Virus record (IMG/VR): IMGVR_UViG_3300042691_038096 | Coordinates: 1-64,000 of that record | Source of the DNA: a virus | Strand: one strand, 5' to 3' | DNA: 64,000 nt | Part shown: in pieces, positions 1 to 64,000 of the stretch | How positions within the stretch are numbered: position 1 is the first letter of the stretch | Layout of the letters: each line of letters starts with the position of its first letter | Notes under the pieces: generated by a model | What the model was told of the DNA's origin: nothing | The model's input: the letters and a program-made list of their open reading frames with translations, nothing else | Database searches by the model: none | Made by a program: the position numbers and the translations under genes

Positions 1-562
1 CCGTAGAGGGTCTAGCCTCAGCTAGCACTACCACCAGCCAGCCTTGCCCAAAAACACCCACTAGAGCTCCATAGCCTTCTACAGGTACTACTAGGGCTAT
101 TACCGCGCTACAGGCCTGTACAGGCTCTAGACCACCCGCTACGGGCTCTAGACATAGATAGTCTTGTATATAACGGTATGGACAGTCAGGGGTTAGTGGA
201 GTCCGTACCAGTCCCTCGGGTCTATTCGGAGTGGTCTAGCCGGTACCGGCGGTAGGGATTTGATCAACTAGTGGACATGCTAGTACAAGAGAAAGAGTAT
301 GAGAAGAGAACATTTCTCTCAAAATGTAATTTTCTCTTGCCTGCCAGATGTGGGTACCGGCCCATGGGCCTGTCCTGACTAGAAAATTTCCGGCCGGAAA
401 ATCAGGAGTGTCCGGAATGTGTGCTAGTTGACCAGGTCTATCCGGAGCACTTTTAGTCCTGAAAAAATTCCGGCCTGTAGAAACCGGGCCTGAAAAAAGG
501 TCTCTGGACCACTGAAACCAAAGTAGAGACCTGCAATATAATTACTATAAATCAATTAACAT
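1..562. other. Non-coding, palindrome- and CTAG-rich region
   Basis: I see no credible gene here. The stretch is visibly richer in G and C than the rest of the window. It holds about eleven CTAG tetramers, where roughly two would be expected by chance. It also has several long perfect palindromes: TACAGGCCTGTA at 109-120, GCCGGTACCGGC at 239-250, GGCCCATGGGCC at 359-370 and TTTCCGGCCGGAAA at 387-400. A near-identical 13-mer, GGTCTATYCGGAG, occurs at 219-231 and 435-447. It could be a control or replication-origin-like region, or the edge of a larger non-coding segment beginning before the window. The function is unknown. Confidence 0.6.
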
Positions 563-799
563 ATGCGTAACAACAACAATCGCCCGAGTAGCTACCAGAA
601 ACTAAGCTACATGCAAAAGCTCGTAAATTACAGTCAACGCAAGCGCCACGGAGATGTGACGACAATTGCTGACCGTACCGGTTACAGTACCACTCATGTA
701 AGTGATGTCCTTACCGGTAAGTATCAAAACGACAGGATCATGAATGCCGCTTATGACCGCGGTCGTGGCCGTCAGATTAATGTTGCCCTAATTGGCTAA
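563..799 (+). CDS. Small HTH DNA-binding protein
   Basis: A 78-residue basic protein. The central part (about residues 28-66) reads like a Cro/XRE-type helix-turn-helix: a first helix ending in IADRTGY, a turn, then a recognition-helix-like STTHVSDVLTGK. The ends are rich in Arg, Asn and Lys. It is the first gene after the palindrome-rich region and is followed directly by a strong terminator, so it is probably a single-gene transcript. It may be a transcriptional regulator acting on the palindromes upstream, but that is inference. The upstream DNA (530-560) is AT-rich. Confidence 0.65.
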   Translation: MRNNNNRPSSYQKLSYMQKLVNYSQRKRHGDVTTIADRTGYSTTHVSDVLTGKYQNDRIMNAAYDRGRGRQINVALIG

Positions 800-820
800 G
801 AGCGGCCAGGGTTACCACTG

Positions 821-859
821 GGAATCCAGAGACTACAGGTTTCTGGATTCCTTTTATTA
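821..859 (+). terminator. Rho-independent terminator
   Basis: A perfect 10-bp stem, GGAATCCAGA (821-830) with TCTGGATTCC (842-851), closes an 11-nt loop and is followed by TTTTATTATT. It ends the transcript of the HTH gene and separates it from the small-gene cluster downstream. Confidence 0.85.
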
Positions 860-870
860 TTAACAGGAAA

Positions 871-876
871 AAGGAG
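871..876 (+). promoter_or_regulatory. Strong Shine-Dalgarno site (unusual here)
   Basis: AAGGAG lies five bases before the ATG at 882. Most other start codons in the window have only an A-rich leader and no recognisable Shine-Dalgarno, so this site stands out. It also supports the 882 start. Confidence 0.6.
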
Positions 877-881
877 TAGAT

Positions 882-1046
882 ATGTTAAAATGGATATGGT
901 TTGTATTAGGAGGATTACTGGGTAGTCCACTGCTAGTATTTGGAGCTACCACTAGTCTGTTGCTCTGGGATAGCAGGTATTGGGATAACTGTTGCGAAGG
1001 AGTTTTTGATCTAGCACTCCGGTTACCTAAAGGAAAGTGGTCATGA
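882..1046 (+). CDS. Small membrane protein, 54 aa
   Basis: The protein begins MLKWIWFVLGGLLGSPLLVF, a single hydrophobic N-terminal segment of about 20 residues. A short tail follows with two adjacent cysteines (DNCCEG) and a basic end. The start is supported by the AAGGAG Shine-Dalgarno at 871-876. Its stop overlaps the next start (ATGA at 1043-1046), which indicates translational coupling. I do not recognise the family. A small inner-membrane protein made early in infection is a plausible guess from size and position. Confidence 0.6.
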   Translation: MLKWIWFVLGGLLGSPLLVFGATTSLLLWDSRYWDNCCEGVFDLALRLPKGKWS

Positions 1047-1162
1047 GCGATTGGCAAGGTAGGAGTAGAAAGCAGATTGAGGCTACTGAGCGGATTGTAT
1101 TCTGGTCTCTGGTTGCCTTAGCGATTATTATTATTGGAATATTTATAGAATCAAAGATATGA
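1043..1162 (+). CDS. Small membrane protein, 39 aa
   Basis: A 39-residue product with a basic N-terminus (SDWQGRSRKQIEATER) followed by one hydrophobic helix of about 18 residues (IVFWSLVALAIIIIGIF). It is joined to both neighbours by ATGA stop-start overlaps, at 1043-1046 and 1159-1162. That overlap pattern is the main support for such a short gene. The function is unknown. The layout suggests a small membrane-anchored protein of the same cluster. Confidence 0.5.
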   Translation: MSDWQGRSRKQIEATERIVFWSLVALAIIIIGIFIESKI

Positions 1163-1350
1163 AAAAGAAATGGATAAGTGGAGCTGCAGCTGGGATAAGC
1201 GCGCTCCTTGCAGTTGGGTACGGTGGACTGGCTTGGGTAGATGCCCAACTAGGTAGTACCGGATTCACGTTTTGGTTACACCTCACGTGTGGACTAGGTT
1301 GGACTCTAAATGCACTACTATGGATAAGTATATGGAAAAGAGAAGGCTAA
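1159..1350 (+). CDS. Small membrane protein, 63 aa
   Basis: Starts MKKKWISGAAAGISALLAVG, a basic tip followed by a hydrophobic segment, with a second hydrophobic stretch near residues 37-56, so two membrane helices are likely. A cleaved signal peptide is an alternative reading of the N-terminus. The start overlaps the previous stop (ATGA). No family is recognised. Confidence 0.55.
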   Translation: MKKKWISGAAAGISALLAVGYGGLAWVDAQLGSTGFTFWLHLTCGLGWTLNALLWISIWKREG

Positions 1351-1484
1351 AAGCTGGGGAGGCTATTCTACTTGGAGTTATGTGGACCTGGCTGGGTTTA
1401 ATTTGTGTGGCACTGGCAGGTAGCGTGGTACTGGCCGCTGCCCAGATCATGGGAATAAATCTTAACCTATCATGGCTTGGCTAA
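1320..1484 (+). CDS. Small membrane protein, 54 aa
   Basis: A basic N-terminus (DKYMEKRRLKAGEA) precedes two closely spaced hydrophobic segments (LLGVMWTWLGLICVALAG and VVLAAAQIM). I place the start at the ATG at 1320, overlapping the previous gene by 31 bases. The ATG at 1332 is equally possible, and an in-frame ATG at 1272 would give an unlikely 79-base overlap. The 3' end overlaps the next gene by 13 bases. The function is unknown. Confidence 0.5.
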   Translation: MDKYMEKRRLKAGEAILLGVMWTWLGLICVALAGSVVLAAAQIMGINLNLSWLG

Positions 1485-1678
1485 AGAGACTTTGGAATTG
1501 GTGGCGACTCCGCAAGGCAGTACGCCAATTTAAGGAGGATATGGATAGTGGAGTTTGGGGCGACCCCTATGATGGATGGTACCCAGACTATCCATTTACT
1601 GAGAGGCGAGTAGAAAAGAGAGGCAAGGGAGTAGTGGAACCGGCTCCAGACAAGCATGCGAGGGATGAAGAGGAATAG
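1472..1678 (+). CDS. Hypothetical protein, 68 aa, Trp/Arg rich
   Basis: The N-terminal 20 residues are rich in Trp, Arg and Leu (AWLKRLWNWWRLRKAV) and could form an amphipathic, membrane-associated helix. The rest is polar, with a Tyr/Trp/Pro patch (GWYPDYPF) and a charged, probably disordered tail. The start overlaps the previous gene by 13 bases. I do not recognise a family. Confidence 0.5.
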   Translation: MAWLKRLWNWWRLRKAVRQFKEDMDSGVWGDPYDGWYPDYPFTERRVEKRGKGVVEPAPDKHARDEEE

Positions 1679-1742
1679 AGGCTCTATGTGCTGCCAATGT
1701 GCGACTGCCACGGGAAAAATGTGCTACAGACTAAAAGACTAA
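1665..1742 (+). CDS. Possible 25-aa cysteine-rich peptide
   Basis: A 25-codon frame starts inside the end of the previous gene and stops three bases before the next one. Its product has four cysteines (CCQC and a later C) among basic residues. The tight fit between neighbours and the overlapping style of the cluster favour a real gene, but the length gives little statistical support. It may be chance. Confidence 0.25.
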   Translation: MKRNRGSMCCQCATATGKMCYRLKD

Positions 1743-1745
1743 AAG

Positions 1746-2036
1746 ATGAAACACGAAACTAAATACCGGATTATTAAACGCGAGTGGTTTAATGAACAGG
1801 CCCAAATTGAGATGGAGAGGTGGCTGGTACAAAGGGAGGTTAAACTACCTTTTGGACTAAGTTGGTGGAAGACCTTTAAACATGAAGTAATTTCAATAAG
1901 CGGCTTATCTTCTACTGCACTTACATTCAGAAGTTTTGGAGATGCCCATGCATTTGTTCATAGACTTAAAGCTGGTTATAAAATTAATAGAACCGTTGAT
2001 ACGGTAGATGCCGTATTAGAATTTGAAAAAGAATGA
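1746..2036 (+). CDS. Hypothetical protein, 96 aa
   Basis: A soluble, mixed-charge protein (MKHETKYRIIKREWFNEQAQ at the start) with no membrane segment. The middle has alternating beta-type residues (EVISISGLSSTALTFRSFGD) and the end is acidic. It is translationally coupled to the next gene by an ATGA overlap at 2033-2036. The family is not recognised. Confidence 0.6.
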   Translation: MKHETKYRIIKREWFNEQAQIEMERWLVQREVKLPFGLSWWKTFKHEVISISGLSSTALTFRSFGDAHAFVHRLKAGYKINRTVDTVDAVLEFEKE

Positions 2037-2578
2037 GCAAACAGTATACCGTAAAGGAAAGCGACCGGCTAAATCCACTATCAGAGTTACCGGGTGGTAG
2101 CGTGGTTGAAGTATTCTATGATGGGTACTCAACACGATACGACAGGATTAAGTATCCAAGATCTTATGTACTTAAGATATGGGAGAGTAATAGTCGTACT
2201 GATATATCTAGGATTGAGGTCGATGGAAAACCCATTGCAATAAAAGGAGGAGATGTTTATTGGCTTACACCTAAACATCCATTTGATACAGAATCCGTTG
2301 AGGTATCAACCAACGGAGAACCTACCGTTAAGAGAAGTCCAGAAGAAGAAGCCAAAAAACTACAAAGGCAATTCTACTATTCACTGCCTAATAACGGAAG
2401 ACATGACGGTCTTAACTCGATTCCGAGTAGATGGTCAGAAAGTATTCGCTGTGCAATTATTGCCGTTGAGTACTATATTGATTGTTCACAAGATCATGAG
2501 TACTGGAAAGAAGTCCTTATCTATTTGGAAAGAATGGAAGCCGAGGACAACTTAAAAGACGATGATCTTCCTTTCTAA
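2033..2578 (+). CDS. Hypothetical protein, 181 aa
   Basis: A soluble protein. The N-terminal half is beta-rich (GGSVVEVFYDGYSTRYDRI, then an EVDGKPIAIKGGDVYW stretch). The C-terminal half is helical and acidic, ending in ERMEAEDNLKDDDLPF. That acidic end with a terminal aromatic recalls the tails of single-stranded-DNA-binding proteins, but nothing else supports that reading. It is coupled to the preceding gene by an ATGA overlap. The function is unknown. Confidence 0.6.
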   Translation: MSKQYTVKESDRLNPLSELPGGSVVEVFYDGYSTRYDRIKYPRSYVLKIWESNSRTDISRIEVDGKPIAIKGGDVYWLTPKHPFDTESVEVSTNGEPTVKRSPEEEAKKLQRQFYYSLPNNGRHDGLNSIPSRWSESIRCAIIAVEYYIDCSQDHEYWKEVLIYLERMEAEDNLKDDDLPF

Positions 2579-2601
2579 TCATTAATCATTAACCAGACAA
2601 A

Positions 2602-2826
2602 ATGGAAAAGAATCCCTATTTTGTTACTGCTCCTCAGACTGGAGTGGTTTACAAACTTTGGACACTTCCCCAAGGAACCCAGGTTCAACGCCAGGGTTTA
2701 GCTGTAGATGGTCGCCTAGCCGAAACATTTACAGTGACAAAGCAAAATGGTACCTTTGCCGATTGCAAAACAACTTGGGGTTACGAGTTCTACTTGGATG
2801 CTTCTCTTGATGTAATTGCATCCTAA
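2602..2826 (+). CDS. Hypothetical protein, 74 aa
   Basis: A small soluble protein with beta-type patterning (VVYKLWTLPQGTQVQRQGLA) and no membrane segment. It ends just before the tRNA-Ile gene. I do not recognise it. Confidence 0.55.
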   Translation: MEKNPYFVTAPQTGVVYKLWTLPQGTQVQRQGLAVDGRLAETFTVTKQNGTFADCKTTWGYEFYLDASLDVIAS

Positions 2827-2833
2827 GAGAGCC

Positions 2834-2906
2834 GCTCCTGTAGCTCAATGGTTAGAGCAGGATCCTTATACGATCAAGGTTATGGGTTCGAGTCCCGTCA
2901 GGAGTA
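2834..2906 (+). tRNA. tRNA-Ile (UAU)
   Basis: The cloverleaf can be drawn by hand: acceptor GCTCCTG with CAGGAGT (one G-U), D stem GCTC/GAGC, and T arm ATGGG-TTCGAGT-CCCGT. The anticodon loop is CTTATAC, giving anticodon TAT, and A37 is present. The top anticodon-stem pair is a mismatch. It reads AUA directly, without the lysidine-modified CAU tRNA bacteria normally use, and AUA is common in this AT-rich genome. No CCA is encoded. Confidence 0.9.
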
Positions 2907-2924
2907 CATGAGATATATAACTAT

Positions 2925-3548
2925 ATGTTAGAACAATTCAAAAGTATATTAGAAAAAGAAGCTTCAGCGATTTCTAACATTCCTATTACTGATAGCTATG
3001 ACCAGGCAGTTTCTCTTATCTTAAAGAGAGTACACAAAGATGGCGGTAAACTTATATGTAGTGGGATGGGAAAAGCTGGACAGATTGCAGTAAACATTGC
3101 AACCACATTTAGCTCAACCGGAACACCGGCTGTTTATCTTCATCCAAGTGAAGCTCAACATGGAGACTTAGGCATTCTTCAAAAGAACGATATTATGCTA
3201 CTTATTTCAAACAGTGGTAAGACTCGTGAAATTGTTGAACTAATTAATCTCGCTAAGAACCTCTATGATGACATTCCTATTATATGCATAACAAGGAATG
3301 CCTATTCAGGCTTAGGCGAATCATCTGATGTAACTCTATTGACTGGAGAGACAGAGGAAATATGTCCTCTTGGATTAACACCTACCGTATCAACAACAGT
3401 AATGTCCGTGATTGGTGATTGCCTAGTTTATGGAGTTATGAAGGCAATAGGTTTTACAAATGCCGAATATGCAAAGAGACATCATAGTGGATATCTTGGA
3501 TATAAAAGCAGGAGAGGAACTGGCGTTGACAATCACTTGTGGGAATAA
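2925..3548 (+). CDS. kdsD: Arabinose-5-phosphate isomerase (KdsD/KpsF, SIS domain)
   Basis: This 207-residue protein is a SIS-domain sugar isomerase. The KdsD/KpsF family converts ribulose-5-phosphate to arabinose-5-phosphate, the first step to KDO for lipopolysaccharide. Visible family motifs are GMGKAGQIA (47-55), HPSEAQHGDLG (73-83), SNSGKTREI (95-103), TPTVSTT (152-158) and HHSGYLG (186-192). Bacterial enzymes usually carry two CBS domains after the SIS domain (about 320 residues). Here they are absent, so this is the SIS-only form. It follows the tRNA-Ile gene and precedes thioredoxin, and it is probably an auxiliary metabolic gene acting on the host envelope. Confidence 0.85.
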   Translation: MLEQFKSILEKEASAISNIPITDSYDQAVSLILKRVHKDGGKLICSGMGKAGQIAVNIATTFSSTGTPAVYLHPSEAQHGDLGILQKNDIMLLISNSGKTREIVELINLAKNLYDDIPIICITRNAYSGLGESSDVTLLTGETEEICPLGLTPTVSTTVMSVIGDCLVYGVMKAIGFTNAEYAKRHHSGYLGYKSRRGTGVDNHLWE

Positions 3549-3565
3549 ACTAAATGCTAAATAAA

Positions 3566-3578
3566 CATATAAAAATAA
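3566..3578 (+). promoter_or_regulatory. Late-promoter-like box CATATAAAAATAA
   Basis: The same 13-mer occurs upstream of the gene at 8848, and a variant precedes the gene at 16976. Here it ends nine bases before the thioredoxin start. It resembles the T4 late promoter core TATAAATA in composition and position, but an A-rich translation-initiation element is also possible. Confidence 0.45.
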
Positions 3579-3587
3579 ATTGAAGTT

Positions 3588-3875
3588 ATGATCATTGAAG
3601 ATAAAGCAGAATTAAAGAGTGGGAAGGTACTCATCGACTTCTGGGCAGAATGGTGCGGTCCTTGTAGAATTACAAAACCTAGAATTGAAAATCTCGGTAA
3701 TGAAACCGAGGATCTTAAAGTATATTTTTGTAATGTAGATTCTGATAGTGAAATGGCTAGTGCATTTGGTATTAGAAGCATTCCTACTCTTGTTTATCTT
3801 GAGGATGGTGAAGTTAAGAATCGTAGTGTTGGGGTATTAAGTGATCAACAGCTTGCTGAGTTAATTAATCCATAA
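3588..3875 (+). CDS. trxA: Thioredoxin
   Basis: A 95-residue thioredoxin-fold protein with the redox motif WCGPC at residues 22-26 and the cis-proline motif SIPT (P66). Both are needed for dithiol-disulfide exchange. It is slightly shorter than the usual 105-110 residues but retains the core, and no signal peptide is seen, so it is cytoplasmic. T4-type phages often encode a thioredoxin or glutaredoxin serving ribonucleotide reductase. No reductase lies in this window. The stop overlaps the next start (TAATG). Confidence 0.92.
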   Translation: MIIEDKAELKSGKVLIDFWAEWCGPCRITKPRIENLGNETEDLKVYFCNVDSDSEMASAFGIRSIPTLVYLEDGEVKNRSVGVLSDQQLAELINP

Positions 3876-4054
3876 TGACTTTTACAAACATACTACTTTT
3901 ATATCTTACAGTAGGCACCGTGTGTGCTATGTGTTTTGAGATCTTAATGAAAAAGTTTGATCTATCAGAAGACACAGGCATTATTGAACGATTTACATGG
4001 ATCGCGTTATGGCCTTACTATGTTTTAATATTTTTTTGGGGAATGAGAAAATAA
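3875..4054 (+). CDS. Small membrane protein, 59 aa
   Basis: The start ATG shares a base with the thioredoxin stop, indicating coupling. The product has two hydrophobic segments: residues 2-23 (TFTNILLLYLTVGTVCAMCF) and about 41-56 (IALWPYYVLIFFWG). They are joined by a polar loop and followed by a short basic end. The function is unknown. Confidence 0.6.
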   Translation: MTFTNILLLYLTVGTVCAMCFEILMKKFDLSEDTGIIERFTWIALWPYYVLIFFWGMRK

Positions 4055-4057
4055 ATC

Positions 4058-4098
4058 TTTCAGAACCTTAATTGGCCTGTTATATTTTTTCTATAACA
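4058..4098 (+). promoter_or_regulatory. Two-part promoter-like element with hairpin, copy 1
   Basis: TTTCAG at 4058-4063, fourteen bases, then TGTTATA (4078-4084), TTTTTTC and TATAACA (4092-4098). The last three form a perfect 7-bp inverted repeat. The same elements with the same 14-base spacing recur at 6374-6415. It precedes the gene at 4111 and probably starts or regulates that transcript. Confidence 0.5.
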
Positions 4099-4110
4099 AA
4101 TAAAAATAAA

Positions 4111-4398
4111 ATGAGTAACACCACAGTACAAGATTTTGAAATGTTTACCCCAGCCGGTAATCGTGCATGTCAACGTTTGGTAGACAATATTACTAAAAAG
4201 ATTCATTCAAAGCGTAGGTATACTGCCGAGGAATTTTCTCAAATGCTTGAGGAAGGTCAATCTGCAATTGCTAAAACTTATGGAGAAATTTATGACTCCG
4301 AACCTCGTGTTCATATCGCTCATCTACTTTCAAAGGAGTTAAAGAAAGCCGGATACGGTTTCTATTTTGATTATTTCCAAGACATTCAAACTGCTTAA
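4111..4398 (+). CDS. Hypothetical protein, 95 aa
   Basis: I place the start at 4111, directly after the A-rich leader TAAAAATAAA. An upstream in-frame ATG at 4072 would overlap the promoter-like hairpin. The product (starting MSNTTVQDFEMFTPAGNRAC) is soluble and mostly helical, with an aromatic-rich C-terminus (GYGFYFDYFQ). No known family is recognised. Confidence 0.6.
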   Translation: MSNTTVQDFEMFTPAGNRACQRLVDNITKKIHSKRRYTAEEFSQMLEEGQSAIAKTYGEIYDSEPRVHIAHLLSKELKKAGYGFYFDYFQDIQTA

Positions 4399-4399
4399 T

Positions 4400-4621
4400 A
4401 TGAAAGATAAATATCCAATATTTGCCGTTAGCCTATTACTGTTTTTAGGACTCGTAGTACTATCTGTCATTATGGCGTGGCCAACACAATTCTTATGGAA
4501 CACATGTTTGGTTCCTGCTGTAACATTTGCAAAACATATCGGTTTTTGGCAGGCATTTGGCATAAACCTATTGGCATCTATTTTATTCAAGGCAAGCTCT
4601 GCTTCTAAATCTAAATCATAA
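4400..4621 (+). CDS. Small membrane protein, 73 aa
   Basis: Starts two bases after the previous stop. It has a strong hydrophobic segment at about residues 7-25 (FAVSLLLFLGLVVLSVIMA) and a second, weaker one near 48-63, and it ends in a serine/lysine-rich tail. Two membrane helices suggest an inner-membrane protein. A holin-like role is possible from size and topology alone, but nothing specific supports it. Confidence 0.55.
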   Translation: MKDKYPIFAVSLLLFLGLVVLSVIMAWPTQFLWNTCLVPAVTFAKHIGFWQAFGINLLASILFKASSASKSKS

Positions 4622-4803
4622 TGGATATCTTTGAAATTACACCACAACAAGAAGCCCAATGGATTGAAGAAATTCTTCAAGAAGCATCTGCACATGGCTT
4701 ACGTCAAGAAGTAATTGAATGTGCCAATAAATACATGGATGAAGATCCCCAAATGGACAAGATCGTTGCATACCAATTAGCCCACATGGAATGGATTAAA
4801 TAA
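4621..4803 (+). CDS. Hypothetical protein, 60 aa
   Basis: An acidic, helical small protein (starting MDIFEITPQQEAQWIEEILQ) whose start shares a base with the previous stop. It ends just before the tRNA-Leu gene. The function is unknown. Confidence 0.55.
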   Translation: MDIFEITPQQEAQWIEEILQEASAHGLRQEVIECANKYMDEDPQMDKIVAYQLAHMEWIK

Positions 4804-4809
4804 TCTTCT

Positions 4810-4898
4810 GCCGCCTTGGTGAAACAGGTAGACACAAGGGACTTAAAATCCCTCGACCCGAAACGGTCGTGCCGGTTCGATTCCGGCAGGCGGTACCA
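4810..4898 (+). tRNA. tRNA-Leu (UAA)
   Basis: A class II tRNA with a long variable arm. The acceptor is GCCGCCT with AGGCGGT (one G-U), the anticodon stem-loop is AGGGA-CTTAAAA-TCCCT with anticodon TAA, and the T arm is GCCGG-TTCGATT-CCGGC. The 3' CCA is encoded (4896-4898), unlike the other tRNAs here. It reads UUA, a frequent codon in the neighbouring genes. Confidence 0.95.
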
Positions 4899-4901
4899 CT
4901 T

Positions 4902-4973
4902 GCCCTCATAGTTAAATGGATATAACAGTAGCCTTCTAAGCTTCTATTCCAGGTTCGATTCCTGGTGAGGGTA
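4902..4973 (+). tRNA. tRNA-Arg (UCU)
   Basis: Acceptor GCCCTCA with TGAGGGT, D stem GTTA/TAAC, anticodon loop CTTCTAA (anticodon TCT), and T arm CCAGG-TTCGATT-CCTGG. One anticodon-stem position is a T-T mismatch. It starts three bases after the tRNA-Leu CCA, so the two are surely cotranscribed. It reads AGA, the dominant Arg codon in this phage. Confidence 0.92.
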
Positions 4974-4993
4974 CAAAACTAAATCTAAATAAT

Positions 4994-5245
4994 ATGTTTA
5001 AAACTGGCGACAAAGTAACATGGGTTCAGAAGGATACGATTATTCCTCACCCACAAGGTAGAACTGACCGTGAAGGTAACATCCTTCCTGTATTTGGTGA
5101 CAAGGTAATGAATGGTCGAATTATTGACTGTCTTAATAAAAAGTATCAGGTTAGACCTGACTGGGCAGAGCAATATAAAGATGAGATCTGCGGTGCTCAT
5201 TACTATGACAAATATATTAAGGCAGAGGAATTAAGTTTACTGTAA
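4994..5245 (+). CDS. Hypothetical protein, 83 aa
   Basis: A soluble protein starting MFKTGDKVTWVQKD, a beginning typical of small beta-barrel (SH3-like) domains: a hydrophobic residue, KxGDKV, then alternating residues. It continues with a second strand pair around GRIIDCLNKKYQVRPDW. I do not recognise a specific family. Confidence 0.6.
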   Translation: MFKTGDKVTWVQKDTIIPHPQGRTDREGNILPVFGDKVMNGRIIDCLNKKYQVRPDWAEQYKDEICGAHYYDKYIKAEELSLL

Positions 5246-5312
5246 ACAAAGTAATATCTTTACAATATAAATATACCGACTGCCGTTCTTTGACATAAAA
5301 ATAAAGACTACT

Positions 5313-5663
5313 ATGGAAACATTCTATTTTATGCTAGGTGGGCTCACGGTGCTAACACTCGTTTGTGTTGTGGGTTTGGTTAGTATGTTAAAACAGATAA
5401 AAACGCTATCCCTTGAAAAAGATCAATTGTGGAATGCAATTGATAATCTTAACCGTGATCTAGGTACTGACATTGAAAGAGTACATAGCCACGTTAATGA
5501 AGCTATCAATGATATGAATATTCGTATTGATGCAACTGATAGAGAACTTAATGATCAACTGTTTGAAGTTAATCGTTCAATAGATTCTAGGTTGGATAAA
5601 CTTGAGAATCGTTTAATAAACATGTATAACGAAGGCTGTAAACCAGTCAAAGAAAAACAATAA
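5313..5663 (+). CDS. Membrane-anchored coiled-coil protein, 116 aa
   Basis: One N-terminal transmembrane helix (about residues 5-26, FYFMLGGLTVLTLVCVVGLV) is followed by a long, heptad-patterned helical region (about 28-108) with many Glu, Asp, Asn and Leu residues, and a basic end. The topology resembles that of spanin inner subunits and of membrane-anchored exclusion proteins. No conserved motif distinguishes these. It precedes tRNA-Gly. Confidence 0.6.
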   Translation: METFYFMLGGLTVLTLVCVVGLVSMLKQIKTLSLEKDQLWNAIDNLNRDLGTDIERVHSHVNEAINDMNIRIDATDRELNDQLFEVNRSIDSRLDKLENRLINMYNEGCKPVKEKQ

Positions 5664-5685
5664 CCAGTCAAAAGAATGGTAGTCC

Positions 5686-5758
5686 GCGGAAGTAGCTCAG
5701 TTGGTAGAGCGATAGCCTTCCAAGCTATAGGTCGCGAGTTCGAACCTCGTCTTCCGCT
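5686..5758 (+). tRNA. tRNA-Gly (UCC)
   Basis: Acceptor GCGGAAG with CTTCCGC (perfect), D stem GCTC/GAGC, anticodon arm ATAGC-CTTCCAA-GCTAT with anticodon TCC, and T arm CGAGG/GTTCGAAC-type. It reads GGA, a common glycine codon in these glycine-rich tail genes. No CCA is encoded. Confidence 0.95.
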
Positions 5759-5802
5759 CAATGGACATGGTGTCCAGATTAAAACAAAAAAAAACAAAAG
5801 CT

Positions 5803-5976
5803 ATGAAGAAATTCTTTGCAATCATGATCGCCGTTAGCGTATTCGCTTTGGCTTCATGCGGTGGTAACGCCGACACTGCTGTTTCTGGTGGAGCTGACTC
5901 AACTGCAGTTGATACAACTGCCGTTGTTGACACAACCGCTCTTGAAACCCCAGCTGATACAACTGCTACCAAGTAA
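5803..5976 (+). CDS. Small lipoprotein, 57 aa
   Basis: The ATG at 5803 gives a textbook lipoprotein signal: MKKFFAIMIAVSVFALASC, with lipobox LASC and the lipidated cysteine at residue 19. The upstream ATG at 5761 would destroy it. The mature part is a low-complexity string of Thr, Ala, Asp and Val (TAVDTTAVVDTTA) and is likely a disordered surface or periplasmic tether. Phage lipoproteins of this kind can block superinfection or disturb the host envelope, but the role here is inference. Confidence 0.75.
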   Translation: MKKFFAIMIAVSVFALASCGGNADTAVSGGADSTAVDTTAVVDTTALETPADTTATK

Positions 5977-5990
5977 TTGTATTAGTGTGC

Positions 5991-6059
5991 CATGTAAAGC
6001 CTCTTATGGGTAAGCCCATAATGTAACATGCCTCCGTAACCGAAAGGGTACGCCGGAGG
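5991..6059 (+). ncRNA. Structured non-coding RNA candidate
   Basis: Between the lipoprotein gene and the atypical tRNA the sequence folds into nested hairpins. An outer CATGT/ACATG (5991-5995 with 6026-6030) encloses a perfect 7-bp stem TTATGGG/CCCATAA (6004-6010 with 6015-6021). A second stem, CCTCCG/CGGAGG (6031-6036 with 6054-6059), carries an inner GAAA-capped helix. No protein frame fits. It sits in a tRNA cluster and could be a small RNA, a processing signal or a degenerate tRNA. Confidence 0.45.
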
Positions 6060-6064
6060 TTTAA

Positions 6065-6153
6065 GTGGGAGTAGCTCAGTGGCAGAGCAAGTTAGAAAGC
6101 TGGGACGCTGGCTTCTGACCGTGACGCGATAGGTTCGATCCCTGCCTCCCACT
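6065..6153 (+). tRNA. Atypical tRNA or tRNA-like element
   Basis: The acceptor is perfect (GTGGGAG with CTCCCAC), the D stem GCTC/GAGC is normal and the T loop TTCGATC is canonical. Between the D arm and T arm there are about 40 nt where a standard tRNA has about 23. The extra sequence forms its own hairpin (GTTAG/CTGAC with inner AAGC/GCTT). The only loop resembling an anticodon loop is CTTCTGA (TCT), which lacks a good stem and has G instead of A at position 37. It may be a tRNA with a 16-17 nt insertion, a pseudo-tRNA, or a tRNA mimic. Confidence 0.5.
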
Positions 6154-6167
6154 CTAATAAATATACC

Positions 6168-6368
6168 ATGATTATTATAAACAAAGAACATGGTGACTCA
6201 ATTGATCGTATGCTGAAAAGATACAAGAAAAAATCTATTCAGTATAAAGTCATTGATGAACTTAAAGAAAGGAAGACCTTTACTAAACCTTCTGTTAAGA
6301 AAAGAGAAAAGGTACTTAAGGCAATTTTTCGCCAAAAGGTTAAATCATCCAGAGAAAAAGATTCATAA
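6168..6368 (+). CDS. rpsU: Ribosomal protein bS21
   Basis: This 66-residue, strongly basic protein matches the bS21 pattern: a start of MIIINKEHGDSIDRMLKRYK, then F-TKPSVKKREKVLKAIFRQ in the middle, the family's hallmark KPSV..R region. bS21 belongs to the small ribosomal subunit near the 3' end of 16S rRNA. In Bacteroidota it is reported to help sequester the anti-Shine-Dalgarno. Phage-encoded bS21 is known from several environmental phages and probably replaces the host copy to favour viral mRNAs. It follows the tRNA cluster, which fits a translation-takeover role. Confidence 0.88.
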   Translation: MIIINKEHGDSIDRMLKRYKKKSIQYKVIDELKERKTFTKPSVKKREKVLKAIFRQKVKSSREKDS

Positions 6369-6373
6369 GACTC

Positions 6374-6415
6374 TTTCAGTTTTACAATTTACTTGTTATA
6401 TTTTTTTCGTAACAA
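6374..6415 (+). promoter_or_regulatory. Two-part promoter-like element, copy 2
   Basis: TTTCAG (6374-6379), fourteen bases, then TGTTATATTTTTTT and TAACAA (6410-6415), which pairs with TTGTTA (6393-6398). It matches the element at 4058-4098 in sequence and spacing and precedes the phosphatase gene at 6429. Confidence 0.5.
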
Positions 6416-6428
6416 TTAAAAATACGGA

Positions 6429-6899
6429 ATGAATAAACAAACTGTAATCTTTGATCTTGACGGTACTATTGCTGACATTGAAGATCGTCGTATATTATCT
6501 ACCAAGTCTGATGGTAAGATTAATTGGTCAAAGTTTTTTGATCCAGACTACATTTCATTGGATAAGCCTAACCTTCCTGTAATTGAATGTACACAGGGTC
6601 TTAAAAAATTAGGCTATACAATTTTAATCCTATCAGGTCGCAGTGAAGCAACTAAGGAAGCCACCATTGACTGGCTAAATACCAATGGTGTTTCTTTTGA
6701 TGAGATTCGTATGAGACCAACCGTTCACCCATTTCAATATATGCCGGATAATAAATTAAAGCAACTTTGGTTGGATGAAATGTTTCCTGGCAGTAAGAAG
6801 GAGTCAATCCTTTGCGTATTTGATGACCGCGATAAGGTGGTAAATATGTGGAGAGAAAACGGATTAATCTGTTTTCAGGTAGCACCCGGTAATTTCTAA
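6429..6899 (+). CDS. HAD phosphatase, PseT 3'-phosphatase-like
   Basis: A 156-residue HAD-superfamily protein with the nucleophile motif FDLDGT (D9, D11), a motif II Ser/Arg segment (ILSGRSEA) and a final block, FDDRDKVVNMWRENGL, very like the C-terminal phosphatase domain of T4 polynucleotide kinase. That domain removes 3' phosphates from RNA or DNA ends before ligation. The kinase half is missing, so only the phosphatase is present. It could act with the ligase-fold proteins elsewhere in the window. It lies between bS21 and the PspC-like gene. Confidence 0.8.
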   Translation: MNKQTVIFDLDGTIADIEDRRILSTKSDGKINWSKFFDPDYISLDKPNLPVIECTQGLKKLGYTILILSGRSEATKEATIDWLNTNGVSFDEIRMRPTVHPFQYMPDNKLKQLWLDEMFPGSKKESILCVFDDRDKVVNMWRENGLICFQVAPGNF

Positions 6900-6909
6900 A
6901 CAATCATAT

Positions 6910-7101
6910 ATGAATAAAAAGTTATACTTAGGCGATGGATATCTTGGTGGTGTATGCGCAGGGTTAGGTGAATGGTCAGGAATACCTCCTATCCTTTGGC
7001 GGATTGCATTTATCTTTATATTCCCTTATGCCTTTTGGATCTATTTAGTACTTTGGTTCTTTGTTAAATATAAGCCTAATGAAAATGAAAACAATCAATA
7101 A
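6910..7101 (+). CDS. PspC-domain membrane protein
   Basis: The 63 residues fit a minimal PspC domain: KKLYLGDGYLGGVCAGLGEW (basic start, GGVCAGL signature), then a hydrophobic helix pair (LWRIAFIFIFPYAFWIYLVLW) and a polar tail. PspC proteins are membrane components of the phage-shock response. A phage copy could protect the membrane or interfere with host stress signalling, which is inference. The 3' end overlaps the next gene. Confidence 0.75.
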   Translation: MNKKLYLGDGYLGGVCAGLGEWSGIPPILWRIAFIFIFPYAFWIYLVLWFFVKYKPNENENNQ

Positions 7102-7699
7102 AATCCTTTTTGGAACAAAACGTGCAATGTTATGCATCTATGATCGTGACCGATTAGTTCATTATCCAATCAGTAAGCTTAGACTTACATTTTTATCAAT
7201 CATAATTCTATCTGCGGTTTCATTTGCATCCGTGATCTATGGAAGATATACAGAGAAGGATAAAATGATTAAAGGGTTGACCGAATATGAAAAGCTTGTT
7301 ATTGTTAAACAGGCAGACCCTTTTAGTAAAGAAGCATTAGCTGCAATGTTAAAGGAGCTTAATGTAAAATATCCTCATATAGTTATGGCCCAGTCAATAA
7401 TTGAAACTGGCCGTTGGAGAAGTAAAGTCTTTTTAGAAAATAATAACCTCTTTGGAATGAAAGAAGCTAACCTAAGGGTTTCAACTTCTAAAGGTACGCA
7501 ATTAAATCATGCATACTATAATCATTGGAGAGAAAGTGTTTATGACTATGCCTTTTACCAATGTAGGTATTTAGGAGGAATTAATTCTGAGGCAGAGTAT
7601 TACCAATATCTTGATGGAAGCTACGCCGAAGCATCGGATTATGTAGCTGTCATCAAAAAGACGGTAGAAGCCGAAGGCTTAAAAGATCTCTTTAACTAA
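7079..7699 (+). CDS. Membrane-anchored GH73-like glucosaminidase
   Basis: I choose the ATG at 7079 (206 residues), which overlaps the PspC gene by 23 bases. One transmembrane helix is seen near residues 37-55. The C-terminal domain (about 80-206) matches GH73/FlgJ-type N-acetylglucosaminidases: AQSIIETGRWRS contains the catalytic Glu (E109), followed by NNLFGMK and a YDYAFYQCRYLGG segment. It cleaves peptidoglycan glycan strands. The N-terminal anchor suggests a signal-anchor-type endolysin acting in the periplasm. It is the only clear cell-wall hydrolase in the window. Confidence 0.75.
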   Translation: MKMKTINKILFGTKRAMLCIYDRDRLVHYPISKLRLTFLSIIILSAVSFASVIYGRYTEKDKMIKGLTEYEKLVIVKQADPFSKEALAAMLKELNVKYPHIVMAQSIIETGRWRSKVFLENNNLFGMKEANLRVSTSKGTQLNHAYYNHWRESVYDYAFYQCRYLGGINSEAEYYQYLDGSYAEASDYVAVIKKTVEAEGLKDLFN

Positions 7700-8090
7700 G
7701 TTCGTGGAATCCATCATTGGCCTGTTTAATGTAATTATAGGCCTGTGATATATGATCTTGAATCCAACCAGGTAGGTCCCTTTCTAAGGGGCCTATTTTT
7801 TTCTCTAACTCGTATGCAGCTTCATGGATGGCTTTTAAATGATTCATTGCCATGCCAACTTCATGATCATTGGCTTCAGAAAGATTAGAGGTTTTCCAAT
7901 GTGGGCTTTGGTGTGCACCACGAGTTGGGTGTACTTCAAATCCTTGATACTCTGGAGTATCATATGCATTAGTATTGGTACCAGCCATTTCATCCCAAAA
8001 TGCTTTGAAATCTTTTACGGTTCCTTTGTAATGGCGGATCTTATTTAGATCCTCTCTTTCCTGTTTATTCGCGTTCAAGTGGTCTTCCAT
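7692..8090 (-). CDS. Hypothetical protein, possible capsid-related
   Basis: A 132-residue helical protein on the minus strand. I choose the ATG at 8090, preceded by AAAAAAT. The ATG at 8108 is possible but overlaps its neighbour more. The C-terminal half (EVGMAMNHLKAIHEAAYEL, then LPGWIQDHISQAYNYIKQ) resembles a short helical module I associate with structural genes of marine T4-like phages, but I cannot confirm it. It converges on the lysis-like gene, overlapping its end by eight bases. It is the last gene of the minus-strand operon. Confidence 0.6.
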   Translation of the reverse strand: MEDHLNANKQEREDLNKIRHYKGTVKDFKAFWDEMAGTNTNAYDTPEYQGFEVHPTRGAHQSPHWKTSNLSEANDHEVGMAMNHLKAIHEAAYELEKKIGPLERDLPGWIQDHISQAYNYIKQANDGFHELS

Positions 8091-8325
8091 ATTTTTTCTT
8101 AAGTTCATGGATTGCAGTTTGAACCTTTAGTTTCTCTAGATCAATCTTATCCATTTTGATCTTTAGTTCATAAAGTCCTATTGCAAAATTATCTTGACGA
8201 TCTTGTGCAGCACGATATCTTTTAATGTTTTGCTGTTCTCTGCGCTTTAGTCTTTCGGCTGTCGCAGCAGGATCAAACTCATAGTCTGATGCCTCACCTA
8301 AATAATCGTTGAAATTTGTTATCAT
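8065..8325 (-). CDS. Hypothetical charged protein with capsid-targeting-like start
   Basis: The ATG at 8325 lies one base after the upstream gene's stop and gives 86 residues. It begins MITNFNDYLGEASDYEF, similar to the short F-x-x-F/Y-hydrophobic-x-E motif found at the start of several proteins here and in T4 internal head proteins. The rest is a highly charged helix (ERLKRREQQNIKRYRAAQD). It overlaps the following gene by 26 bases. It may be an internal head or scaffold component. Confidence 0.55.
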   Translation of the reverse strand: MITNFNDYLGEASDYEFDPAATAERLKRREQQNIKRYRAAQDRQDNFAIGLYELKIKMDKIDLEKLKVQTAIHELKKKYGRPLERE

Positions 8326-8326
8326 A

Positions 8327-8779
8327 TTAAAATGTATTGTCCATGATGAACTTTTTGATATCTTCAACTAAAGCCTTCTTAGCTCTATCGGCTCCTGGCT
8401 TAAGATAGTCTTTTTCAATCATATAGTCAATTAAAACAGTTGCAAGTACCTGCGCCCCTGATGGTTTTTTATCTCCTGCGATTTGTACCATTGCTTCACT
8501 CATTGCAGAATAGCTTTCACATGCTTCATCAATTTTTTCATTGATATGTTTTTTAGCCTCTTTGATATAGGATTCTGCTGTATGCTCTGGATTATCATTA
8601 GTTTCGTATGCTTGTGCTTCTTTTGCTACACAATTTCCTAAATGCATAACAGGGCCTACGATTGCATCCATGTTATATCCTGTTCCAATGTTTCTACCGC
8701 CAGATAAAGAAAATGTTGCAGTAGTGTTACCACCAAAGCCAGCTGGTACGAAGTCTTCAAATAATTTAATTTTGTCCAT
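8327..8779 (-). CDS. Hypothetical protein with capsid-targeting-like N-terminus
   Basis: A 150-residue protein and the first gene of the minus-strand operon. It starts MDKIKLFEDFVPAGFGG, matching the K-x-F-x-x-F-hydrophobic motif shared with the proteins at 52668, 56206, 59838 and 60142. A glycine/threonine patch (GGNTTATFSLSGGRNIGTG) follows, then a helical domain. I do not recognise a family. The motif suggests packaging into the prohead. A late-promoter-like box lies just upstream on the same strand. Confidence 0.6.
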   Translation of the reverse strand: MDKIKLFEDFVPAGFGGNTTATFSLSGGRNIGTGYNMDAIVGPVMHLGNCVAKEAQAYETNDNPEHTAESYIKEAKKHINEKIDEACESYSAMSEAMVQIAGDKKPSGAQVLATVLIDYMIEKDYLKPGADRAKKALVEDIKKFIMDNTF

Positions 8780-8789
8780 TTCAGATTTG

Positions 8790-8804
8790 TTTTTTTATAT
8801 ATTC
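8790..8804 (-). promoter_or_regulatory. Late-promoter-like box on minus strand
   Basis: Read on the minus strand this is GAATATATAAAAAAA, ending ten bases before the ATG at 8779. It matches the boxes seen before many + strand genes. Finding it in the correct orientation in front of the only minus-strand operon argues that the motif is a real signal. Confidence 0.6.
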
Positions 8805-8825
8805 ATAAACTAATGTACTAAATGA

Positions 8826-8838
8826 CATATAAAAATAA
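8826..8838 (+). promoter_or_regulatory. Late-promoter-like box CATATAAAAATAA
   Basis: Identical to the 13-mer at 3566-3578 and ending nine bases before the ATG at 8848. With the minus-strand box at 8790-8804 it forms a divergent promoter pair. Confidence 0.5.
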
Positions 8839-8847
8839 ACATAGACT

Positions 8848-9051
8848 ATGAGCGATTTTCATAAAACACCAATGGGCCGTAAATACTATGAATCAGACCT
8901 TCCTCGTTTGATTGAAGTATTAGAAAAGCTAGGTAAACAAATGGAATTATCAAACCAGCTGCAGGAAAAGAAATTCAGACTTGAAGAAAAACTAACTAGA
9001 CTTCAAATCAGAAATCTTAATGAAGCAGCTGATAATGATAAAGTCTTTTAA
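8848..9051 (+). CDS. Small coiled-coil protein, 67 aa
   Basis: Starts MSDFHKTPMGRKYYESDLPR and continues as a long charged helix with heptad-like leucines (LEKLGKQMELSNQL). It is immediately followed by the methyltransferase gene with no gap. No family is recognised. Confidence 0.6.
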   Translation: MSDFHKTPMGRKYYESDLPRLIEVLEKLGKQMELSNQLQEKKFRLEEKLTRLQIRNLNEAADNDKVF

Positions 9052-9612
9052 ATGAGTAACCTAATACGGACAATTCCTGGTCAGGATTTTTCGCTAGTCA
9101 ATGATAGATGTTTATCTCATCCTGGCTGTATAGTTGACATAGGTTGCTTAGGTTGGGATTGGTCTAAATTCTTTATAGGTAAGAAAAGAGTAATTGGTGT
9201 TGATCCATTTGAGGATGCAATAGACCAAACAGAAATCTTTAAGGGATGTATTTATAATTTTAACGGTGTTATGAAATTAACAAATAATGATATTGCCACT
9301 AGCATATTTGGAGGTGGGAATACTTTAGTTGGCGTTATAACATGGAAATCATTTTTAATGTCCTTTGGCATTGATAGCATTTCTGTACTTAAGATAAATA
9401 TTGAAGGTGCCGAATATGAATTACTTAAATCAATGACATCTGAAGATTTTAAGATGATTGATCAAATTGCAATAAGTTTTCATGATTGGCTAAACCCAGA
9501 ATGGGAAACAGATACTAAAGACTGTTTAAAGTATCTTGAGAAAAACAATTTTGAAATAAAGCAGATCTTTCCTCAATGGGGTTGGTATCTTGCCACTAAA
9601 AAGTATGAGTAA
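9052..9612 (+). CDS. FkbM-like methyltransferase
   Basis: A 186-residue protein with SAM-methyltransferase features: VDIGCLGWDWS (glycine motif, about residues 28-38), an acidic second strand (VIGVDPFEDA) and the FkbM signature VLKINIEGAEYELLKSM. FkbM enzymes O-methylate sugars or polyketides, and phage copies are thought to act on glycans or nucleotides. It is shorter than many family members (about 250), so the domain may be minimal. It starts directly after the previous stop and overlaps the next gene. Confidence 0.75.
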   Translation: MSNLIRTIPGQDFSLVNDRCLSHPGCIVDIGCLGWDWSKFFIGKKRVIGVDPFEDAIDQTEIFKGCIYNFNGVMKLTNNDIATSIFGGGNTLVGVITWKSFLMSFGIDSISVLKINIEGAEYELLKSMTSEDFKMIDQIAISFHDWLNPEWETDTKDCLKYLEKNNFEIKQIFPQWGWYLATKKYE

Positions 9613-9865
9613 AAAGCCAATAACAAAGGAAGAGTTTTTATCAGCTTTAGATAAAGGTAAGAAGGGATACCTTCAAAAACCAAAATCTTGGCAAAAGATC
9701 TGGTATTGGTGGGAAGACGAAGACCACTGGTTCATGAATGTGTATAAGGAGGAAAAGAAAGGTTCGGTAAATACAGGAAAATCTTCATGGATCATTGCAA
9801 AAGATTTACCTAATTGGTTAGATATGGATGAAAGGTCAGGTTATAAATTTTACATTGATGAATAA
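9605..9865 (+). CDS. Hypothetical protein, 86 aa
   Basis: The start at 9605 overlaps the methyltransferase end by eight bases. A lysine-rich N-terminal helix is followed by a cluster of aromatic residues (WQKIWYWWEDEDHWFMNVY). Soluble, with unknown function. Confidence 0.6.
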   Translation: MSKKPITKEEFLSALDKGKKGYLQKPKSWQKIWYWWEDEDHWFMNVYKEEKKGSVNTGKSSWIIAKDLPNWLDMDERSGYKFYIDE

Positions 9866-10202
9866 TTTAGTTGCTGCATTTTTACTTTTCTTTTTTGCAC
9901 AGGGTGTAATTTGGTTTCAGACCAATGGGCAATTCATTTGGCCTTGGTTTAAAGAACATCCGGTTATCGTTGCATTTACATTAGGAGGTTTTGCTGCTCT
10001 TATGTTCTTAACAGCTACACGTTATGTAGTAGATCATTTTAATGGCTTATTTTGGCCAGGTAGGTTTATCGCATTTGCTACTGGGATGTTGATCTTTGCT
10101 GTTTTAACTTACCTCTTTAGAGGTGAAGGCATGAATGCTAAGACTATAGTATCTTTGATACTTTCATTATGTATCATCTGCTTACAAATATTTTGGAAAT
10201 GA
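9858..10202 (+). CDS. Integral membrane protein, 114 aa
   Basis: The start at 9858 overlaps the previous gene by eight bases. I count four hydrophobic segments: about residues 2-22, 36-54, 68-88 and 94-112, with few charges between them. It is a polytopic inner-membrane protein of unknown function. A four-helix holin-type topology is possible, but the location between a methyltransferase and a DnaJ-like gene gives no support. Confidence 0.6.
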   Translation: MNNLVAAFLLFFFAQGVIWFQTNGQFIWPWFKEHPVIVAFTLGGFAALMFLTATRYVVDHFNGLFWPGRFIAFATGMLIFAVLTYLFRGEGMNAKTIVSLILSLCIICLQIFWK

Positions 10203-11029
10203 TGGATCCTTATAAAATATTAGGCGTTGAAAGAAATGCAACAGATGATGATATTAAAAAAGCATATCGTCGATTAGCCAAAGAGCATCACCCAGATAGA
10301 ACACACGGTGATGATACTCGGTTTAAAGAGATTGCACAGGCTTATGAAATCTTAAGTGATCCTACTAAGAAAGCGCAATGGAATAATCAATCCAGATTTG
10401 GAGGTAATTTTAACGGTGGATTTGAGGACCAATTCTATGAAGAGTTTTTAAGAAACCAAGGTTTTTCCGATATGTTCAATAACCGCTATGGCTGGGCCGC
10501 AAACGGTAAAGGGCAGGATGTAAAAGCCCAGATTCAAATTAGTCTTGAAGATGCATATCATGGAGTTACCCGTGAGATGAGAATAGGAATGAAACCTATT
10601 GCAGTAACTATTCCTAGAGGAATTAGAAACGGACAACGGCTAAGACTTAAGGGATTGGGTCAGAGAGGAATGACAGAAGATCTTCATGGTGATTTGATTC
10701 TTACTGTGATTGTTGGAGATCATCCAGATTATATGATAGACAATCGAGGTTTACATAAGATACATAGAGTAAATATATTTGATGCAATGTTAGGTGGTAA
10801 AGGCGTGGTAGATATCTTTGATAAAAAGATAAGTTTTACTATTCCGCCTAATACACAGAATGGTACTTTACTTAGAATACAAAGTAAAGGGTTTCCTCTG
10901 TATAATCAAAACGAAGCATGCGGAGACCTATACATAAATACGTTAATTGAGATTCCTAAGTCTTTAACTGATTATGAAAAATCTCTTTTGTTACAAATTA
11001 AAGAATCTATAGATGGACGAGAGGGATAG
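10199..11029 (+). CDS. DnaJ/CbpA-like co-chaperone
   Basis: A 276-residue J-domain protein. The J domain occupies residues 1-70, starting DPYKILGVERNA, with the HPD tripeptide at 31-33 needed to stimulate Hsp70 ATPase. A glycine/asparagine-rich linker (about 75-110) follows, then two beta-rich substrate-binding domains (VTIPRGIRNGQRLRLKGLG and FTIPPNTQNG..LRIQSKGFP). The zinc-finger of true DnaJ is absent, as in CbpA. The ATG at 10199 overlaps the previous stop; the adjacent ATG at 10202 also works. It probably recruits host DnaK for phage assembly or replication. Confidence 0.88.
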   Translation: MMDPYKILGVERNATDDDIKKAYRRLAKEHHPDRTHGDDTRFKEIAQAYEILSDPTKKAQWNNQSRFGGNFNGGFEDQFYEEFLRNQGFSDMFNNRYGWAANGKGQDVKAQIQISLEDAYHGVTREMRIGMKPIAVTIPRGIRNGQRLRLKGLGQRGMTEDLHGDLILTVIVGDHPDYMIDNRGLHKIHRVNIFDAMLGGKGVVDIFDKKISFTIPPNTQNGTLLRIQSKGFPLYNQNEACGDLYINTLIEIPKSLTDYEKSLLLQIKESIDGREG

Positions 11030-11267
11030 ATACTTAAGAATTTTACTAGATAATTTAGAAAAGCTAAATTATGATGATTATATGAATCTATGTTATAATA
11101 TGATTATGACATTTCCACAGGATGTATTAACATATGATGATGTTTCTGCTAAGCATAGAATAGAAAGTTTAGATAAGTTGATATCTCACTTTGCAGAAAA
11201 AGAAGAATATGAAAAATGCAATGAGATAAAAAAGATACAGTCTCTCTTAAATAATGACAATATATGA
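11013..11267 (+). CDS. Hypothetical protein, 84 aa
   Basis: A helical, charged small protein overlapping the DnaJ-like gene by 17 bases and the next gene by four. The segment FAEKEEYEKCNEIKKIQSLL resembles a short UvrB/UvrC-type (UVR) helical hairpin (the E-x-A-x-x-x-x-Y-x-x-A-A pattern), but weakly. The function is unknown. Confidence 0.6.
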   Translation: MDERDRYLRILLDNLEKLNYDDYMNLCYNMIMTFPQDVLTYDDVSAKHRIESLDKLISHFAEKEEYEKCNEIKKIQSLLNNDNI

Positions 11268-12016
11268 TAAGTCTTTTAGAACATTTTAATTACACGCCAC
11301 CTAAGTTAAAAGTAGGAAAGGTTGGCTCATTTGAAATCAGGGAAAATTCGCCTGGTTATTTTTATCTCTATTTAGATGGAGAGCAGTGGATGGCATATGA
11401 TATGAATAGCCATCTTGAAGCATATGAATTGTTTTCACACTACAAACTAGCCAAGGGACATACTGTAGTTACAGGATTAGGCTTTGGCGTTAGGGAAAAT
11501 TGGATCCTAACAAAGTCTGATGTTACAAAGTTAACAATCATTGAAAGAAGTAAAGAGGTTATAGATTATCATAAAAAGAATAAGTCTGCATTTTTGAAAG
11601 ATCTTAGGGTTGAAATTATAAACATGGATGCATCAGACTATAAAGGCACATGCGATGTTCTTCTTTTAGATCATTATGAAACTGCCGATTATGAAGCTAT
11701 ACTTGCTGACGTTAAGAAAATACATGATAATGTAAAATGTAAATCAATGTGGTTTTGGCCATTTGAAAAAATCATTATGCATTCCAGAAGATGGCATACA
11801 TTTAATGATGAGCCTTATCAGTTGATCACTAAGTATGAAGCCTTTAAGCTATTGCAAAAGAATTGGGGTTTAGATAAGCTTTATGATTTTTCAGAAGCTG
11901 ATATTAATCTAATATGTATGATGTTTGGTTCAAAGTTGTTTTCCCAATCTGAGTGGGCACTTAATTCAATGTTTGGGGATCGTAAAGTCCACCATGAGAT
12001 CTATAGAAGAATCTAA
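11264..12016 (+). CDS. Rossmann-fold methyltransferase-like protein
   Basis: The 250-residue protein carries a SAM-binding pattern: TVVTGLGFGVREN (motif I-like glycines, about residues 66-78), KLTIIERSKEVIDYHK (acidic end of strand 2), VEIINMDASDYK (motif II) and DVLLLDHYE (motif IV). The order matches spermidine-synthase-like methyltransferases. The substrate cannot be inferred. It overlaps the previous gene by ATGA and is followed by a hairpin. Confidence 0.65.
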   Translation: MISLLEHFNYTPPKLKVGKVGSFEIRENSPGYFYLYLDGEQWMAYDMNSHLEAYELFSHYKLAKGHTVVTGLGFGVRENWILTKSDVTKLTIIERSKEVIDYHKKNKSAFLKDLRVEIINMDASDYKGTCDVLLLDHYETADYEAILADVKKIHDNVKCKSMWFWPFEKIIMHSRRWHTFNDEPYQLITKYEAFKLLQKNWGLDKLYDFSEADINLICMMFGSKLFSQSEWALNSMFGDRKVHHEIYRRI

Positions 12017-12025
12017 TTGTTAATA

Positions 12026-12052
12026 ACTTTTTTCATCTGGAGAGAAAAAAGT
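12026..12052 (+). terminator. Intergenic hairpin, possible terminator
   Basis: A perfect 9-bp inverted repeat, ACTTTTTTC (12026-12034) with GAAAAAAGT (12044-12052). The stem is AT-rich and lacks a clear U-tract after it, so it is a weak terminator. An alternative pairing, GGAGA with TCTCC, overlaps it. Confidence 0.4.
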
Positions 12053-12105
12053 CTCCTAAAAATTTTCAAATCCCAATTATTTGTATTATATTTATATAAA
12101 ATTAA

Positions 12106-13416
12106 ATGGATATGGAAATACTAATTAAGGACCTCAATTATCTGCAATCCTTCCTGGATGAAATGAACGAATCATCTTCAGGTAATCATAAGATTGCAAC
12201 TATTCGTAAACATGCTGAATCTGATTTTCTAAAGAAGGTCTTTAATTACACCTACAATCCATTCAAAAAGTATGGTGTTCATACCAGAGTTCTTAAAAAG
12301 AATTCTCACCTTAATGCACCAGAGAATTTGTATTCTGACCTATTCCAATTATTGGATGACCTGGCAGAAAACAATTTAACTGGGCATGCCGCTATCATGG
12401 CGGTAAATTCATTCGTAAATGAATTACCAGAGAATCTTCAAAAACTGATCCACTATATTTTGGATAGAGACCTTCGTATGGGTGCCTCTATTACATCGGT
12501 ACTTAAAATTCATCCTAATATTATTCCTATCTTTAAGGTAGCACTCGCACACCCTTATTCGCCAAGCCGAGTAAACTTCCAAAAAGAAGAATGGTTCGGT
12601 TCTCGTAAACTTGACGGAGTCCGTTGTATCTGCCGCAAGGAAGGTAACACAGTAACTTTTTATTCAAGGAATGGTAAAGAATTTGAAACTCTAGGTCGTA
12701 TCGCCGAGGATGTGAAACAGATACCAGGTAACTTTATCCTAGATGGAGAAGTCTGTATGGTTGACCAAAATGGTAAGGAAGACTTCCAAGGTATTATGAA
12801 GGAAATCCGCCGTAAGGATCATACTATTAAGAATCCTAAATTCCTGGTATTTGACTGTCTTACCATAACCGAATTTGATAATCACACTGGAACTACCAAA
12901 CTATCTGACCGTTTACAAAGAACTGAAATGTTAGAAATTTCAAAAGGACATTTGGAAACACTAACACTCGTTGACCAGGTACTTATTACCACTGACGAAC
13001 AGTTTACCGAAATGGCTAAGGATGCCGAGATTAATGGTTATGAAGGTATCATGGTTCGTAAGAACATTGGTTATGAAGGTACTCGTTCACATAACCTTCT
13101 TAAGGTAAAGAAATTCCATGATGAGGAATACACGGTTTTAGAATGTGTGAACGGTACAATCCGATGGACTGAAAATGGCCAACAGGTAGAAAAGGAATGT
13201 TTAAGCAGTATCATTATTGAACATAAAGGGTACCGGGTATCGGTAGGATCTGGTTTTTCAAAAGAACAACGAGAGTATTACCTTAACCGCCATGATGAAC
13301 TAATCGGTAAGACCGTAACTGTTCAGTATTTTGAAGAATCACAAAATCAGATGGGTGGATATTCATTAAGATTCCCTGTCGTAAAACATATATATGATAA
13401 TGGTCGAGATTGTTAA
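12106..13416 (+). CDS. lig: ATP-dependent DNA ligase
   Basis: The 436-residue protein has the order expected of T4 gp30-type ligases: an N-terminal helical domain (1-150), the adenylation motif RKLDGVR with catalytic Lys168, a FILDGEVCMVD motif III, an EGIMVRK motif IV (about 315-321), a LLKVKKF motif V, and a C-terminal OB fold (IIEHKGYRVSVGSGF). It seals nicks, joining Okazaki fragments made with the phage primase. It is slightly shorter than T4 ligase (487). The start at 12106 has an AT-rich promoter-like region (12081-12100) ahead of it. Confidence 0.93.
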   Translation: MDMEILIKDLNYLQSFLDEMNESSSGNHKIATIRKHAESDFLKKVFNYTYNPFKKYGVHTRVLKKNSHLNAPENLYSDLFQLLDDLAENNLTGHAAIMAVNSFVNELPENLQKLIHYILDRDLRMGASITSVLKIHPNIIPIFKVALAHPYSPSRVNFQKEEWFGSRKLDGVRCICRKEGNTVTFYSRNGKEFETLGRIAEDVKQIPGNFILDGEVCMVDQNGKEDFQGIMKEIRRKDHTIKNPKFLVFDCLTITEFDNHTGTTKLSDRLQRTEMLEISKGHLETLTLVDQVLITTDEQFTEMAKDAEINGYEGIMVRKNIGYEGTRSHNLLKVKKFHDEEYTVLECVNGTIRWTENGQQVEKECLSSIIIEHKGYRVSVGSGFSKEQREYYLNRHDELIGKTVTVQYFEESQNQMGGYSLRFPVVKHIYDNGRDC

Positions 13417-13462
13417 TCAGTCTCACCTGATCTCACTTCTAATGAAGCCGGATCTAAGTAGA

Positions 13463-13475
13463 GATAAATATATTG
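13463..13475 (+). promoter_or_regulatory. AT-rich late-promoter-like box
   Basis: GATAAATATATTG lies about 18 bases before the HAD gene start and resembles the other TATAAATA/ATATATAAA boxes in the window. Confidence 0.4.
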
Positions 13476-13493
13476 ATAAGAACATAAAAGATA

Positions 13494-14063
13494 ATGGCAA
13501 GTAATTCTAGCATAACTATATTTGACGTGGATGATACCCTGGTTGTTACTAAGAGTAAGATCAAGGTAATTAATCCTCGTACCGGTTATACTGCAGAACT
13601 TACACCTCAAGAGTTTAATACATTTAAGAAAAGACGAGGCGATCAAATGGACTTTTCTGATTTTAAGAATCTTGAAATTCTAAAAGCAGGAAAGATTATT
13701 GAATGGGTTTTTGAAATCTTAAAGAGAACAATTTCTAAAGGTAAACCTGTAGGAATCATTACTGCAAGGGATGATTCAAATTTGATCGTTGACTTTCTTG
13801 CACATAACGGAATAAGAATTAATCCAAGCTACATCTATGCGGTTAATGACCCATCATTAGGGTTTAAAGGTACTACCGCTCAAAAGAAATTAGCGGCCTT
13901 TGAAAAATTCCATGAGATGGGATTTACTGATTTTAGTTTCTTTGATGATGATGAGGAGAACATTGCAATTGCAAAGGAATTTGCAAAAGAGACGCCTGGT
14001 GTTAAAATGGATGCCAACCTAATTAAGAAAAAATGGATACCTCAGTTCGAAGACTTCACCTAA
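13494..14063 (+). CDS. HAD-superfamily phosphatase
   Basis: A 189-residue HAD protein with the nucleophile motif FDVDDT (D11 and D13), a motif II threonine segment (GIITARDD) and a motif IV acidic run (FFDDDEENIAIA). The fold is the same as that of the phosphatase at 6429, but it lacks the T4 PseT-type C-terminal block, so the two have different origins. The substrate could be a nucleotide or a nucleic-acid end. Its 3' end overlaps the deaminase gene by 31 bases. Confidence 0.75.
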   Translation: MASNSSITIFDVDDTLVVTKSKIKVINPRTGYTAELTPQEFNTFKKRRGDQMDFSDFKNLEILKAGKIIEWVFEILKRTISKGKPVGIITARDDSNLIVDFLAHNGIRINPSYIYAVNDPSLGFKGTTAQKKLAAFEKFHEMGFTDFSFFDDDEENIAIAKEFAKETPGVKMDANLIKKKWIPQFEDFT

Positions 14064-14503
14064 AGATTAATGCATTTAAGGAAATCTTACTTAGCATTAA
14101 AGAACTCTCCAATTCGTCAACCACACAGGTTGGCTGTATGGCACTAAGAAAAGACTTTAGTAAAATTGCCAGCTTTGGTTATAATGGATCTTATAGCGGA
14201 GCTGGAATCAATGATGAAACCGGAACAGAGGAAGAATCTCTTGTACCAGGTGAAAGCGGTTTTATTCATGCTGAGGTTAATATGATTGCAAAGTTTAAAG
14301 AGTATGATCCAGAAAACTACATTGTACTTCTAACACTCTCGCCGTGTAAAATGTGCACAAAGATTCTCGTTAATGCCGGATTCAAACATGTTTATTGGAT
14401 AGATGAATATCGTGATCTAGGTCATCTTAAAATATTTGACCAATGCAATATTAGCAGTGGTACATTTACAGATCTTATTGAACACTACCCTTCTATAAAA
14501 TAG
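14033..14503 (+). CDS. dCMP/cytidine deaminase-like protein
   Basis: The zinc-dependent deaminase motifs are clear: HAE at residues 79-81 (zinc ligand His79 and catalytic Glu81) and SPCKMC (Cys105 and Cys108). At 156 residues it matches dCMP deaminases, which make dUMP for thymidylate synthesis, in keeping with T4 gene cd. It could instead act on another cytidine substrate. The start overlaps the HAD gene by 31 bases. Confidence 0.88.
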   Translation: MDTSVRRLHLKINAFKEILLSIKELSNSSTTQVGCMALRKDFSKIASFGYNGSYSGAGINDETGTEEESLVPGESGFIHAEVNMIAKFKEYDPENYIVLLTLSPCKMCTKILVNAGFKHVYWIDEYRDLGHLKIFDQCNISSGTFTDLIEHYPSIK

Positions 14504-14504
14504 T

Positions 14505-14517
14505 GAATATATACAAA
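14505..14517 (+). promoter_or_regulatory. Late-promoter-like box
   Basis: GAATATATACAAA follows the deaminase stop and lies 14 bases before the TTG start at 14532. It probably begins the tail-gene transcript. Confidence 0.5.
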
Positions 14518-14531
14518 AAAGTATATTCCCT

Positions 14532-15107
14532 TTGGTAGTTGAAGCCCTAACATTTAAAGTAGCATTAGACCTTTTAGAGTATTTTAGAAAAGGCCGCCTG
14601 TATAGTGCAAATATAGTAATTGGTTTTTGGGATAGAGTCTCAACTGAATTTACTACATTTAATTCATTGGATGAAATGTCATCCTATTTTGAAAGTAACT
14701 ATCAGATAATAGATACCTCATCTTTAGGAAGTTTATGTTATTTGCAGTCGGTAAATCTTAGTAGTGATCTTTATGATTTTCCAACTCAATATTCTCTTAA
14801 GGATGTTACAAGTGCATTTTCACTAACGGTTGGATCTTCTTATGATATTCAAAGAAATGCGCAAAGATCAATTTTTGTAGATAGACAATCTGGTTTTATA
14901 AGACAGGGCATAAACGAATACTTACCGTTCTATAATGATATAAGAACAATATATGTTACAGGAATTTATTCCCAGCTTTATGCTGTTCCTGGTTGGAGTA
15001 GAGGAACATGGTATCTTAATTCATTACAAAGAGCCTTACTTTCAGAGTATTCAAATAATTCATTCCCTTATCCAAATGTAACTATTAGCAAGGATCCACC
15101 TGCATAG
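14532..15107 (+). CDS. Hypothetical protein, 191 aa (TTG start)
   Basis: The frame opens with TTG at 14532. No ATG or GTG is available before the Met near residue 44, and the promoter-like box lies just upstream, so I accept TTG. The protein is soluble and rich in Tyr, Ser and Phe, with mixed alpha/beta patterning. It precedes a collagen-like fibre gene and may be a fibre or baseplate accessory. The family is not recognised. Confidence 0.55.
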   Translation: MVVEALTFKVALDLLEYFRKGRLYSANIVIGFWDRVSTEFTTFNSLDEMSSYFESNYQIIDTSSLGSLCYLQSVNLSSDLYDFPTQYSLKDVTSAFSLTVGSSYDIQRNAQRSIFVDRQSGFIRQGINEYLPFYNDIRTIYVTGIYSQLYAVPGWSRGTWYLNSLQRALLSEYSNNSFPYPNVTISKDPPA

Positions 15108-15122
15108 AATAAATAAAAAAAG
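15107..15122 (+). promoter_or_regulatory. Promoter-like box GAATAAATAAAAAAAG
   Basis: This exact 16-mer also occurs at 41725-41740, before another large structural gene. Here it is 10 bases ahead of the fibre gene start. Confidence 0.5.
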
Positions 15123-15132
15123 AATCTTTCCA

Positions 15133-16941
15133 ATGCCTTTTAATTTACAAGAGTATATCTTATTTAGAACAGAGCTTAAGCGCGAGCTATTAAATTTTGA
15201 AGTTGATAATAATTTCAAAATGGTTGCCAACCCATGGGTCAGTAATAGGGTATATGACGAAGGCAATATTGTGTATCATCCTGTGGAGGTTATTGGTCCT
15301 ACTGGTGGACCGGTTGAAACTCTGGTTTGGTGGAGAGCAAATCAAAGAACTACACAGAGTATTTTTGATACTAATCAATGGGATCTAATTGGAGGTGTTG
15401 GAACAGGGGATGTTACACTTCAAGCTGCAAACGGTTTTGGCAGAATCCGTGTAAACTATACGGGTGCCGTTGGTTCTTGGCAAACTGCCAATGATGGCCT
15501 ATTACTTTCAACAAATCCAGATTCATATCTTAACCTTGTTGCTGGAGCTGGTACCAGTCTTCAGTATGACACCACAACAAATTCAATTAAGATTATTAAC
15601 TTAGGATCTACTGGTGAAATAAATCATGGGGAGAACTTAAGTATTAGTGGAATTGATGTATTTGCCGGTATGAATGGTACCGACTTAACATTCAGAGGAT
15701 TTGACATTGGACCATTAAGTAGTCCGGCATTAACGGTTTCACTTGATGTAGTTAATGAAAACATTGAATATAGTTTAGATGAAGGGCAGATTGGATTAGA
15801 AAATCTAAATAGTGGATCTCCTACACTAGATCTTTTATCAGATGTTCAGTTTCCAACAACCCCAGCAAATAATGATATCTTACAATATAATTCAGCAACA
15901 TCAACATGGAGAAATGTTAGCTTATCAACATCAGGCGCACAAGGGCCTCAGGGTTATCAAGGTTTTATAGGAGCCACTGGAAGTGGTGCTACTGGTGCCA
16001 CTGGAATAGGATCAACCGGTCCTCAAGGGGATACTGGTAATGATGGATCAAATAGTATAAGATGGAATCCATCTACTTCTTCCTCCCCACTTGCTGTAGG
16101 CAACTGGTATATTCAAAGCTACCCTTTATATACTATGGCTAGTGGTAAAATTGAAATTAATCAATTTGCTCCTACTGTAGGTAGAGGTAGTATTGATGCA
16201 TCGGTTTGGTTAAACTCTATCCAGGTTGGAGATCAAATAAGTATTTATAATGTAGGCAATCCTCAAAACTTTGGTATCTATAGAATTGATTCAAAATCAC
16301 TTGTTGGCTCAGACTGGAAATATGATGTTACCTTAATTGTAGCAAACGGGTCAGTTGATCCTACGGCTCAGCAATCTATCTCCTTTGCTAGTAAGGGATT
16401 TACTGGAGCAACAGGTACCGGTTTTACCGGAGCAACAGGTACCGGTTTTACCGGAGCAACTGGCGTAAATGGTGCAAGCGGACCACAAGGTGCCCCAGGA
16501 GCTACCGGCAGTGGTGCAACTGGTGCAACTGGCTCGCAAGGATCTCAAGGATCTCAAGGGTTTACTGGTTCTACTGGTTCAGGTTCTTATTCTATTACAA
16601 GTTATGCTGCACTTAGTGGATCAACCGGTATTACTACCTTATGGGTAGGTAAGTGGTCAGATCTAGATCCGGCAAACGGCGGTGGTAGTTTAACATTTGC
16701 TCTTCCAAATACAGGTGTTGCACCAAATGCATTTAGTGATGGTGACATTGTTACATTACACCAAGAAAGCGGTGGAACTGTTAGCATTACTGCTCCGCCT
16801 GCAGGTAGCTTAAGCTGGCATAATCCTGGTACTGGATTAATTGGCACAGGAACTGTAACTATGTTACCTGGCGGTGTTCTTCATCTTAGGAAAGCCGGTA
16901 GCGCTGGTAGTATATGGAATGCTTGGGGTGATATAGCCTAA
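15133..16941 (+). CDS. Collagen-like tail fibre protein
   Basis: A 602-residue protein. It has a short N-terminal attachment part (1-90), a beta-rich middle, and two blocks of collagen-like G-X-Y repeats at about residues 273-312 (GATGATGIGSTGPQGDTG) and 421-481, many with Thr in the Y position. A compact beta-rich tip follows (about 485-602). Collagen-like repeats in phage fibres form trimeric stalks, so the tip is probably the receptor-binding or host-recognition end. The second block contains a 24-bp DNA tandem repeat at 16405-16452. Confidence 0.8.
   Translation: MPFNLQEYILFRTELKRELLNFEVDNNFKMVANPWVSNRVYDEGNIVYHPVEVIGPTGGPVETLVWWRANQRTTQSIFDTNQWDLIGGVGTGDVTLQAANGFGRIRVNYTGAVGSWQTANDGLLLSTNPDSYLNLVAGAGTSLQYDTTTNSIKIINLGSTGEINHGENLSISGIDVFAGMNGTDLTFRGFDIGPLSSPALTVSLDVVNENIEYSLDEGQIGLENLNSGSPTLDLLSDVQFPTTPANNDILQYNSATSTWRNVSLSTSGAQGPQGYQGFIGATGSGATGATGIGSTGPQGDTGNDGSNSIRWNPSTSSSPLAVGNWYIQSYPLYTMASGKIEINQFAPTVGRGSIDASVWLNSIQVGDQISIYNVGNPQNFGIYRIDSKSLVGSDWKYDVTLIVANGSVDPTAQQSISFASKGFTGATGTGFTGATGTGFTGATGVNGASGPQGAPGATGSGATGATGSQGSQGSQGFTGSTGSGSYSITSYAALSGSTGITTLWVGKWSDLDPANGGGSLTFALPNTGVAPNAFSDGDIVTLHQESGGTVSITAPPAGSLSWHNPGTGLIGTGTVTMLPGGVLHLRKAGSAGSIWNAWGDIA
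16405..16452 (+). repeat. 24-bp tandem repeat inside collagen-like stalk
   Basis: Two perfect copies of a 24-bp unit (16405-16428 and 16429-16452), plus a partial third, encode eight-residue GFTGATGT-type units. Identical DNA copies suggest recent slippage, which would change the fibre stalk length. Confidence 0.8.
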
Positions 16942-16958
16942 ACAAATTTATTATCTTT

Positions 16959-16972
16959 CATATAAAAATTAA
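16959..16972 (+). promoter_or_regulatory. Late-promoter-like box
   Basis: CATATAAAAATTAA, a variant of the 13-mer at 3566 and 8826, lies three bases before the ATG at 16976. If it is the -10 element the message would be leaderless. It may instead be an A-rich translation element. Confidence 0.4.
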
Positions 16973-16975
16973 ACT

Positions 16976-17473
16976 ATGGATAATAGTACAGAAACAATAG
17001 AGCCTATAAAATTACAGTGGATCAAGGGCGATAAGATAGGCAATGTTGAGATTATATCTGGTACTGATAGTGAATGGACTCTTTTTGAAAGTGGAGCAAG
17101 GATATCAACTTCATTAATAAATGAATTTATGATTCCTATTACTATTCATGATCCAGTTCTAGATTTTAATTCTGCTATATCTTCTGTACCTCAACAATCA
17201 AATCGGAGAGAGACCAAACAGCCTAAAACAGAAAAGAGTCCAATTCGTATTCTTTTTGATAAACAAAAGAATGCAGATAAGGTTACCCTTAACATATCAA
17301 TTGACATAACAGTTCCTAAAAAGGATATGTTTGATATCTTAAGTGTTTCATTTGAATCCGAAGAAGTAGTTAAAGAACTTAATTCATTTATAGTTGATCA
17401 AATTAAAGATGATCAAGTTAAAGAGTCTATTAACCATAGCATACTATCTCTTATAGAAGAGAGATATATGTGA
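16976..17473 (+). CDS. Hypothetical protein, 165 aa
   Basis: The N-terminal part is beta-patterned. A charged linker follows (about 70-95), then a conserved-looking C-terminal part (IRILFDKQKNADKVTLNISI..VPKKDMFDILS). I recall this layout from uncharacterised structural-cluster genes of T4-like phages but cannot name it. It sits between a fibre gene and baseplate genes. Confidence 0.6.
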   Translation: MDNSTETIEPIKLQWIKGDKIGNVEIISGTDSEWTLFESGARISTSLINEFMIPITIHDPVLDFNSAISSVPQQSNRRETKQPKTEKSPIRILFDKQKNADKVTLNISIDITVPKKDMFDILSVSFESEEVVKELNSFIVDQIKDDQVKESINHSILSLIEERYM

Positions 17474-17517
17474 TTCTAGCACATCAAAACCAGATAATAT
17501 ATAATAAAATAAATCTT

Positions 17518-17892
17518 ATGAACAACATACCTACACGTAGAGAACGCAGAGCTGCGATGAAATATCAAGGCATCTTAAAAATGAAAAGTGAATTATCATT
17601 TAAGAAGTGGTGTGAATTTACTTCAAATACAATAAAAGCCGGTAAAGAGATTTTTGAAGCAAACAGAGATCGTATGGAGAAATTAATCGGTGAACAACTT
17701 GAAGCCATTGAGGCTAAGTTAATTGTAACATGGAGGGATATGGGTTACACTGATTCTGAAATTGAACAGCTAAGAGAAGCAAATGCAATCTTAACTGTAA
17801 GAGATATGAATACATGGCAGACTGATAAAAAGGTTGCTAGAAAAATTATAAAAGAAGCTCATCAAGCACTATTAAGCAGATCAAATGGTTAA
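17518..17892 (+). CDS. Hypothetical helical protein, 124 aa
   Basis: I choose the ATG at 17518 (MNNIPTRRERRAAMKYQG), preceded by the AT-rich box AATATATAATAAAATAAA. The GTG at 17470 would add 16 residues of poor quality. The product is basic, helical and charged throughout. The 3' end overlaps the next gene by eight bases. A small morphogenesis factor is possible. Confidence 0.6.
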   Translation: MNNIPTRRERRAAMKYQGILKMKSELSFKKWCEFTSNTIKAGKEIFEANRDRMEKLIGEQLEAIEAKLIVTWRDMGYTDSEIEQLREANAILTVRDMNTWQTDKKVARKIIKEAHQALLSRSNG

Positions 17893-18205
17893 GATAGTTT
17901 TGGAACCTGCCAGTAATGGCGTTATAAAAAGAGTCGTTGATGATAACCGAGGTGGAGGCCATGAGCAATGGACCTCTACTGAAGTTTATGAATCAGATGA
18001 TGATAAGCAAGAATACATCATGCGATTCTTTTTTGATTTATGCGAGGATTTAGGAATGAATCTTGGCAGTAAGTTCGGTAAGGATGTCATTACTATCAGA
18101 ACAGAATGGGGCAGCCATTTTGAACCATCGGAAGAAGAAATCAATTCCAAGATTAAAGAGCTTGAAGCCGAGCTTCAGTCCCTTAAAGAATGGAAGAAGT
18201 CTTAG
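17885..18205 (+). CDS. Hypothetical protein, 106 aa
   Basis: A soluble, acidic protein with a beta-rich N-terminus containing a glycine patch (DDNRGGGHEQWTSTEVYES), a helical middle (IMRFFFDLCEDLGMNLG) and a C-terminal charged helix with heptad leucines (KIKELEAELQSLKEWKK). It overlaps both neighbours by 8-16 bases. The function is unknown. Confidence 0.6.
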   Translation: MVKIVLEPASNGVIKRVVDDNRGGGHEQWTSTEVYESDDDKQEYIMRFFFDLCEDLGMNLGSKFGKDVITIRTEWGSHFEPSEEEINSKIKELEAELQSLKEWKKS

Positions 18206-18588
18206 AATTTTCTTTTGTTTACTCCAAAGATGCAGTAAAGATAAAAGGTTTCATTGACGCGATACCTCGTAACATTGAGTGCATTAATTACATTGACATT
18301 TATAATAAGCTTGCAAAAAATGATTACTTTCAATCAGAGCCATCTGATGCTGTAGTTTCATCTTATCTGATGAGACAACTTCAAACAATTTTAAGTAGGA
18401 GCACCACTAGGAATCTTTATTATGTTTTAGGCAGCCCAGAGAGGGATGTCATTTGTGGTGTACAATCGTATGTAAAGACTTTAACCGATAGAGATATCAT
18501 ATTTAAGATTTATCATACACCTGAAGTTTCATTAAACGGAATGAGAAAACTGTTTGATGAAGCTGTTCAGTTTGAAATTGATTATTAA
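18190..18588 (+). CDS. Hypothetical protein, 132 aa
   Basis: A soluble protein with alternating hydrophobic residues and no membrane segment (starting MEEVLEFSFVYSKDAVKIKG). The last base of its stop is the first base of the next start. It lies among tail genes and may be a tail or baseplate assembly factor. No family is recognised. Confidence 0.6.
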   Translation: MEEVLEFSFVYSKDAVKIKGFIDAIPRNIECINYIDIYNKLAKNDYFQSEPSDAVVSSYLMRQLQTILSRSTTRNLYYVLGSPERDVICGVQSYVKTLTDRDIIFKIYHTPEVSLNGMRKLFDEAVQFEIDY

Positions 18589-19151
18589 TGAAAGCACACA
18601 GGATTTTTACTAAAGGACAAATTGTCTATTCTCTATTGTCATCGCATAATAGACCAAATGTCCTGTTGCCAGTAAAGGGACTGATTGTTGATACTGCATG
18701 GGATCCTGTTAATCCTCTCTATAAGATAAAGATTATCAAGATGTACGATAATATGAAATTCTTAAAGACATATTTTTTTGATATGAACTTTAGATATGAA
18801 TTTGATAATCGTGCTAGAAAAATGCCTCTTAAGAAAGAAGACTTTAAAACAACCAGGTCTCTTGAGGAGAGATTTAATCTAGAGGACATGGAGAGATTCT
18901 ATGTTATTGTAGAATCTGTTATGTGTACAAAGACAAAGGTCGATTTAGAACAACTGTTTGAAAAGGTTCAATTTTATATCATTTCAAAGAACCTTAAAGA
19001 AATAAGGGAAAATGCAGTTAGACCTTTTCTTAAAGGATCATTTTCTCTGGATAGTACTCAGGAATTTGATAATAGGTTTAAGAAAGGCTGGGCCGATAAA
19101 TTTGAAAGGTCCAAAATAGATATTAACAAGTATCTAGCCAGCCTCAATTAA
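18588..19151 (+). CDS. Hypothetical protein, 187 aa
   Basis: The N-terminal half is beta-rich (GQIVYSLLSSHNRPNVLLPV and then KIKIIKMYDN). The C-terminal half is helical and basic (RARKMPLKKEDFKTTRSLEE, ending in a long charged region). It immediately precedes the large baseplate-type protein at 19179. The function is unknown. Confidence 0.6.
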   Translation: MKAHRIFTKGQIVYSLLSSHNRPNVLLPVKGLIVDTAWDPVNPLYKIKIIKMYDNMKFLKTYFFDMNFRYEFDNRARKMPLKKEDFKTTRSLEERFNLEDMERFYVIVESVMCTKTKVDLEQLFEKVQFYIISKNLKEIRENAVRPFLKGSFSLDSTQEFDNRFKKGWADKFERSKIDINKYLASLN

Positions 19152-19178
19152 ATATATAGAAAAAATAGATAACCTAAC

Positions 19179-20987
19179 GTGGGTAGACAAGACATTACAG
19201 GGCTTAATAGCGCCTTAGCACCTAATCCTAATTCAAATCAGGCAATTCCACTCGGGGTATTTGGCGGGGAATCGGCAGGATTTGCGGGGGATGTTTTACA
19301 GCAAGTAACAAAAAACTTTTATAGTCCAGATTTTGGTGCTATTGGTGATGGGTACACTGTTGCAAAAGGAATGGCTGAGACTAAGATTCCTAGATCTATT
19401 TTTAATGAATATGCTTTATTTAACTTTAGAGGATTATATGGTGGTTTAGTAGGAAGCGGACCTTACGCTCAATATTTTGACATGCCAGATAATCCTTTGA
19501 TGGGAGGATATGATGCAAAGTATGTTTCTGTTTCAAAGATAATTGAATTCTTTAATGAACACTATCCTAAGATTGGTTACAAAGCACAAGATTTTCTTTA
19601 TCTTAAATATTACAAACAAATACCAGTAAATCATCTTATTACTTTAAGAAGGTTTCCAACCCCGGTTAATGATAATATATTTGACTTTAAAGTTACTCCT
19701 GCTACACAAGAAGGTGGACAACCTTCTTTAGAATCAGTTGATGTTACCCAGGTTGCTGGAGTTACAGCTGTAACTTATATGGGAGAAACTGCAGGTAATA
19801 AACTAGATGACATTCTTAAATTTTCTTATGGACTAACATTTAAGGAAGTAACATCAGAAATGGAAAGCATACAAAGTAGTGATGGTGGATATACACAACA
19901 ACCATTTTATAATAAGATGAGTGGTATTGGAAGAGCTACCGCAGATGCGTTTAAAGGAATAAGTGCAGGTGAGAAATTTAGAAGACAACAATATGCAGAT
20001 GGAACCGACCGATTTGGAACCACCTATGCAAACTTTGTTATTGGACCGGTCAATGTAGTTAATAAGACTAACATTAGAGATAGAGGAATTAATTTTAGTA
20101 ATGATATTAAACTTAATTTTGAGTATGAGCTTAAATCATTAAATTATGTTAACCCTAAAATTGCAATGATTGATATTATTAGCAATATGTTAACCATGTC
20201 AACCAATAATGGCCAATTCTTTGGTGGAGGACACAGATACTATGGATCTGGTGGATATGTTGCAAGTCAATTTGGCGATGTTAGTAAATTAAGAAATGGT
20301 GACTTTGCAGGTTACATAGGCAGTGTAGTAAGAGATGTTGAAACTGGGTTTAAGAATGTATTTGGTGGTGGTACTGGAGAGTTTAATCTAGAGAATGGTA
20401 TTGAAGGCATTATAAAAGTTGGTAAAACATTATTAGGAAATATGCTAGGTGGATTTCTTAGTGAGAATGTTGGGGCTGTTGGTGGTACCCAGGCAACAAA
20501 GGCTTTTGTTAGTGGTGAACCTACAGGTGATTGGCATATTACTGTAGGAAATCCACTTAATCCTATTGTTATGATGGGTAATATGTACTGTGATAATGCT
20601 ACTATGACATTAGGACAAGGCTTAGGCTATGATGATTTTCCAATGGAGGCTAAATTTGAACTAGATCTTAAACACGGTAAACCTAGAGACAAAGGCGATA
20701 TAGAAAATATGTTTAACGGTGGCCGTGGTAGAATATATGCATCTGCTGCAAATACAAAAGATGTTCTAAATCTAAGAGGAGCTGACGTTGCAACATACGG
20801 TTCAGTTAAAGCCGGTACTGTAAACTTACAAAATACACAGTCAGATGCACCAGCAGGTAGTCTTAATAATAGTCAAATCGGTAATATAAATGGCAATAAA
20901 GTAAAGACTAAACCTAAAGCTAGTATATTTACTGATAATGATTCTGGATATGTAGATAATATTGTATCAATGATAATTGATTCATAA
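19179..20987 (+). CDS. Baseplate/tail structural protein, 602 aa (GTG start)
   Basis: Starts at GTG 19179, 15 bases after the box AAATATATAGAAAAA. The protein is rich in Gly, Asn, Tyr and Phe, with few charges. A segment near residues 445-500 (DWHITVGNPLNPIVMMGNMY, then LGYDDFPMEAKFELD) resembles the terminal strands of tail-tube-fold proteins of contractile tails. It may correspond to a tube-baseplate junction protein such as gp48/gp54. It opens the hub/spike gene block. Confidence 0.6.
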   Translation: MGRQDITGLNSALAPNPNSNQAIPLGVFGGESAGFAGDVLQQVTKNFYSPDFGAIGDGYTVAKGMAETKIPRSIFNEYALFNFRGLYGGLVGSGPYAQYFDMPDNPLMGGYDAKYVSVSKIIEFFNEHYPKIGYKAQDFLYLKYYKQIPVNHLITLRRFPTPVNDNIFDFKVTPATQEGGQPSLESVDVTQVAGVTAVTYMGETAGNKLDDILKFSYGLTFKEVTSEMESIQSSDGGYTQQPFYNKMSGIGRATADAFKGISAGEKFRRQQYADGTDRFGTTYANFVIGPVNVVNKTNIRDRGINFSNDIKLNFEYELKSLNYVNPKIAMIDIISNMLTMSTNNGQFFGGGHRYYGSGGYVASQFGDVSKLRNGDFAGYIGSVVRDVETGFKNVFGGGTGEFNLENGIEGIIKVGKTLLGNMLGGFLSENVGAVGGTQATKAFVSGEPTGDWHITVGNPLNPIVMMGNMYCDNATMTLGQGLGYDDFPMEAKFELDLKHGKPRDKGDIENMFNGGRGRIYASAANTKDVLNLRGADVATYGSVKAGTVNLQNTQSDAPAGSLNNSQIGNINGNKVKTKPKASIFTDNDSGYVDNIVSMIIDS

Positions 20988-21000
20988 AAAAGATAGTATA

Positions 21001-21567
21001 ATGAACATAAAATCATTAACACTTAAAAATAGTTTGGTAGACGAAAGGACTGGTGAATTCTATTATGACTTAACAGCTCCTTCATTTATTTATGATGCAG
21101 ACTTAGGAATAAAGGCATTACATTATGTTTTGCCCGATCAAGTTGGGCGCATTGATAAAATTTCAGAAATCTATTTTGGGAGTGGCGAATACATAGATGC
21201 GATATGTGTCATTAACAATATCTTTAATCCTTTTAGTATACAAGAAGCTGATATTTTAGTTATTCCTAATTTAACCAGACCTGACTTAGTTTATCAAAGA
21301 CCTAATCCAGCTTCACGACCTACATCACCTCAATTACCATACATAGATACTGGAAGACAAAGTGAAAAAGATCAATCAAGAATACAGAGATTGGCTAAGA
21401 AAGCACAAGAAAGGCCTGCTGGAGTAACAACACCACTTCCTCCTAATATGTTACAGCCTGGAGAGGTTGCAAAAGTTTATGAAGCAGGTAAAGTTAAGTT
21501 AGGTGCAAATCTACCGTCAAGAAATCCTTTTATCAATTCAAATGATCAAACTATATCTAATAAGTAA
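21001..21567 (+). CDS. LysM-like baseplate wedge protein (gp53-like)
   Basis: The start at 21001 (MNIKSLTLKNS) gives 188 residues. Residues 40-90 fit the LysM-like pattern seen in T4 gp53-type wedge proteins: RIDKISEIYFGSGEYIDAIC, N-N-I-F-NPF, then EADILVIP. The C-terminal half is proline-rich and likely disordered (RPTSPQLPYIDTG). It lies between a tail structural protein and the gp27-like hub. The 3' stop shares a base with the hub start. Confidence 0.6.
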   Translation: MNIKSLTLKNSLVDERTGEFYYDLTAPSFIYDADLGIKALHYVLPDQVGRIDKISEIYFGSGEYIDAICVINNIFNPFSIQEADILVIPNLTRPDLVYQRPNPASRPTSPQLPYIDTGRQSEKDQSRIQRLAKKAQERPAGVTTPLPPNMLQPGEVAKVYEAGKVKLGANLPSRNPFINSNDQTISNK

Positions 21568-23054
21568 TGTCAGCAGTTGAAAGAAACATATTATCTATAG
21601 TTAAACCTACCATTGTATTAGATGAATTAACCATACCCGATGTTGAAAGTGGTAGTGATAATTCAGGCGGGGCTGCAATAAAAGAAGCACCATCCAAGTT
21701 TAATACTATGATTCCTATCATTAGGGTAAATCAATATGATGTTCAGGGCGATAGGTTAAATATGTTTGAATTGGATTGCACCGGTTTTTACCCAACTTGT
21801 AGATTTAGTTTTTATGATAGAGACGGACTATTTACTGCTAGACATTATCCAACGGATGGTGATATCATTCAGGTTTATATAAGATCTGCTGGTGAAGAAA
21901 CTACGTTTAAGCCAATTAGAATTGACTTTACTGTTGAAAATATTAAACCTCTAGGGGGAGGAGGCTCAACAAATAGTTCAAGCCAATTAATGATAGAGGG
22001 CAGAATGAATATTCCTAATCTTTTTACAGAAAAGGTTGAATATCAAAATGCTACAAGTTGGAATGCATTATTAGCAATTGCAGAAGGATTAAAACTAGGA
22101 TATGCATCAAACGTTGAGGATACCGTAGATCAACAGGTTTGGACTAATCCTTATGATACTTCAGAAAAGTTTATTCGTGATATCACAGCTAATGCATATC
22201 TTGATGATGAATCATTTTTAACATCATACATAGATCCTTATTATAACTTAACGCTAGTTGAGGTTAATAGAATGTTTGATATGACAGATGAAGATCTTGA
22301 AGCATCTCTTATGTATACCCAAAATGCAGGTGACACTATGGGTTCAGGACCACCTGAAGATTCAGAATATCCATTTCCTAACTTATTAAGTAATATGGTT
22401 CAGATGCAAGGTACCGCAAGATACATTTCTGTATACCAGCAAATCAATAAGAGTGGACAGGTAAGTAAAGATAATGGGTATAAGAGATATACGCAATATT
22501 GGGATTTGAACACAAAGGAATTTATTAATGAATTTATAGACCCACTAACAAGTAATACACCAGGAATGGTGCCAGCAACAAGGGGGCGTGTATTGGCAGA
22601 TGGTGAACCCGAAGGTCCAGTAAAAGACCAGGTTAAATATAAATACTTAGGAACACAAGGTGATAATGTTCATCCTCAATATTCTTATAGCGCAATTCTT
22701 AATTTTCAAAATCTTGCCGAGATAGAAAAATTTGGAATGGTATTAGAACTTGATACGGTTAATCCTGCTATTTCCAGATATACCAGAATCTACTGTCAAA
22801 TTTTTGAATTTGCATCAAATGTTAAGAGTGTCTTAATGGCATCTACTGATGATGAAGATGTACCAAACAGTGCGCAAAAAAGACAAGAGAGAACAGATAA
22901 TGCTGGTAACGATTCATCATCAGAAAATGGTGTTCTTAATGAATATCTAACAGGGTTTTATGTTATCACTGGAATTGAATACTTTTTAACTAGGCCAGGC
23001 GGTTTAAGACAACGTTTACATTTAAGAAGACGAGAAGTGGTACCAAGTACCTAA
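21567..23054 (+). CDS. Baseplate hub protein (gp27/gpD-like)
   Basis: A 495-residue protein with late-control-gpD-type features: an early beta domain (MIPIIRVNQYDVQGDRLNMF..CRFSFYDRD), a DIIQVYIRS segment, and an NATSWNALLAIAEGL helix followed by DTVDQQVWTNP. The C-terminus is beta-rich (GFYVITGIEYFLTRPGGLRQ) and ends in basic residues. These hub proteins form the trimer or ring that supports the spike. The order hub, tube-like protein, spike supports this. Confidence 0.72.
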   Translation: MSAVERNILSIVKPTIVLDELTIPDVESGSDNSGGAAIKEAPSKFNTMIPIIRVNQYDVQGDRLNMFELDCTGFYPTCRFSFYDRDGLFTARHYPTDGDIIQVYIRSAGEETTFKPIRIDFTVENIKPLGGGGSTNSSSQLMIEGRMNIPNLFTEKVEYQNATSWNALLAIAEGLKLGYASNVEDTVDQQVWTNPYDTSEKFIRDITANAYLDDESFLTSYIDPYYNLTLVEVNRMFDMTDEDLEASLMYTQNAGDTMGSGPPEDSEYPFPNLLSNMVQMQGTARYISVYQQINKSGQVSKDNGYKRYTQYWDLNTKEFINEFIDPLTSNTPGMVPATRGRVLADGEPEGPVKDQVKYKYLGTQGDNVHPQYSYSAILNFQNLAEIEKFGMVLELDTVNPAISRYTRIYCQIFEFASNVKSVLMASTDDEDVPNSAQKRQERTDNAGNDSSSENGVLNEYLTGFYVITGIEYFLTRPGGLRQRLHLRRREVVPST

Positions 23055-23077
23055 AATAAATAAAATAAAGGTCGCTA

Positions 23078-24478
23078 ATGCCAATTTCAGAACCGTATAA
23101 TCCTGCTAATGATCCTGCTATTAATCCGTTTAGAAGACGGACTACTAGTAACACGGATATCATTAAGAGATTTGTTACTCCACAAACTTCCGTTAGTGGC
23201 AGTGGAAATGGTGTGACATCATTAGATGATCCAACATTTCTTGGTTTTTCATTAAGATTTGATATCTTAAGTCCTCTATTTAATGGTGCAACAAATGGCG
23301 AACCGCAAGCACCACCTACTGAAGATACATTACTAGGCCAGATTGGTGGGGCTTTAGGATTAACTGCTCCGGCGCCTGAACCTGCAGGTAATGCAGGGTT
23401 AACCTCATCAGGTGAATCTGCTGTTGGATATCTTAATAAAGTAGGAGAACCTACAAGAGCATCTTATCTTCAATCATTTATACAAGGCTTGCGTGAAGTT
23501 AATCAATTTAGACCATATTATTGGCAAACAATAGAAGGTTTAACTGATGCATGGACTAATTCTAATAATATGCTTGATCCTTTTAATGGTACTAAAGATG
23601 AAGAAGGAATAGCTATAGGATGTCTTGAAGCAATTGATCTTAAGATAAGTGCATTATTCAATTTATATAGAGCAGCTGTTTTAGATAATCAATATAATAG
23701 ATTTGTACTGCCGAAAAACTTAATGTACTTTGATGTTTATGTTGATGTTTATGAAATAAGAAACTTCAAATCTTCTGTTTCATTTTTAGATAGAATTAAC
23801 TCTGCTAGGAATAATACCGGTTTAGCACAAACAGATGTAGATCGTTTCTTAAACGATAATACATCCAGAATAACTTTTAAGTTTTCTGATTGTACTTGGG
23901 TAATTAATGAAAGTGGTAAAATATTTGAAAAGGTAACTAATGCTGGTGGAAATGAGATGGCTTCAACTTCAATGAAATGGAATTATAAGAGAATTGAGCT
24001 TCAGTCTGAATTTTCTGGATATGACCAAACTTTAGATGATGGCCAGTCAAACCAACCTGGAGGTAATCTTAGAAGCTTTGTTAGAAATGCAGCAACACAA
24101 GCTGCACAAAATGCTGCAAACTCTGCATTAGAAAGAGCAAGACAAGCAGCTGCTGCACGAGTGCAGGGATTGCTTCTTGGTAATGTATTTGGTTTAAGAA
24201 ATCAAGTTTTTAATGCATTACAAAACCCAGGCGCATTACAAGCAGCTATTGCTGGCGCTGGTCAAATCATTGGTAATATCATTGATAGAAGAAATGCATC
24301 TGGCCCAAGACTAGGTGATAACCCATTAGGTAATCCATCTGCTATTCCTTCATCATTGCCTACAGAGAATCTTTTTCCTAATGATAGCAGCAATTATAGT
24401 GAACTGACTTCATCTAATATTTTTGGACCTGGTCCTTCAGGACCACCTCCATTAGAACCTACAAATGTATTTGGATAA
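23078..24478 (+). CDS. Tail-tube-fold baseplate protein, 466 aa
   Basis: A low-charge N-terminal region (1-130) is followed by a tube-like domain: LPKNLMYFDVYVDVYEIRNF, FKFSDCTWVINESG and STSMKWNYKRIELQSEFSGY. A long Ala/Gln helix (about 330-395) and a Pro/Ser/Asn-rich disordered end follow. By position and pattern it may be the tube-initiating protein (gp48/gp54-type). It ends with a TAATG overlap with the spike gene. Confidence 0.55.
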   Translation: MPISEPYNPANDPAINPFRRRTTSNTDIIKRFVTPQTSVSGSGNGVTSLDDPTFLGFSLRFDILSPLFNGATNGEPQAPPTEDTLLGQIGGALGLTAPAPEPAGNAGLTSSGESAVGYLNKVGEPTRASYLQSFIQGLREVNQFRPYYWQTIEGLTDAWTNSNNMLDPFNGTKDEEGIAIGCLEAIDLKISALFNLYRAAVLDNQYNRFVLPKNLMYFDVYVDVYEIRNFKSSVSFLDRINSARNNTGLAQTDVDRFLNDNTSRITFKFSDCTWVINESGKIFEKVTNAGGNEMASTSMKWNYKRIELQSEFSGYDQTLDDGQSNQPGGNLRSFVRNAATQAAQNAANSALERARQAAAARVQGLLLGNVFGLRNQVFNALQNPGALQAAIAGAGQIIGNIIDRRNASGPRLGDNPLGNPSAIPSSLPTENLFPNDSSNYSELTSSNIFGPGPSGPPPLEPTNVFG

Positions 24479-25368
24479 TGGGAAGATTAACTACAAAGGA
24501 TTTAAGAGCTGATAATTTAACAGGTACACAGTGGGTCGGAATAGTTGAAGATAATGAAGATGAACTATTTGAAGGCCGTTGTCGTATTCGTGTTTATGCA
24601 AAGATGGATCAACGGGTAGACCCAGCGGATCCTGCTAGTGATTTTGTTTTGCCTACTGATGCTTTACCATGGGCAAGACCATCTGTAAGTTCATCAGGTG
24701 GAAGTAATAGCGGAAGTGGTACTTTTTCTGTACCTAAGATTGGTACAGTATTAAGAGTAACCTTTGATAATGGAAATTACTATTCTCCAGTTTATCATGA
24801 AAGTTTATACCCATCAGATGAGGTGAAGGCCGAAATACAAAATTCATATCAAAATTCTCATGTATTAATTTATGATACCGCGTTTGGTTTAACCGGTGGA
24901 GGCAATGAAGAAATTACAAATGAGAGAGAAGGCGAAAGTATAAAGGTATTCTTTACTGAGGAAAAAGGATTGATGATGGACTATACAACCGCAGCGGGTC
25001 CGACTACAGTTAATATTAAGCCAGATAATTCAGTTGAAATCATTAATGCAAATGGTGATAAGATTGTTATGTTAAATGATGGAAACATTACATTTACTCA
25101 TTCTGCAAAATTCATAATTAACAGTACTGATAATACGGAAATCAATTGTAAAGATGCAATTATTAACTGTGAAAATATGGTTGTTAATCATTCATCATCA
25201 ATTGAGTTAGGTCAAGGCGCTAGTGAAAAGCTTGTATTGGGTGATTCATTTTTGAAATTATTCAATCAACATACACATATTGGTAACTTAGGTGCTCCTA
25301 CAAGTCCTCCTATTGTACCAATGACACCTGCACAACATTTAAGTAAAAAACAAGTTAAAACAAAATAA
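24478..25368 (+). CDS. Baseplate central spike (gp5/gpV-like)
   Basis: A 296-residue protein. The N-terminal OB-fold (about 1-115) contains WVGIVEDNEDELFEGRCRIR and GTVLRVTFDNGNYYSPVY, typical of VgrG/gp5 spikes. A beta-helix-like region follows (NGDKIVMLNDGNITFTHSAK, INSTDNTEINCKDAIINC). The end has an HTHIGNLGAPTSPP segment as in gpV-type spike tips, where His residues bind metal. T4 gp5 carries a lysozyme domain between these parts and this protein has none. The gap to the next gene is three bases. Confidence 0.82.
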   Translation: MGRLTTKDLRADNLTGTQWVGIVEDNEDELFEGRCRIRVYAKMDQRVDPADPASDFVLPTDALPWARPSVSSSGGSNSGSGTFSVPKIGTVLRVTFDNGNYYSPVYHESLYPSDEVKAEIQNSYQNSHVLIYDTAFGLTGGGNEEITNEREGESIKVFFTEEKGLMMDYTTAAGPTTVNIKPDNSVEIINANGDKIVMLNDGNITFTHSAKFIINSTDNTEINCKDAIINCENMVVNHSSSIELGQGASEKLVLGDSFLKLFNQHTHIGNLGAPTSPPIVPMTPAQHLSKKQVKTK

Positions 25369-25371
25369 GAC

Positions 25372-25662
25372 ATGCCTTTAGTACAACCTACATTAAATCT
25401 TGCATTAGAACAGGCATTTGATAAAGCGATGTTTGTCTTTGCTGAAACTATTGCAAATAGTCCGCAAGGAACTGATGTTGCTGATAAAGCAAGAAAGGCT
25501 GCAGCCAAAACCTTTGCTACCATAGCAACTCCTGCTATTGATCTTTATATTAAATCTGCAACTATTACAATACCGCCAGGGCAAGTGGTTTCATCTGTTG
25601 GTCCAACTGGTCCGGTATTAGGTGCGACAACAGTACCATCGCCTCCAGCAATTATTATTTAA
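25372..25662 (+). CDS. Hypothetical spike-associated protein, 96 aa
   Basis: The N-terminal helix is alanine-rich (LEQAFDKAMFVFAETIAN). The C-terminus is proline-rich, with a short beta stretch (IDLYIKSATITIPPGQVV). It directly follows the spike gene and ends the operon before a non-coding gap. It might be a tip or spike accessory, but a PAAR motif is not visible. Confidence 0.55.
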   Translation: MPLVQPTLNLALEQAFDKAMFVFAETIANSPQGTDVADKARKAAAKTFATIATPAIDLYIKSATITIPPGQVVSSVGPTGPVLGATTVPSPPAIII

Positions 25663-25680
25663 ACAAATCTATATATGCTA

Positions 25681-25720
25681 GGTATAAATATTGTAAATTT
25701 AGCAATAGGGATATATAATC
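25681..25720 (+). promoter_or_regulatory. Late-promoter-like pair before S1 gene
   Basis: GGTATAAATATTG (25681-25693) contains an exact T4 late core TATAAATA (25683-25690). GGGATATATAATC (25708-25720) is a second box. Both precede the ATG at 25748. Confidence 0.5.
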
Positions 25721-25747
25721 TATAGTTAACCTTTTAACAAAAAGTAA

Positions 25748-26902
25748 ATGATCGAACAAGAAATTACAATTAGGGTCAGTGATGATCCATTTGACACAAA
25801 AACATTCAAAGTTAGAGTACCTAAAGGAACAAAAATTTTATGTACAGAACCTTATGCAATTGAAGCGTTAGCTCAATATGGCTTAATGGAATCTGTTGAG
25901 GATCAAATCAAATTATGTGAAACTCGACAGTCATATAGTACAGAAGGTTCAATTATTTCCATAACAAAAGATAAAGATGGAAATAAGATAAGTGCATTAA
26001 TTGATATTGGTACAAAGTATACTGCTTCATGTTCTTTAATTAAAGAGCCTAAATCAATTCTTGACCAACTTGAAGTTGGTATGATTGTTAATGTTAAGAT
26101 TAAGTCAGGCGCTCATGGTATAATTACTGCTTCAATATCTGATGCTATAGATGAAGTTAAGACCAATGAAATCATGAAATCTATTGGTGATAAGACCGTT
26201 GGATTTACCGGTAAGATCACTGAACTTATTCATGGTGGCTACTGGGTTGAGGTAGGTGGTATAAAATGCTTTATGCCAGGATCATTGGCCGGCCTTAATA
26301 AATTACATAATTTTGAATCTTTAGTTGGCCAGGAACTTATTGTTATGCCAATATCATTCTCTGATGAAAAGAATACCATTATTGTATCTCACCGAGCATA
26401 TCTTAAGACATTAATTCCTTCAGCACTCGATGATTTACGAGAAAATGTTAAACAACCTATAACTGGTTTTGTGACCGGTACAACTAAGTTTGGTGTATTT
26501 GCCGAATTTAATAAATGCTTAACTGGATTAATTCCTGATACTGTATTGGATGATACAACTCGTCAACTGTTTGAAAGGGACGGTATTAAGCCAGGTGATA
26601 GTATATCTTTCTGGGTACAGGAAATAGTTTCCGATAAGAAAATAATTTTAACGCAACAAGGACCTCGTGAAGATATTTGGGATGATGCCGCTGAAAAATA
26701 TAAGCCAATGATGGTAACATCAGGTACCGTTACCAAGGTTACTAAGTATGGTGCATTTGTTGAATTAGAAAAAGGTATTAGCGGGTTAATTCATAAAACC
26801 AAGTTAAAGGATACTCCGATTAATAGAGGTGATAAAGTTAATATCAAAATCTTAAGTATTAGTCCAAGCGATAGAAAGATTGCAATGTCATTAATTGACT
26901 AA
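25748..26902 (+). CDS. Multi-S1-domain RNA-binding protein
   Basis: A 384-residue protein made mostly of four S1-type OB domains: about residues 55-130, 150-215, 235-300 and 318-384. The last two are clearest (TGFVTGTTKFGVFAEFNKCL and SGTVTKVTKYGAFVELEKGI..LIHKTKL). Ribosomal protein S1 (usually six domains, about 550-600 residues) recruits mRNA to the 30S subunit. A four-domain phage version could bind viral mRNA or compete with host S1. It has its own promoter-like boxes and no operon partner. Together with bS21 it suggests a translation-takeover set. Confidence 0.85.
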   Translation: MIEQEITIRVSDDPFDTKTFKVRVPKGTKILCTEPYAIEALAQYGLMESVEDQIKLCETRQSYSTEGSIISITKDKDGNKISALIDIGTKYTASCSLIKEPKSILDQLEVGMIVNVKIKSGAHGIITASISDAIDEVKTNEIMKSIGDKTVGFTGKITELIHGGYWVEVGGIKCFMPGSLAGLNKLHNFESLVGQELIVMPISFSDEKNTIIVSHRAYLKTLIPSALDDLRENVKQPITGFVTGTTKFGVFAEFNKCLTGLIPDTVLDDTTRQLFERDGIKPGDSISFWVQEIVSDKKIILTQQGPREDIWDDAAEKYKPMMVTSGTVTKVTKYGAFVELEKGISGLIHKTKLKDTPINRGDKVNIKILSISPSDRKIAMSLID

Positions 26903-26916
26903 CCGTTTTGTGGTTG

Positions 26917-26930
26917 GAATATATAAACAA
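26917..26930 (+). promoter_or_regulatory. Late-promoter-like box
   Basis: GAATATATAAACAA ends 12 bases before the amidoligase start at 26943. It is a clear copy of the recurring GAATATATAAA element. Confidence 0.5.
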
Positions 26931-26942
26931 ATTAGATAGTGA

Positions 26943-28241
26943 ATGTATTCCAACGAACAACTTAATGCAATTTACTCTTCAAAAATAGGGTTTGAATTTG
27001 AATTCTTTGCTAATGAAGATATTCAAAAAGCAAAAGAAAGTGTTGCAAATGCTCTTAATAAGAAGGTTAGGATAGAGGAAAAAGCTCATAGCGATTTTGC
27101 TCCAACTGCTGATGTTTTTAAGATGGAACCTGATAATTCAGGTGGAACCGGCATGATAGAACTCGTGACCGGTTCTTTACCTTTTGTTGAGTCTAAACTT
27201 ATCTTAGCAAAAATGCTAAAGTGGATAAGAGAAAATGGCTCAACTAATGATAGATGTTCAATTCACGTTAACATTTCATTTGATGGTAAAAAGTTAGGAC
27301 CTACTGCAAATATGACAAAACTTGATATTGGCAAGTTTGTTCTTAACTTTGATGAAGATAAAGTATATGAAGCTTTTCCTAATAGAAAGGATTCTGTTTA
27401 TGCTAAGTCTATTAAGTTTATAGTACCTCTTAGTGGTATGACACAGCCTTCGCCTGAAAGAGCTCTTTGGAAAAACTATATGTTTGTAAATGAAAAATAT
27501 TATGGCATAAATTTTACAAAGATTCCTAAAGGCTATATTGAATTTCGTTACCTTGGTGGAGCAGACTATGAAAAGAAGTATTCTACTATTTTATCAATGA
27601 TGGAACATTTTATTACTTCACTATATGAAACTCTTGATAACCCAGGGTACAGCCCAGAAGATATTAAAAGATTAAACCTGGTTTTAGAAAAGCATAGAGG
27701 GGTTGTTCAATCATATAAGACCTATGAAAAGTTTAAGGAAGTATATCCTAACATAACATTATTGGTTGATCTTCAGTCTTCTAAGCAAATAGTTCAAATG
27801 TACTATCCAAAGATAAGAGATAAGGTTTTTGAATTGTTGACTAAAGCTGATATGGATAGCGGCCTAATTAATTATGATTCTGATACAGGAAAGATGCAAA
27901 TTAAAGATGCCGATCTTAAAAGATGTTTTGAGATCACCGGTGTTGATATTGTAGAATGTAAAGTAAAAGGAAACATAAAAGGCTGCGATATCTTTGACTC
28001 TGAAATACATGATGCTTCTCTATTTGAATCAAATGTATTTGGTGGAAGTACCGTTACTGGTTGTAAAGTTGAGGATTCATATGTTAGTAGAAATGTAATT
28101 GTTGATAACTGCTATGTGTTTGGTCATAGAGGAGTATTTAGCGGTGAAATGGTTGGTGGTATCTTTAGACAAGGTAGAGCCACAAAGTTTGCTTCCTTTT
28201 CTGAATCAACTGAGGTAATTGAAGTTGAAAAAATTGATTAA
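26943..28241 (+). CDS. Amidoligase-like enzyme fused to pentapeptide-like repeats
   Basis: A 432-residue protein. The N-terminal 220 residues fit the putative amidoligase (COOH-NH2 ligase) pattern: KIGFEFEFFA at the start, MIELVTGSLPF, SIHVNIS and YIEFRYLGGADYEKK, with conserved acidic and His residues. Such enzymes make isopeptide-type bonds and often lie near glycan or peptide-modification genes. From about residue 325 the sequence turns into beta-helix-like repeats (VECKVKGNIKGCDIFDSEIH) with hydrophobic residues every five positions. It sits between an S1 protein and structural genes. Confidence 0.7.
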   Translation: MYSNEQLNAIYSSKIGFEFEFFANEDIQKAKESVANALNKKVRIEEKAHSDFAPTADVFKMEPDNSGGTGMIELVTGSLPFVESKLILAKMLKWIRENGSTNDRCSIHVNISFDGKKLGPTANMTKLDIGKFVLNFDEDKVYEAFPNRKDSVYAKSIKFIVPLSGMTQPSPERALWKNYMFVNEKYYGINFTKIPKGYIEFRYLGGADYEKKYSTILSMMEHFITSLYETLDNPGYSPEDIKRLNLVLEKHRGVVQSYKTYEKFKEVYPNITLLVDLQSSKQIVQMYYPKIRDKVFELLTKADMDSGLINYDSDTGKMQIKDADLKRCFEITGVDIVECKVKGNIKGCDIFDSEIHDASLFESNVFGGSTVTGCKVEDSYVSRNVIVDNCYVFGHRGVFSGEMVGGIFRQGRATKFASFSESTEVIEVEKID

Positions 28242-28246
28242 AGAAT

Positions 28247-29089
28247 ATGTCTTACGTAAATTGTTCTGACCCGCATACACAGGCCTGTTTAGACGCATTA
28301 ATTAAAGAAATTAATGATGATCTAACTATAGGCTGTCAAATACCCTTTACAGTTCCTAAGAATGAACTGGCCAGAATTATCAATCGTGCAAAAGATTACT
28401 TTTATAAAATATATGAAGACAGTGTAGAGGAAATGTATATTGCTTTACCTGCTACTGCATGGCAAAAAAGAGATTTTAATAAAGGCATTGATGACTCAAG
28501 CGATACTTTATCAAGTGCTAATGTAAATAGTACAAGAGGTATTGTACAAATGCCATCGACGGTATATTCAGTGAATAATGTTTTTGAATGGAACGGGTTT
28601 GGTGGAGAAGATGGTGGATTTGGAAATAACTCCTTTTCTGCAGGTGATATAGATTTTTCAATTGATAAGTTTATCTATTCTGATACTTATGGTGCTGGAA
28701 TAGGCTCAGAGAATCTCATGTATTATGTTATTAATTCAAGCTTTATTGATACTGCACGCCAGGTATTACTTCCACAAATTTCATATTCATATAATAGGTT
28801 AACTCATAAGTTTAGATTCCAAGGAGAATTACCAACCCATGCATGTATATTCCAGGTATATAACACAATTCCTGATTGTGCTTTATATCAAGATGAAATG
28901 TTTATTAGATATTGTATAGCCAAGGCAAAAATGCAATTAGCTAGAATATTAGGAACATTCTCATTTAATTTACCCGGTAACATTACTATAAACTATGATA
29001 TGATAGCATCAGAAGGTAAAGACGAAATAGATGCAATCATTGAAGAGATTAAAGGCGATGAAGGGGTTGACTACTTTTATACTGGCTAA
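28247..29089 (+). CDS. Putative neck or head-completion protein, 280 aa
   Basis: Starts five bases after the amidoligase stop. The N-terminal part is helical (PKNELARIINRAKDYFYKIY), the middle is Gly/Asn/Ser-rich and beta-like, and the end is acidic (DEIDAIIEEIKGDEGVDYFY). Size, composition and position before the gp25-like gene suggest a neck/connector protein such as gp13 or gp14. No decisive motif is visible. Confidence 0.45.
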   Translation: MSYVNCSDPHTQACLDALIKEINDDLTIGCQIPFTVPKNELARIINRAKDYFYKIYEDSVEEMYIALPATAWQKRDFNKGIDDSSDTLSSANVNSTRGIVQMPSTVYSVNNVFEWNGFGGEDGGFGNNSFSAGDIDFSIDKFIYSDTYGAGIGSENLMYYVINSSFIDTARQVLLPQISYSYNRLTHKFRFQGELPTHACIFQVYNTIPDCALYQDEMFIRYCIAKAKMQLARILGTFSFNLPGNITINYDMIASEGKDEIDAIIEEIKGDEGVDYFYTG

Positions 29090-29117
29090 TTTATATTATA
29101 AGACCGGTAAATTTTTA

Positions 29118-29146
29118 AGAGAATATATATTAAAAGAATATTCTCT
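29118..29146 (+). promoter_or_regulatory. Late-promoter-like box inside a 9-bp inverted repeat
   Basis: AGAGAATAT (29118-29126) and ATATTCTCT (29138-29146) are perfect complements around an 11-base spacer, ending directly before the ATG at 29147. The 5' arm contains GAATATATA. The hairpin could expose or hide the start codon of the gp25-like gene. Confidence 0.5.
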
Positions 29147-29509
29147 ATGATCAACGATATTTATAGTAGAGGCCCAGCCGAGAATAAGTATACGCCAAAT
29201 ACTATTGACGTAACTGATGGCTTGTCTCAACTAATATTGAAAATAGAAAATGTTCTTTTTACAAGAAAGGGTGACGTTTTAGGTGTACCTGATTTTGGAT
29301 GTAATCTTGAAGATTTACTGTTTTCAATAGTTCTAAATGAAGCAGTAATTCAACAAAAGATTGCTGCTCAAATTCAGGCATATTGTTTACCCAATGATAA
29401 TATATATGGGATTGATGTTAGAGTATCTTTTTTTAATACCGAAGGCAGAAACGGTGCTCTTGTTGATATCTATATAAATGAACAAAGAGTAATTGGAGCA
29501 CTTTTCTAA
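29147..29509 (+). CDS. Baseplate wedge protein gp25-like
   Basis: A 120-residue protein matching the gp25/gpW family: a helix with DGLSQLILKIENVLFTRKG, then GVPDFGCNLEDLLFS, then IYGIDVRVSFFN and a terminal beta strand. gp25 is the wedge protein that joins the baseplate to the sheath and is about 130 residues in T4. It begins the wedge operon, with the gp6-like gene 14 bases downstream. Confidence 0.85.
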   Translation: MINDIYSRGPAENKYTPNTIDVTDGLSQLILKIENVLFTRKGDVLGVPDFGCNLEDLLFSIVLNEAVIQQKIAAQIQAYCLPNDNIYGIDVRVSFFNTEGRNGALVDIYINEQRVIGALF

Positions 29510-29523
29510 AAATAGTATAATAA

Positions 29524-31380
29524 ATGTCATTCTTTAGTAAAACGAGATTAAAGGCAAGCCAACTGTTCTATGATGCATTTGAATTTTTGCAAAGAACATA
29601 TGATCAGGCCGCTGAAGTTTTTACACCGGCTTCTCCATTCGGACAGCTACTAACAGTTGTTGCCAATTTAGGAGAACTGATTTTTTATTACATTGAAGCA
29701 GTTGCAACTGAACTTAATATTACTAGGGCTAGAAACATTGAATCAATTTATGGACTTTCTAGGTTAACTGGTCATGATCCTACTAGAGGAATATCTGCAC
29801 AGGGTGTTATTGGATTAAGACTTAATACTAAAGCAGGAAATCTATTCAGTGGTGATTATGTACAAATCTTAAACGGTGCTAAATTAGAAGTAGGACAAAA
29901 TGGCTTGACATACTTTATCAAATTTGACAGTGATTACATAAGACTTGAAAAGACCAATAAGCAGTTTATCAATGTTGAATTAATCCAAGGAGAAATTGAA
30001 ACTCAAACTTTTACTGGATCTGGTTTACCTTTACAAAGTTATAATTTAACCACAAAGGAACCTACCGACCAATACATGGTAACTGTAACCGTAGATGGGG
30101 AGATGTGGAAAAAGGTTGATTCATTATATGATATGGGTCCTGGGCGTAAAGACTTTATGTGCAAGACTAGTGTCAATGGTGGCTTAAGTATCTTTTTTGG
30201 AAATAATCAATTTGGATATTTACCTCCACTAGGTTCTATTATCACAGTAACATATGTTAAGACTAGAGGATCTGCTGGAAACATTGGTGGTAAAAATCTT
30301 GATATTAAATTTGTTGATCCTGGTACTGATTATTTAGGGCAAGAGGTTGATCTAAATGAAGTCTTATCTCTTAATATTGTAAGAAATCCTAATTTTGGTT
30401 CTAACAGTGAAGATCCTGCTTTTACTCGTCTTATTGCTCCATATCAGAGTAATTCATTTGTTTTAGCAAATCCTAATAATTACATTTACTATTTAAGTAA
30501 GTATGATTCATTTTCATTTGTAGATGCATATAATACTAAAGATGATAAATATGTAAGTGATGATAATGTCATTTACTTATTCTTAATTCCTGACATTAAT
30601 AAGAAGATCACTAGTGATAAGGATTACTTTAATGTTCCTCTTGAAGAGTTTACATTAACTGAGGATGAAAAGAATCAGGTATATGAAATCTTAAATAAGA
30701 GTGGCCGTCAGGTTGTTACCGCTGAGGTTAGAATAAATGATCCAATTGTTAAAAAGTATGCAATTAATATTGTAACCCGTTGGATAGAAGGATATGATAA
30801 AGATCAATTGGTCACAGCAATTAGAAGTACATTAAATGATTACTTCTTAAAAGTAAACCGAAGAGATAGAATACCTAGATCTGATTTAATTTCATTAATA
30901 GAAGATATTCCAGGAATTGATTCTGTTAATGTATTCTTTATCTCTGAAGAGAATGAAAATGCAATTAGAAACGGTTTCTATTTTGTTCCGGTTTATGGTG
31001 TTGATCCAGCAACCGATCAAAGAGTTCTGATTGAGAATAAGAAAATAGTTTTAATTGAAGGTGAAGATCCTCAGTTAGGATTGGATGAATTTGGAGATAT
31101 TATTATAGGATCAGATGATATAGCTGTTATAAGAGGTGGATGGCAAGATCGTAATGGAACATATTTTGAAGAAACACCAGTTAAGAACGGAATTGGTTCT
31201 CTTAATGTATTCTTTAAGAATGTTACTGCTGCTAATCTTTATAATAAAACTCAGCAAGAAAGGTTTAATGAACTTAAGAGAAATAAGGGAACCACTATTG
31301 CTACAAGTAATAATGCAAGAGCAACTAATACCGGTAGACTTTTAGATAACAGTACGCAGAAAGTAATTAAGAATTTATAA
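29524..31380 (+). CDS. Baseplate wedge protein gp6/gpJ-like
   Basis: A 618-residue protein with baseplate-J features: an N-terminal helical region (ATELNITRARNIESIYGLSR), a beta domain (IGLRLNTKAGNLFSGDYVQI), a VTYVKTRGSAGNIG segment and a long C-terminal region with DYFLKVNRRDRIPRSDLISL. T4 gp6 is 660 residues. gp25 and gp6 form the wedge core. The final A of the stop is the first base of the next ATG. Confidence 0.82.
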   Translation: MSFFSKTRLKASQLFYDAFEFLQRTYDQAAEVFTPASPFGQLLTVVANLGELIFYYIEAVATELNITRARNIESIYGLSRLTGHDPTRGISAQGVIGLRLNTKAGNLFSGDYVQILNGAKLEVGQNGLTYFIKFDSDYIRLEKTNKQFINVELIQGEIETQTFTGSGLPLQSYNLTTKEPTDQYMVTVTVDGEMWKKVDSLYDMGPGRKDFMCKTSVNGGLSIFFGNNQFGYLPPLGSIITVTYVKTRGSAGNIGGKNLDIKFVDPGTDYLGQEVDLNEVLSLNIVRNPNFGSNSEDPAFTRLIAPYQSNSFVLANPNNYIYYLSKYDSFSFVDAYNTKDDKYVSDDNVIYLFLIPDINKKITSDKDYFNVPLEEFTLTEDEKNQVYEILNKSGRQVVTAEVRINDPIVKKYAINIVTRWIEGYDKDQLVTAIRSTLNDYFLKVNRRDRIPRSDLISLIEDIPGIDSVNVFFISEENENAIRNGFYFVPVYGVDPATDQRVLIENKKIVLIEGEDPQLGLDEFGDIIIGSDDIAVIRGGWQDRNGTYFEETPVKNGIGSLNVFFKNVTAANLYNKTQQERFNELKRNKGTTIATSNNARATNTGRLLDNSTQKVIKNL

Positions 31381-31649
31381 TGAACGAGTTAACAGAAAGA
31401 AGAAGAGGTTTTGAAAGTCCGTATAAAACGGCATATGAGGAAGGCTGGGAATTAAAGAACACCGGCTTTGACTATAGCGAATCTTTGTTGGAGAAAACCT
31501 TATCACCTTATATGTTTGGTAATGAAAGACTTGCAAACTTTATCATAGGACACTTAAACGGCATTATGGTTTTCTTTATTAATAAGGTTAAGTTTCTAAG
31601 AATCTATTACAATTTTGCAGTACCTAAAGACTATCAAAAAATAAATTAA
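31380..31649 (+). CDS. Small baseplate-operon protein, 89 aa
   Basis: Coupled to the gp6-like gene by a one-base overlap. Charged N-terminal half, then a hydrophobic stretch (FIIGHLNGIMVFFINKVKFL) that might be a membrane helix or a buried helix. Unknown, but its position within the wedge operon suggests a baseplate or assembly role. Confidence 0.55.
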   Translation: MNELTERRRGFESPYKTAYEEGWELKNTGFDYSESLLEKTLSPYMFGNERLANFIIGHLNGIMVFFINKVKFLRIYYNFAVPKDYQKIN

Positions 31650-31650
31650 G

Positions 31651-34600
31651 ATGAATCGCTGGAGTCATATATACTTTTTTGATAAGAACGGCAAGTATTA
31701 TAATTTTGATTATGATCAAACTAATGATATTTGGACCGGCAATATTTACTTACCTGAAGTTTCTACTGGACTTTTTGAGGTAGGCCAATTGTTTATCTTA
31801 CAGGAATTTATTGATGCTACCACCGGTCTTAAGAAATTTGGATATCCGCATTCATATGAACCTCATCCTATAACAGGGCAAACGGGTTTTACTGGGCAAG
31901 GAAACACTGGAACTTGTGATTGGTTAGCTGAATGGGAAACAACAGACCCTGAGGCAATCTTCTTATTTCAGTTTGATGAAAATTTTGTAACTGGTACAAA
32001 TTCTGCATTAAGTATAGAAGTTGCAGGACCGCCATTGGTTAAGTATGATCAAATTGCTATTCCTTTAGATTATGATCCTCTGCAGACTGTTGATTCTGAA
32101 GACTATGTTGTAACAAATGACATTAGACCGCAGGTTCTTCAGATTAACTTTACTATAAACTCGGAGGAAGAAGATACTTTTAAAAGAACTCTAATCATTA
32201 GAGATGAATGCACAGGTACTGATGTTGCAAAGATAACGGTATTTGGCGAGACAATCGGTGAAGATGAACGTCTTAGAACTATGACCGAAAACTTTGGTTA
32301 TAACATTGCTCTTAATGATACACATATCTTTAGGGATACAAATATCTATGAACAAAAACCTGACTTTATTGAATTAAACCGAAAGAGAAAGGAGCTTATG
32401 ATGGAAGGTCATAACATTTATCCTTTTATTGGTTCTTACAAAGGTCTTATTAATGCAATTAACTTTTTTGGTTATAATAATCTACAGGTTAAAGAGTTCT
32501 GGAAAAACATTAATAAGTCTTCTCCTAGATATGGCAAGTATATTCAATCTAATGCTATAAACCTATTTGATCCTGAAGTTAATTATAATGATATGACAAT
32601 AACTCTTCCTAATAAAAACTTTAGGAAGACCAATATGTTTAGCTTAATCTATAAGATTAATCAGGTTAAGAATGGTTTTTATGATGAGGATGATCTTCCA
32701 CAAACAGAAGAGGTATTTGACTATACCTTAGAGGAAGTACTTATTAAGCTATTTGGACTTAAGAGAAAATTAGAAAAAGAATTCTTACCTCTTAATGCTC
32801 ATATTAAGGATATCACTGGTGAAGCTGACTTTTTTGGATTGGCTGAACTTACCAATACTATAAGCAGAAATGATAAAAGAAATATTGATGTAGGTATTGC
32901 TGCTAACTTTAAGGTTAGTCCTGAAGGATGTTCATATCTAGAGGATCTTAGAAGCTTTGCGGATTTTTGCTATCAGCAGGAAGGCATTGTTGGTCAAGCA
33001 ATAGTTAACTTCTGTAATGCTTATGTAGCCCCACTCTTAGCATATAGTACCTCGGGTGGTGGATCTGGTAGTGGAGGAAGTAATATACAGACTTATAGAA
33101 ACCTTGTAGTAGGACCATATAATCCTGGTGATCAATTACCTAGTCCTCCGATTGGACCTGATCCTAATAGTATTTTAGGTTCACCTTTTGGTGCTCAGAT
33201 TTTTTCTATTGCTGATATAGCCAATGTATATGCTTCATACTTTACTAGATATTCACCAAGTGCCAATAGTGTATTACCTGATAAACCTGATGTACCGGTA
33301 GGATCTTTAGTTGTATTAGAAAATACTTCATTTGGAAACTTAACATGGAATAACATTGATATGACATGGAACCAGGTTTCAAATGCAAATACATTTCATA
33401 CATTTGATTTTGATCCGCAGGGCGCAAATGTTGGAGATGAATTTAGAATATATGATCCTGTAACCGGATCACAGGCTTCATATGTAGTCCAACCTGGTGA
33501 CACCGATAACACAGTAACAACTGCACTCTATAACCAATTAGTTGCATTAAAGAATAGTTTTGTATCTCCTTGGTTATTTTTTGATATTAGCCAAGTTACA
33601 TTAACCAGTGGAACTGCCATAAGACTTTATGGAAGTAATACGCAAAACATTCAAGTTGAAGTTATTCGTACCCCAGTTAGTGGAGCAGTATTCTTTAAGT
33701 TTGATAATCCTGGAGAAATCTTATACACTTGGAATAGCATACAGAGATCAAACTTTAGTGAAATTGAATGGACGGTTTATAAAGAAGAGACTGAGTCATC
33801 TCCTGAATACTTCTTTACAATTAGAGGTCCTATCAATGTTTATAACAGCCTTCCTATAACATTACCTTATGTTGGTAGTTATAATGTTGAAATGAAACTG
33901 TTTGATCTTTACAATAACATTTCTTCAATAATAAAAACTGATGTTATTGATATTTGTAGTAAGGAGGTTGAATATTCAGGTTGGTATCAGGCTAGAAAAT
34001 ATGAATACACTTGGTTAACAGATGGTAAGTGGAAATGGAACGAATATGGTTCTACATGGAACCTTCCAATTGAGCCTAGCGTAACATGGGACGAAGAAAC
34101 TCCTAGTCTATATGATTCTCTTGATAGAGTTAATGCAATACTTAATAATTTTGGATTAGGTGTATCTCCTAACTTTAGACTATTAAATTACCAAGATAAT
34201 GGTAACACTAGTTTTGTAGGACCTTATTATTGGGATAACTTAACAAAAGGAAACTGGAATGATACCTATCATCTATGGTGGGATCTAACTTCAATTACCG
34301 GTGATACTCCTGCATTCTTTCAATTTAAGGAAATATCAACTTTCTCATATCTTAGAATAGTTGATCGTAAAGGTGATATAGGTACTTTCTATTTTGATCC
34401 AACTATTACAACATTATCTCAAGCAGCTGCTAAACTTAATTTAAGTAATGATCCTATAATTAATAAGTACATTTACAATGTTGTACTTGATGCAACAAAT
34501 AATGAGAAGTTTATACAGGCAGTTTCACGTTACTTTGGTAAGTATGGTGATTGGCAAGATGTTGATATCGTTGATGTAAATGGAAACAGGATATGTGCAT

Positions 34601-35007
34601 CGACCGGAAGTACACCTACTGGTGTTACTGGAAATACTGGTGTTACTGGAATAACCGGAAATACTGGTTCAACTGGAACTGGATGTGAAAGCTTAATCTA
34701 TAGAAAAGGTTTACATAGATCAAGTAATCCTACATGGGATACTGCTAGATTTATTAATGAAGGAAAAACACTTCCTAAAATGACATGGCTCATGTTTGTA
34801 TATGATAAATGTAAAATAAATGGAAAAGGCAAACCTAAATGGACAATACGAAATACTTCTAATCCTAACACACCTGATATATATTTTGAAAGCAAGTACT
34901 TAACATACCTGTTTCAAGATCCCGGTAGATACGAGATAGGCTTAGAACTAACAGATTCTAATGGGAATAAATATAAAAAGGAAAGAAATATTCTAATCAT
35001 AAAATAA
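31651..35007 (+). CDS. Large baseplate protein, gp7-like position, 1118 aa
   Basis: A multi-domain beta-rich protein following the gp25/gp6-like wedge genes, the place of gp7 in T4 (1032 residues). A helical part near 240-330 contains FIELNRKRKELMMEGHNIYP and KGLINAINFFGY. Later regions include two PKD-like beta domains (about 690-760 and the final 70 residues, GRYEIGLELTDSNGNKYK). Short collagen-like runs occur near 78-90 and at about 990-1015 (TGNTGVTGITGNTGSTG). Homology to gp7 is inferred from order and size, not from motifs. Confidence 0.6.
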   Translation: MNRWSHIYFFDKNGKYYNFDYDQTNDIWTGNIYLPEVSTGLFEVGQLFILQEFIDATTGLKKFGYPHSYEPHPITGQTGFTGQGNTGTCDWLAEWETTDPEAIFLFQFDENFVTGTNSALSIEVAGPPLVKYDQIAIPLDYDPLQTVDSEDYVVTNDIRPQVLQINFTINSEEEDTFKRTLIIRDECTGTDVAKITVFGETIGEDERLRTMTENFGYNIALNDTHIFRDTNIYEQKPDFIELNRKRKELMMEGHNIYPFIGSYKGLINAINFFGYNNLQVKEFWKNINKSSPRYGKYIQSNAINLFDPEVNYNDMTITLPNKNFRKTNMFSLIYKINQVKNGFYDEDDLPQTEEVFDYTLEEVLIKLFGLKRKLEKEFLPLNAHIKDITGEADFFGLAELTNTISRNDKRNIDVGIAANFKVSPEGCSYLEDLRSFADFCYQQEGIVGQAIVNFCNAYVAPLLAYSTSGGGSGSGGSNIQTYRNLVVGPYNPGDQLPSPPIGPDPNSILGSPFGAQIFSIADIANVYASYFTRYSPSANSVLPDKPDVPVGSLVVLENTSFGNLTWNNIDMTWNQVSNANTFHTFDFDPQGANVGDEFRIYDPVTGSQASYVVQPGDTDNTVTTALYNQLVALKNSFVSPWLFFDISQVTLTSGTAIRLYGSNTQNIQVEVIRTPVSGAVFFKFDNPGEILYTWNSIQRSNFSEIEWTVYKEETESSPEYFFTIRGPINVYNSLPITLPYVGSYNVEMKLFDLYNNISSIIKTDVIDICSKEVEYSGWYQARKYEYTWLTDGKWKWNEYGSTWNLPIEPSVTWDEETPSLYDSLDRVNAILNNFGLGVSPNFRLLNYQDNGNTSFVGPYYWDNLTKGNWNDTYHLWWDLTSITGDTPAFFQFKEISTFSYLRIVDRKGDIGTFYFDPTITTLSQAAAKLNLSNDPIINKYIYNVVLDATNNEKFIQAVSRYFGKYGDWQDVDIVDVNGNRICASTGSTPTGVTGNTGVTGITGNTGSTGTGCESLIYRKGLHRSSNPTWDTARFINEGKTLPKMTWLMFVYDKCKINGKGKPKWTIRNTSNPNTPDIYFESKYLTYLFQDPGRYEIGLELTDSNGNKYKKERNILIIK

Positions 35008-35016
35008 GAAAAAAAA

Positions 35017-35673
35017 ATGGCTATAAGCGTAACAGAAATTCTTGGAACCGATTCATTATCAGGATCAAGACTAGTTATTAATGATAACTTTAACATTCTT
35101 GCTAGCGAGATTAATGCGATGGAGGTTTACTTTAATCCAACCGCAGGAACATTAAATAACCTGGCTGATGTTAAGACAGAATCATTAAGAGTAGGTTTAA
35201 GTACAGTATTACTTGATATTAATGCTAGTACATTTAACATATTGACTCGAGTTAATATGAGCGGTAACCTTAACCTCAATGGTGCTGGGTTATTTAGAAA
35301 TGATGTTGATCCACAAACACTTAATGATACTTTTTCTGGACCATCTCTAACAATTCAGGTTGGTACTAGTACAGCGATTCCACCTTACACTATTGAAAGA
35401 GTTGGTAATTCAAATACTGGATCTCCTCTTAACATTTTACTAAACGATGGTTCAATTGGTCAAGAAGTAATCTTTACTTATTCTGACTCTACAACCGGTT
35501 TAGTTTATATTAAGGGTGCAGTAAACCCACTTATTTTACCAGGTGCTACTACCCCAGCCCCAACTATTGAGTTAAGCGAGAAAGGTGAATCAGTACATTT
35601 ACTTTGTATTGATGATGGAACCGGTAACGGCGAATGGTATGTAATCGGTGGAACTGGATATACAATCCTTTAA
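35017..35673 (+). CDS. Baseplate/fibre protein, 218 aa
   Basis: Begins MAISVTEILGTDSLSGSRLV followed by INDNFNILASEI, a start that resembles the protein at 46421 (ITIQELIPSDTISQAVNKIN, then FNFD). This suggests a shared baseplate-attachment module. The rest is beta-rich and low in charge. It is probably a short fibre or fibre-attachment protein. Confidence 0.55.
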   Translation: MAISVTEILGTDSLSGSRLVINDNFNILASEINAMEVYFNPTAGTLNNLADVKTESLRVGLSTVLLDINASTFNILTRVNMSGNLNLNGAGLFRNDVDPQTLNDTFSGPSLTIQVGTSTAIPPYTIERVGNSNTGSPLNILLNDGSIGQEVIFTYSDSTTGLVYIKGAVNPLILPGATTPAPTIELSEKGESVHLLCIDDGTGNGEWYVIGGTGYTIL

Positions 35674-35693
35674 TAAAAACTAATAAGCTATAG

Positions 35694-37808
35694 ATGGCCA
35701 CAACGCCTTTAATTAAAACGCCACAGGCAGACGGAGGAACTTTTTATACTTTCTCTTCAGCAGCAAGAGACCTCTCTAAGACTCTAAATAATGAGAACCT
35801 TAGACTGGTCTTTTCTAAGTTTGCTCTACTTAATATTCCAGATTTTGATAGATTGGATCCTTCTACTTTTAGTAGTTATCAAAACTATATGCAATTTGAT
35901 ACTATTGATGGTATGATCCAAAATGGCGGACTAAAAGGCGATCCTAATGTTAACTGGGCAGAGAGTTTCCAAAACTATGCACTTAACCTAGAGGAATTAA
36001 TTTTAAGTAATTCAGGTTATGATAATACAGTTAGAAGAACCGTTACTGAGCGTGTGTTCTTTAAATGGCTTAAAGAAACTGGAGCAATTCGTTTTAGAAC
36101 TGCAACCGCACTTGAAAAAAGTGGTTCAGTTGCAGGAAACCTATTTGTTGAGGAAGATGAAATAACAACAGGTAATGTTCAATACAGAAGAGTTGTTAAA
36201 TATCTTGGAGAGATTGATATTGTAAATAATGTTGATAAAGCAGGTGAAGCTTATACAGAACTTTACATAAATGTTCCAACTGAGGTTGGTGATACTCCTA
36301 CTATTTTATTTGATTCTGTATCTGATGCTAATTATCAACCAAGTCTAAAGATTCAAGGTTCTAATGAATATATCTTAGGAAGAAATGTAAATACTATTCA
36401 TCCTCAAGGTTTAGATATCTTTGCTTTTTATGATTATGATCAGGCCTTATTAGGCGGAGGACCTGCAGGTTATACCGATCCTAATGCAAACTGGATGAAT
36501 GAAACAACTCCACCAAGTACAACTGATGCGTACTTTACTGAGCCTACAACATTTACCAATCCAGGAAACATTGATATTAGAAAATATCCAGCCGACTACG
36601 GAAGTCCTGCTGGGTTTAGTGGTTCTGCATATCGTAGAAGTAGACTTGATGGTATAAGTTTAGATTTTAATCCAACACATTACCAACAAATTGTAGAAGA
36701 CCCTACAATTTCTTCCATTCCACAATTTAATGGCATTGATTTATCAAGCACATTTGAATTTAATGCAGTTCTTGTTTATTATGATTTAGTAGACTTAAGT
36801 AATTCTGCTAACACTGTTACTAACCTATATGGTATTTTGTTATTAGATAACATTACTCCAACGGTTGACGGTGGTTACATTCAAAGATATCCTAAATACA
36901 AACCTAACAGGGTTACTGGTCAAAACGGTAACAGTTATGGCTTTAAGATTAATCTTAGATTTGATGCATCACCAGGTACTGCCGGAATTGATACTATAAT
37001 CAATGACTATAACACTTTCTCTATGGGTCTGTTTGTTGATGCTACTGCTCAACTTCAAGAATCTGCTAGAATATTCCAAAGACAGCAAATAGAATTAAGT
37101 TCATTAGAGCAAAGAGTACAAGGATTAGAAAATAGTATTGATGCAATATCAACTTCTAATTCATTACAAGCTCAAATTAATAGTTTACAACAGCAGTTTA
37201 ATAATGCTTCTATTTCTATGGCAAATGGAAGTACATTATTGGATTTAATTGCAAAAAATGCAGATGAAATCCAATCATTAGCTAATGGTAATGTTTCATC
37301 TACTTTACAATACAATACCGATGTATTAAGGGCTGGTCCTGGTATATCATTAAATAAGAACACACCTAATCAGGTTAGGGTTGATCAAGTCACTCAGCAA
37401 TACATATTTATGATTCCGTTTGATGAAAACGGTAATGAGATTACTTCAACTAATCCTCTTGATCTAAATGTAATTTCGCCTAAAGTTTATACATCCTTAA
37501 ACACGTTTACAAACATGTTAAGAGTAAGTACAGTAAATGCTGCTGGTGGAGATCTATTAATTTACATTGATGATTCTGACATTCAGTGGAAGACTGGGCA
37601 GGTTGTAAAACTTACATTTAACAATACATTAGATATCTCTTCAAAGAATATTAGAATTTACACAGATTCATTGAATAGGTTGAATCAAGGTGTCTATGGT
37701 GTAACTATTGGTGTAATTCCTAACAATGAAATTTCATCTAAACCTATCATTGAATTAATATGTACTGAACAAGGTGTACTTAATTTTGTGTATGACATTA
37801 TCAAATAA
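35694..37808 (+). CDS. Large virion structural protein, 704 aa
   Basis: A beta-rich, low-charge protein with a coiled-coil region near residues 445-510 (LEQRVQGLENSIDAISTSNS and LQAQINSLQQQFNNAS). A separate C-terminal beta domain follows. The coiled coil suggests a trimeric fibre or baseplate component. No family is recognised. It lies within the large tail-fibre/baseplate block. Confidence 0.6.
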   Translation: MATTPLIKTPQADGGTFYTFSSAARDLSKTLNNENLRLVFSKFALLNIPDFDRLDPSTFSSYQNYMQFDTIDGMIQNGGLKGDPNVNWAESFQNYALNLEELILSNSGYDNTVRRTVTERVFFKWLKETGAIRFRTATALEKSGSVAGNLFVEEDEITTGNVQYRRVVKYLGEIDIVNNVDKAGEAYTELYINVPTEVGDTPTILFDSVSDANYQPSLKIQGSNEYILGRNVNTIHPQGLDIFAFYDYDQALLGGGPAGYTDPNANWMNETTPPSTTDAYFTEPTTFTNPGNIDIRKYPADYGSPAGFSGSAYRRSRLDGISLDFNPTHYQQIVEDPTISSIPQFNGIDLSSTFEFNAVLVYYDLVDLSNSANTVTNLYGILLLDNITPTVDGGYIQRYPKYKPNRVTGQNGNSYGFKINLRFDASPGTAGIDTIINDYNTFSMGLFVDATAQLQESARIFQRQQIELSSLEQRVQGLENSIDAISTSNSLQAQINSLQQQFNNASISMANGSTLLDLIAKNADEIQSLANGNVSSTLQYNTDVLRAGPGISLNKNTPNQVRVDQVTQQYIFMIPFDENGNEITSTNPLDLNVISPKVYTSLNTFTNMLRVSTVNAAGGDLLIYIDDSDIQWKTGQVVKLTFNNTLDISSKNIRIYTDSLNRLNQGVYGVTIGVIPNNEISSKPIIELICTEQGVLNFVYDIIK

Positions 37809-37829
37809 ATAATAAAAGTATCTAATTAA

Positions 37830-40800
37830 ATGGCTGAACAAAATTCAATATCAACTTTATTACCTGAACTTTTAAGACTCTTTAACAATTCGTTAGAGAG
37901 CTTTGAGAGAGTGAATCAGGCAATCACATCAAGCCAAGAGTCAGTTACTATAAACATTCAAAATGAGGACGGTACATTATCTCGTTTAACAATACCGTCT
38001 TTTGGATTCTTAAAGAACTCAATTACCAGACTAGATAATAACATTAACACTATAACCAATGTTGGAGGTGGATCTAGTTCGGTTAGACTTGCAGATGGTA
38101 CTTTTAGAAAATTGGTATTGGCAAAATTGCCATCCGAGGCTCCTAACCTAACATCTATAAATTCAGTAAATCAATTTAACATAAAGCCTAACTGGTTTTT
38201 TGAAGAGTTAATTAATCCTCTTCTCTATATTTCATTTGATTTAACTGGTCAGGTTCCTATTGATACAGAGAAGGCAATTATTCAAAGATACATTTTAGAT
38301 ACTAATACTCAGGCTAAAATACAGTTCTTTGAAAATAATTACAATGGAAGATCTGATGTAAATTACTTTACATTTCTTCAACAAATTGTTGAAAGAAACA
38401 TTGCTTATGTATTAGATGAAGCCGTAGTTGATCTTCCTCCAAGGAATAAAAGATATAGCGGAAACTTTAGTGTTACTAGGATATCGGATATTAATTTTAC
38501 AGAGGAGATTAATGGTGTTTCTGTCACATCTCAGAAGAAATCATATAAGTTAAATAAGTTACTATATACAGATACTTTGGCTGACTTCGATGACACGATA
38601 CAGCTAAAAGTAGGTGATAGTTTAGAGGTTGTTTCTAACCCTGTTGATACTCGATACATTGTTAAGAGTGTTGATTCTAGCACAAATTCAGTTATCCTTG
38701 ATTTAGTAGAAGGTACTAAACCTATTCAAATTGGAGCTGATGTTCTTAAGATAGGTTCTGGTATTAACGATAATGTTCAAGTGGATGTTACAGTAGGCTT
38801 TAACGAGCGTTGTGTAGTATTCATTAAGCCGATTGATCCAGATTCTAAGATTCCTTCAATTAATTGGTCACCCGGTGCAGGTTTTTATACGAACACATTG
38901 ACTACTATTGCTTCTGATGGTACACAGCAAACATTAGCTGACTATTATCAAAAGTATGCTGTTGATTTTGGTAAGTTTCTATTATCATTCGCTCAGGATA
39001 AATTGCCAACAACAAGAGAAGGATTAATTCCTAATGCACCTGCATTAGCTGCATCTGACTTTAAGGTTAAACTGGTAAATGGTCAAGTTACAAATGCTGA
39101 TGCAGTTGTACAATTACAAGATCTTAATAATCAAAAGAATACATTAACATCAAGTCTAAAAGAATTAGATACTGCAATTTCACAGTATAGAACAAAGATT
39201 CAGACTACAAATTATAGTACTGATGTTGAAAGAGATGCTGATAAGAATGCTTTGCAAGGTCTTATCACAGATAGAAGTACTCAGGCTGAATTATATGCTT
39301 CTATTGTAAAAGAGATAGATGCAAATAGTAAAGATAATTCTGTTGCAAGTATAACTCCTAAATATAGAGTAAGAGGATTCTGGGCAATGCCTGCAGAAAA
39401 ATCTACACCAGCAACTGGCCCACAGGCAATTGTTAAGTTTAAGATTAGATATAGATATCTTTCTCAAGATGGCGCAGCCAACCCAGTTGATCAATTTACA
39501 TTTGTTGATGGAAACGGTACCAGTCAAGGTGCATTTTCAAACTATGAAATAATTGACAGTGTATTACGTCCTAGATCAAAGAATCCAATTACTGGTCTTT
39601 ATCAATGGGATACTATTAATAATGATAATGCTGACGCTGTAAATATTAATCAACTTGATATCCCTATTAGAAAAGGAGAAATTGTTGAAGTTCAGGTTAA
39701 GTCAATATCTGAAGCAGGTTGGCCATCTAATCCTTTGGAGAGTGATTGGTCAGATGCAGTTAGAATTGAATTTCCAGCAGACTTAAGTTCTGATAGTGCG
39801 GTAGAATCAATTCTTAATCAAAATAAACAAGACATTGCAAAAGTAAGTCTTGAAGAAAGTCTTAGAGCAAAAGGTATTGATCAACACTTAAGTAGTTCAT
39901 TTACCGCAAACGAAAGATACTATGCTCACTCTGCTAGTGTAATTGCTTCCGGATTCTTATCTGAAAGTCAAACACCAGTTGACTTATTCTCTAAGTTGGT
40001 AGAAATGCAGGCAAGACTTGATGAGTTTTCTGAAATACTTAGAAATGCTGCAGGCGAATTGGTTGTTACTCTGATTGATGATCAAGGTAATACAATTAAC
40101 ATTAAGCGTAATTCATCAACCAAGGTTTTTGCTGGATTCTACTTTAATGAAGTTAAGGACTTGGATGATCCACGCGGCGCTATCGTTACAAAAACTTTCT
40201 TTATTAATTTATCTAATGCTGAACAAACAGGATTAAGATTAATTGCAAGGATTACTGGTTCTAGAACTCGAATGGTTAAGGAATCTGAAAATCCTGGTTA
40301 TACTAATTCTGAGGCTGCAAATGGATCTGTTATTTTACCTGCAACATATTCTTGGTTAGATAACAGTTCAATAAACCAAAGTACAAATAGAGCTACATTT
40401 GAAACTACTGATAGTGATTATAACACAATTCGTAAATATGATCTTGTTCCGATTGTATTAAGTAATCCATCTGTAACTTCTACTAATAAGTACGGTCAGG
40501 ATGTATCTTTATCACCATTTCAGTCTGCACAGAATAAGAACCAATTTATTTACTCAAGATTTAAAGATGTTTCATCTGAGGAAACTTTTTACAGTTATAT
40601 AAATCCTAATGATGGTTATACATTTAACCTAGATACTTGTGAAAACTTTTTCCTTAAAGATAACTTTTCATCAACAGTAACGGCTGGGCAATTTATCTGG
40701 GGCGGTGGCTTTGATGCATCGGGTAATCCTACTACAGCTGGATCATATGATTTACCACAGGGTGATAATAGTATAGAGGTACATATTAATCATCCTTGGG

Positions 40801-41687
40801 TTGCTTCTTATGCTGCATATAGAGCTGCATACATTTATGCAACTGGTGATACTGCTACTTTACCTGCTACATTAACCGGTGCAATAGATTGTACTGCACC
40901 TACAGGTAACGGTACTGCTAGAGTTTTATTTAGACATTCTAAATTTATTCCTCTTGCATCAGATCAATTAAACGGTAAGCAACAGTCAATATATCTTAAC
41001 GAAAATGTATCTGACCTGGTTACTCTATCTTCTACATTGATTAGTTTTAATACAGGACAAACTCTTCAAGCTAGTCCAACGTTAACATTTATACCTGCAT
41101 TAAGTAACCCAGCAAACCCTAACTTTGTTGATTATTCAAGAAATGTAAAAACTTCATTTGATACATTTGATCAATACTTATTAGGAAAGCAATCGTGTGG
41201 ATCTTATTTATTCATATCAGCAGATGATCATGAAATGATTCAGGTAGATGGAGATTCTGTATTATCTAGTAAGGTTATACAATTTGGAAGTCAAAATTCC
41301 ATAAACATTCCGATGGTATTCCAATATAGAATGACTGATTACTTTGGAACAGGTTCTGGTTCTACTGGAGGTTTAGGAAACATTGCTGGCGATTCTACTG
41401 GTGCAATTACTAATTTAACATATGCAAAGAAGATTGGATTTGATATTTGGCCAAATGCTGATAATGTTTATCAATATGACATTGAAGTATTTGCGAAATA
41501 TAAATCTGACAATCTTAACGTAGACGTATTCCCATCTGTATCCGTTACAAAAGGACTTGGTGATTTGGAAAAAGTTATATCTCAACTTAGACCAAGTGTA
41601 GTAGAAACTAAGGTTAATAAAACCGTTAAGTCCGGTGGAGTTATTCAAGATGGTTTAACTAGAGGATCTGGACTACAAGATTTCTAA
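37830..41687 (+). CDS. Large structural protein, 1285 aa, with FN3-like domain
   Basis: A helical N-terminus (about 1-80) leads to a long beta-rich body. Residues about 395-480 are helical and coiled-coil-like (LQDLNNQKNTLTSSLKELDT). Around 510-650 a fibronectin-III-like module is visible (KYRVRGFWAMPAEKS, then VEVQVKSISEAGWPSNPL). The distal parts are beta-rich. The overall layout fits a long side-tail-fibre or baseplate spanner. The next gene starts 64 bases downstream with its own promoter-like box. Confidence 0.6.
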   Translation: MAEQNSISTLLPELLRLFNNSLESFERVNQAITSSQESVTINIQNEDGTLSRLTIPSFGFLKNSITRLDNNINTITNVGGGSSSVRLADGTFRKLVLAKLPSEAPNLTSINSVNQFNIKPNWFFEELINPLLYISFDLTGQVPIDTEKAIIQRYILDTNTQAKIQFFENNYNGRSDVNYFTFLQQIVERNIAYVLDEAVVDLPPRNKRYSGNFSVTRISDINFTEEINGVSVTSQKKSYKLNKLLYTDTLADFDDTIQLKVGDSLEVVSNPVDTRYIVKSVDSSTNSVILDLVEGTKPIQIGADVLKIGSGINDNVQVDVTVGFNERCVVFIKPIDPDSKIPSINWSPGAGFYTNTLTTIASDGTQQTLADYYQKYAVDFGKFLLSFAQDKLPTTREGLIPNAPALAASDFKVKLVNGQVTNADAVVQLQDLNNQKNTLTSSLKELDTAISQYRTKIQTTNYSTDVERDADKNALQGLITDRSTQAELYASIVKEIDANSKDNSVASITPKYRVRGFWAMPAEKSTPATGPQAIVKFKIRYRYLSQDGAANPVDQFTFVDGNGTSQGAFSNYEIIDSVLRPRSKNPITGLYQWDTINNDNADAVNINQLDIPIRKGEIVEVQVKSISEAGWPSNPLESDWSDAVRIEFPADLSSDSAVESILNQNKQDIAKVSLEESLRAKGIDQHLSSSFTANERYYAHSASVIASGFLSESQTPVDLFSKLVEMQARLDEFSEILRNAAGELVVTLIDDQGNTINIKRNSSTKVFAGFYFNEVKDLDDPRGAIVTKTFFINLSNAEQTGLRLIARITGSRTRMVKESENPGYTNSEAANGSVILPATYSWLDNSSINQSTNRATFETTDSDYNTIRKYDLVPIVLSNPSVTSTNKYGQDVSLSPFQSAQNKNQFIYSRFKDVSSEETFYSYINPNDGYTFNLDTCENFFLKDNFSSTVTAGQFIWGGGFDASGNPTTAGSYDLPQGDNSIEVHINHPWVASYAAYRAAYIYATGDTATLPATLTGAIDCTAPTGNGTARVLFRHSKFIPLASDQLNGKQQSIYLNENVSDLVTLSSTLISFNTGQTLQASPTLTFIPALSNPANPNFVDYSRNVKTSFDTFDQYLLGKQSCGSYLFISADDHEMIQVDGDSVLSSKVIQFGSQNSINIPMVFQYRMTDYFGTGSGSTGGLGNIAGDSTGAITNLTYAKKIGFDIWPNADNVYQYDIEVFAKYKSDNLNVDVFPSVSVTKGLGDLEKVISQLRPSVVETKVNKTVKSGGVIQDGLTRGSGLQDF

Positions 41688-41724
41688 TTAAGTTTGTTAT
41701 CTGGTTTTTCGCTAATAGTTTAGT

Positions 41725-41740
41725 GAATAAATAAAAAAAG
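41725..41740 (+). promoter_or_regulatory. Promoter-like box GAATAAATAAAAAAAG
   Basis: Identical over 16 bases to the element at 15107-15122 and located 10 bases before the 1553-residue gene at 41751. Both copies precede large fibre-type genes. Confidence 0.5.
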
Positions 41741-41750
41741 TGAAAATTAG

Positions 41751-44700
41751 ATGGCAGAGCCTTTATTTGATAAAGCTTCGTATAGTTTAGTACGTACCAA
41801 TCCAAAATTAACAGGGAATGTAAAACTCGTCTCAAATGGCGCAGATTTATATCTTGAGTCTTTTAGTGCAAATGATCAACTGTCATCTTCTAAATTTAAG
41901 GCATTTAAGATAGATGGCACTAATACTTACGATCATGATGTTTTTAGATTTTTTAAGAATGGGACATTTCCTGCCGAGCTTGCATATCAAGTATTTCAAG
42001 AATTTCGTGACACTTCAGTTTTAGCTGAATATGGTGGGCAGTATGAAATGTTTTATTCATACGGTGCAAGATCAGTTTCATCCGAATCATACACAGAAGA
42101 TTTAGGATTACTTGCACCTATTTGGCTTAATGAACAAATACCAAATTACTTTGTAGTATTTAGGTTAGATAATCCATCTGCTGTAAATAATTATGGAGCA
42201 GCTAATCAAAACGATGGCGAAACATTAGCACAAACCTCAGAAAAGTTTACACAATTTGTTTTAGAAAATTGTACGGCTATTAAGACGTTTGATTTAACCG
42301 AAACATCAACATTAGGATCGTATCTTAGAAGATATAGATCACAAGATGCATTTCCAAAGGCGCCTTTAACAGTAAGTTGGAGACAAGATGAGCCTATTAC
42401 CTGGAATGGAATATCATATTTTAATGGTGGGTTTACCTCATCTGGTAGTTTTTCGTATACTGACCTTATTACAAAGGATGCATCAATAGTTCAAAATGAA
42501 TATTACATAACACAAGGGTTTCAGAGAAACGGCGTATTATTAGCAAACCTAATTAATTTGGAGTTTTTATTTAGTGATACCGATGCTGATGATTATTCTA
42601 TCAATAGATATTTTGGTTTATATGTAAACGAAATAGAAGAAGGGACATTTAAGATATCCGGTACAGGGTTTTACGAAAGTACAGAGAAAACACAGTTACC
42701 TAAAATAACCACTATTGAACAGATATCTCAATATCTTAATACTCCATTTAACATTACAAATGATAGAGGAGTTATGCTATATTTGGATCCTCAGTCGGTT
42801 AATACTGTTACAGGTTTACCTACCCCGTCAAGAGTTAAAGAAGTTGAATCTATTTTTTATGTTAAAGATAAAAATGATCAATTTCATACCGTCAAGAAAG
42901 GTTCTACATGGGGAGCAAATCAAATAAGATTGTTTGATAAGAAAATTGATATATCATGTTTAACTGGGTATGATGATCCTGATACTTTTGCAAATGCAGA
43001 AATAATTAGTAGATTGGGAAAAGCAACATCATACTTAAAAGTGATAGGTGAATTTCCTAATGGCTCTTCAATAACATTTTATGATGGCAATAATCAAATT
43101 GGGCAGGTATCGGCTAACGTTTCTTTAACGGCTGGACCTGGTACATCTTTTGAAAGTTTCTTTAATCCAACAGGTACTCCTGCTGAAATTGCATCTGCAA
43201 TCAATAAAGCAATAACATTTGGTATTAACCCAGAGTTTAGATATTTTGATTCTTCTATTAATGATTCAACCGTTTATCTGCAGTCAAGATTTGGTGGTAG
43301 CAGATTTAATAGACTAAAATTTGAAGTTTCATGGATTGAATATCCAGAACTTATAGATTCATTAATTACCTATCCTCAAACATCAGAGACTAATACTAAT
43401 GCATTCTTTGTTGGTGGAAATGATACAAAAAATTCATTACTTAAAGTTACTGCTGGGGATCAAGACCGATTTATAAAAGGGGACTATGTTAAGACTAAAG
43501 CCGGCTTTACACTTATATCTGATTGGGTTCCTTACCTAGATGAACCTATATTTAGTGGATCTGGCCTACAAACCGGTTACACTGGAGTTAATGACTATGT
43601 TATTATTACTTTGGATAGTGATCAAATAGAAGTTAGTAGATCAGGACAGGTAGCATTATATTCGGACTTTTCACCATCTTTTGGTAGATTCTCTTTCTTT
43701 CCAATACGTGATTTTGATTTTGATTTTTATGATGATACTTATAGTCAGTTAGGGGAGTTGAATTATGAGATCTCTAGATATAATCAAGGAACTGAACCTA
43801 TCACTGGTGTTACTGGACTTACTGGTGTTACTGGGTCTTCTTTTGATTATTATGGTGTAAGTGATTGGCCAGACATAAGAGGCTTTTATTCTGATGGTGG
43901 TTTTTCCAACTTAATTGGTCTTCTTAGGGGGTCAGATCCTGATATTAATACTGATGTTGATATAACATCTGAATATCAAAGGCTTGAAGAAAACTATCTT
44001 AAAGAACAAGCGGTTGCATCAAGAATAATACCTTACATTAATAAGTGGTGTTGGTACACGGATGGTACTGATGTTAGAAATAATCCTTATCGCTTAGATG
44101 TTAATCTTGCATTTGGTGCTAACAATTTTGCGCCATCACAATGGGAAACCGGAAGATCTCCGGTAGGTTTTAGCCATGAGTGGTATTACTTATGTGAATT
44201 CCCTTCTTATTTCACTAGTGATGCAATTAAGTCTTCATGGAGTTACTTTGATCAAGCACCAACCGATAGTACAGATACTACAGTAGGTACATTCCAAAGG
44301 GTTGATAGAAATTTCTTTAATGAATATTTTATAGCAGATAGATTTGTGAATGGCAATAACATTAATTTAATAGATAGGCAGTTACGATATGGTAGATTTT
44401 CAGGTGGTGATAAATTAAACTTTGCCGAGACGTTCTTAAGAGGTGTTAGAATTATAGCAAAAACAAAATCATCAGGAGATGAGAAGGCTAACTTTAATTC
44501 TACTAAGTTATCTTATATTAAAGATGGTTCATTTAACGATTATAGATTTTCTGTCATGGTGGTTCCTAATGAACCCGGAAAGCCTAAAAAGCAAATTAAG
44601 TTTATTAAAAATACAAAGTGGAAGACTATTGTAATGTTAATCTTTGTGTCTTTTGAAAACCAATGTTTAAATCCTGGTGGTAAATCAATTGATAGAACTT

Positions 44701-46412
44701 CTTTGTATTCTCTAAATAGTTCAATTCAAACATTAACTGATTGCACACCTATTGGAAATAATACATTTGAAAATTCAATAATGCAAGGTGCTTTAAACTT
44801 TAATGCTTCTTCATTTACACCAGCTGTTGGTCAATTCTTAGTACAGGGTGCTTCTGATATTTTAGGTAATGCTCCAAGATTTATTAGAGATATAACGATA
44901 GGCTCAAGTGGTCAATATAATCCAATTGAATTTACTATTGATGGCGACCTTTATAGAATAGAAGGTATTTCACGAGTACTGTCTGACAGCCAATTTTATG
45001 CATCAACTATACTTAAAAATGGATTATCAATTTCATTACCATCCCCGGTGCCTTCATCTGCTAAACTTAAATCTGCTTCATATACAGTTGTAGGTGGCGG
45101 CTTTAATGGGTATTTAAGTACCTTTGATAGTCTTAGTTTTGCAAATATTATTAATGATGTTAATCTAGGTAATCCAGATATTATTTATGAAACTATAGAT
45201 AAAGATGGAAACACGGTATTAGCAAGTGACGGTAGTCTTGCTCAAACATTTTCTATACAGTTAAGACCACAAGATGATATCTTAAAATCTGTTTATGTAG
45301 GTATATTACCTGATGGAAATAAACCAACAACATTTAACCTTGTTGATATTATTGGTTATGATTTATCACTATTAGAAAAACCTAATGTTACTCCAATTGC
45401 AAGACATTCTGGGTGGTTTAAACCTTTGGCTAAAGATATAGTATTTTTTAGAGACCCTTATGCAAACATAGATTTTTCAAATGGGTATTACACAGGTACG
45501 ACAGGAAATACTGGTTTAACAGGAACCACTGCAACAACATCAACAGGCAATCCTATTCCTGATGAAGTTTATAAGTGGAAAGTTTTTAATCTATGTAGAT
45601 ATTCAAATTCTCAATTTTATAGCGCGCATGAATCATTTGGTATTCTTAAGAACTACTTTTATCATAAAGTAAATCAAGAAGACCCATCAACTGTTCTTGA
45701 ATTATCCACGAGTAGTGCATTCCTAAGTCTATATCCACTTATTAATGAAGTTGGTATTGACTATAGAGATTATTACATCTTTTCTTCTAACTGGGAGCCT
45801 GGATATTTCATAAAGAGTATTGATAAGACAAAGATACAAAGTGTAATTGGTACTGCATCAATGTTAGAGAAAAAGTCTTTCTTTGGATCGAAGTATTTGA
45901 AGGTTCCACAGCAAATAACTCTTGAAACTTTTATGCCTTCTGAGTATTTTCCAGATGCTGTAAAGGATCCTAGCTTAGTAGATGGTACATTTATGTATAA
46001 TGAAACTACACCTTATGTTCAGTTTTATCTATTCATACAAAAAAGATTGACAGAATACTTATTTAATTACATAAAGCCTCAGTTTGAAAAGTATGTAAAT
46101 CTTAACTTTGGTTTTGGCGATACCGCTACTCTTGATGATGATGTTAATACTTATATTCAATTAAACATATTAAGTTTATATAAAGTTGGTAATATAGATT
46201 TTTACGTAGGATCTTCTAGAGAAAAGAAAGGATCAACATATGTAACAGCCGAGTTAACGAATACGGAAAAAGCATCTGCTGGTTTAAGTATTAATCAAAA
46301 TGTATCATCAAAGATACTTAATACAAACCCATTTGATTTAAGCCTAATATATAACAAAAGGACTGGTTTCTCTGAGTCTTTTGGGTTCAGTGTTACAATA
46401 GTTAAAAAATAA
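41751..46412 (+). CDS. Giant structural protein, 1553 aa
   Basis: The largest gene in the window. It is low in charge and rich in Ser, Tyr, Asn, Phe and Gly, with beta patterning over nearly the whole length. Short Gly-Thr runs resemble collagen-type linkers at about residues 685-697 (GVTGLTGVTGSS) and 1249-1262 (GTTGNTGLTGTTA). There is no transmembrane segment or enzyme motif I can name. By size and place it is probably a baseplate-attached fibre or a large baseplate decoration. The next gene starts nine bases later. Confidence 0.6.
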   Translation: MAEPLFDKASYSLVRTNPKLTGNVKLVSNGADLYLESFSANDQLSSSKFKAFKIDGTNTYDHDVFRFFKNGTFPAELAYQVFQEFRDTSVLAEYGGQYEMFYSYGARSVSSESYTEDLGLLAPIWLNEQIPNYFVVFRLDNPSAVNNYGAANQNDGETLAQTSEKFTQFVLENCTAIKTFDLTETSTLGSYLRRYRSQDAFPKAPLTVSWRQDEPITWNGISYFNGGFTSSGSFSYTDLITKDASIVQNEYYITQGFQRNGVLLANLINLEFLFSDTDADDYSINRYFGLYVNEIEEGTFKISGTGFYESTEKTQLPKITTIEQISQYLNTPFNITNDRGVMLYLDPQSVNTVTGLPTPSRVKEVESIFYVKDKNDQFHTVKKGSTWGANQIRLFDKKIDISCLTGYDDPDTFANAEIISRLGKATSYLKVIGEFPNGSSITFYDGNNQIGQVSANVSLTAGPGTSFESFFNPTGTPAEIASAINKAITFGINPEFRYFDSSINDSTVYLQSRFGGSRFNRLKFEVSWIEYPELIDSLITYPQTSETNTNAFFVGGNDTKNSLLKVTAGDQDRFIKGDYVKTKAGFTLISDWVPYLDEPIFSGSGLQTGYTGVNDYVIITLDSDQIEVSRSGQVALYSDFSPSFGRFSFFPIRDFDFDFYDDTYSQLGELNYEISRYNQGTEPITGVTGLTGVTGSSFDYYGVSDWPDIRGFYSDGGFSNLIGLLRGSDPDINTDVDITSEYQRLEENYLKEQAVASRIIPYINKWCWYTDGTDVRNNPYRLDVNLAFGANNFAPSQWETGRSPVGFSHEWYYLCEFPSYFTSDAIKSSWSYFDQAPTDSTDTTVGTFQRVDRNFFNEYFIADRFVNGNNINLIDRQLRYGRFSGGDKLNFAETFLRGVRIIAKTKSSGDEKANFNSTKLSYIKDGSFNDYRFSVMVVPNEPGKPKKQIKFIKNTKWKTIVMLIFVSFENQCLNPGGKSIDRTSLYSLNSSIQTLTDCTPIGNNTFENSIMQGALNFNASSFTPAVGQFLVQGASDILGNAPRFIRDITIGSSGQYNPIEFTIDGDLYRIEGISRVLSDSQFYASTILKNGLSISLPSPVPSSAKLKSASYTVVGGGFNGYLSTFDSLSFANIINDVNLGNPDIIYETIDKDGNTVLASDGSLAQTFSIQLRPQDDILKSVYVGILPDGNKPTTFNLVDIIGYDLSLLEKPNVTPIARHSGWFKPLAKDIVFFRDPYANIDFSNGYYTGTTGNTGLTGTTATTSTGNPIPDEVYKWKVFNLCRYSNSQFYSAHESFGILKNYFYHKVNQEDPSTVLELSTSSAFLSLYPLINEVGIDYRDYYIFSSNWEPGYFIKSIDKTKIQSVIGTASMLEKKSFFGSKYLKVPQQITLETFMPSEYFPDAVKDPSLVDGTFMYNETTPYVQFYLFIQKRLTEYLFNYIKPQFEKYVNLNFGFGDTATLDDDVNTYIQLNILSLYKVGNIDFYVGSSREKKGSTYVTAELTNTEKASAGLSINQNVSSKILNTNPFDLSLIYNKRTGFSESFGFSVTIVKK

Positions 46413-46420
46413 AAAGAATA

Positions 46421-48757
46421 ATGCCTATCACTATACAAGAATTAATTCCATCGGATACTATTTCCCAGGCAGTAAATAAGATCAATTTTAACTTTGATCA
46501 ATTGCTGTTGAACGGAGGTGGTCCTGTTGGTCCAGCCGGTCCGATTGGGCCTACGGGTCCGGTAGGAGGCAGAGGATTGCGTGGTGCTACCTGGTATCAT
46601 GATCCGGCTATTGCACCAGGAACTGATCCAAACACAATTATTATTGCAACAGTTGAAGAGAATGACTATTACTTACAGGCCAACGGTGATGTTTGGGAAT
46701 ATAACGGTACGGTTTGGATATTAACATCAGTTAACTTAACAGGTCCACAGGGTTCTGCTGGATCTAGTTTTGGTTTTAACTATGCAGGTGGATATCCTGG
46801 ATCCGGATCTATTAATAATCAAAACGTTGCATATATCGCACCAATGCCAGGTGGAACTAGTTCAGGTGCAGTACAAGGAACTAATGAGGCTGTATCTGTT
46901 GCTGTATTTGGTGGAGTTGCAACAACTGCAGTTGCTCCTAGTGGTATATCATTTACTAATGCATTCTTAATACCTGATGTAATGGTTAAGTCATTAGATA
47001 CAAGCGTATTATCTGTATTGGTTCATCAAAAAGATTCTTCTGCCGCTGCTATTAAATTTATGGGCGGAGGCGCTATTGCTGGAGAGAATTACGAACAGAC
47101 TGTATTTGGCAATCTATCAGACATTAGTTTAGGACTTGATGATGCCCTAAATATAAATGTACCTAAAGCCGCTACATCTCCGCTATCAGTATCTGACCTA
47201 ATTGGATTCAATGTAAATACCTTGAAGAGAGGGCAGCAATACTATGCAGGTAAGCACATTAATTTTATCTCAGGTGTTGATACTACACCTACCGGATTAG
47301 GATCCGAAATATCAGATATTACTTTTACGGTTGGAACTTCAAACACATCTATTCCGGCCAAGTTTGCCGTATCTACTACATTTGGTAGTGCATCGGCTTT
47401 ATTTGAAATTGGAGGAAACATTACAGTTCCAACATCTGTTACTACCAAAACAGGTACATCTTTAATTGAAGCAAATAATATTGTCAATTGGGGTAATACT
47501 ATTTTAATGGCATCTGCATCTAATAATAGAATACGAGTTGATGCTACTGGCATTTTATTAAATAGTTCAATTGCTCCTATTACAATTTCAACTACAGGCC
47601 AAACAATTGATGTTTCAGCTGGCACTGCACTTAATTTATTAGGTGCTACTATAAATATTACATCTGCTGTAACTGGTACTGTTAATATAGGTACAGGTGG
47701 CTCTAATCTAATTGAACTTGAACAAAGTACAGCAACGCATTCTATTAGATTAGATAACACAAATATATTATCAGGTGGTACTAAGATTAAGGGTAACTTA
47801 ACTTGGGGCGTATCATCATATGCTACTCCATATACAACAACTCGACATATTGCGATAATTGCAGATGGCCTTGCTAAGAATAAGCCACCTATTTATGTTA
47901 TTAGAAATGATGCATCTGTATCACCAACCGGTGATTCTATGGCTTCTTTTTCTAAAAATAGTGCAGGATCTGCAATTGAACAAGTAATTATAAGCACCGC
48001 AAGTGTCACAGCTGCCAATTATTCAGGTAATGCAGGTTTTGCTGGATTCCACGCAATTAACAATCATGTGGCAGGATTAGCAAATTTTGGTGTTAAAGTT
48101 TCAGCATATGACACTGTATCTGGTGTATATGGTGACAAATTCCATGCATCAGAAAATACAACAGCTGTAAGTAACAGATTCCAATATGTAAGAAAGTACT
48201 TAAAGATTGATCCTATGACACAGGGTCTTACTTCAGGTACAGGTTACACAATACCAAGTACCTATATGGATGCATCATTCCTAGATATACATGTTGGAAG
48301 TTTTAGTGGAACCGGTGGCGTAGCTGGTACATATCATAACTACTTTCCTCTAACAATACCAGATGGCCTTTATACAGGACAAAGACTTCAACTTCATGTT
48401 GTTGTACAACCTGGAAGACACTTTGATGGCGGTGTACAATATAACTGGCCAAATGGTGCATATAGTCCATCAGGTACAGTTGGAATTACTGTTGATAGTT
48501 TTGCTAATACTACATCCGAGGTTATAGCAAGCCCTTCATGCAGTGTTTGGAATGCTAGTCCTTCTGTATATGGCGGTGAATTATTTGCAGAGCTTTTATG
48601 GATTGGTCAGACATATATTACCCAATGGGAAACTGGAAGTGGAATCACTAATAAAACATCGGATAGAGGCTGGATTATAACCAACGTGGCACAAGTAAAT
48701 TATCCAGGGCCTTATGCATTTGAAGATACCGCTACAACAACATTAGATGTCACATAA
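46421..48757 (+). CDS. Tail fibre with collagen-like stalk, 778 aa
   Basis: The start, MPITIQELIPSDTISQAVNK, resembles that of the protein at 35017. A collagen-like stalk follows at about residues 36-56 (GPVGPAGPIGPTGPVGGRG), then a long beta-rich body with repeated short strands and many Ser, Thr, Gly and Ala residues, and a compact C-terminal domain (about 600-778). It is likely a receptor-binding or attachment fibre. The Gly-Pro-X content at the DNA level produces shadow frames on the other strand. Confidence 0.75.
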   Translation: MPITIQELIPSDTISQAVNKINFNFDQLLLNGGGPVGPAGPIGPTGPVGGRGLRGATWYHDPAIAPGTDPNTIIIATVEENDYYLQANGDVWEYNGTVWILTSVNLTGPQGSAGSSFGFNYAGGYPGSGSINNQNVAYIAPMPGGTSSGAVQGTNEAVSVAVFGGVATTAVAPSGISFTNAFLIPDVMVKSLDTSVLSVLVHQKDSSAAAIKFMGGGAIAGENYEQTVFGNLSDISLGLDDALNINVPKAATSPLSVSDLIGFNVNTLKRGQQYYAGKHINFISGVDTTPTGLGSEISDITFTVGTSNTSIPAKFAVSTTFGSASALFEIGGNITVPTSVTTKTGTSLIEANNIVNWGNTILMASASNNRIRVDATGILLNSSIAPITISTTGQTIDVSAGTALNLLGATINITSAVTGTVNIGTGGSNLIELEQSTATHSIRLDNTNILSGGTKIKGNLTWGVSSYATPYTTTRHIAIIADGLAKNKPPIYVIRNDASVSPTGDSMASFSKNSAGSAIEQVIISTASVTAANYSGNAGFAGFHAINNHVAGLANFGVKVSAYDTVSGVYGDKFHASENTTAVSNRFQYVRKYLKIDPMTQGLTSGTGYTIPSTYMDASFLDIHVGSFSGTGGVAGTYHNYFPLTIPDGLYTGQRLQLHVVVQPGRHFDGGVQYNWPNGAYSPSGTVGITVDSFANTTSEVIASPSCSVWNASPSVYGGELFAELLWIGQTYITQWETGSGITNKTSDRGWIITNVAQVNYPGPYAFEDTATTTLDVT

Positions 48758-48766
48758 ACTTAAAAT

Positions 48767-49009
48767 ATGAATAAAGAAGAAAGAATAGAACTTAAAAAAT
48801 TTGTAGATCGTTATAAAGAAATTGAACTCTCTATAGATTTAATGCAAAAAAGTATTCAAAGCTTAGCTGAAAAAAGAGATGTACTGTTTGATGAATTAGA
48901 CTCTCTTAAAAAGAAAGAAGAAGTTTTTATGAACTCTCTTATAGAAAAGTACGGAGCATCGGAGGTTACTCCTTATAAGCTTTTACAAATTTACGAAGAA
49001 GGTATATGA
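48767..49009 (+). CDS. Small coiled-coil protein, 80 aa
   Basis: A highly charged single helix with heptad leucines (KKFVDRYKEIELSIDLMQKS and LFDELDSLKKKEEVFMNSLI). It overlaps the next gene by an ATGA. A chaperone or fibre-assembly coiled coil is plausible by position. The function is unknown. Confidence 0.6.
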   Translation: MNKEERIELKKFVDRYKEIELSIDLMQKSIQSLAEKRDVLFDELDSLKKKEEVFMNSLIEKYGASEVTPYKLLQIYEEGI

Positions 49010-49788
49010 TAAATGTTATAACTATATTAAAAAAGGTATGGGATTTTATAACGGATCCTAAAAACACACGTCTCTTGTTATTTGCAGGAATTGCAATTCT
49101 TATTATTTTATTATTAAGACAATGCGAAGCAACTAAAGAAGCAAAGAATGAAATCACCAGAATTGAAAATAATTACCTAGCAGAAAAAGATACTGTTAGA
49201 AATTATAAAGATAAGTGGGGTAATTCTGTTGCTGATGTTAGAGCATTAACATTAACTCTTGATGAGGCTAGGAAGGAATTAGAGTTTGAAAAAAGTAAAC
49301 CACCAGTAACTGTTATTAAGTGGAAGACTAAGATAGAAGAGAGAATCGTTAATGTACCGGTTGTAGTTAAAGATACTGTGCTAGGTGAATTTAATTCTAT
49401 AGCCACAGTTTCATCAACTGCAAATTGGGGAAAGAGCTCACGATCAATTAATGTTGGTCTTCCTTATAAAGCAGAAGGTGATTCTCTAAAGTTTGGAAAT
49501 GCAACAATAGATCTTAAACAAAATATTTGGTTAACTGCTTCAATTGTAAGAGATAAGAAAACTAAAGAAGTTTTTGTAAATCTTGCAACGGATTATCCTG
49601 GAACTACTTTTAATGAAGCAAAAGGAATCGTAATAGATCCTAAGTCACCAGGAATGCTAGATATTAAATATAGCAGTAGAAAAACGGTAGGCATCGGTTT
49701 ACATTTAGGTTACGGAATCGGTGTATCTGGGTTTTCACCATACGTTGGGATAGGGCTAAACTATACTCCTAAATTCCTTCAGTGGTAA
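49006..49788 (+). CDS. Membrane-anchored periplasmic protein, 260 aa
   Basis: One transmembrane helix at about residues 23-38 (RLLLFAGIAILIILLL) lies just before a cysteine. A coiled-coil region follows (about 40-90, EATKEAKNEITRIENNYLAE), then a beta-rich domain. The last 40 residues alternate Gly and aromatic residues (GIGLHLGYGIGVSGFSPYVG) and end in W, recalling outer-membrane beta strands. The architecture could bridge the inner and outer membranes, as a spanin does, but no lipobox or spanin motif proves this. Confidence 0.5.
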   Translation: MINVITILKKVWDFITDPKNTRLLLFAGIAILIILLLRQCEATKEAKNEITRIENNYLAEKDTVRNYKDKWGNSVADVRALTLTLDEARKELEFEKSKPPVTVIKWKTKIEERIVNVPVVVKDTVLGEFNSIATVSSTANWGKSSRSINVGLPYKAEGDSLKFGNATIDLKQNIWLTASIVRDKKTKEVFVNLATDYPGTTFNEAKGIVIDPKSPGMLDIKYSSRKTVGIGLHLGYGIGVSGFSPYVGIGLNYTPKFLQW

Positions 49789-49801
49789 ATAAATAGAACA
49801 A

Positions 49802-51157
49802 ATGGAATCATCTAAGTTTATACAATTATCTGATAGTATCCTTGTTGAGTATGTATATACCGACCAGGCAAATCCTACTACTTTTAATACGGCTACTTAT
49901 CCTATTGAGATAATGAGGGATGGGTATACAGGTGGTTCATACTTTTTTAATACTGACACGGTTGCCGCTACTATGGGTAACTATAGAGACATATCTGCCG
50001 TTCCTATTAATGCTGCAAAGAACCAGTATGTTTATCTTGATACAAGTATAGGAGTTCCCTATAATGATTATGATCCGGAATTAACTCCTACATCTCAGCT
50101 TTTACAAACTTTTTCTCCTAACTTAAATGTTCAGTATGATAGAGTAAGAGTTCATTTTGTAGCAGGTTTTTCATTTGAAGGATTTGACGGTATCATATTT
50201 GATGTAGCTACCCAGAACAGAAATGGTAAGGATATTGTATTATCATCAATAAATTTTCTCAAGACGGATACTCCGGTATTTAATCCAGATCCTCTTTTAA
50301 TTGCAGATAAGCTGTATTCAACTTATATTGAATGGAGAGTACCTTCTCTTTATTATATGAGTGATACTTTTAATCCTAATGTACCTAATGGGTTAGGATA
50401 TAAATTAACCGAAGGTGTTGGTTTTGTAACTAGTCCAACTATTACAATAAGGGCTCTAGGTATTCTTACCACGCAAACGGTTAATGCATATAGCTTTTAT
50501 GAAATAAAAGAGATCAATGCATACACTATACTTAATAGAGACATATATGACTATCTTTATGCAAGTGTAGTTGAATCCGCAGTTGGTGATTACTTTGAAT
50601 TAACCGGCTTAGTAACAGGATCTAGTCTTTCTAATCTTATTGCTGAACTTAATTCAGCCGGTGGAAACTATGTAGTATTTCATGAGATTACGCTAAGCGA
50701 GCAAATCGGAAATACTTATATACAGACAGGAAATCAAATCGTTTCTCAAACCACAGATTTTGATGATCCTATTCTTTATAGACCAATTGTTCTTAATAGT
50801 GGTATAGCAGTATCATTTGCTATAAACTATGTATTAAGACTTTATAATAGAGCAGACAATTCGCAGATCATTAAAAATGCAAGGCTCACTTCATTTGATG
50901 TTAAAAAGTACGGAAGAAGATTAATGAAAATAAATCTAGGTACTGTTCCTACCGTTGCAAATGTAGTTAATCAAATTGCACCAGATGACGGAAGAAACAT
51001 AATCGTTTCTACTGGTACATCAGGTAATCGAGCAAATACCACAGAGCAGATAACAGAGAAACTTGTAGTAAAAACAAAATACGTTACTACTTTTAGAGAT
51101 AGAGTAAATATTAAGGCTGCTATATCACCTGCAAAAATACAAAACATTACTGAATAA
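49802..51157 (+). CDS. Virion structural protein, 451 aa
   Basis: A beta-rich, Tyr- and Asn-rich protein with few charges and no membrane segment, in the baseplate/fibre block. The C-terminus becomes more basic and helical. No family is recognised. The next gene begins one base after its stop. Confidence 0.6.
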   Translation: MESSKFIQLSDSILVEYVYTDQANPTTFNTATYPIEIMRDGYTGGSYFFNTDTVAATMGNYRDISAVPINAAKNQYVYLDTSIGVPYNDYDPELTPTSQLLQTFSPNLNVQYDRVRVHFVAGFSFEGFDGIIFDVATQNRNGKDIVLSSINFLKTDTPVFNPDPLLIADKLYSTYIEWRVPSLYYMSDTFNPNVPNGLGYKLTEGVGFVTSPTITIRALGILTTQTVNAYSFYEIKEINAYTILNRDIYDYLYASVVESAVGDYFELTGLVTGSSLSNLIAELNSAGGNYVVFHEITLSEQIGNTYIQTGNQIVSQTTDFDDPILYRPIVLNSGIAVSFAINYVLRLYNRADNSQIIKNARLTSFDVKKYGRRLMKINLGTVPTVANVVNQIAPDDGRNIIVSTGTSGNRANTTEQITEKLVVKTKYVTTFRDRVNIKAAISPAKIQNITE

Positions 51158-51158
51158 G

Positions 51159-52085
51159 ATGGCAATTGATACCGAAATACCATTATCAGAAAAGGAAACT
51201 AAAGTTTATAAAAGATTCTTAAATCTTTCGGTAAACGAGGAACCTAAACCACAAGGTGAAGGTACTATTAGGGTGTCCCCTTTCGATGACTACTTTATCT
51301 TTACTATATATGATGAAGTGGACGGAACCAATACACCTATTGATTTGAGTAATGTTGGAACCATATACATGGTATTCATTGGAGAAAACGATGAGATAAG
51401 AATTCCTAATTATACCAATGTTGAAAATGTTGATATGTCAACAGGCCAGGTTCTTTTTAGAATTGATAGCGATGCTGCAAAAAAGATACTTGCATTAGAT
51501 AACAGAAACTTTTACATATCTACAATGATGACTGACCCTAGTGGTCAATCTGACGAATCTGTTTTATACACAGGTACCTTTCTTTCGTTTAGCGAAGAAC
51601 CTAAAGTATCACTAAGTGCTCAATTAGAAGAAGCAAGACTTCAATACTCTAGGGAGATTGCAGCTCTACAAGAACAGGTTGAAAAACAGAATGCTGATTT
51701 AAGAGCAAAAGAACAATTAATAAATGAGCAAACGGTTGTGATTAATTCTTTAAAAGAAAGTAATCAAAATCTATCAAATGAAGTTGCAATACTAAGTGAG
51801 CAATTATCTTCATCAAGGGCTGAAGAATTATTAGCGGAAGCTAAAGCTGCACAGGCTGCAGAAGAATTGGCTAAATTAAATAGACAACAGCAGAATGCAA
51901 AAGCATCAGGTATTTCAGGTATTGCTCCGGCTGAGGGTACTGATGGTATTAGAAAAACATTCTTTACTCAGGCTGCTGAACAACTAAGAAAAAATATACC
52001 GGGTGTTAATCAGGTAACTTTTTTTAGCGGTACTAGTGGATTACGTGGTGTAGGTGGTGAAAACGGAATAACTAATGCATTATAA
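51159..52085 (+). CDS. Baseplate protein with BppU-like domain and coiled coil
   Basis: A 308-residue protein. The N-terminal beta domain (about 38-145) includes GTIRVSPFDDYFIFTIYDEV and IPNYTNVENVDMSTGQVLFR, resembling the N-terminal domain of lactococcal phage BppU. A long coiled coil follows (about 150-240, LEEARLQYSREIAALQEQVE). The C-terminus is Gly/Ser-rich. It could be a trimeric fibre connector on the baseplate. Confidence 0.55.
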   Translation: MAIDTEIPLSEKETKVYKRFLNLSVNEEPKPQGEGTIRVSPFDDYFIFTIYDEVDGTNTPIDLSNVGTIYMVFIGENDEIRIPNYTNVENVDMSTGQVLFRIDSDAAKKILALDNRNFYISTMMTDPSGQSDESVLYTGTFLSFSEEPKVSLSAQLEEARLQYSREIAALQEQVEKQNADLRAKEQLINEQTVVINSLKESNQNLSNEVAILSEQLSSSRAEELLAEAKAAQAAEELAKLNRQQQNAKASGISGIAPAEGTDGIRKTFFTQAAEQLRKNIPGVNQVTFFSGTSGLRGVGGENGITNAL

Positions 52086-52088
52086 GAT

Positions 52089-52643
52089 ATGATACTTAGC
52101 GCAAGAAATAATCAATTTAGATTTTCATTTCCTAGAAATTTTATTCCACCCGAGGTTGCAGATAAGTACAGACCTTATTTTAATCGCATGCCTGGTGGTA
52201 TCATTAAGGAACCTATTGACTATTGGAATTATGGTATTCAATCCATAAATTTACCAGGGCCTTCATATAGTCCGACGGAACAACAAAACTATCCAGGTTA
52301 TACCCGAGGTTATAGATCAAGTTTACCTGAACAAGAATTATATGATAGCGAGTTTAAAGTAACTATGCAGGCATTTGATGGTTGGATTAATTATTGGATG
52401 GCTATTGATACATTTAACTATTACTATCGACTTCCTGGTAAATATTCGCATGTCCCTGAAGGAAATGGTATACAGATTCTAGATGGCGAAGGAAACATTC
52501 TTGTTACTGTGTCTCTCAGACAAATGGTATGGATAAGTATCAGCGACCTGGATCTTAACTTTTCAAGTAATACAATTGAGTTTCAAACATTTGACTTAGT
52601 ATTCCACCATAACTTTATAGACTTTAAAGTAAATCTGGTCTAA
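52089..52643 (+). CDS. Tail-tube-fold protein, 184 aa (gp19-like candidate)
   Basis: A 184-residue beta-rich protein of about the size of T4 gp19 (163). The end pattern, SNTIEFQTFDLVFHHNFIDF, resembles the last strands of tube proteins, and the middle contains DSEFKVTMQAFDGWINYW. It may be a tail tube subunit or a tube-like baseplate protein. The tube and sheath genes are not otherwise visible in the window. Confidence 0.5.
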   Translation: MILSARNNQFRFSFPRNFIPPEVADKYRPYFNRMPGGIIKEPIDYWNYGIQSINLPGPSYSPTEQQNYPGYTRGYRSSLPEQELYDSEFKVTMQAFDGWINYWMAIDTFNYYYRLPGKYSHVPEGNGIQILDGEGNILVTVSLRQMVWISISDLDLNFSSNTIEFQTFDLVFHHNFIDFKVNLV

Positions 52644-52667
52644 AATATATAATAAAATAAAGAACGC

Positions 52668-53021
52668 ATGAAAACCTTTAAAGACTTTCTTACTGAGAAT
52701 CAAAATGATTCTATTGATATAAATACTCTTCTTAATGAATCTGAGTTGACAGAAGAACAGCAGATGGCTGTTGATAATGCAGTTCAGAGAATTTTAGATG
52801 CTCATGCAGGTGGAAAAAATCTTGATGTTATAGTTGAAGAAATTGTCAATGAAGGAATACTAGGATCAATATTTGGAGGCTTAACCGGTTTTGCTTTAGG
52901 AAAAAGTATTGGTGAAGCCATTGCAAAAGTATTAGGAATTGAAAAGGGTGCTCTTTATGATTTATTAACCAGTCGATTAGTCGGTGCTGCTCTTGGTGCA
53001 GTATTAGGTAAGAGGCTCTAA
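52668..53021 (+). CDS. Glycine-zipper protein with capsid-targeting-like start
   Basis: The 117-residue protein begins MKTFKDFLTENQ, nearly the same as the capsid-targeting start of T4 internal head proteins (MKTYQEF). Residues 13-60 are acidic and helical. Residues 63-117 form two hydrophobic glycine-zipper helices (SIFGGLTGFALGKSIGEAIA and LVGAALGAVLGKRL). That kind of sequence inserts into or oligomerises in membranes. I infer that it may travel in the head and act on the host membrane after injection, but it could simply be a structural core protein. Confidence 0.6.
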   Translation: MKTFKDFLTENQNDSIDINTLLNESELTEEQQMAVDNAVQRILDAHAGGKNLDVIVEEIVNEGILGSIFGGLTGFALGKSIGEAIAKVLGIEKGALYDLLTSRLVGAALGAVLGKRL

Positions 53022-53031
53022 TTTTACTTTT

Positions 53032-53688
53032 GTGATAAGAATAGGAATTGACTTTTCGTTAAACAGCCCAGCTGTTTGTGTAAAAAATATCAAAGGTGAG
53101 TATACCTTTATTTCATTTTTTAATTTTGGTAATAGAATATGGGACGATGTAAAGAAAATGCCAAAGGCATTTGAAGTTCATCAAGATCTAATTGAATCTA
53201 AAACGATTTTAGGATTTCCTTACTTTCGTAATTTAGAAGCAGATACTTTTTTGGTTAGGGAAAGAGAAAAGCTAGAAGACTGTCGTTCAATATCTAACTT
53301 AATTACAAATTCTTTGGTAACATTTTTTGGAGCGACTAATGTACATGTATCGCTGGAAGGATTCTCTTATGGATCTACTGGAAATTCATTTATTGACATT
53401 GTGCAGTATAATTCATTCTTAAGATCTGCTTTACTTGAAATATATGGATCAGAAAAGATCTCAATCTTTCAACCATCACATGTTAAGAAGTTGGCAGGAA
53501 AAGGAAATGCAAACAAACACTTTATGATTAAAGCATTTCAGGACGATGTTCTAAATGATGAAGATCTAAGGAAAACAAAATTGTGGAAATATGTACAAGG
53601 TAAAGACTTTAGTGAAAAGATCCCAAAACCATTAGATGACCTTGTAGATTCATACTTTATACTTAAATCTCAAACCACTAACCATTAA
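53032..53688 (+). CDS. RuvC-like Holliday junction resolvase (GTG start)
   Basis: A 218-residue RNase H-fold nuclease. Acidic residues are in the expected order: GIDFSLNSPA (D7), HVSLEGFSYGS (E109) and PLDDLVDSYF (D203 and D206 region). RuvC-type enzymes cut four-way DNA junctions, a role filled by endonuclease VII (gp49) in T4. It starts at GTG 53032 and sits near UvsY, UvsW and the ssDNA-binding protein. Confidence 0.78.
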   Translation: MIRIGIDFSLNSPAVCVKNIKGEYTFISFFNFGNRIWDDVKKMPKAFEVHQDLIESKTILGFPYFRNLEADTFLVREREKLEDCRSISNLITNSLVTFFGATNVHVSLEGFSYGSTGNSFIDIVQYNSFLRSALLEIYGSEKISIFQPSHVKKLAGKGNANKHFMIKAFQDDVLNDEDLRKTKLWKYVQGKDFSEKIPKPLDDLVDSYFILKSQTTNH

Positions 53689-53754
53689 ATACTATTCTTT
53701 CAATCAATCAGTTAAATTTTATATATAGAGTTTTAAACTTGGTTTCAGATTTTT

Positions 53755-54042
53755 ATGATAAACGCGATAAAAAATAGAATTTTTGTTAAAAAAGATGAGT
53801 ATCCTGAAAAAATTGGACTTATCTATGTACCTAAACTGGAAGGGCAGCATGCTCCGCCGTATACTGGAACCATCATATCAGTAGGACCTGATATTATTGA
53901 TGAAGATATTAAAGTAGGCCATCGTGTTCTTTTTCATGATCTGGCTGGTACTGAATTTATGTTTAATGATGATAAGATATTTAGTATTAGAGACGTTGAT
54001 GTCATTGGTATAATTACTGATGAAAATTACAATATAGTCTGA
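53755..54042 (+). CDS. GroES-like co-chaperonin (gp31-like)
   Basis: A 95-residue protein with Cpn10 layout: RIFVKKDEYPEKIGLIYVP (first strands), a mobile-loop region (KLEGQHAPPYTG), GTIISVGPDI, VGHRVLFHDLAGTEF and IRDVDVIGII. T4 gp31 replaces GroES so that GroEL can fold the major capsid protein. The sequence here is closer to bacterial GroES than to gp31. It has an AT-rich promoter-like region upstream (around 53720) and stands alone, next to the ssDNA-binding protein leader. Confidence 0.85.
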   Translation: MINAIKNRIFVKKDEYPEKIGLIYVPKLEGQHAPPYTGTIISVGPDIIDEDIKVGHRVLFHDLAGTEFMFNDDKIFSIRDVDVIGIITDENYNIV

Positions 54043-54058
54043 AACTAAGTACCGTTGT

Positions 54059-54213
54059 GAATATATAAATAACAAAGGAACTAATTTATTAGGACCTTTT
54101 AACTGGCAATAACAAGGCAAAGTTTTTATTGGCAATCCCGGGCACGTAAATAGGCAATGCTAAGTTATGCTTTTAACTAAATTAAAAACAAAACTTAAAA
54201 AAAGGCAACTAAA
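54059..54213 (+). promoter_or_regulatory. Leader of ssDNA-binding protein with GGCAA repeats
   Basis: The box GAATATATAAATAA (54059-54072) contains an exact T4 late core TATAAATA (54064-54071). Downstream, GGCAA occurs at 54105, 54116, 54131, 54153, 54204 and 54216, six times in 116 bases, the last overlapping the second codon of the gene. In T4, gp32 represses its own mRNA by binding its leader. These repeats could be a comparable operator. Confidence 0.55.
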
Positions 54214-55134
54214 ATGGCAAATGAATTCGACATTTTCAGTGTGAGTGTTAATGACCTCGACACAGGAGATCGCCCTTCAGGCGGAGGCAGCGATCTTTAC
54301 TCCCCAAAGCCCGATCAAGGGCAAGACGGTACATACCGTTCTCTACTTAGGTTCTTACCTAATATTAAAAATCCCCGCAAACCTTTCGTCCGTAAATTCG
54401 TTTATTGGTTAGAAGATCGTGATGGTAATGGCTTTTATGCTGACTCACCTTCTACCGTCGGCGAGAAGTGTCCGGTACAAGACTTGTTCTTTAAACTCCG
54501 TAATTCAGAATCGGCAGTAGACAAGAAAATGTCTGAGAGCCTAAAGCGTAGGGAAGTATTCTATGCATTGGTTCAAATCGTTAAAGATCCACAAAATCGT
54601 GATCTTGAAGGTCAAATCAAAGTATTCAAATTTGGATATAAGATTAAGGCTAAAATTGATGAGGAATTGAATCCTCAGTTTGATGAACCAACTCAAGTAT
54701 TCGATCCTTTTGAAGGCAAGAACTTTGAATTAGTTCTTTCTAAGAAAGGTGGTTATCCTAACTATGATTCATGTAAATTCCAAGGATCTCGTTCTGCAAT
54801 GACTATCAATGGTGAAAATGTAACTGACACCAATGAAGGTCGTAAAATGATTTTGGATTATCTTAAGGATGCTCCTGATCTTGCTAACTTTGATTACAAA
54901 CCTTGGAATGATGAACAGAGAAACAAGGTAATGAATATCATTTCCCAATATTCTTCTCCAGGTAGTTCAATTGAAACCTTAACTAGACCTGCTCCTAAAG
55001 CTGCTGCAAAACCTGCACCGGCTCCAAAGACACCTGTTATGGAAGATGAAGATAATGAAGTATTTGAATCCGAAGAAACTCCAAAACAATCAGGAGATGA
55101 CTTCGATGATTTCATTAACGGATTAGATCTTTAA
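54214..55134 (+). CDS. ssDNA-binding protein (gp32-like)
   Basis: A 306-residue protein with the gp32 layout. The N-terminal region is basic and polar, and the core beta domain includes YRSLLRFLPNIKNPRKPFVR and YWLEDRDGNGFYADSPST. A C-terminal Ala/Pro linker (KAAAKPAPAPKTPV) leads to an acidic tail ending DDFDDFINGLDL, which recruits partner proteins. T4 gp32 binds zinc through one His and three Cys residues. Only two cysteines are seen here, so the zinc site is probably lost. It coats single-stranded DNA for replication and recombination. The primase gene follows four bases later. Confidence 0.85.
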   Translation: MANEFDIFSVSVNDLDTGDRPSGGGSDLYSPKPDQGQDGTYRSLLRFLPNIKNPRKPFVRKFVYWLEDRDGNGFYADSPSTVGEKCPVQDLFFKLRNSESAVDKKMSESLKRREVFYALVQIVKDPQNRDLEGQIKVFKFGYKIKAKIDEELNPQFDEPTQVFDPFEGKNFELVLSKKGGYPNYDSCKFQGSRSAMTINGENVTDTNEGRKMILDYLKDAPDLANFDYKPWNDEQRNKVMNIISQYSSPGSSIETLTRPAPKAAAKPAPAPKTPVMEDEDNEVFESEETPKQSGDDFDDFINGLDL

Positions 55135-55138
55135 TCTA

Positions 55139-56209
55139 ATGGCAACAGAAGTTATGATATCTTCTGAGATGAAGACTCGGATTATCGATAAGGTAGTCCG
55201 AGTCCTTCATCATAGCCATTCTCATCCTGAAAAAAGAAGAATACTTGAAGGAAGAGATCGCTTAAACTTTGCATGTCCTTACTGTGGCGATTCTTCAACT
55301 AGTACAAATAAGAAACGAGGTAACCTTTATTGGAATGATCTTTATGTACATTGTTATAATTGTTCCGCTCACGTTTCTTTAGATACTTTTCTTAAAGACT
55401 TTAATTCAAATTTTGAAGGAGAGGATAGAGTAGAAGTATTAAATTACATTAAAGAAAATAAGAGATCCTTTTCATTAGGTGAATCTCTTGATTTTTATCT
55501 TTTTGATAAGATAAAAGAATTGGCATTAACATTTGATGAATTAGCGGTTGGGTTTAACATCTATCCTATTAATTCATTAACATACCGAGCATATCCATAT
55601 CTTAAGAGTAGGTTATTACAACATAAGACTAACCAATTTGGATATGATCCTCGTAAGAAAGAACTATTTGTTTTTAATCTTACACCCGATGGTAAAATAG
55701 TAGGATTCCAAACAAGGGACCTTGAAGGTAAAGGTCCTAAATATAAAACATGGAACATTCAAAGAATTTATGATAGGTTAAAGAAACCTTTGAATGTATC
55801 AGAAGAAGACATGGATAATCTTAATAAGATATCAATGTTATTCGGCATACTTACTGCTGATTTAAGTAGAGACTTTACAATTTTTGAAGGTCCTATTGAT
55901 GCTATGTTTATGACTAACTCCATAGGTCTAACTGGCGTTAAAAAACAAATACTAGAGTTTAATGAAATACCAACCGCAAGGTATTTCTTTGATAATGATA
56001 TTGAAGGAAAAACCAGAATGATTGAAAAACTTAAGTCTGGGCAAACCGTATTTATGTGGGATAAATTTTTGAAAGATTATTCAATTCCTGCAAAAAAGGT
56101 TAAAGACTTAAATGATCTTGTAAAATATGAATATGAAAATCGAACTGGGTGCTTAAAGAGCATTGATAGATATTTTACAAACAATCATTTAGATATTATT
56201 TTTATATGA
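55139..56209 (+). CDS. DNA primase (gp61-like)
   Basis: A 356-residue primase. An N-terminal zinc finger has CPYC (C46, C49) and HCYNC (C72, C75). Later come a TOPRIM-type acidic segment (FTIFEGPIDAMF) and FFDND, the Mg-binding residues for RNA primer synthesis. T4 gp61 is 342 residues. It makes primers for lagging-strand synthesis with a gp41-type helicase, not visible in the window. The ATG lies four bases after the ssDNA-binding protein stop, and the 3' end overlaps the next gene by ATGA. Confidence 0.88.
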   Translation: MATEVMISSEMKTRIIDKVVRVLHHSHSHPEKRRILEGRDRLNFACPYCGDSSTSTNKKRGNLYWNDLYVHCYNCSAHVSLDTFLKDFNSNFEGEDRVEVLNYIKENKRSFSLGESLDFYLFDKIKELALTFDELAVGFNIYPINSLTYRAYPYLKSRLLQHKTNQFGYDPRKKELFVFNLTPDGKIVGFQTRDLEGKGPKYKTWNIQRIYDRLKKPLNVSEEDMDNLNKISMLFGILTADLSRDFTIFEGPIDAMFMTNSIGLTGVKKQILEFNEIPTARYFFDNDIEGKTRMIEKLKSGQTVFMWDKFLKDYSIPAKKVKDLNDLVKYEYENRTGCLKSIDRYFTNNHLDIIFI

Positions 56210-56427
56210 TTGAACTAAAAAAATACGAATCATTTGTGAACGAACAGATAGAAGACTTTTACGAAGATTATGAAGATAGCCAAAAGAGAATTAAGCTATT
56301 TACATCGTTTACTAAAAGTAAACTATCTCATGATCAAAAAGAGATTAAAGTAGAACAACCTAAGAAAAGATTTCAACCTAAAATAAAGGTAGTAAAACAT
56401 ACTAATAACGATAAAGGAATATTCTAA
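56206..56427 (+). CDS. Small basic protein with capsid-targeting-like start
   Basis: A 73-residue protein beginning MIELKKYESFVNEQIEDFYE, containing the KYESFVNE motif that resembles T4 capsid-targeting sequences. The rest is Lys- and Glu-rich (KRIKLFTSFTKSKL in the middle). It is coupled to primase by ATGA, and its stop shares a base with the UvsY-like start. It may be a packaged DNA-binding protein. The function is unknown. Confidence 0.55.
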   Translation: MIELKKYESFVNEQIEDFYEDYEDSQKRIKLFTSFTKSKLSHDQKEIKVEQPKKRFQPKIKVVKHTNNDKGIF

Positions 56428-56873
56428 TGGCATTTGATGATACTCAAATAAAACAGGCAAACGAAGAACTTGAACTCAGGTTAACTACCGATAGAGTTGA
56501 TTGGAAAAATAAAATAAATGAACTAGTTCTTAAAATCAAAAATATGAATGAATTGGCAGAATGCCAAGTTAATATGCTTTCATATAGACAGATCCTATTG
56601 GATAAGGTTACTGATTTTAAGACAATGATATTTAAGAGAAATGCAACCTGGGAAAGATATTATAGATCCCAGTATCGTGAGTATACTTTAAATTATGATG
56701 TTAAATTAACGAGCGGCGAAAAGCATCAGTTTATTAAAGCAGAATTAAGCTCACTAAAAATACAAATAGAAATGTTACAGTCTCATGTTGATTATTACCA
56801 AGAGTGTATCAAGACATTAGATAACCTAGCATTTGCAATTCGTAATCGCATAAGACTCGATGATGAACAATAA
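56427..56873 (+). CDS. uvsY: UvsY-like recombination mediator
   Basis: A 148-residue, helical, charged protein. T4 UvsY is 137 residues. The pattern YYRSQYREYTLNYDVKLTSG followed by a KAELSSLKIQIEML helix and a final YYQECIKTLDNLAFAIRNRI helix matches the UvsY layout. UvsY loads the RecA-like UvsX onto gp32-coated ssDNA. It lies directly before the UvsW-like gene, supporting the call. UvsX itself is not in the window. Confidence 0.7.
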   Translation: MAFDDTQIKQANEELELRLTTDRVDWKNKINELVLKIKNMNELAECQVNMLSYRQILLDKVTDFKTMIFKRNATWERYYRSQYREYTLNYDVKLTSGEKHQFIKAELSSLKIQIEMLQSHVDYYQECIKTLDNLAFAIRNRIRLDDEQ

Positions 56874-58375
56874 TGGAACTATCACTATCAGATAATAAAA
56901 AGTTTTTAGTAATTGATTCATGTACCGAATTGGAATATGAACAACTAAAAAGTAGTCTTACTAAAAAGATTGATGGGTGGCGTTTCCATCCACTTGTAAA
57001 GAAAAAGGTTTGGGACGGAAATATATCCTTCATTAAAAAGAATAAGATTCCTGGCGGCCTTTGGAAAGAGGTCATTGATATTTGTAAAGAATACAATTTG
57101 CCTCTTACACTAAATGGAGTTACAAACATTTTTGATCAGGAAATTACCATTGAGTCATTTACTAATTGGGCAAATGATTTCTTTAAAGATTCTGATATTA
57201 AACCTAGAGACTATCAAATAGATGCAGCCTTTAAGATCTTAAGATATAGAAGGTGCTTAGCTGAATTGGCTACATCTGCTGGTAAGACCTTAATATCATT
57301 CATGGTTGTTGCCTATATGATGGAACAACTTGGTAAGAAAAAGATACTTATGATTGTTCCTAACGTCAGCTTGGTTGTACAGGCAACTGGCGATTTTGAT
57401 CAATATAATAAAAGTAGAGTTCCTATTAGAATCCAACAAATTTATGCAGGGGTTAAACTTAGAAAAAGTTCAAACATTGTTATAGGAACATATCAATCTC
57501 TTGTTAAATATGAGGAAGAATACTTCTCTCAATTTGATGCAGTATTTGTAGATGAAACACATAAGGCTAAAGCTACATCAATTCAAAAGATTATGGATAT
57601 GTGTTGGCATTGTGACTACCGATTTGGATTAAGTGGAACAATTCCTAAAAGAGGAACTGTTGATCGTTTAAGTTTAATGTCAGCAATGGGTCCACTTGTA
57701 ACTCAGGTTAAAGCTAATTACTTACAAGACGAAGGTCATATTGCAAAATGTAAAGTATTGCAGATCCTTATGGATTATGCAACAGATTCACAAAAAGAAG
57801 CATTCTCTGAACTATCAAAGAATCCGTATGATAGGCAAAAACTATTTTCTTTAGAACAGAACTTTATTAACGAAAACGATAAAAGACTAGATTTTATTTG
57901 TAATGTAATTAAAAAGTCAACATCTAATTCTCTAGTACTGTTTCATAAGATTGCATACGGTGAAAAGATATATCGTAAGTTAAGAGAAATTACAGATAAG
58001 AAGATCTATTATGTTGATGGTTCTGTTAATGCAGATATCAGAGAGGAGTTCAAATCAAGAATGGAGAAGAATGACGATGTTATAATTGTTGCTTCATACG
58101 GTACATTTTCAACTGGTATATCAATTAAAAACATTCATAATATCTTTTTTACCGAATCTTTTAAGTCAGAAGTAATTATTAGACAATCAATTGGACGTGG
58201 TCTCCGTAAACATGCATCAAAGGATGTCGTTAAGATCTATGATTTTATTGATGACATTAGGTATAAAACAAACGATCACGATTGGATGAATTACATATAC
58301 AGGCATGGTATGGAACGTAGAAAAATTTATAAAGAAGAAAAGTTCCCGTTTGATGTACAGACCATTAAATTCTGA
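56873..58375 (+). CDS. uvsW: UvsW-like superfamily 2 helicase
   Basis: A 500-residue helicase. T4 UvsW is 587 residues. The N-terminal domain (1-105) precedes the ATPase core: ATSAGKT (Walker A, K138), VDETH (Walker B-like, residues 226-230), a SGTIPK motif III, and C-terminal motifs VDGSVNADIREEFKSRM and QSIGRGLRKH (motif VI, Arg finger). It unwinds branched DNA and R-loops and controls the switch from origin-dependent to recombination-dependent replication in T4. The gene starts one base within the UvsY-like stop. Confidence 0.9.
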   Translation: MELSLSDNKKFLVIDSCTELEYEQLKSSLTKKIDGWRFHPLVKKKVWDGNISFIKKNKIPGGLWKEVIDICKEYNLPLTLNGVTNIFDQEITIESFTNWANDFFKDSDIKPRDYQIDAAFKILRYRRCLAELATSAGKTLISFMVVAYMMEQLGKKKILMIVPNVSLVVQATGDFDQYNKSRVPIRIQQIYAGVKLRKSSNIVIGTYQSLVKYEEEYFSQFDAVFVDETHKAKATSIQKIMDMCWHCDYRFGLSGTIPKRGTVDRLSLMSAMGPLVTQVKANYLQDEGHIAKCKVLQILMDYATDSQKEAFSELSKNPYDRQKLFSLEQNFINENDKRLDFICNVIKKSTSNSLVLFHKIAYGEKIYRKLREITDKKIYYVDGSVNADIREEFKSRMEKNDDVIIVASYGTFSTGISIKNIHNIFFTESFKSEVIIRQSIGRGLRKHASKDVVKIYDFIDDIRYKTNDHDWMNYIYRHGMERRKIYKEEKFPFDVQTIKF

Positions 58376-58400
58376 TTGTAATATCTTTTCCTAAAGACAT

Positions 58401-58414
58401 GGATATATAAAAAA
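58401..58414 (+). promoter_or_regulatory. Late-promoter-like box
   Basis: GGATATATAAAAAA lies 23 bases before the ATG at 58437 and probably starts the scaffold/cargo operon. Confidence 0.5.
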
Positions 58415-58436
58415 AGAATAAAAAAATCAAATACAA

Positions 58437-59822
58437 ATGAAGCCAATTAAAAAGTTTTCAGCTACTTCTACAGATAGTTCATCTATCTTAGAATCAGCAA
58501 ATCTTAGCCCAGAAGCTTTAGCAGAATTAGTTCAAAAGTTGGGTTACAATAATATTGATGAAATAAAGAAAGAGAAAGCTCTTCTTTCTAAATTAGAAGC
58601 TCTTCTTAAAGAATTCAATCCTAAACAAGATGTAAGCGAAGATGACGCTGAAGATATTGAAGATGAGATTAATGATTTAGGAGAACCTAAGTCTCTAGAA
58701 GATAAAGACGGTGAAAAAGAAGAAGACAAGGAAGTTGGATCAACCTCTGAAGTTGCTGAAGGTGACGAAGAAATTGCTGCACCTGAGACTGGATCTGAAG
58801 ATACCGATGAAGATTATGTAGACCCTAATACTTTACCTAAAGGCGTTCTTGATTATGTTTCTTCTAAATATGCTGATGCTAAAATAACTAAAGCTGAAAG
58901 TGATGAAGAGGGTTTTGAAGTATACTTAAGTAATGGCTTAGAACTTAAATTTGATGCAAACGGTAATTTTGTTACCGCTGAAGTTGAAGAAGATGCTGCT
59001 GAAGATATTGAAGGCGATATTAAAGATTTAGGAGAACCTAAAGAAGACAGTGAAAAGGACGGAGAAAAGGTAGTAACAAAAGATCAGGAAATTACGGCAG
59101 ATGTACCTGGTGAAGGAGACGATGAAGAGTCCGGAACCAATCCTGTTACAAAACGTCGTATTATGACTTTTGATGATTTTGTTAAGGAAGAAGAAGAAAC
59201 AATTAATAAAAACGTTTCTTATCAGGATGACGAAGAAGAAGATGAAGATAATGCTTTACCTGTAGCTGATTCTGTTGAGACAGAAGAAACTAAGGAAGAA
59301 GAGATTGAAGAAACTGTTTCTAGAACTACATCATCAATTAAATCATTCTCTCAATTTGTTTCTGAATCATATCTTTCTGAAGAAGCTGATAATGGTCCAG
59401 AATTAAAAGAAGAAACACCTGACGCAAATGGTATCGCAATTACTATTGCTAAAGGCGACGGTTCAGAAACTGCTGCTGGCATTTCTGCTGAAACTATGAA
59501 AATGGGTGAACCTGAAGAAAAGAAAGAAGAAGAGGGTGAAGAATTGGTAACTAAAGATCAAAAGATTACCAAAGAACCTGAAACTTCAAAGGATGAACCT
59601 ACTGTTCAAGGTACCGTTGTAGTAAAAGAAGGTAAGATTAGCGAAAAGGAAATTAAATCCGATGCTGATTTTGAAGAATATGCAACTGAGATTTTGAAAT
59701 CTGCACACGGTGCTGATTTTGATGAAGCAAAAGCCAAAGAAGTTATTGATGGCCTTAAGTCTAAATATAAAGGAGACTTTGGTGCAATGGTTGGAGCTTT
59801 ACAGTCCTCTATGGGAAAATAA
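58437..59822 (+). CDS. Acidic scaffold-like protein with PepSY-like domain
   Basis: A 461-residue, very acidic protein (Glu and Asp exceed a quarter of the length). A short PepSY-like beta domain is visible at about residues 134-181 (LPKGVLDYVSSKYADAKITK, then GFEVYLSNGLELKFDANGN), a fold common in Bacteroidota. The repeated segment LGEPK..KDGEK..TKDQ.IT occurs three times (about 81-100, 198-222, 357-378). Two internal copies of the capsid-targeting-like motif occur at 241-251 (MTFDDFVKE) and 300-311 (KSFSQFVSE). The composition resembles prohead core proteins such as gp22, gp67 and gp68. I infer a scaffold or internal head protein. Confidence 0.6.
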   Translation: MKPIKKFSATSTDSSSILESANLSPEALAELVQKLGYNNIDEIKKEKALLSKLEALLKEFNPKQDVSEDDAEDIEDEINDLGEPKSLEDKDGEKEEDKEVGSTSEVAEGDEEIAAPETGSEDTDEDYVDPNTLPKGVLDYVSSKYADAKITKAESDEEGFEVYLSNGLELKFDANGNFVTAEVEEDAAEDIEGDIKDLGEPKEDSEKDGEKVVTKDQEITADVPGEGDDEESGTNPVTKRRIMTFDDFVKEEEETINKNVSYQDDEEEDEDNALPVADSVETEETKEEEIEETVSRTTSSIKSFSQFVSESYLSEEADNGPELKEETPDANGIAITIAKGDGSETAAGISAETMKMGEPEEKKEEEGEELVTKDQKITKEPETSKDEPTVQGTVVVKEGKISEKEIKSDADFEEYATEILKSAHGADFDEAKAKEVIDGLKSKYKGDFGAMVGALQSSMGK

Positions 59823-59837
59823 TAAAAATTTTAAGAG

Positions 59838-60137
59838 ATGAATAATATTAAAAAATTCAATGAATTTATAAATGAATCTCTCAATGAGAAGGCCGAAGCC
59901 AAAGTAGGTGATCATGTATTTGTTGATGGAATGTTTTTACCAAAAGATATTAAATGGGAAATTTCTAAAATCACTGATGTTAAGTCTGGTATGTTTAAAG
60001 GTGATACCAAATATGATTTAGTATCTGTTCTTAATCCTGATGTTACTAGTATAATATATGGCGGAGAACAGTTAAAACCTTGGACTAAATCAGATGATGG
60101 TATGAAACCTAAAGGTAAAGGAAATTACATAAAGTAA
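59838..60137 (+). CDS. Small protein with capsid-targeting-like start
   Basis: A 99-residue protein beginning MNNIKKFNEFINESLNEKAE, containing the KFNEFINE motif. Residues 22-80 look like a small beta-barrel domain (AKVGDHVFVDGMFLPKDIKW). A Lys/Gly-rich end follows. It is four bases upstream of the ligase-fold gene at 60142. The motif suggests packaging into the head. Confidence 0.6.
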   Translation: MNNIKKFNEFINESLNEKAEAKVGDHVFVDGMFLPKDIKWEISKITDVKSGMFKGDTKYDLVSVLNPDVTSIIYGGEQLKPWTKSDDGMKPKGKGNYIK

Positions 60138-60141
60138 AACC

Positions 60142-61413
60142 ATGAAGTATATTAAGCTTTTTGAACAATGGCTGGCCGATCAAAGCCAGCCATTGCTTTT
60201 AGAAGGTGGCGCTGCCGGCCACATGAATCATCCCTTTGATGACAAAGGATTAACATTTGGTGATTTTAAGAGTATCATTGATGCCGGTCTTCGTGGTGAA
60301 TTAAACTTTGAAGAAGATCCTACTGAAAAGACCGATGGTCAAAATGTATGGGCTACTATTCAGGATGGACAGGTAAAATTTGCAAGAAATAAGGGAGAGA
60401 GTATTACTCCAATGACTCTTTCTGATTTTAAGCAAAAATTTGCAGATCATCCAAGTGCATCCGTGAGAGATACATTCCAATTTGCTGCACAGGATCTTGC
60501 TGACCTTTTAATTAAATTACCTCAAAAAGTTCAGGATAGTACATTTGAAAACGGTAAGAATTTCATGAACATGGAACTTATCTATTCTAAGAATCCTAAT
60601 GTTATTAATTATGATACTGATGTTATTCAGTTTCATAACATAACTAAAACTGATGGCAACGGTAATGTTATTGGTACTGAGGCTAGACCTGCAAAAGAGA
60701 TCCCCGCTATCCTATCTAAAGTTCAAGCTGATTTAGGAAAAACATTTAAGATCATTCCTCCTAGAGTCATACAATTACAACAGGATATGGACTTTAGTGA
60801 AAATAAACAAAAGTTCATTAATAAAGTACTTGAGTTACAAAAGAGATATAATCTTAATGATGGCGATGAGGTATCCAGATATCATGAAATGTGGTGGAGA
60901 GAATTAATTGATAAAGAATTTCCTTCAGCTCCACAAGATGTAAAAGAAGGTCTTTTAAGAAGATGGGCTTATGATGATAAGAATACCTTAAATATGAGAT
61001 CCTTAGATAAAGTGTTAACACCAGATGAAGCTGCAAAGATTAAGAAGTTTGATAAGGAAGATGTTAAGAAAAAGTATAAAGAAAACATTAGACCTTTTGA
61101 AGATCTATTCCTAGAGTTAGGATCTGTTATTCTTAAGAATGCAAGTAACTTTCTTGCGGCTGATCCTACTGGAGAAACCGAAAGACTTCGTGCATATCTA
61201 CAAGCTGAAGCTGATAAGATTAGAAAAACTGGTGGAGCTGACCAGGTTAAAAAGGTAGAAGATGAATTGGCTAGACTGGATAGAATCGGTGGTATTAATT
61301 CAATATTCCCTACTGAAGGTATCGTATTTAGATACAATGGTAAACTTTATAAACTAACTGGAACCTTTGCTGCACTTAACCAATTATTAGGTATTATTAA
61401 GTACGGTAGATAA
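60142..61413 (+). CDS. Nucleotidyltransferase (ligase-fold) enzyme with capsid-targeting-like start
   Basis: A 423-residue protein beginning MKYIKLFEQWLADQ. Covalent-nucleotidyltransferase motifs are in order: EKTDGQN at residues 62-68 (Lys63 as putative adenylated lysine), a motif III-like MNMELIY, EGIVFRY at 392-398 (motif IV) and LYKLTG at 402-407 (motif V lysine, K404). This order is that of ATP-dependent DNA and RNA ligases, but no clear OB fold follows, since motif V is near the C-terminus. It may be an RNA-ligase-type enzyme. The motif at its start suggests packaging in the virion. Confidence 0.65.
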   Translation: MKYIKLFEQWLADQSQPLLLEGGAAGHMNHPFDDKGLTFGDFKSIIDAGLRGELNFEEDPTEKTDGQNVWATIQDGQVKFARNKGESITPMTLSDFKQKFADHPSASVRDTFQFAAQDLADLLIKLPQKVQDSTFENGKNFMNMELIYSKNPNVINYDTDVIQFHNITKTDGNGNVIGTEARPAKEIPAILSKVQADLGKTFKIIPPRVIQLQQDMDFSENKQKFINKVLELQKRYNLNDGDEVSRYHEMWWRELIDKEFPSAPQDVKEGLLRRWAYDDKNTLNMRSLDKVLTPDEAAKIKKFDKEDVKKKYKENIRPFEDLFLELGSVILKNASNFLAADPTGETERLRAYLQAEADKIRKTGGADQVKKVEDELARLDRIGGINSIFPTEGIVFRYNGKLYKLTGTFAALNQLLGIIKYGR

Positions 61414-61419
61414 TACCAG

Positions 61420-61438
61420 ATCTTACCTCTAGTAAGAT
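61420..61438 (+). other. Short hairpin after ligase-fold gene
   Basis: A perfect 7-bp inverted repeat, ATCTTAC (61420-61426) with GTAAGAT (61432-61438), lies just after the stop at 61413. It may protect the mRNA 3' end. It lacks a U-tract. Confidence 0.35.
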
Positions 61439-61486
61439 ATCTAATTTAAGTAATAGGAAACTATTTTTATATAAATCGGTAACGAT

Positions 61487-61513
61487 AATGGGTGAGCTAT
61501 CGTCTCACCCATT
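61487..61513 (+). terminator. Probable transcription terminator
   Basis: AATGGGTGAG (61487-61496) pairs perfectly with CTCACCCATT (61504-61513) around a 7-base loop. The sequence after it is T-rich (TCATTTATG). It closes the operon ending with the ligase-fold gene and precedes a new promoter-like box. Confidence 0.7.
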
Positions 61514-61533
61514 TCATTTATGTAATTTTCTAA

Positions 61534-61547
61534 GAATATATAAAAGG
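61534..61547 (+). promoter_or_regulatory. Late-promoter-like box
   Basis: GAATATATAAAAGG lies 18 bases before the ATG at 61566, after the terminator. It is a typical copy of the recurring element. Confidence 0.5.
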
Positions 61548-61565
61548 TAATACAAAATAAATTAA

Positions 61566-64000
61566 ATGAAGGAATTAGCTAGAATTTACAAAGAGTTAGG
61601 ACAGGACTTTGTTAATGATCTCTTTAAAGACTACCTCGTGGTAACAGAAAAGTTATCAGGGTCTGCGTTTTCATTTGAAAAGGCCGGATCATCATTAAAA
61701 TTCTTTAAGTCTAATGATAAGCCTATTAACCTTGTTGATAGAACATTAATGGTTTATTATGAAAAACCTATTAATTACATTAAAGATTCGACCGATTCAT
61801 TTATGGATTCTATTCCAGGTAATTGGAGATTCTGTTTTCAGTACTTTGTTCATAATGAACCCGGTGTAATCCGATATGATAAATTACCAAAAAATAATCT
61901 GGTCTTAACTCATATTCTTGTAAAGAATCCTAACGGTAAAGTTACTAAGATTATTGAAGATCCTAGAGTTATTGAAGACTGGTCAAATGCATTAGGGGTT
62001 ACTCCTCTTTTACCAATCTTTAAGGGATACTTAACAGATGAACAAAAAGAAAGCATTAAAAAATTCATTAAGACTCCAATAGAAGATCAATTAGAGATAT
62101 TCAAAACATCTTCTTTTGCAGAGTATCTTATAAAGGTTCTTAATCCAAAACTAAATTCTACAATACTTCAAGATGATTTGAGTAAACCTATAGAATCAAT
62201 CATTTTTAAGTTTTATAAAACAGGAGGTACACAAATCATTTCTGCTAAGCTTATTGATCCTTATACTGCGAATCTATTAAAGCATAGAGAACCTATCGAT
62301 CCTAAGAAGGCACCAGCCGATGTTAATGAAATCTTACTGCTTGACATTCTTGCCTTTATAGAAGAAAGAGGTCTAAGATCAAATGAGTTATTAACAGCAT
62401 CGCCCGATGAAAGGTATCTTGAATTGGTATCATCAATCTTTAATGATTATGTTGTAAGAAGAGGTAAAGGAATTTCTGATTTAGGAATTGAAAGAGCGGA
62501 CTTTGCAAAAGGCGATGAATTCAAATTAAATGTAGATCTTATACCAAGCCAAGCCACACAGGCTACTCTTAAACAGAACGAAAAGATGCAAGATTTATTT
62601 AAGATTATGTTAGGCTCTCTTCGTAAGAAAAGAAATCCTGACAAACCTGGTAATGTTTTAACACCATCGGTTATAGAAGATTTTAATGCACTGGTTTCTA
62701 AAATAGAAGATGCAATTAATAAACCAGTTGATGATAAGTTTAAGACCTTTTCTGATTATCTTAATCTTAAGAAGACTAATGAATCATATCAAACGGTTGA
62801 AGATATGATTTTGGAAGAAAAAATCTTAAACTATAATAAATTTATAAATTTAGGAAGAGTTGAAATTCAATATTCAACTAAGTTAGAAGAGGCCGCAGGA
62901 TTAACAAGAAGACAGCAAGATTGGATTAAGAAATATGAAAGATTTTCTAATTCATCAAATTGGGTTAAGCCAAAATCTAAAGTAAAAGGAGAGGTTCTTA
63001 GAGCTGATTTTGGAATGAATGATGGTACTGCCGAAAAAAATATTGAAAACTTTTTACTTAAAGAGTTAGGAATTAAGAGATCTGATTATACGATTGAACA
63101 AATATCTACTGGAACATATGTCCCAAATGCAGGAGGAAAAATATCAAGTGATTATAATTCTTATGCAATTACAATAGTCAATCCTATTAAAGACAGTCTT
63201 GGCGAATCATATAAGAACGGCGATATCTTTTATATAACAAATCGCTTAAAGGTAGAAAAGAGTACTGGTTTAGCGGCTGTCATTGGCAAAAAAGATTTAA
63301 CACCGGATGCAATGGGATTACCTACAGCAGAATATAAAGATTCTCAAAGTTTATTTTCAAAAATTGAAAGTTATGTTAATAGGCTATCATATCCTGACAA
63401 TTACAAAAATTTTATTATTGAATCTACGAGAGAATTGATGACTAATACAAAAAATGCAAATTCATTTTCTGATTTTGAAACATATGCAAATTCTTCGGCC
63501 GGCTATTTATTTTATGATATAACAGATTCCTTATTTGACGGGATTGATGCAATATCAATCAATAACTTCCAAAATGACTATGGCGAAATATTAGGCGGTT
63601 TTATGCTGTTTAATCTTCTTAAAGATACTGGTGCAGGTTTAAGATATCCTACCGCATCTAATGAAAGAATGGTTGATTTTTTCTTTGATGATTATAGTAT
63701 ATCTTCTAAGGCTGGAAGTGGCGGTACCCCAAGTGGAGATACTATTATACAAAAAATGTATTCAATGTATAATTCGGGTCACTTACATTTTGATACTCAA
63801 CCTGAACAAGACTTCCTAAATAATGTGATTAAGCAATGGGTTAATCCGCCTAATCTTGATAAAAGTGTTATCTATAATAACATAATGAATTTATGTAGCG
63901 TTAATATTCCTAGTTCAACCAATAACTCTGGTTATTGGTATATTTTAGGAAAGGCTAACGTACAGCCTTCTTCTGCATATAAAGATGTACTAATATCATA
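61566..64000 (+). CDS. Large protein with nucleotidyltransferase-like N-terminus (3' truncated)
   Basis: The frame is open from the ATG at 61566 to the window edge (811 codons seen, no stop). The N-terminal part has a ligase-type layout: TEKLSGSAF with Lys29 (motif I-like), a WRFCFQYFVH motif III-like segment, KPIESIIFKF and QIISAKLIDP (motif IV/V-like). A long helical middle follows, with a KTFSDYLNL stretch. The last third has a distinct domain with DYSISSKAGSGGTPS, recalling an S-x-K nuclease-like site. The enzyme activity is unproven. It is probably a second virion-related ligase-fold protein. Confidence 0.55.
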   Translation, partial: MKELARIYKELGQDFVNDLFKDYLVVTEKLSGSAFSFEKAGSSLKFFKSNDKPINLVDRTLMVYYEKPINYIKDSTDSFMDSIPGNWRFCFQYFVHNEPGVIRYDKLPKNNLVLTHILVKNPNGKVTKIIEDPRVIEDWSNALGVTPLLPIFKGYLTDEQKESIKKFIKTPIEDQLEIFKTSSFAEYLIKVLNPKLNSTILQDDLSKPIESIIFKFYKTGGTQIISAKLIDPYTANLLKHREPIDPKKAPADVNEILLLDILAFIEERGLRSNELLTASPDERYLELVSSIFNDYVVRRGKGISDLGIERADFAKGDEFKLNVDLIPSQATQATLKQNEKMQDLFKIMLGSLRKKRNPDKPGNVLTPSVIEDFNALVSKIEDAINKPVDDKFKTFSDYLNLKKTNESYQTVEDMILEEKILNYNKFINLGRVEIQYSTKLEEAAGLTRRQQDWIKKYERFSNSSNWVKPKSKVKGEVLRADFGMNDGTAEKNIENFLLKELGIKRSDYTIEQISTGTYVPNAGGKISSDYNSYAITIVNPIKDSLGESYKNGDIFYITNRLKVEKSTGLAAVIGKKDLTPDAMGLPTAEYKDSQSLFSKIESYVNRLSYPDNYKNFIIESTRELMTNTKNANSFSDFETYANSSAGYLFYDITDSLFDGIDAISINNFQNDYGEILGGFMLFNLLKDTGAGLRYPTASNERMVDFFFDDYSISSKAGSGGTPSGDTIIQKMYSMYNSGHLHFDTQPEQDFLNNVIKQWVNPPNLDKSVIYNNIMNLCSVNIPSSTNNSGYWYILGKANVQPSSAYKDVLIS

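Follow-up and report, generated by a model that had tools for sequence, protein, structure and literature searches.

Among the ribosomal proteins encoded by viruses, bS21 is the commonest, with most examples coming from aquatic samples (PMC6375957). One example is that of the pelagiphage HTVC008M, which, like the protein described here, is phage-encoded and which has been shown to enter E. coli ribosomes (PMC6375957). Also reported are Bacteroidetes jumbo phages carrying bS21, together with a model for ribosome hijacking and with evidence that the phage bS21 gene is transcribed with the late structural genes (PMC9723584). Both the existence of bS21-bearing Bacteroidetes phages and the hijacking idea have therefore been described already (Mizuno 2019; Chen 2022; McNutt 2023; PMC9723584, PMC6375957, PMC7162821).

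On the host side, bS21 of the Bacteroidia helps to hold the anti-Shine–Dalgarno (anti-SD) sequence, and in Flavobacterium johnsoniae Tyr54 of bS21 stacks on A1534 (PMC9976891). An earlier sequence-only reading of the present locus had stated that Bacteroidota bS21 helps to hide the anti-SD, and for the Bacteroidia this is right according to the same study. The F. johnsoniae protein also regulates its own synthesis through an extended SD, a form of autoregulation known for rpsU genes of the Flavobacteriales (PMC9976891). Comparing phage and host proteins, Chen et al. found divergence in a region that includes residues ~21–28 (PMC9723584).

The bS21 gene and its virus

The window analysed here comprises 64,000 nucleotides, the first part of a virus record of 64,998 bases that represents a viral fragment. 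Profile matches identify T4-type baseplate-wedge and head–tail adaptor genes in the record, and the window also encodes DnaJ (10199), an ATP-dependent DNA ligase and DNA helicases. A large tail-region protein (37830–41687) has relatives in phages of Tenacibaculum, Chryseobacterium, Flavobacterium and Prevotella; others are encoded by Sphingomonas phage PAU and by uncultured phages 462–735 kb in size. Since the cultured relatives of this protein mostly infect Bacteroidota, the host is likely to belong to the Bacteroidota, an assignment no finer than phylum. The first part of the window (1–2000) is richer in G+C (46%) than the remainder (33–38%); a chimeric contig was considered and rejected, as two near strains (L001 and L002) are colinear with the window from position 1.

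The features of the bS21 region are as follows.

5686–5759, plus strand: tRNA-Gly(TCC), found by ARAGORN (Rfam 74.6 bits), in the same tRNA cluster
5987–6059, plus strand: structured RNA element of ~73 nt, supported by covariation, upstream of the tRNA-like RNA, no Rfam family
6065–6153, plus strand: tRNA-like RNA (Rfam tRNA 30.0 bits; covariation)
6154–6167, plus strand: A/T-rich leader of 14 nt without an SD, between the tRNA-like RNA and the bS21 ATG
6168–6368, plus strand: phage bS21 gene with ATG start, 66 amino acids, Phe54 (PF01165, TIGR00030, F. johnsoniae match, dN/dS)
6429–6899, plus strand: PNKP-type 3′-phosphatase domain gene (PF25109, E 5e-27), the downstream syntenic neighbour of bS21

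The product of 6168–6368 matches the Pfam model PF01165 (Ribosomal_S21; E 5.2e-9, 36.1 bits against a curated cut-off of 27, model positions 6–53 of 55), the NCBIfam/TIGRFAM model TIGR00030 (S21p; E 3.7e-9, 36.3 bits against a curated cut-off of 28.95) and the PHROG family ‘ribosomal protein S21’ (E 1.1e-5). Its top PDB match is F. johnsoniae bS21 (7jil; E 3.4e-10), to which residues 1–63 align without gaps. Scores over the curated cut-offs across most of the model confirm, at the level of sequence, that this ORF encodes bS21. The original description of a phage-encoded bS21 with a KPSV..R core and a basic composition was thus well founded: K40-P-S-V-x-x-R46 is present, the protein is very basic and the ORF lies in a virus record with T4-type genes.

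In common with the bS21 of F. johnsoniae (7jil) and other Bacteroidia, the window protein falls in the same length class, aligns over 63 residues without gaps and possesses the KPSV core and an aromatic residue at position 54; it differs from the F. johnsoniae protein in having Phe54 rather than Tyr54, a changed segment at 21–28 and no extended SD before its gene. In a phylogeny of 123 bS21 sequences from phages and bacteria, built on 64 columns and with its deep forks weakly resolved, the clade formed by the window and two relatives (L003 and L016) falls on the side with flavobacterial and other phage sequences, and the protein appears to group with Bacteroidia and Bacteroidetes-phage bS21 within the limits of those forks.

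Position 54 was examined more widely, in bacterial and phage comparison sets chosen by similarity rather than at random. Among 90 phage bS21 sequences the residue is Tyr in 84, Phe in five and His in one, all counted as aromatic. In the bacterial sample the Bacteroidia-like sequences have Tyr or, once, His, and a further 33 sequences have Arg. The Phe of the window is therefore aromatic, yet it is not the Tyr conserved in the Bacteroidia. It is shared with L003 and L016 whereas the syntenic marine relatives have Tyr, which indicates that Phe54 is derived in this sub-lineage; two further phage sequences (L077 and L078) acquired Phe54 independently. A single instance of Phe54 was recorded by Chen et al., in whose view the aromatic ring is sufficient (PMC9723584), and Phe54 of the window protein may work like Tyr.

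The near strains L001 and L002 are ~97.6% identical to the window in DNA and encode an identical bS21 protein, with only synonymous changes separating the L001 gene from that of the window. Against L003 and L016 the dN/dS ratio is 0.11–0.15, pointing to purifying selection on the phage gene. The gene order coiled-coil gene, tRNA, bS21, PNKP, PspC, glucosaminidase, DnaJ, ligase is found again, in places incomplete, in the phage contigs L020–L027 and L033, whose bS21 proteins are 48–54% identical to that of the window (48–52% for the marine contigs), and the PNKP domain gene adjoins bS21 in 11 of the 11 syntenic relatives examined. Directly behind the PNKP gene lie a PspC-domain membrane protein (6910–7101) and a glucosaminidase (7082–7699), both syntenic across the phage group. 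Taken together, synteny and selection identify bS21 as an old part of the locus and not a chance ORF. No PF01165 match was detected in the cultured tail-region relatives pT24, MA9V-2, MaF61 and PAU or in the 462-kb phage LR756500, and the protein is thus not essential in the wider group.

How does this locus compare with those of other phages? The bS21 proteins of clades a–e of Chen et al. 2022 likewise belong to the Bacteroidetes type and are aromatic at position 54, but their genes lie on the reverse strand inside a terminase/capsid module (PMC9723584). The window gene, in contrast, shares the strand of its neighbours and belongs to a tRNA cluster, with the PNKP, PspC and glucosaminidase genes close by; no capsid or terminase gene was found near it. 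The best bS21 matches among phage records, at 37–49% identity, are in four phages of 634–735 kb (LR745206, LR756501, LR756502 and LR756504) that, judged by their size and the study they come from, are likely to belong to the Mahaphage clade (PMC7162821). These differ from the window in having Tyr54 and in having no tRNA in the 8-kb flanks of bS21, and the 735-kb phage (L011) has an extended SD, AAAGGAGG, before bS21 where the window has none. In the two phages of 634–642 kb, a J-domain coding stretch, a relative of the DnaJ gene at 10199 in the window, is seen ~0.5 kb behind bS21, within 0.6 kb (L008 8645–8857; L009 8700–8909).

Initiation signals before bS21 and other phage genes

SD cores, counted as GGAG, GAGG or AGGA, precede three of the 74 window genes, compared to 2.9 expected from shuffled upstream sequence, bearing out the previous claim that Shine–Dalgarno sequences are nearly absent from the window. 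Automatic gene lists give a similar picture for the window (1/60 against 3.0 shuffled), for its syntenic relatives (4/138 against 6.4) and for 70 other phage loci with bS21 (13/593 against 25.1). The regions upstream of the window genes are A-rich. With SD cores at or below the shuffled expectation and A-rich upstream regions, the phage appears to initiate translation as its likely hosts do.

The strongest SD in the window, AAGGAG, lies before the gene at 882, which the sequence-only reading had offered as a possible reporter of altered initiation. The site is indeed present, but its value as a reporter does not survive closer inspection: the chance of at least one site as strong among 74 genes is P ~0.26, the 97.6% identical strain L001 has AAAGAG instead (weakening the duplex from −9.2 to −5.0 kcal/mol) and the gene itself is absent from the 78% relative L003. 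The broader suggestion that replacement of bS21 redirects initiation via SD sites is not supported either, given that the phage genes show no SD excess, that those of relatives fall below the shuffled level, that Phe54 is aromatic and that the 882 site is not conserved.

The bS21 gene itself has no match to the 16S tail between −20 and −4, and the predicted duplex of its leader with that tail has an energy of +2.0 kcal/mol, compared with −19.3 kcal/mol for a flavobacterial rpsU. By this measure the gene lacks the extended SD of autoregulated flavobacterial rpsU. The ten nearest bacterial rpsU genes, which are flavobacterial, all have SD matches of 7–11 nt, whereas in 60 of 68 distinct phage bS21 genes the match is 4 nt or less, in comparison sets likewise chosen by similarity. 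SD-looking matches of 4 to 8 nt are found before bS21 in L005, L011/L052 (the 735-kb phage and a relative), L030, L032 and L091, and the other genes of these loci show no SD excess, so that an SD at bS21 alone resembles, by analogy, the single-gene autoregulatory SD of the host. The minority of phage bS21 genes with an SD (L005/L028 also among them), reaching the extended form seen in the 735-kb phage, look as though they had retained the autoregulatory signal of the host. An SD is also missing from several rpsU genes of Bacteroidota sampled beyond the flavobacterial group, which makes it uncertain that the phage has lost one.

A bS21 gene behind tRNAs and structured RNAs

In the window, L001 and L016, bS21 starts ~14 nt behind the tRNA-like RNA, and in L003 the distance is 2 nt. 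In L020–L023, L025–L027 and L033 the gene starts 13–16 nt behind a tRNA-Gln or tRNA-Pro instead (the sequence around bS21 in L025 and L026 being the same as in L023), whilst L024 has no tRNA adjacent to bS21. The identity of the tRNA thus varies across the phage group and the adjacency is kept. What is new here is the placement of bS21 close behind either a tRNA or a tRNA-like RNA that covariation supports, in a group of phages whose gene is without the extended SD of flavobacterial rpsU; the literature that we searched, with incomplete coverage, held no report of a tRNA-linked phage bS21.

In the tRNA-like RNA the acceptor, D and T arms are normal, whereas the place of the anticodon arm is taken by a 12-bp arm that ends in a GACG loop. 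Its Rfam tRNA score is just above the gathering threshold of 29 bits, it was not detected by ARAGORN, and four pairs are changed on both sides among three sequences only. RNAs of this kind without an anticodon loop are also found at L003 9910–9998 and, on the minus strand, L016 7241–7327.

In the ~73-nt element upstream, five pairs have changed on either side across five distinct sequences. Copies occur at L003 9832–9904, L015 9713–9779 and L018 9921–9987 and, on the minus strand, at L016 7333–7405, L017 8105–8171 and L019 8546–8612; all are in phage tRNA clusters or arrays, and each is closely followed by a tRNA or tRNA-like RNA. The window copy matches no Rfam family at gathering or relaxed threshold and its relatives match none at gathering, and neither the element nor the tRNA-like RNA has a blastn match in annotated phage records. 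Thermodynamic stability alone is weak evidence (z −1.3 to −1.8) and it is covariation that carries the case; the element is possibly a new phage RNA family. Two of the contigs with the element also carry GOLLD RNA. Between the tRNA-Gly and the element lies a small putative lipoprotein gene (5803–5976) whose product is 89–93% identical in L003 and L016, exceeding the conservation of its neighbours.

The tRNAs that precede bS21 do not encode CCA, and cleavage at their 3′ ends would therefore leave a short, SD-less bS21 message. We tentatively suggest, as an idea with less in its favour than against it, that bS21 forms the downstream part of a tRNA–mRNA transcript and that tRNA 3′ cleavage makes such a message, tying bS21 synthesis to tRNA processing and freeing it from host SD autoregulation. 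In the window sub-lineage the RNA cleaved would be the tRNA-like RNA, which has no anticodon loop and would be dedicated to this purpose.

What phage bS21 may do in the infected cell

In Bacteroidota the bS21 of the host hides the anti-SD and also controls its own synthesis by means of it. The account that we favour, and hold to be somewhat more probable than all others combined, is that the phage gene encodes a functional Bacteroidia-type bS21, made in infection, that joins the host 30S subunit and keeps SD-less initiation going outside rpsU autoregulation. The protein would most likely be made from a transcript running through the tRNA cluster and would join host 30S subunits, replacing or supplementing host bS21. 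There it would keep the 16S rRNA 3′ tail out of the way, and the SD-less initiation common to host and phage would thereby continue. With no SD of its own, the gene would be translated independently of the bS21-free ribosomes that drive flavobacterial rpsU autoregulation, so that bS21 could come from the phage at times when the host supplies none. Through SD-less, tRNA-coupled expression, phage bS21 would escape host autoregulation. Expression, incorporation into ribosomes, processing of the tRNA 3′ end and benefit to the phage are steps that we infer from the sequence. Counting against this account are rpsU genes without an SD among the sampled Bacteroidota, relatives without bS21, and the inhibition of E. 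coli ribosomes by pelagiphage bS21 (PMC6375957).

A second reading, which we consider distinctly less likely, is that phage bS21 replaces that of the host and the resulting ribosomes favour phage messages, via the diverged N-terminal half of the protein or via altered handling of the anti-SD. Besides having been published (PMC9723584, PMC7162821), this hypothesis can draw on two differences from the F. johnsoniae protein: a changed segment around residues 21–28, where Chen et al. saw phage and host sequences diverge, and the replacement of Tyr54 by Phe, which is confined to the window sub-lineage. Yet the residue at the stacking site is still aromatic, the one strong SD lacks conservation and we found no feature separating phage starts from Bacteroidota starts, both being A-rich and SD-less. 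Preferential translation of viral messages may occur, by this or another route, but draws no support from the sequence.

Inhibition of host translation by phage bS21 competing for host subunits is an improbable third reading, suggested by analogy with the ~5% activity left to E. coli ribosomes that contain pelagiphage bS21, where translation was inhibited (PMC6375957). That test used a foreign host, however, and as the phage genes are SD-less like those of the likely hosts, a general block would hit the phage too. The bS21 of HTVC008M is of alphaproteobacterial type, and its host phylum is not known to hide the anti-SD. Least probable of all, if by little, is that the protein acts outside the ribosome or that the gene is a passenger taken up together with the tRNA cluster. 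Although bS21 has been reported in the non-ribosomal RNA–protein complex OLE (PMC12054373) and a structured RNA lies directly upstream of the window gene, purifying selection, family-level conservation and synteny all speak against this reading.

Returning to the maintenance of SD-less initiation, phage bS21 keeps the aromatic type of residue that in the host helps to hide the anti-SD, most copies are without the autoregulatory SD of the host and one group of phages places the gene behind a tRNA or tRNA-like RNA. Taken together, these features speak for phage bS21 maintaining SD-less translation in the infected cell over a switch to SD-led initiation.

Follow-up and report, generated by a model that had tools for sequence, protein, structure and literature searches.

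A predicted RNA-ligase-like enzyme bearing a capsid-targeting-like tag, and a neighboring Rnl2-like protein, in a T4-like virus of bacteria

We identified two neighboring genes in a T4-like virus of bacteria whose products are predicted to contain RNA-ligase-like domains. The first (gene 1) combines an essentially invariant active site with an N-terminal sequence resembling the signal that directs proteins into the T4 head – implying that the virus may bring a ready-made RNA-repair enzyme into the cell with its DNA. We analyzed a window of 64,000 bases (positions 1 to 64,000 of the 64,998-base record IMGVR_UViG_3300042691_038096); gene 2 runs past the end of this window and encodes 943 amino acids in the full record. 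An earlier note, based on the sequence alone, had reported two genes with nucleotidyltransferase motifs, a capsid-targeting-like tag on the first, and a separate ordinary DNA ligase elsewhere in the window. We found this observation to be correct: both open reading frames and their motifs are present where described, and the ATP-dependent DNA ligase is real (Pfam DNA_ligase_A_M, 4.5e-23; phrog_114, 7.9e-84).

Table 1. Coordinates of the two genes, their parts and nearby features in the window
Coordinates	Strand	Feature	Residues or sequence
12106-13416		ATP-dependent DNA ligase	
58437-59822	+	Acidic 461-aa gene with tag-like start	MKPIKKF..ILES
59838-60137	+	Small tagged gene directly upstream of gene 1	MNNIKKFNEFINESLNE
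60142-61413	+	Gene 1	423 aa
60142-60204	+	Gene 1 capsid-targeting-like propeptide, predicted cleavage after E21	aa 1-21; MKYIKLFEQWLAD..LLLE; LLE|GG
60205-61410	+	Gene 1 predicted RNA-ligase-type covalent nucleotidyltransferase with helical insertion (about aa 218-381), no OB domain	aa 22-423
60325-60339	+	Gene 1 motif I, predicted nucleophile Lys63 (codon 60328-60330)	EKTDG, aa 62-66
60568-60585	+	Gene 1 motif III	NMELIY, Glu145
61312-61362	+	Gene 1 motifs IV and V	TEGIVFRY, aa 391-398 (E392, G393); LYKLTG, aa 402-407 (K404)
61566-62555	+	Gene 2 N-terminal domain, predicted T4 Rnl2-like fold with partly eroded active site	about aa 1-330; EKLSG, aa 28-32; IESIIFKF, aa 209-216; ISAKL, aa 225-229
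62817-62890	+	Gene 2 internal tag-like sequence and predicted cleavage site	EKILNYNKFINLGRVEI; aa 418-434; LEE|A
62891-64000	+	Gene 2 C-terminal cargo, continuing to 64397 in the record	aa 443-943; motif DYSISSKAGSGGTPSGD

Predicted ligase folds and conservation of the active sites

Single-sequence searches of Pfam, PHROGs and PDB sequences identified no family for either gene. We used structure prediction, which the earlier note had proposed as a check. The AlphaFold model of gene 1 was confident (pLDDT 91.3, pTM 0.86) and has a covalent-nucleotidyltransferase fold. The top 25 Foldseek matches were all ligases, nearly all of them RNA ligases, with T4 Rnl1 the best – though E-values were modest (3.4e-3) and TM scores low, probably because of the helical insertion. 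VIA Z scores were 7-9.9 for RNA ligases (9.9 to NgrRnl, 8.9 to T4 Rnl1), compared to 5.5-8.0 for DNA ligases, most of which scored 5.5-7.2. A structural neighbor was also found in Pseudomonas phage PA5oct. By sequence, 17 of 67 family members weakly matched Pfam RNA_ligase (PF09414), the commonest weak hit (best 9.5e-4), while the window protein did not match.

Consistent with a covalent nucleotidyltransferase, the gene 1 motif residues are about 100% conserved over 139 distinct relatives. The KxDG motif retains its lysine (K63) in 138 of 139, and D65, G66, E145, E392, G393 and K404 are present in 139 of 139; R82 and N83 are likewise invariant. The single apparent loss of K63, in the relative designated L114, reflects an intein (TIGR01445, 51.4 bits against a cutoff of 24.5) inserted exactly between K63 and T64. 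The earlier note had not recognized motif III or an invariant HxxHP before motif I. The protein ends 19 residues after K404 and lacks the OB fold and motif VI expected of an ATP-dependent DNA ligase, making it RNA-ligase-like, not a DNA ligase.

The N-terminal domain of gene 2 is predicted to adopt a T4 Rnl2-type catalytic fold (Foldseek E 3.1e-5, probability 1.00; VIA Z 10.5), but its catalytic set is incomplete. The motif III glutamate is Gln in 33 of 33 members of its subgroup, and conservation across the family is patchy: K29 is present in 58 of 62 members (N or D in the other four), K215 in 36 of 62 and K228 in 31 of 62. Gene 2 may therefore not adenylate. Profile comparison found no sequence relation between gene 1 and gene 2, or between gene 1 and the window's DNA ligase; the link is structural only.

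Capsid-targeting-like tags and genomic context

Gene 1 begins with a sequence that matches a T4-type capsid-targeting propeptide ending in a prohead-protease site. Its hydrophobic residues at positions 4 and 7 match the residues of the T4 CTS that are important for targeting, and L/I-X-E is the gp21 processing site (PMC9026906). Among relatives of gene 1, 133 of 135 keep [LIVMF]xE|G, with L or I at P3 in 127, and residues 17-25 of the model have pLDDT below 50 – though E21 could be conserved for catalysis instead of cleavage. The tag (MKHIKLFEQFVNEA) is not confined to gene 1: it matched 176 of 1942 distinct non-gene-1 genes, compared to 25 +/- 5 in shuffles. The same tag starts at least 97 other distinct genes, some of them beside the portal, protease and major-capsid genes, and position 13 of the tag, which was not selected for, is Glu in 84 of 97. 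In the relatives designated L191, L194 and L195 a tagged gene lies just upstream of gp21, and in L198 another lies between gp21 and gp23. Among nine long relatives, the gp21 family is present in eight and gp23 in seven; the window's record, which is a fragment, shows no gp21. The acidic gene upstream of gene 1 had no family of clear meaning.

In contrast to gene 1, gene 2 has no N-terminal tag; its tag-like sequence is internal. Here 20 of 25 relatives have [LIV]xE[AGS], compared to 8% in random windows, and residues 388-443 have pLDDT below 50. The predicted cleavage site precedes a C-terminal cargo, absent from the earlier note's account, that is swapped between close relatives. The cargo gave no match in Pfam, NCBIfam or PADLOC. 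S-x-K-G patterns led us to suspect PD-(D/E)XK-type nucleases, a suspicion that rests on these patterns alone.

Relatives of gene 1 often sit beside, or are fused to, NMNAT-like, kinase-like and Pol-beta-like domains. An NMNAT-like domain occurs in 93 of 137 p1 loci and is fused in 37, and the gene order P1-NMNAT-PolB-like-P2 is found in L106, L113 and L116. Marine fusions carry a P-loop kinase with a weak polynucleotide-kinase match (phrog_505, 2e-6).

Candidate roles and comparison with known systems

These results partly support the earlier note's interpretation that both genes encode head-packaged ligase-fold enzymes that could seal or repair injected DNA or act on host RNA on entry. Ligase-type folds, distinction from the replicative DNA ligase, and a capsid-targeting-like propeptide on gene 1 are supported; an intact active site and an N-terminal tag on gene 2 are not. 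We also found no characterized head-packaged ligase in the literature searched, so the note's statement that it knew of no precedent stands to that extent.

We favor, with moderate confidence, a model in which gene 1 is an ATP-dependent (or otherwise nucleotide-dependent) RNA-ligase-type enzyme made late in infection. In this view, its first 21 residues carry it into the prohead core, and the gp21-type prohead protease cuts after LLE to leave a mature enzyme beginning at Gly22 in the DNA-filled head. The enzyme would be ejected with the genome and, with Lys63 forming the enzyme-nucleotide intermediate, would seal broken RNA – most plausibly tRNA cut by host defense nucleases – before any phage gene is expressed, perhaps as part of an RNA-repair kit. 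Gene 2 would be a second Rnl2-like protein with an altered active site, fused to a separately tagged cargo, and either a companion or a carrier. Computation establishes the predicted fold, the conserved catalytic set, the shared tag and protease site, and the T4-type head genes of relatives, whereas adenylation and ligase activity, cleavage, virion packaging, injection, RNA as the substrate and the anti-defense role are inferred. We found no virion proteomics, activity or cleavage data, and a literature search returned nothing on this family or on Microcystis phage Mel-JY01, the one isolate with a relative, WWT39297.1, whose predicted cleavage site is IIAE|GG. Two further points weigh against the model: NMNAT partners are not a standard part of RNA repair, and some relatives carry a separate ordinary RNA ligase.

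Three alternatives seem unlikely, to a similar degree, but are not excluded. A head-packaged enzyme could instead seal nicks or ends in the injected phage DNA, since it belongs to a superfamily shared with DNA ligases and would be present at DNA entry; however, it lacks an OB domain and motif VI, the best RNA ligases score higher than the DNA ligases in structural comparison, and the phage encodes an ordinary DNA ligase. The active site could attach a nucleotide to a host protein or small molecule – through AMPylation, or NAD-linked chemistry coupled to the neighboring NMNAT-like domain – and modify the host on entry like T4 Alt. That NMNAT-like domains are the strongest genomic partner favors this possibility, as does the HxxHP motif, which is not a known RNA-ligase feature, but the top structural matches are RNA ligases and there is no direct evidence for such a substrate. 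A related idea, considered only as a hypothesis, is an NAD+-dependent ligase whose NMN is recycled by the partner NMNAT.

Gene 1 could also be a normal intracellular RNA ligase that is not packaged and whose N-terminus is only a core-binding or regulatory tail. In keeping with this, virion data are lacking, some relatives start without a tag, and the gene 2 N-terminal domain has no N-terminal tag despite standing next to gene 1. Against it, 65 of 73 stand-alone relatives carry the tag, the tag is shared with many unrelated genes including some beside gp21 and gp23, and the protease site is conserved even in long fusions. A more far-reaching possibility, which we consider doubtful, is that these phages load and inject an entire RNA-repair kit – ligase, NMNAT-like adenylyltransferase, Pol-beta-like nucleotidyltransferase and, in marine forms, a P-loop kinase – made either as separately tagged proteins or as one polyprotein cut apart by the prohead protease, so that tRNA repair or nucleotide recycling begins before phage gene expression.

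Head-packaged and injected enzymes are known as a class (T4 Alt, T4 IPI, N4 vRNAP, polyvalent proteins). Gene 1 shares its fold and motifs I, III, IV and V, and the absence of an OB domain, with T4 Rnl1 and Rnl2, NgrRnl/Rnl5 and fungal Trl1; it differs in its large helical insertion between motifs IIIa and IV, the HxxHP before motif I, the lack of a family-specific C-terminal domain and the N-terminal capsid-targeting-like propeptide. T4 Rnl1 and Rnl2 are not known as injected head proteins. With the T4 internal head proteins (IPI, IPII, IPIII) and Alt it shares a short N-terminal propeptide with hydrophobic residues 4 and 7, an L/I-X-E protease site and an array of diverse cargos with one common tag, but the tag is about 13 residues here and the cargo is a ligase-type enzyme instead of an ADP-ribosyltransferase or a nuclease inhibitor. 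As in polyvalent proteins (Iyer et al. 2017, PMC5512222), relatives of gene 1 are often the C-terminal part of multidomain proteins, up to 1835 aa, with kinase, NMNAT and zincin-like parts; they differ in that nearly every p1 junction here carries a prohead-protease site, and we found no mention of RNA-ligase domains inside polyvalent proteins in the parts of that work consulted. Phage RNA repair systems (Pnkp, Rnl, RlaP Pol-beta; reviewed in PMC7824862) resemble the relatives in which a ligase lies beside kinase-like and Pol-beta-like enzymes, but here delivery in the virion, instead of synthesis after infection, is predicted.

Host defenses often cut tRNA early in infection, and known phage tRNA-repair enzymes must first be expressed. 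An injected ligase would act at time zero and would add RNA sealing to the short list of virion-delivered enzyme activities. The family is common in environmental viromes (570 and 545 related stretches) but nearly absent from cultured phages, with Mel-JY01 the one isolate – making it a large unstudied group with a clear test organism. The tag also provides a way to list the likely head-packaged proteins of these phages from sequence.

A predicted ligase-fold enzyme with a conserved active site

The two neighboring genes singled out in the earlier note are both present as described, and its observation holds, though gene 2 is cut by the window end. The window is a T4-like phage fragment that encodes baseplate and tail proteins, gp32-like and primase proteins, an ordinary ATP-dependent DNA ligase, and, from our reading of the sequence, a helicase-like protein. 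The gene following gene 2 starts with a tag-like sequence, MKNLKNIDSFLLEKK, and contains an NMNAT-like domain (CTP_transf_like, 1e-9).

Coordinates of the features discussed in the text
Feature	Location	Position	Size or remark
Minus-strand ORF with a tag-like start	window	8327-8779 (minus strand)	150 aa
ATP-dependent DNA ligase	window	from 12106	
Helicase-like gene	window	56873	
Gene 1	window	60142-61413	423 aa
Gene 2	window and full record	61566-64397	943 aa in the full 64,998-base record
Gene 2 C-terminal cargo	window	62891-64000	
Gene with NMNAT-like domain	full record	from 64416	
Intein in the gene 1 relative	L114	8130-8624	
Two tandem copies of the p1-p2 gene pair	L050	8001-15242	in one phage contig
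p1 fusion resembling polyvalent proteins	L173	4950-9200	

Single-sequence searches with gene 1 gave nothing. Scans of IMG/VR, however, identified 570 and 545 related stretches (individual relatives are denoted by L numbers), while the genome collection contributed only three MAG contigs. Across 139 distinct full-length domains, K63 is present in 138, and D65, G66, R82, N83, E145, E392, G393, K404, T406, and G407 are present in all. H27, H30, and P31, upstream of motif I, are invariant wherever that region is present. The single apparent loss of K63, in the relative L114, is explained by an intein inserted exactly between K63 and T64. The N-terminal part of this intein matches TIGR01445 at 51.4 bits (against a cutoff of 24.5), and the reading frame is broken inside the intein.

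An AlphaFold model of gene 1 based on a 67-sequence alignment had a pLDDT of 91.3 and a pTM of 0.86. The 25 best Foldseek matches in the PDB are all ligases, nearly all of them RNA ligases, with T4 Rnl1 first (E 3.4e-3, prob 0.87). VIA gave Z scores of 9.9 for Naegleria RNA ligase, 8.9 for T4 Rnl1, and 8.6 for Trl1 and REL1, whereas DNA ligases mostly lie at 5.5-7.2, with one at 8.0. When family members were scanned singly, Pfam RNA_ligase was the commonest weak match (17 of 67). The chain ends 19 residues after motif V, so the OB domain and motif VI of DNA ligases are missing.

A capsid-targeting-like propeptide and modular partners

We next examined the N-terminus of gene 1. Residues 17-25 have low model confidence, as a flexible linker would, and in 133 of 135 relatives the residues before the conserved GG are [LIVMF]-x-E, with L or I at P3 in 127. 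This fits the L/I-X-E motif of T4 gp21 (PMC9026906). T4 capsid-targeting sequences are 10-19-residue propeptides in which residues 4 and 7 matter most for targeting. The tag identified here has I/V/L at position 4 in 92 of 97 strict matches and F/Y at position 7 in 93 of 97 – though these two positions were part of the search pattern. Position 13, which was not, is Glu in 84 of 97.

The tag pattern is matched by 176 of 1942 distinct non-gene-1 genes, against 25 +/- 5 in shuffles. Relatives carry runs of such genes. Downstream of p1 (the gene 1 domain) in L101, L106, L111, L113, and L161, for example, many unrelated small genes all start with MK(H/N)I(K/P)xFExF(V/I/L)NE, providing a catalog of likely head-packaged proteins of these T4-like phages. 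A tagged gene lies just upstream of the gp21 homologue in L191, L194, and L195, and another lies between gp21 and gp23 in L198. The gp21 and gp23 families are found in 8/9 and 7/9 long relatives, respectively. Of 73 stand-alone gene 1 relatives, 65 are tagged; at least two of the other eight are wrong start choices and one is the intein case. Within the window, the minus-strand ORF also has a tag-like start, MDKIKLFEDFVPAGFGGN, but is located away from the head-gene region.

In many, mostly marine, relatives p1 is the C-terminal part of a long protein (up to 1835 aa), nearly always with (L/I)xE|GG at the junction. Some of these proteins carry NMNAT-like (CTP_transf_like) and AAA_33/Zeta-toxin-type kinase domains, the latter with a weak polynucleotide-kinase match. 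The fusion in L173 also contains a zincin-like HEMVH motif, a Gly-rich hydrophobic stretch, and an NMNAT-like domain. Overall, an NMNAT-like domain is present in 93 of 137 p1 loci and is fused to p1 in 37. In L106, L113, and L116, the gene order is p1, tagged NMNAT, tagged Pol-beta-like NTase, and p2 (the gene 2 relative). The Pol-beta assignment rests on our reading of the motif (GSxGKK..SGDIDIAV..QVDLML), as none of the libraries searched matched it.

Gene 2 has an Rnl2-like predicted fold and a replaceable cargo

The first ~240 residues of gene 2 have the T4 Rnl2 fold in the predicted structure (Foldseek E 3.1e-5, prob 1.00; VIA Z 10.5), with moderate model confidence overall (pLDDT 72.6). 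In the window’s subgroup K29, K215, and mostly K228 are kept, but the motif III Glu is Gln in 33/33. In the sister subgroup the acidic motif III residue is present, but the motif IV and V lysines are mostly lost. In L095, L096, and L097, megaphage genomes of 636-735 kb, gene 2 relatives have N or D in place of the motif I lysine. Of the ligase motif residues, only E28 is invariant over the family. This is a partly eroded or altered active site.

Residues 388-443 of gene 2 have a pLDDT under 50 and contain EKILNYNKFINLGRVEI, which resembles the gene 1 tags, followed by LEE|A. At this position 20 of 25 relatives have [LIV]xE[AGS], against 8% in random windows. The sequence that follows is unrelated between close relatives (L002 against L005), is an NMNAT-like domain (L089, L099), or is absent (L113, L116). 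C-terminal cargos are swapped between near-identical N-domains, and several of those compared (from the window, L005, L007, L027, L089, and L099) share an S-x-K-x-G-x-G-G-x-S pattern of unknown meaning that is possibly nuclease-like. Gene 2 therefore looks like a ligase-like protein fused to a separately tagged, replaceable cargo.

Likely role of p1 on phage entry

Head-packaged enzymes and phage RNA ligases have both been described, but we found no described case that joins them. A survey of injected multidomain proteins (PMC5512222) discusses phage RNA ligases only as separate systems in the sections consulted. Among 50,697 phage records, only one isolate, Microcystis phage Mel-JY01, has p1, where it is annotated as cytidylyltransferase-like. 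More distant structural relatives exist in predicted structures of other phages.

Our computational analyses show the fold, the conserved active site, the tag, and the protease site of gene 1. The steps that would connect these features remain inferences: entry into the prohead core by means of the tag, trimming after E21, ejection with the DNA, formation of enzyme-AMP on K63, and sealing of RNA ends – most plausibly those of tRNA cut by defense nucleases. The earlier note’s interpretation of the two genes as possible head-packaged ligase-fold enzymes is supported in part. The tag argues against a purely intracellular enzyme, and the missing OB domain argues against a DNA ligase. Some relatives also have a separate ordinary RNA ligase, which fits a special role for p1 on entry.
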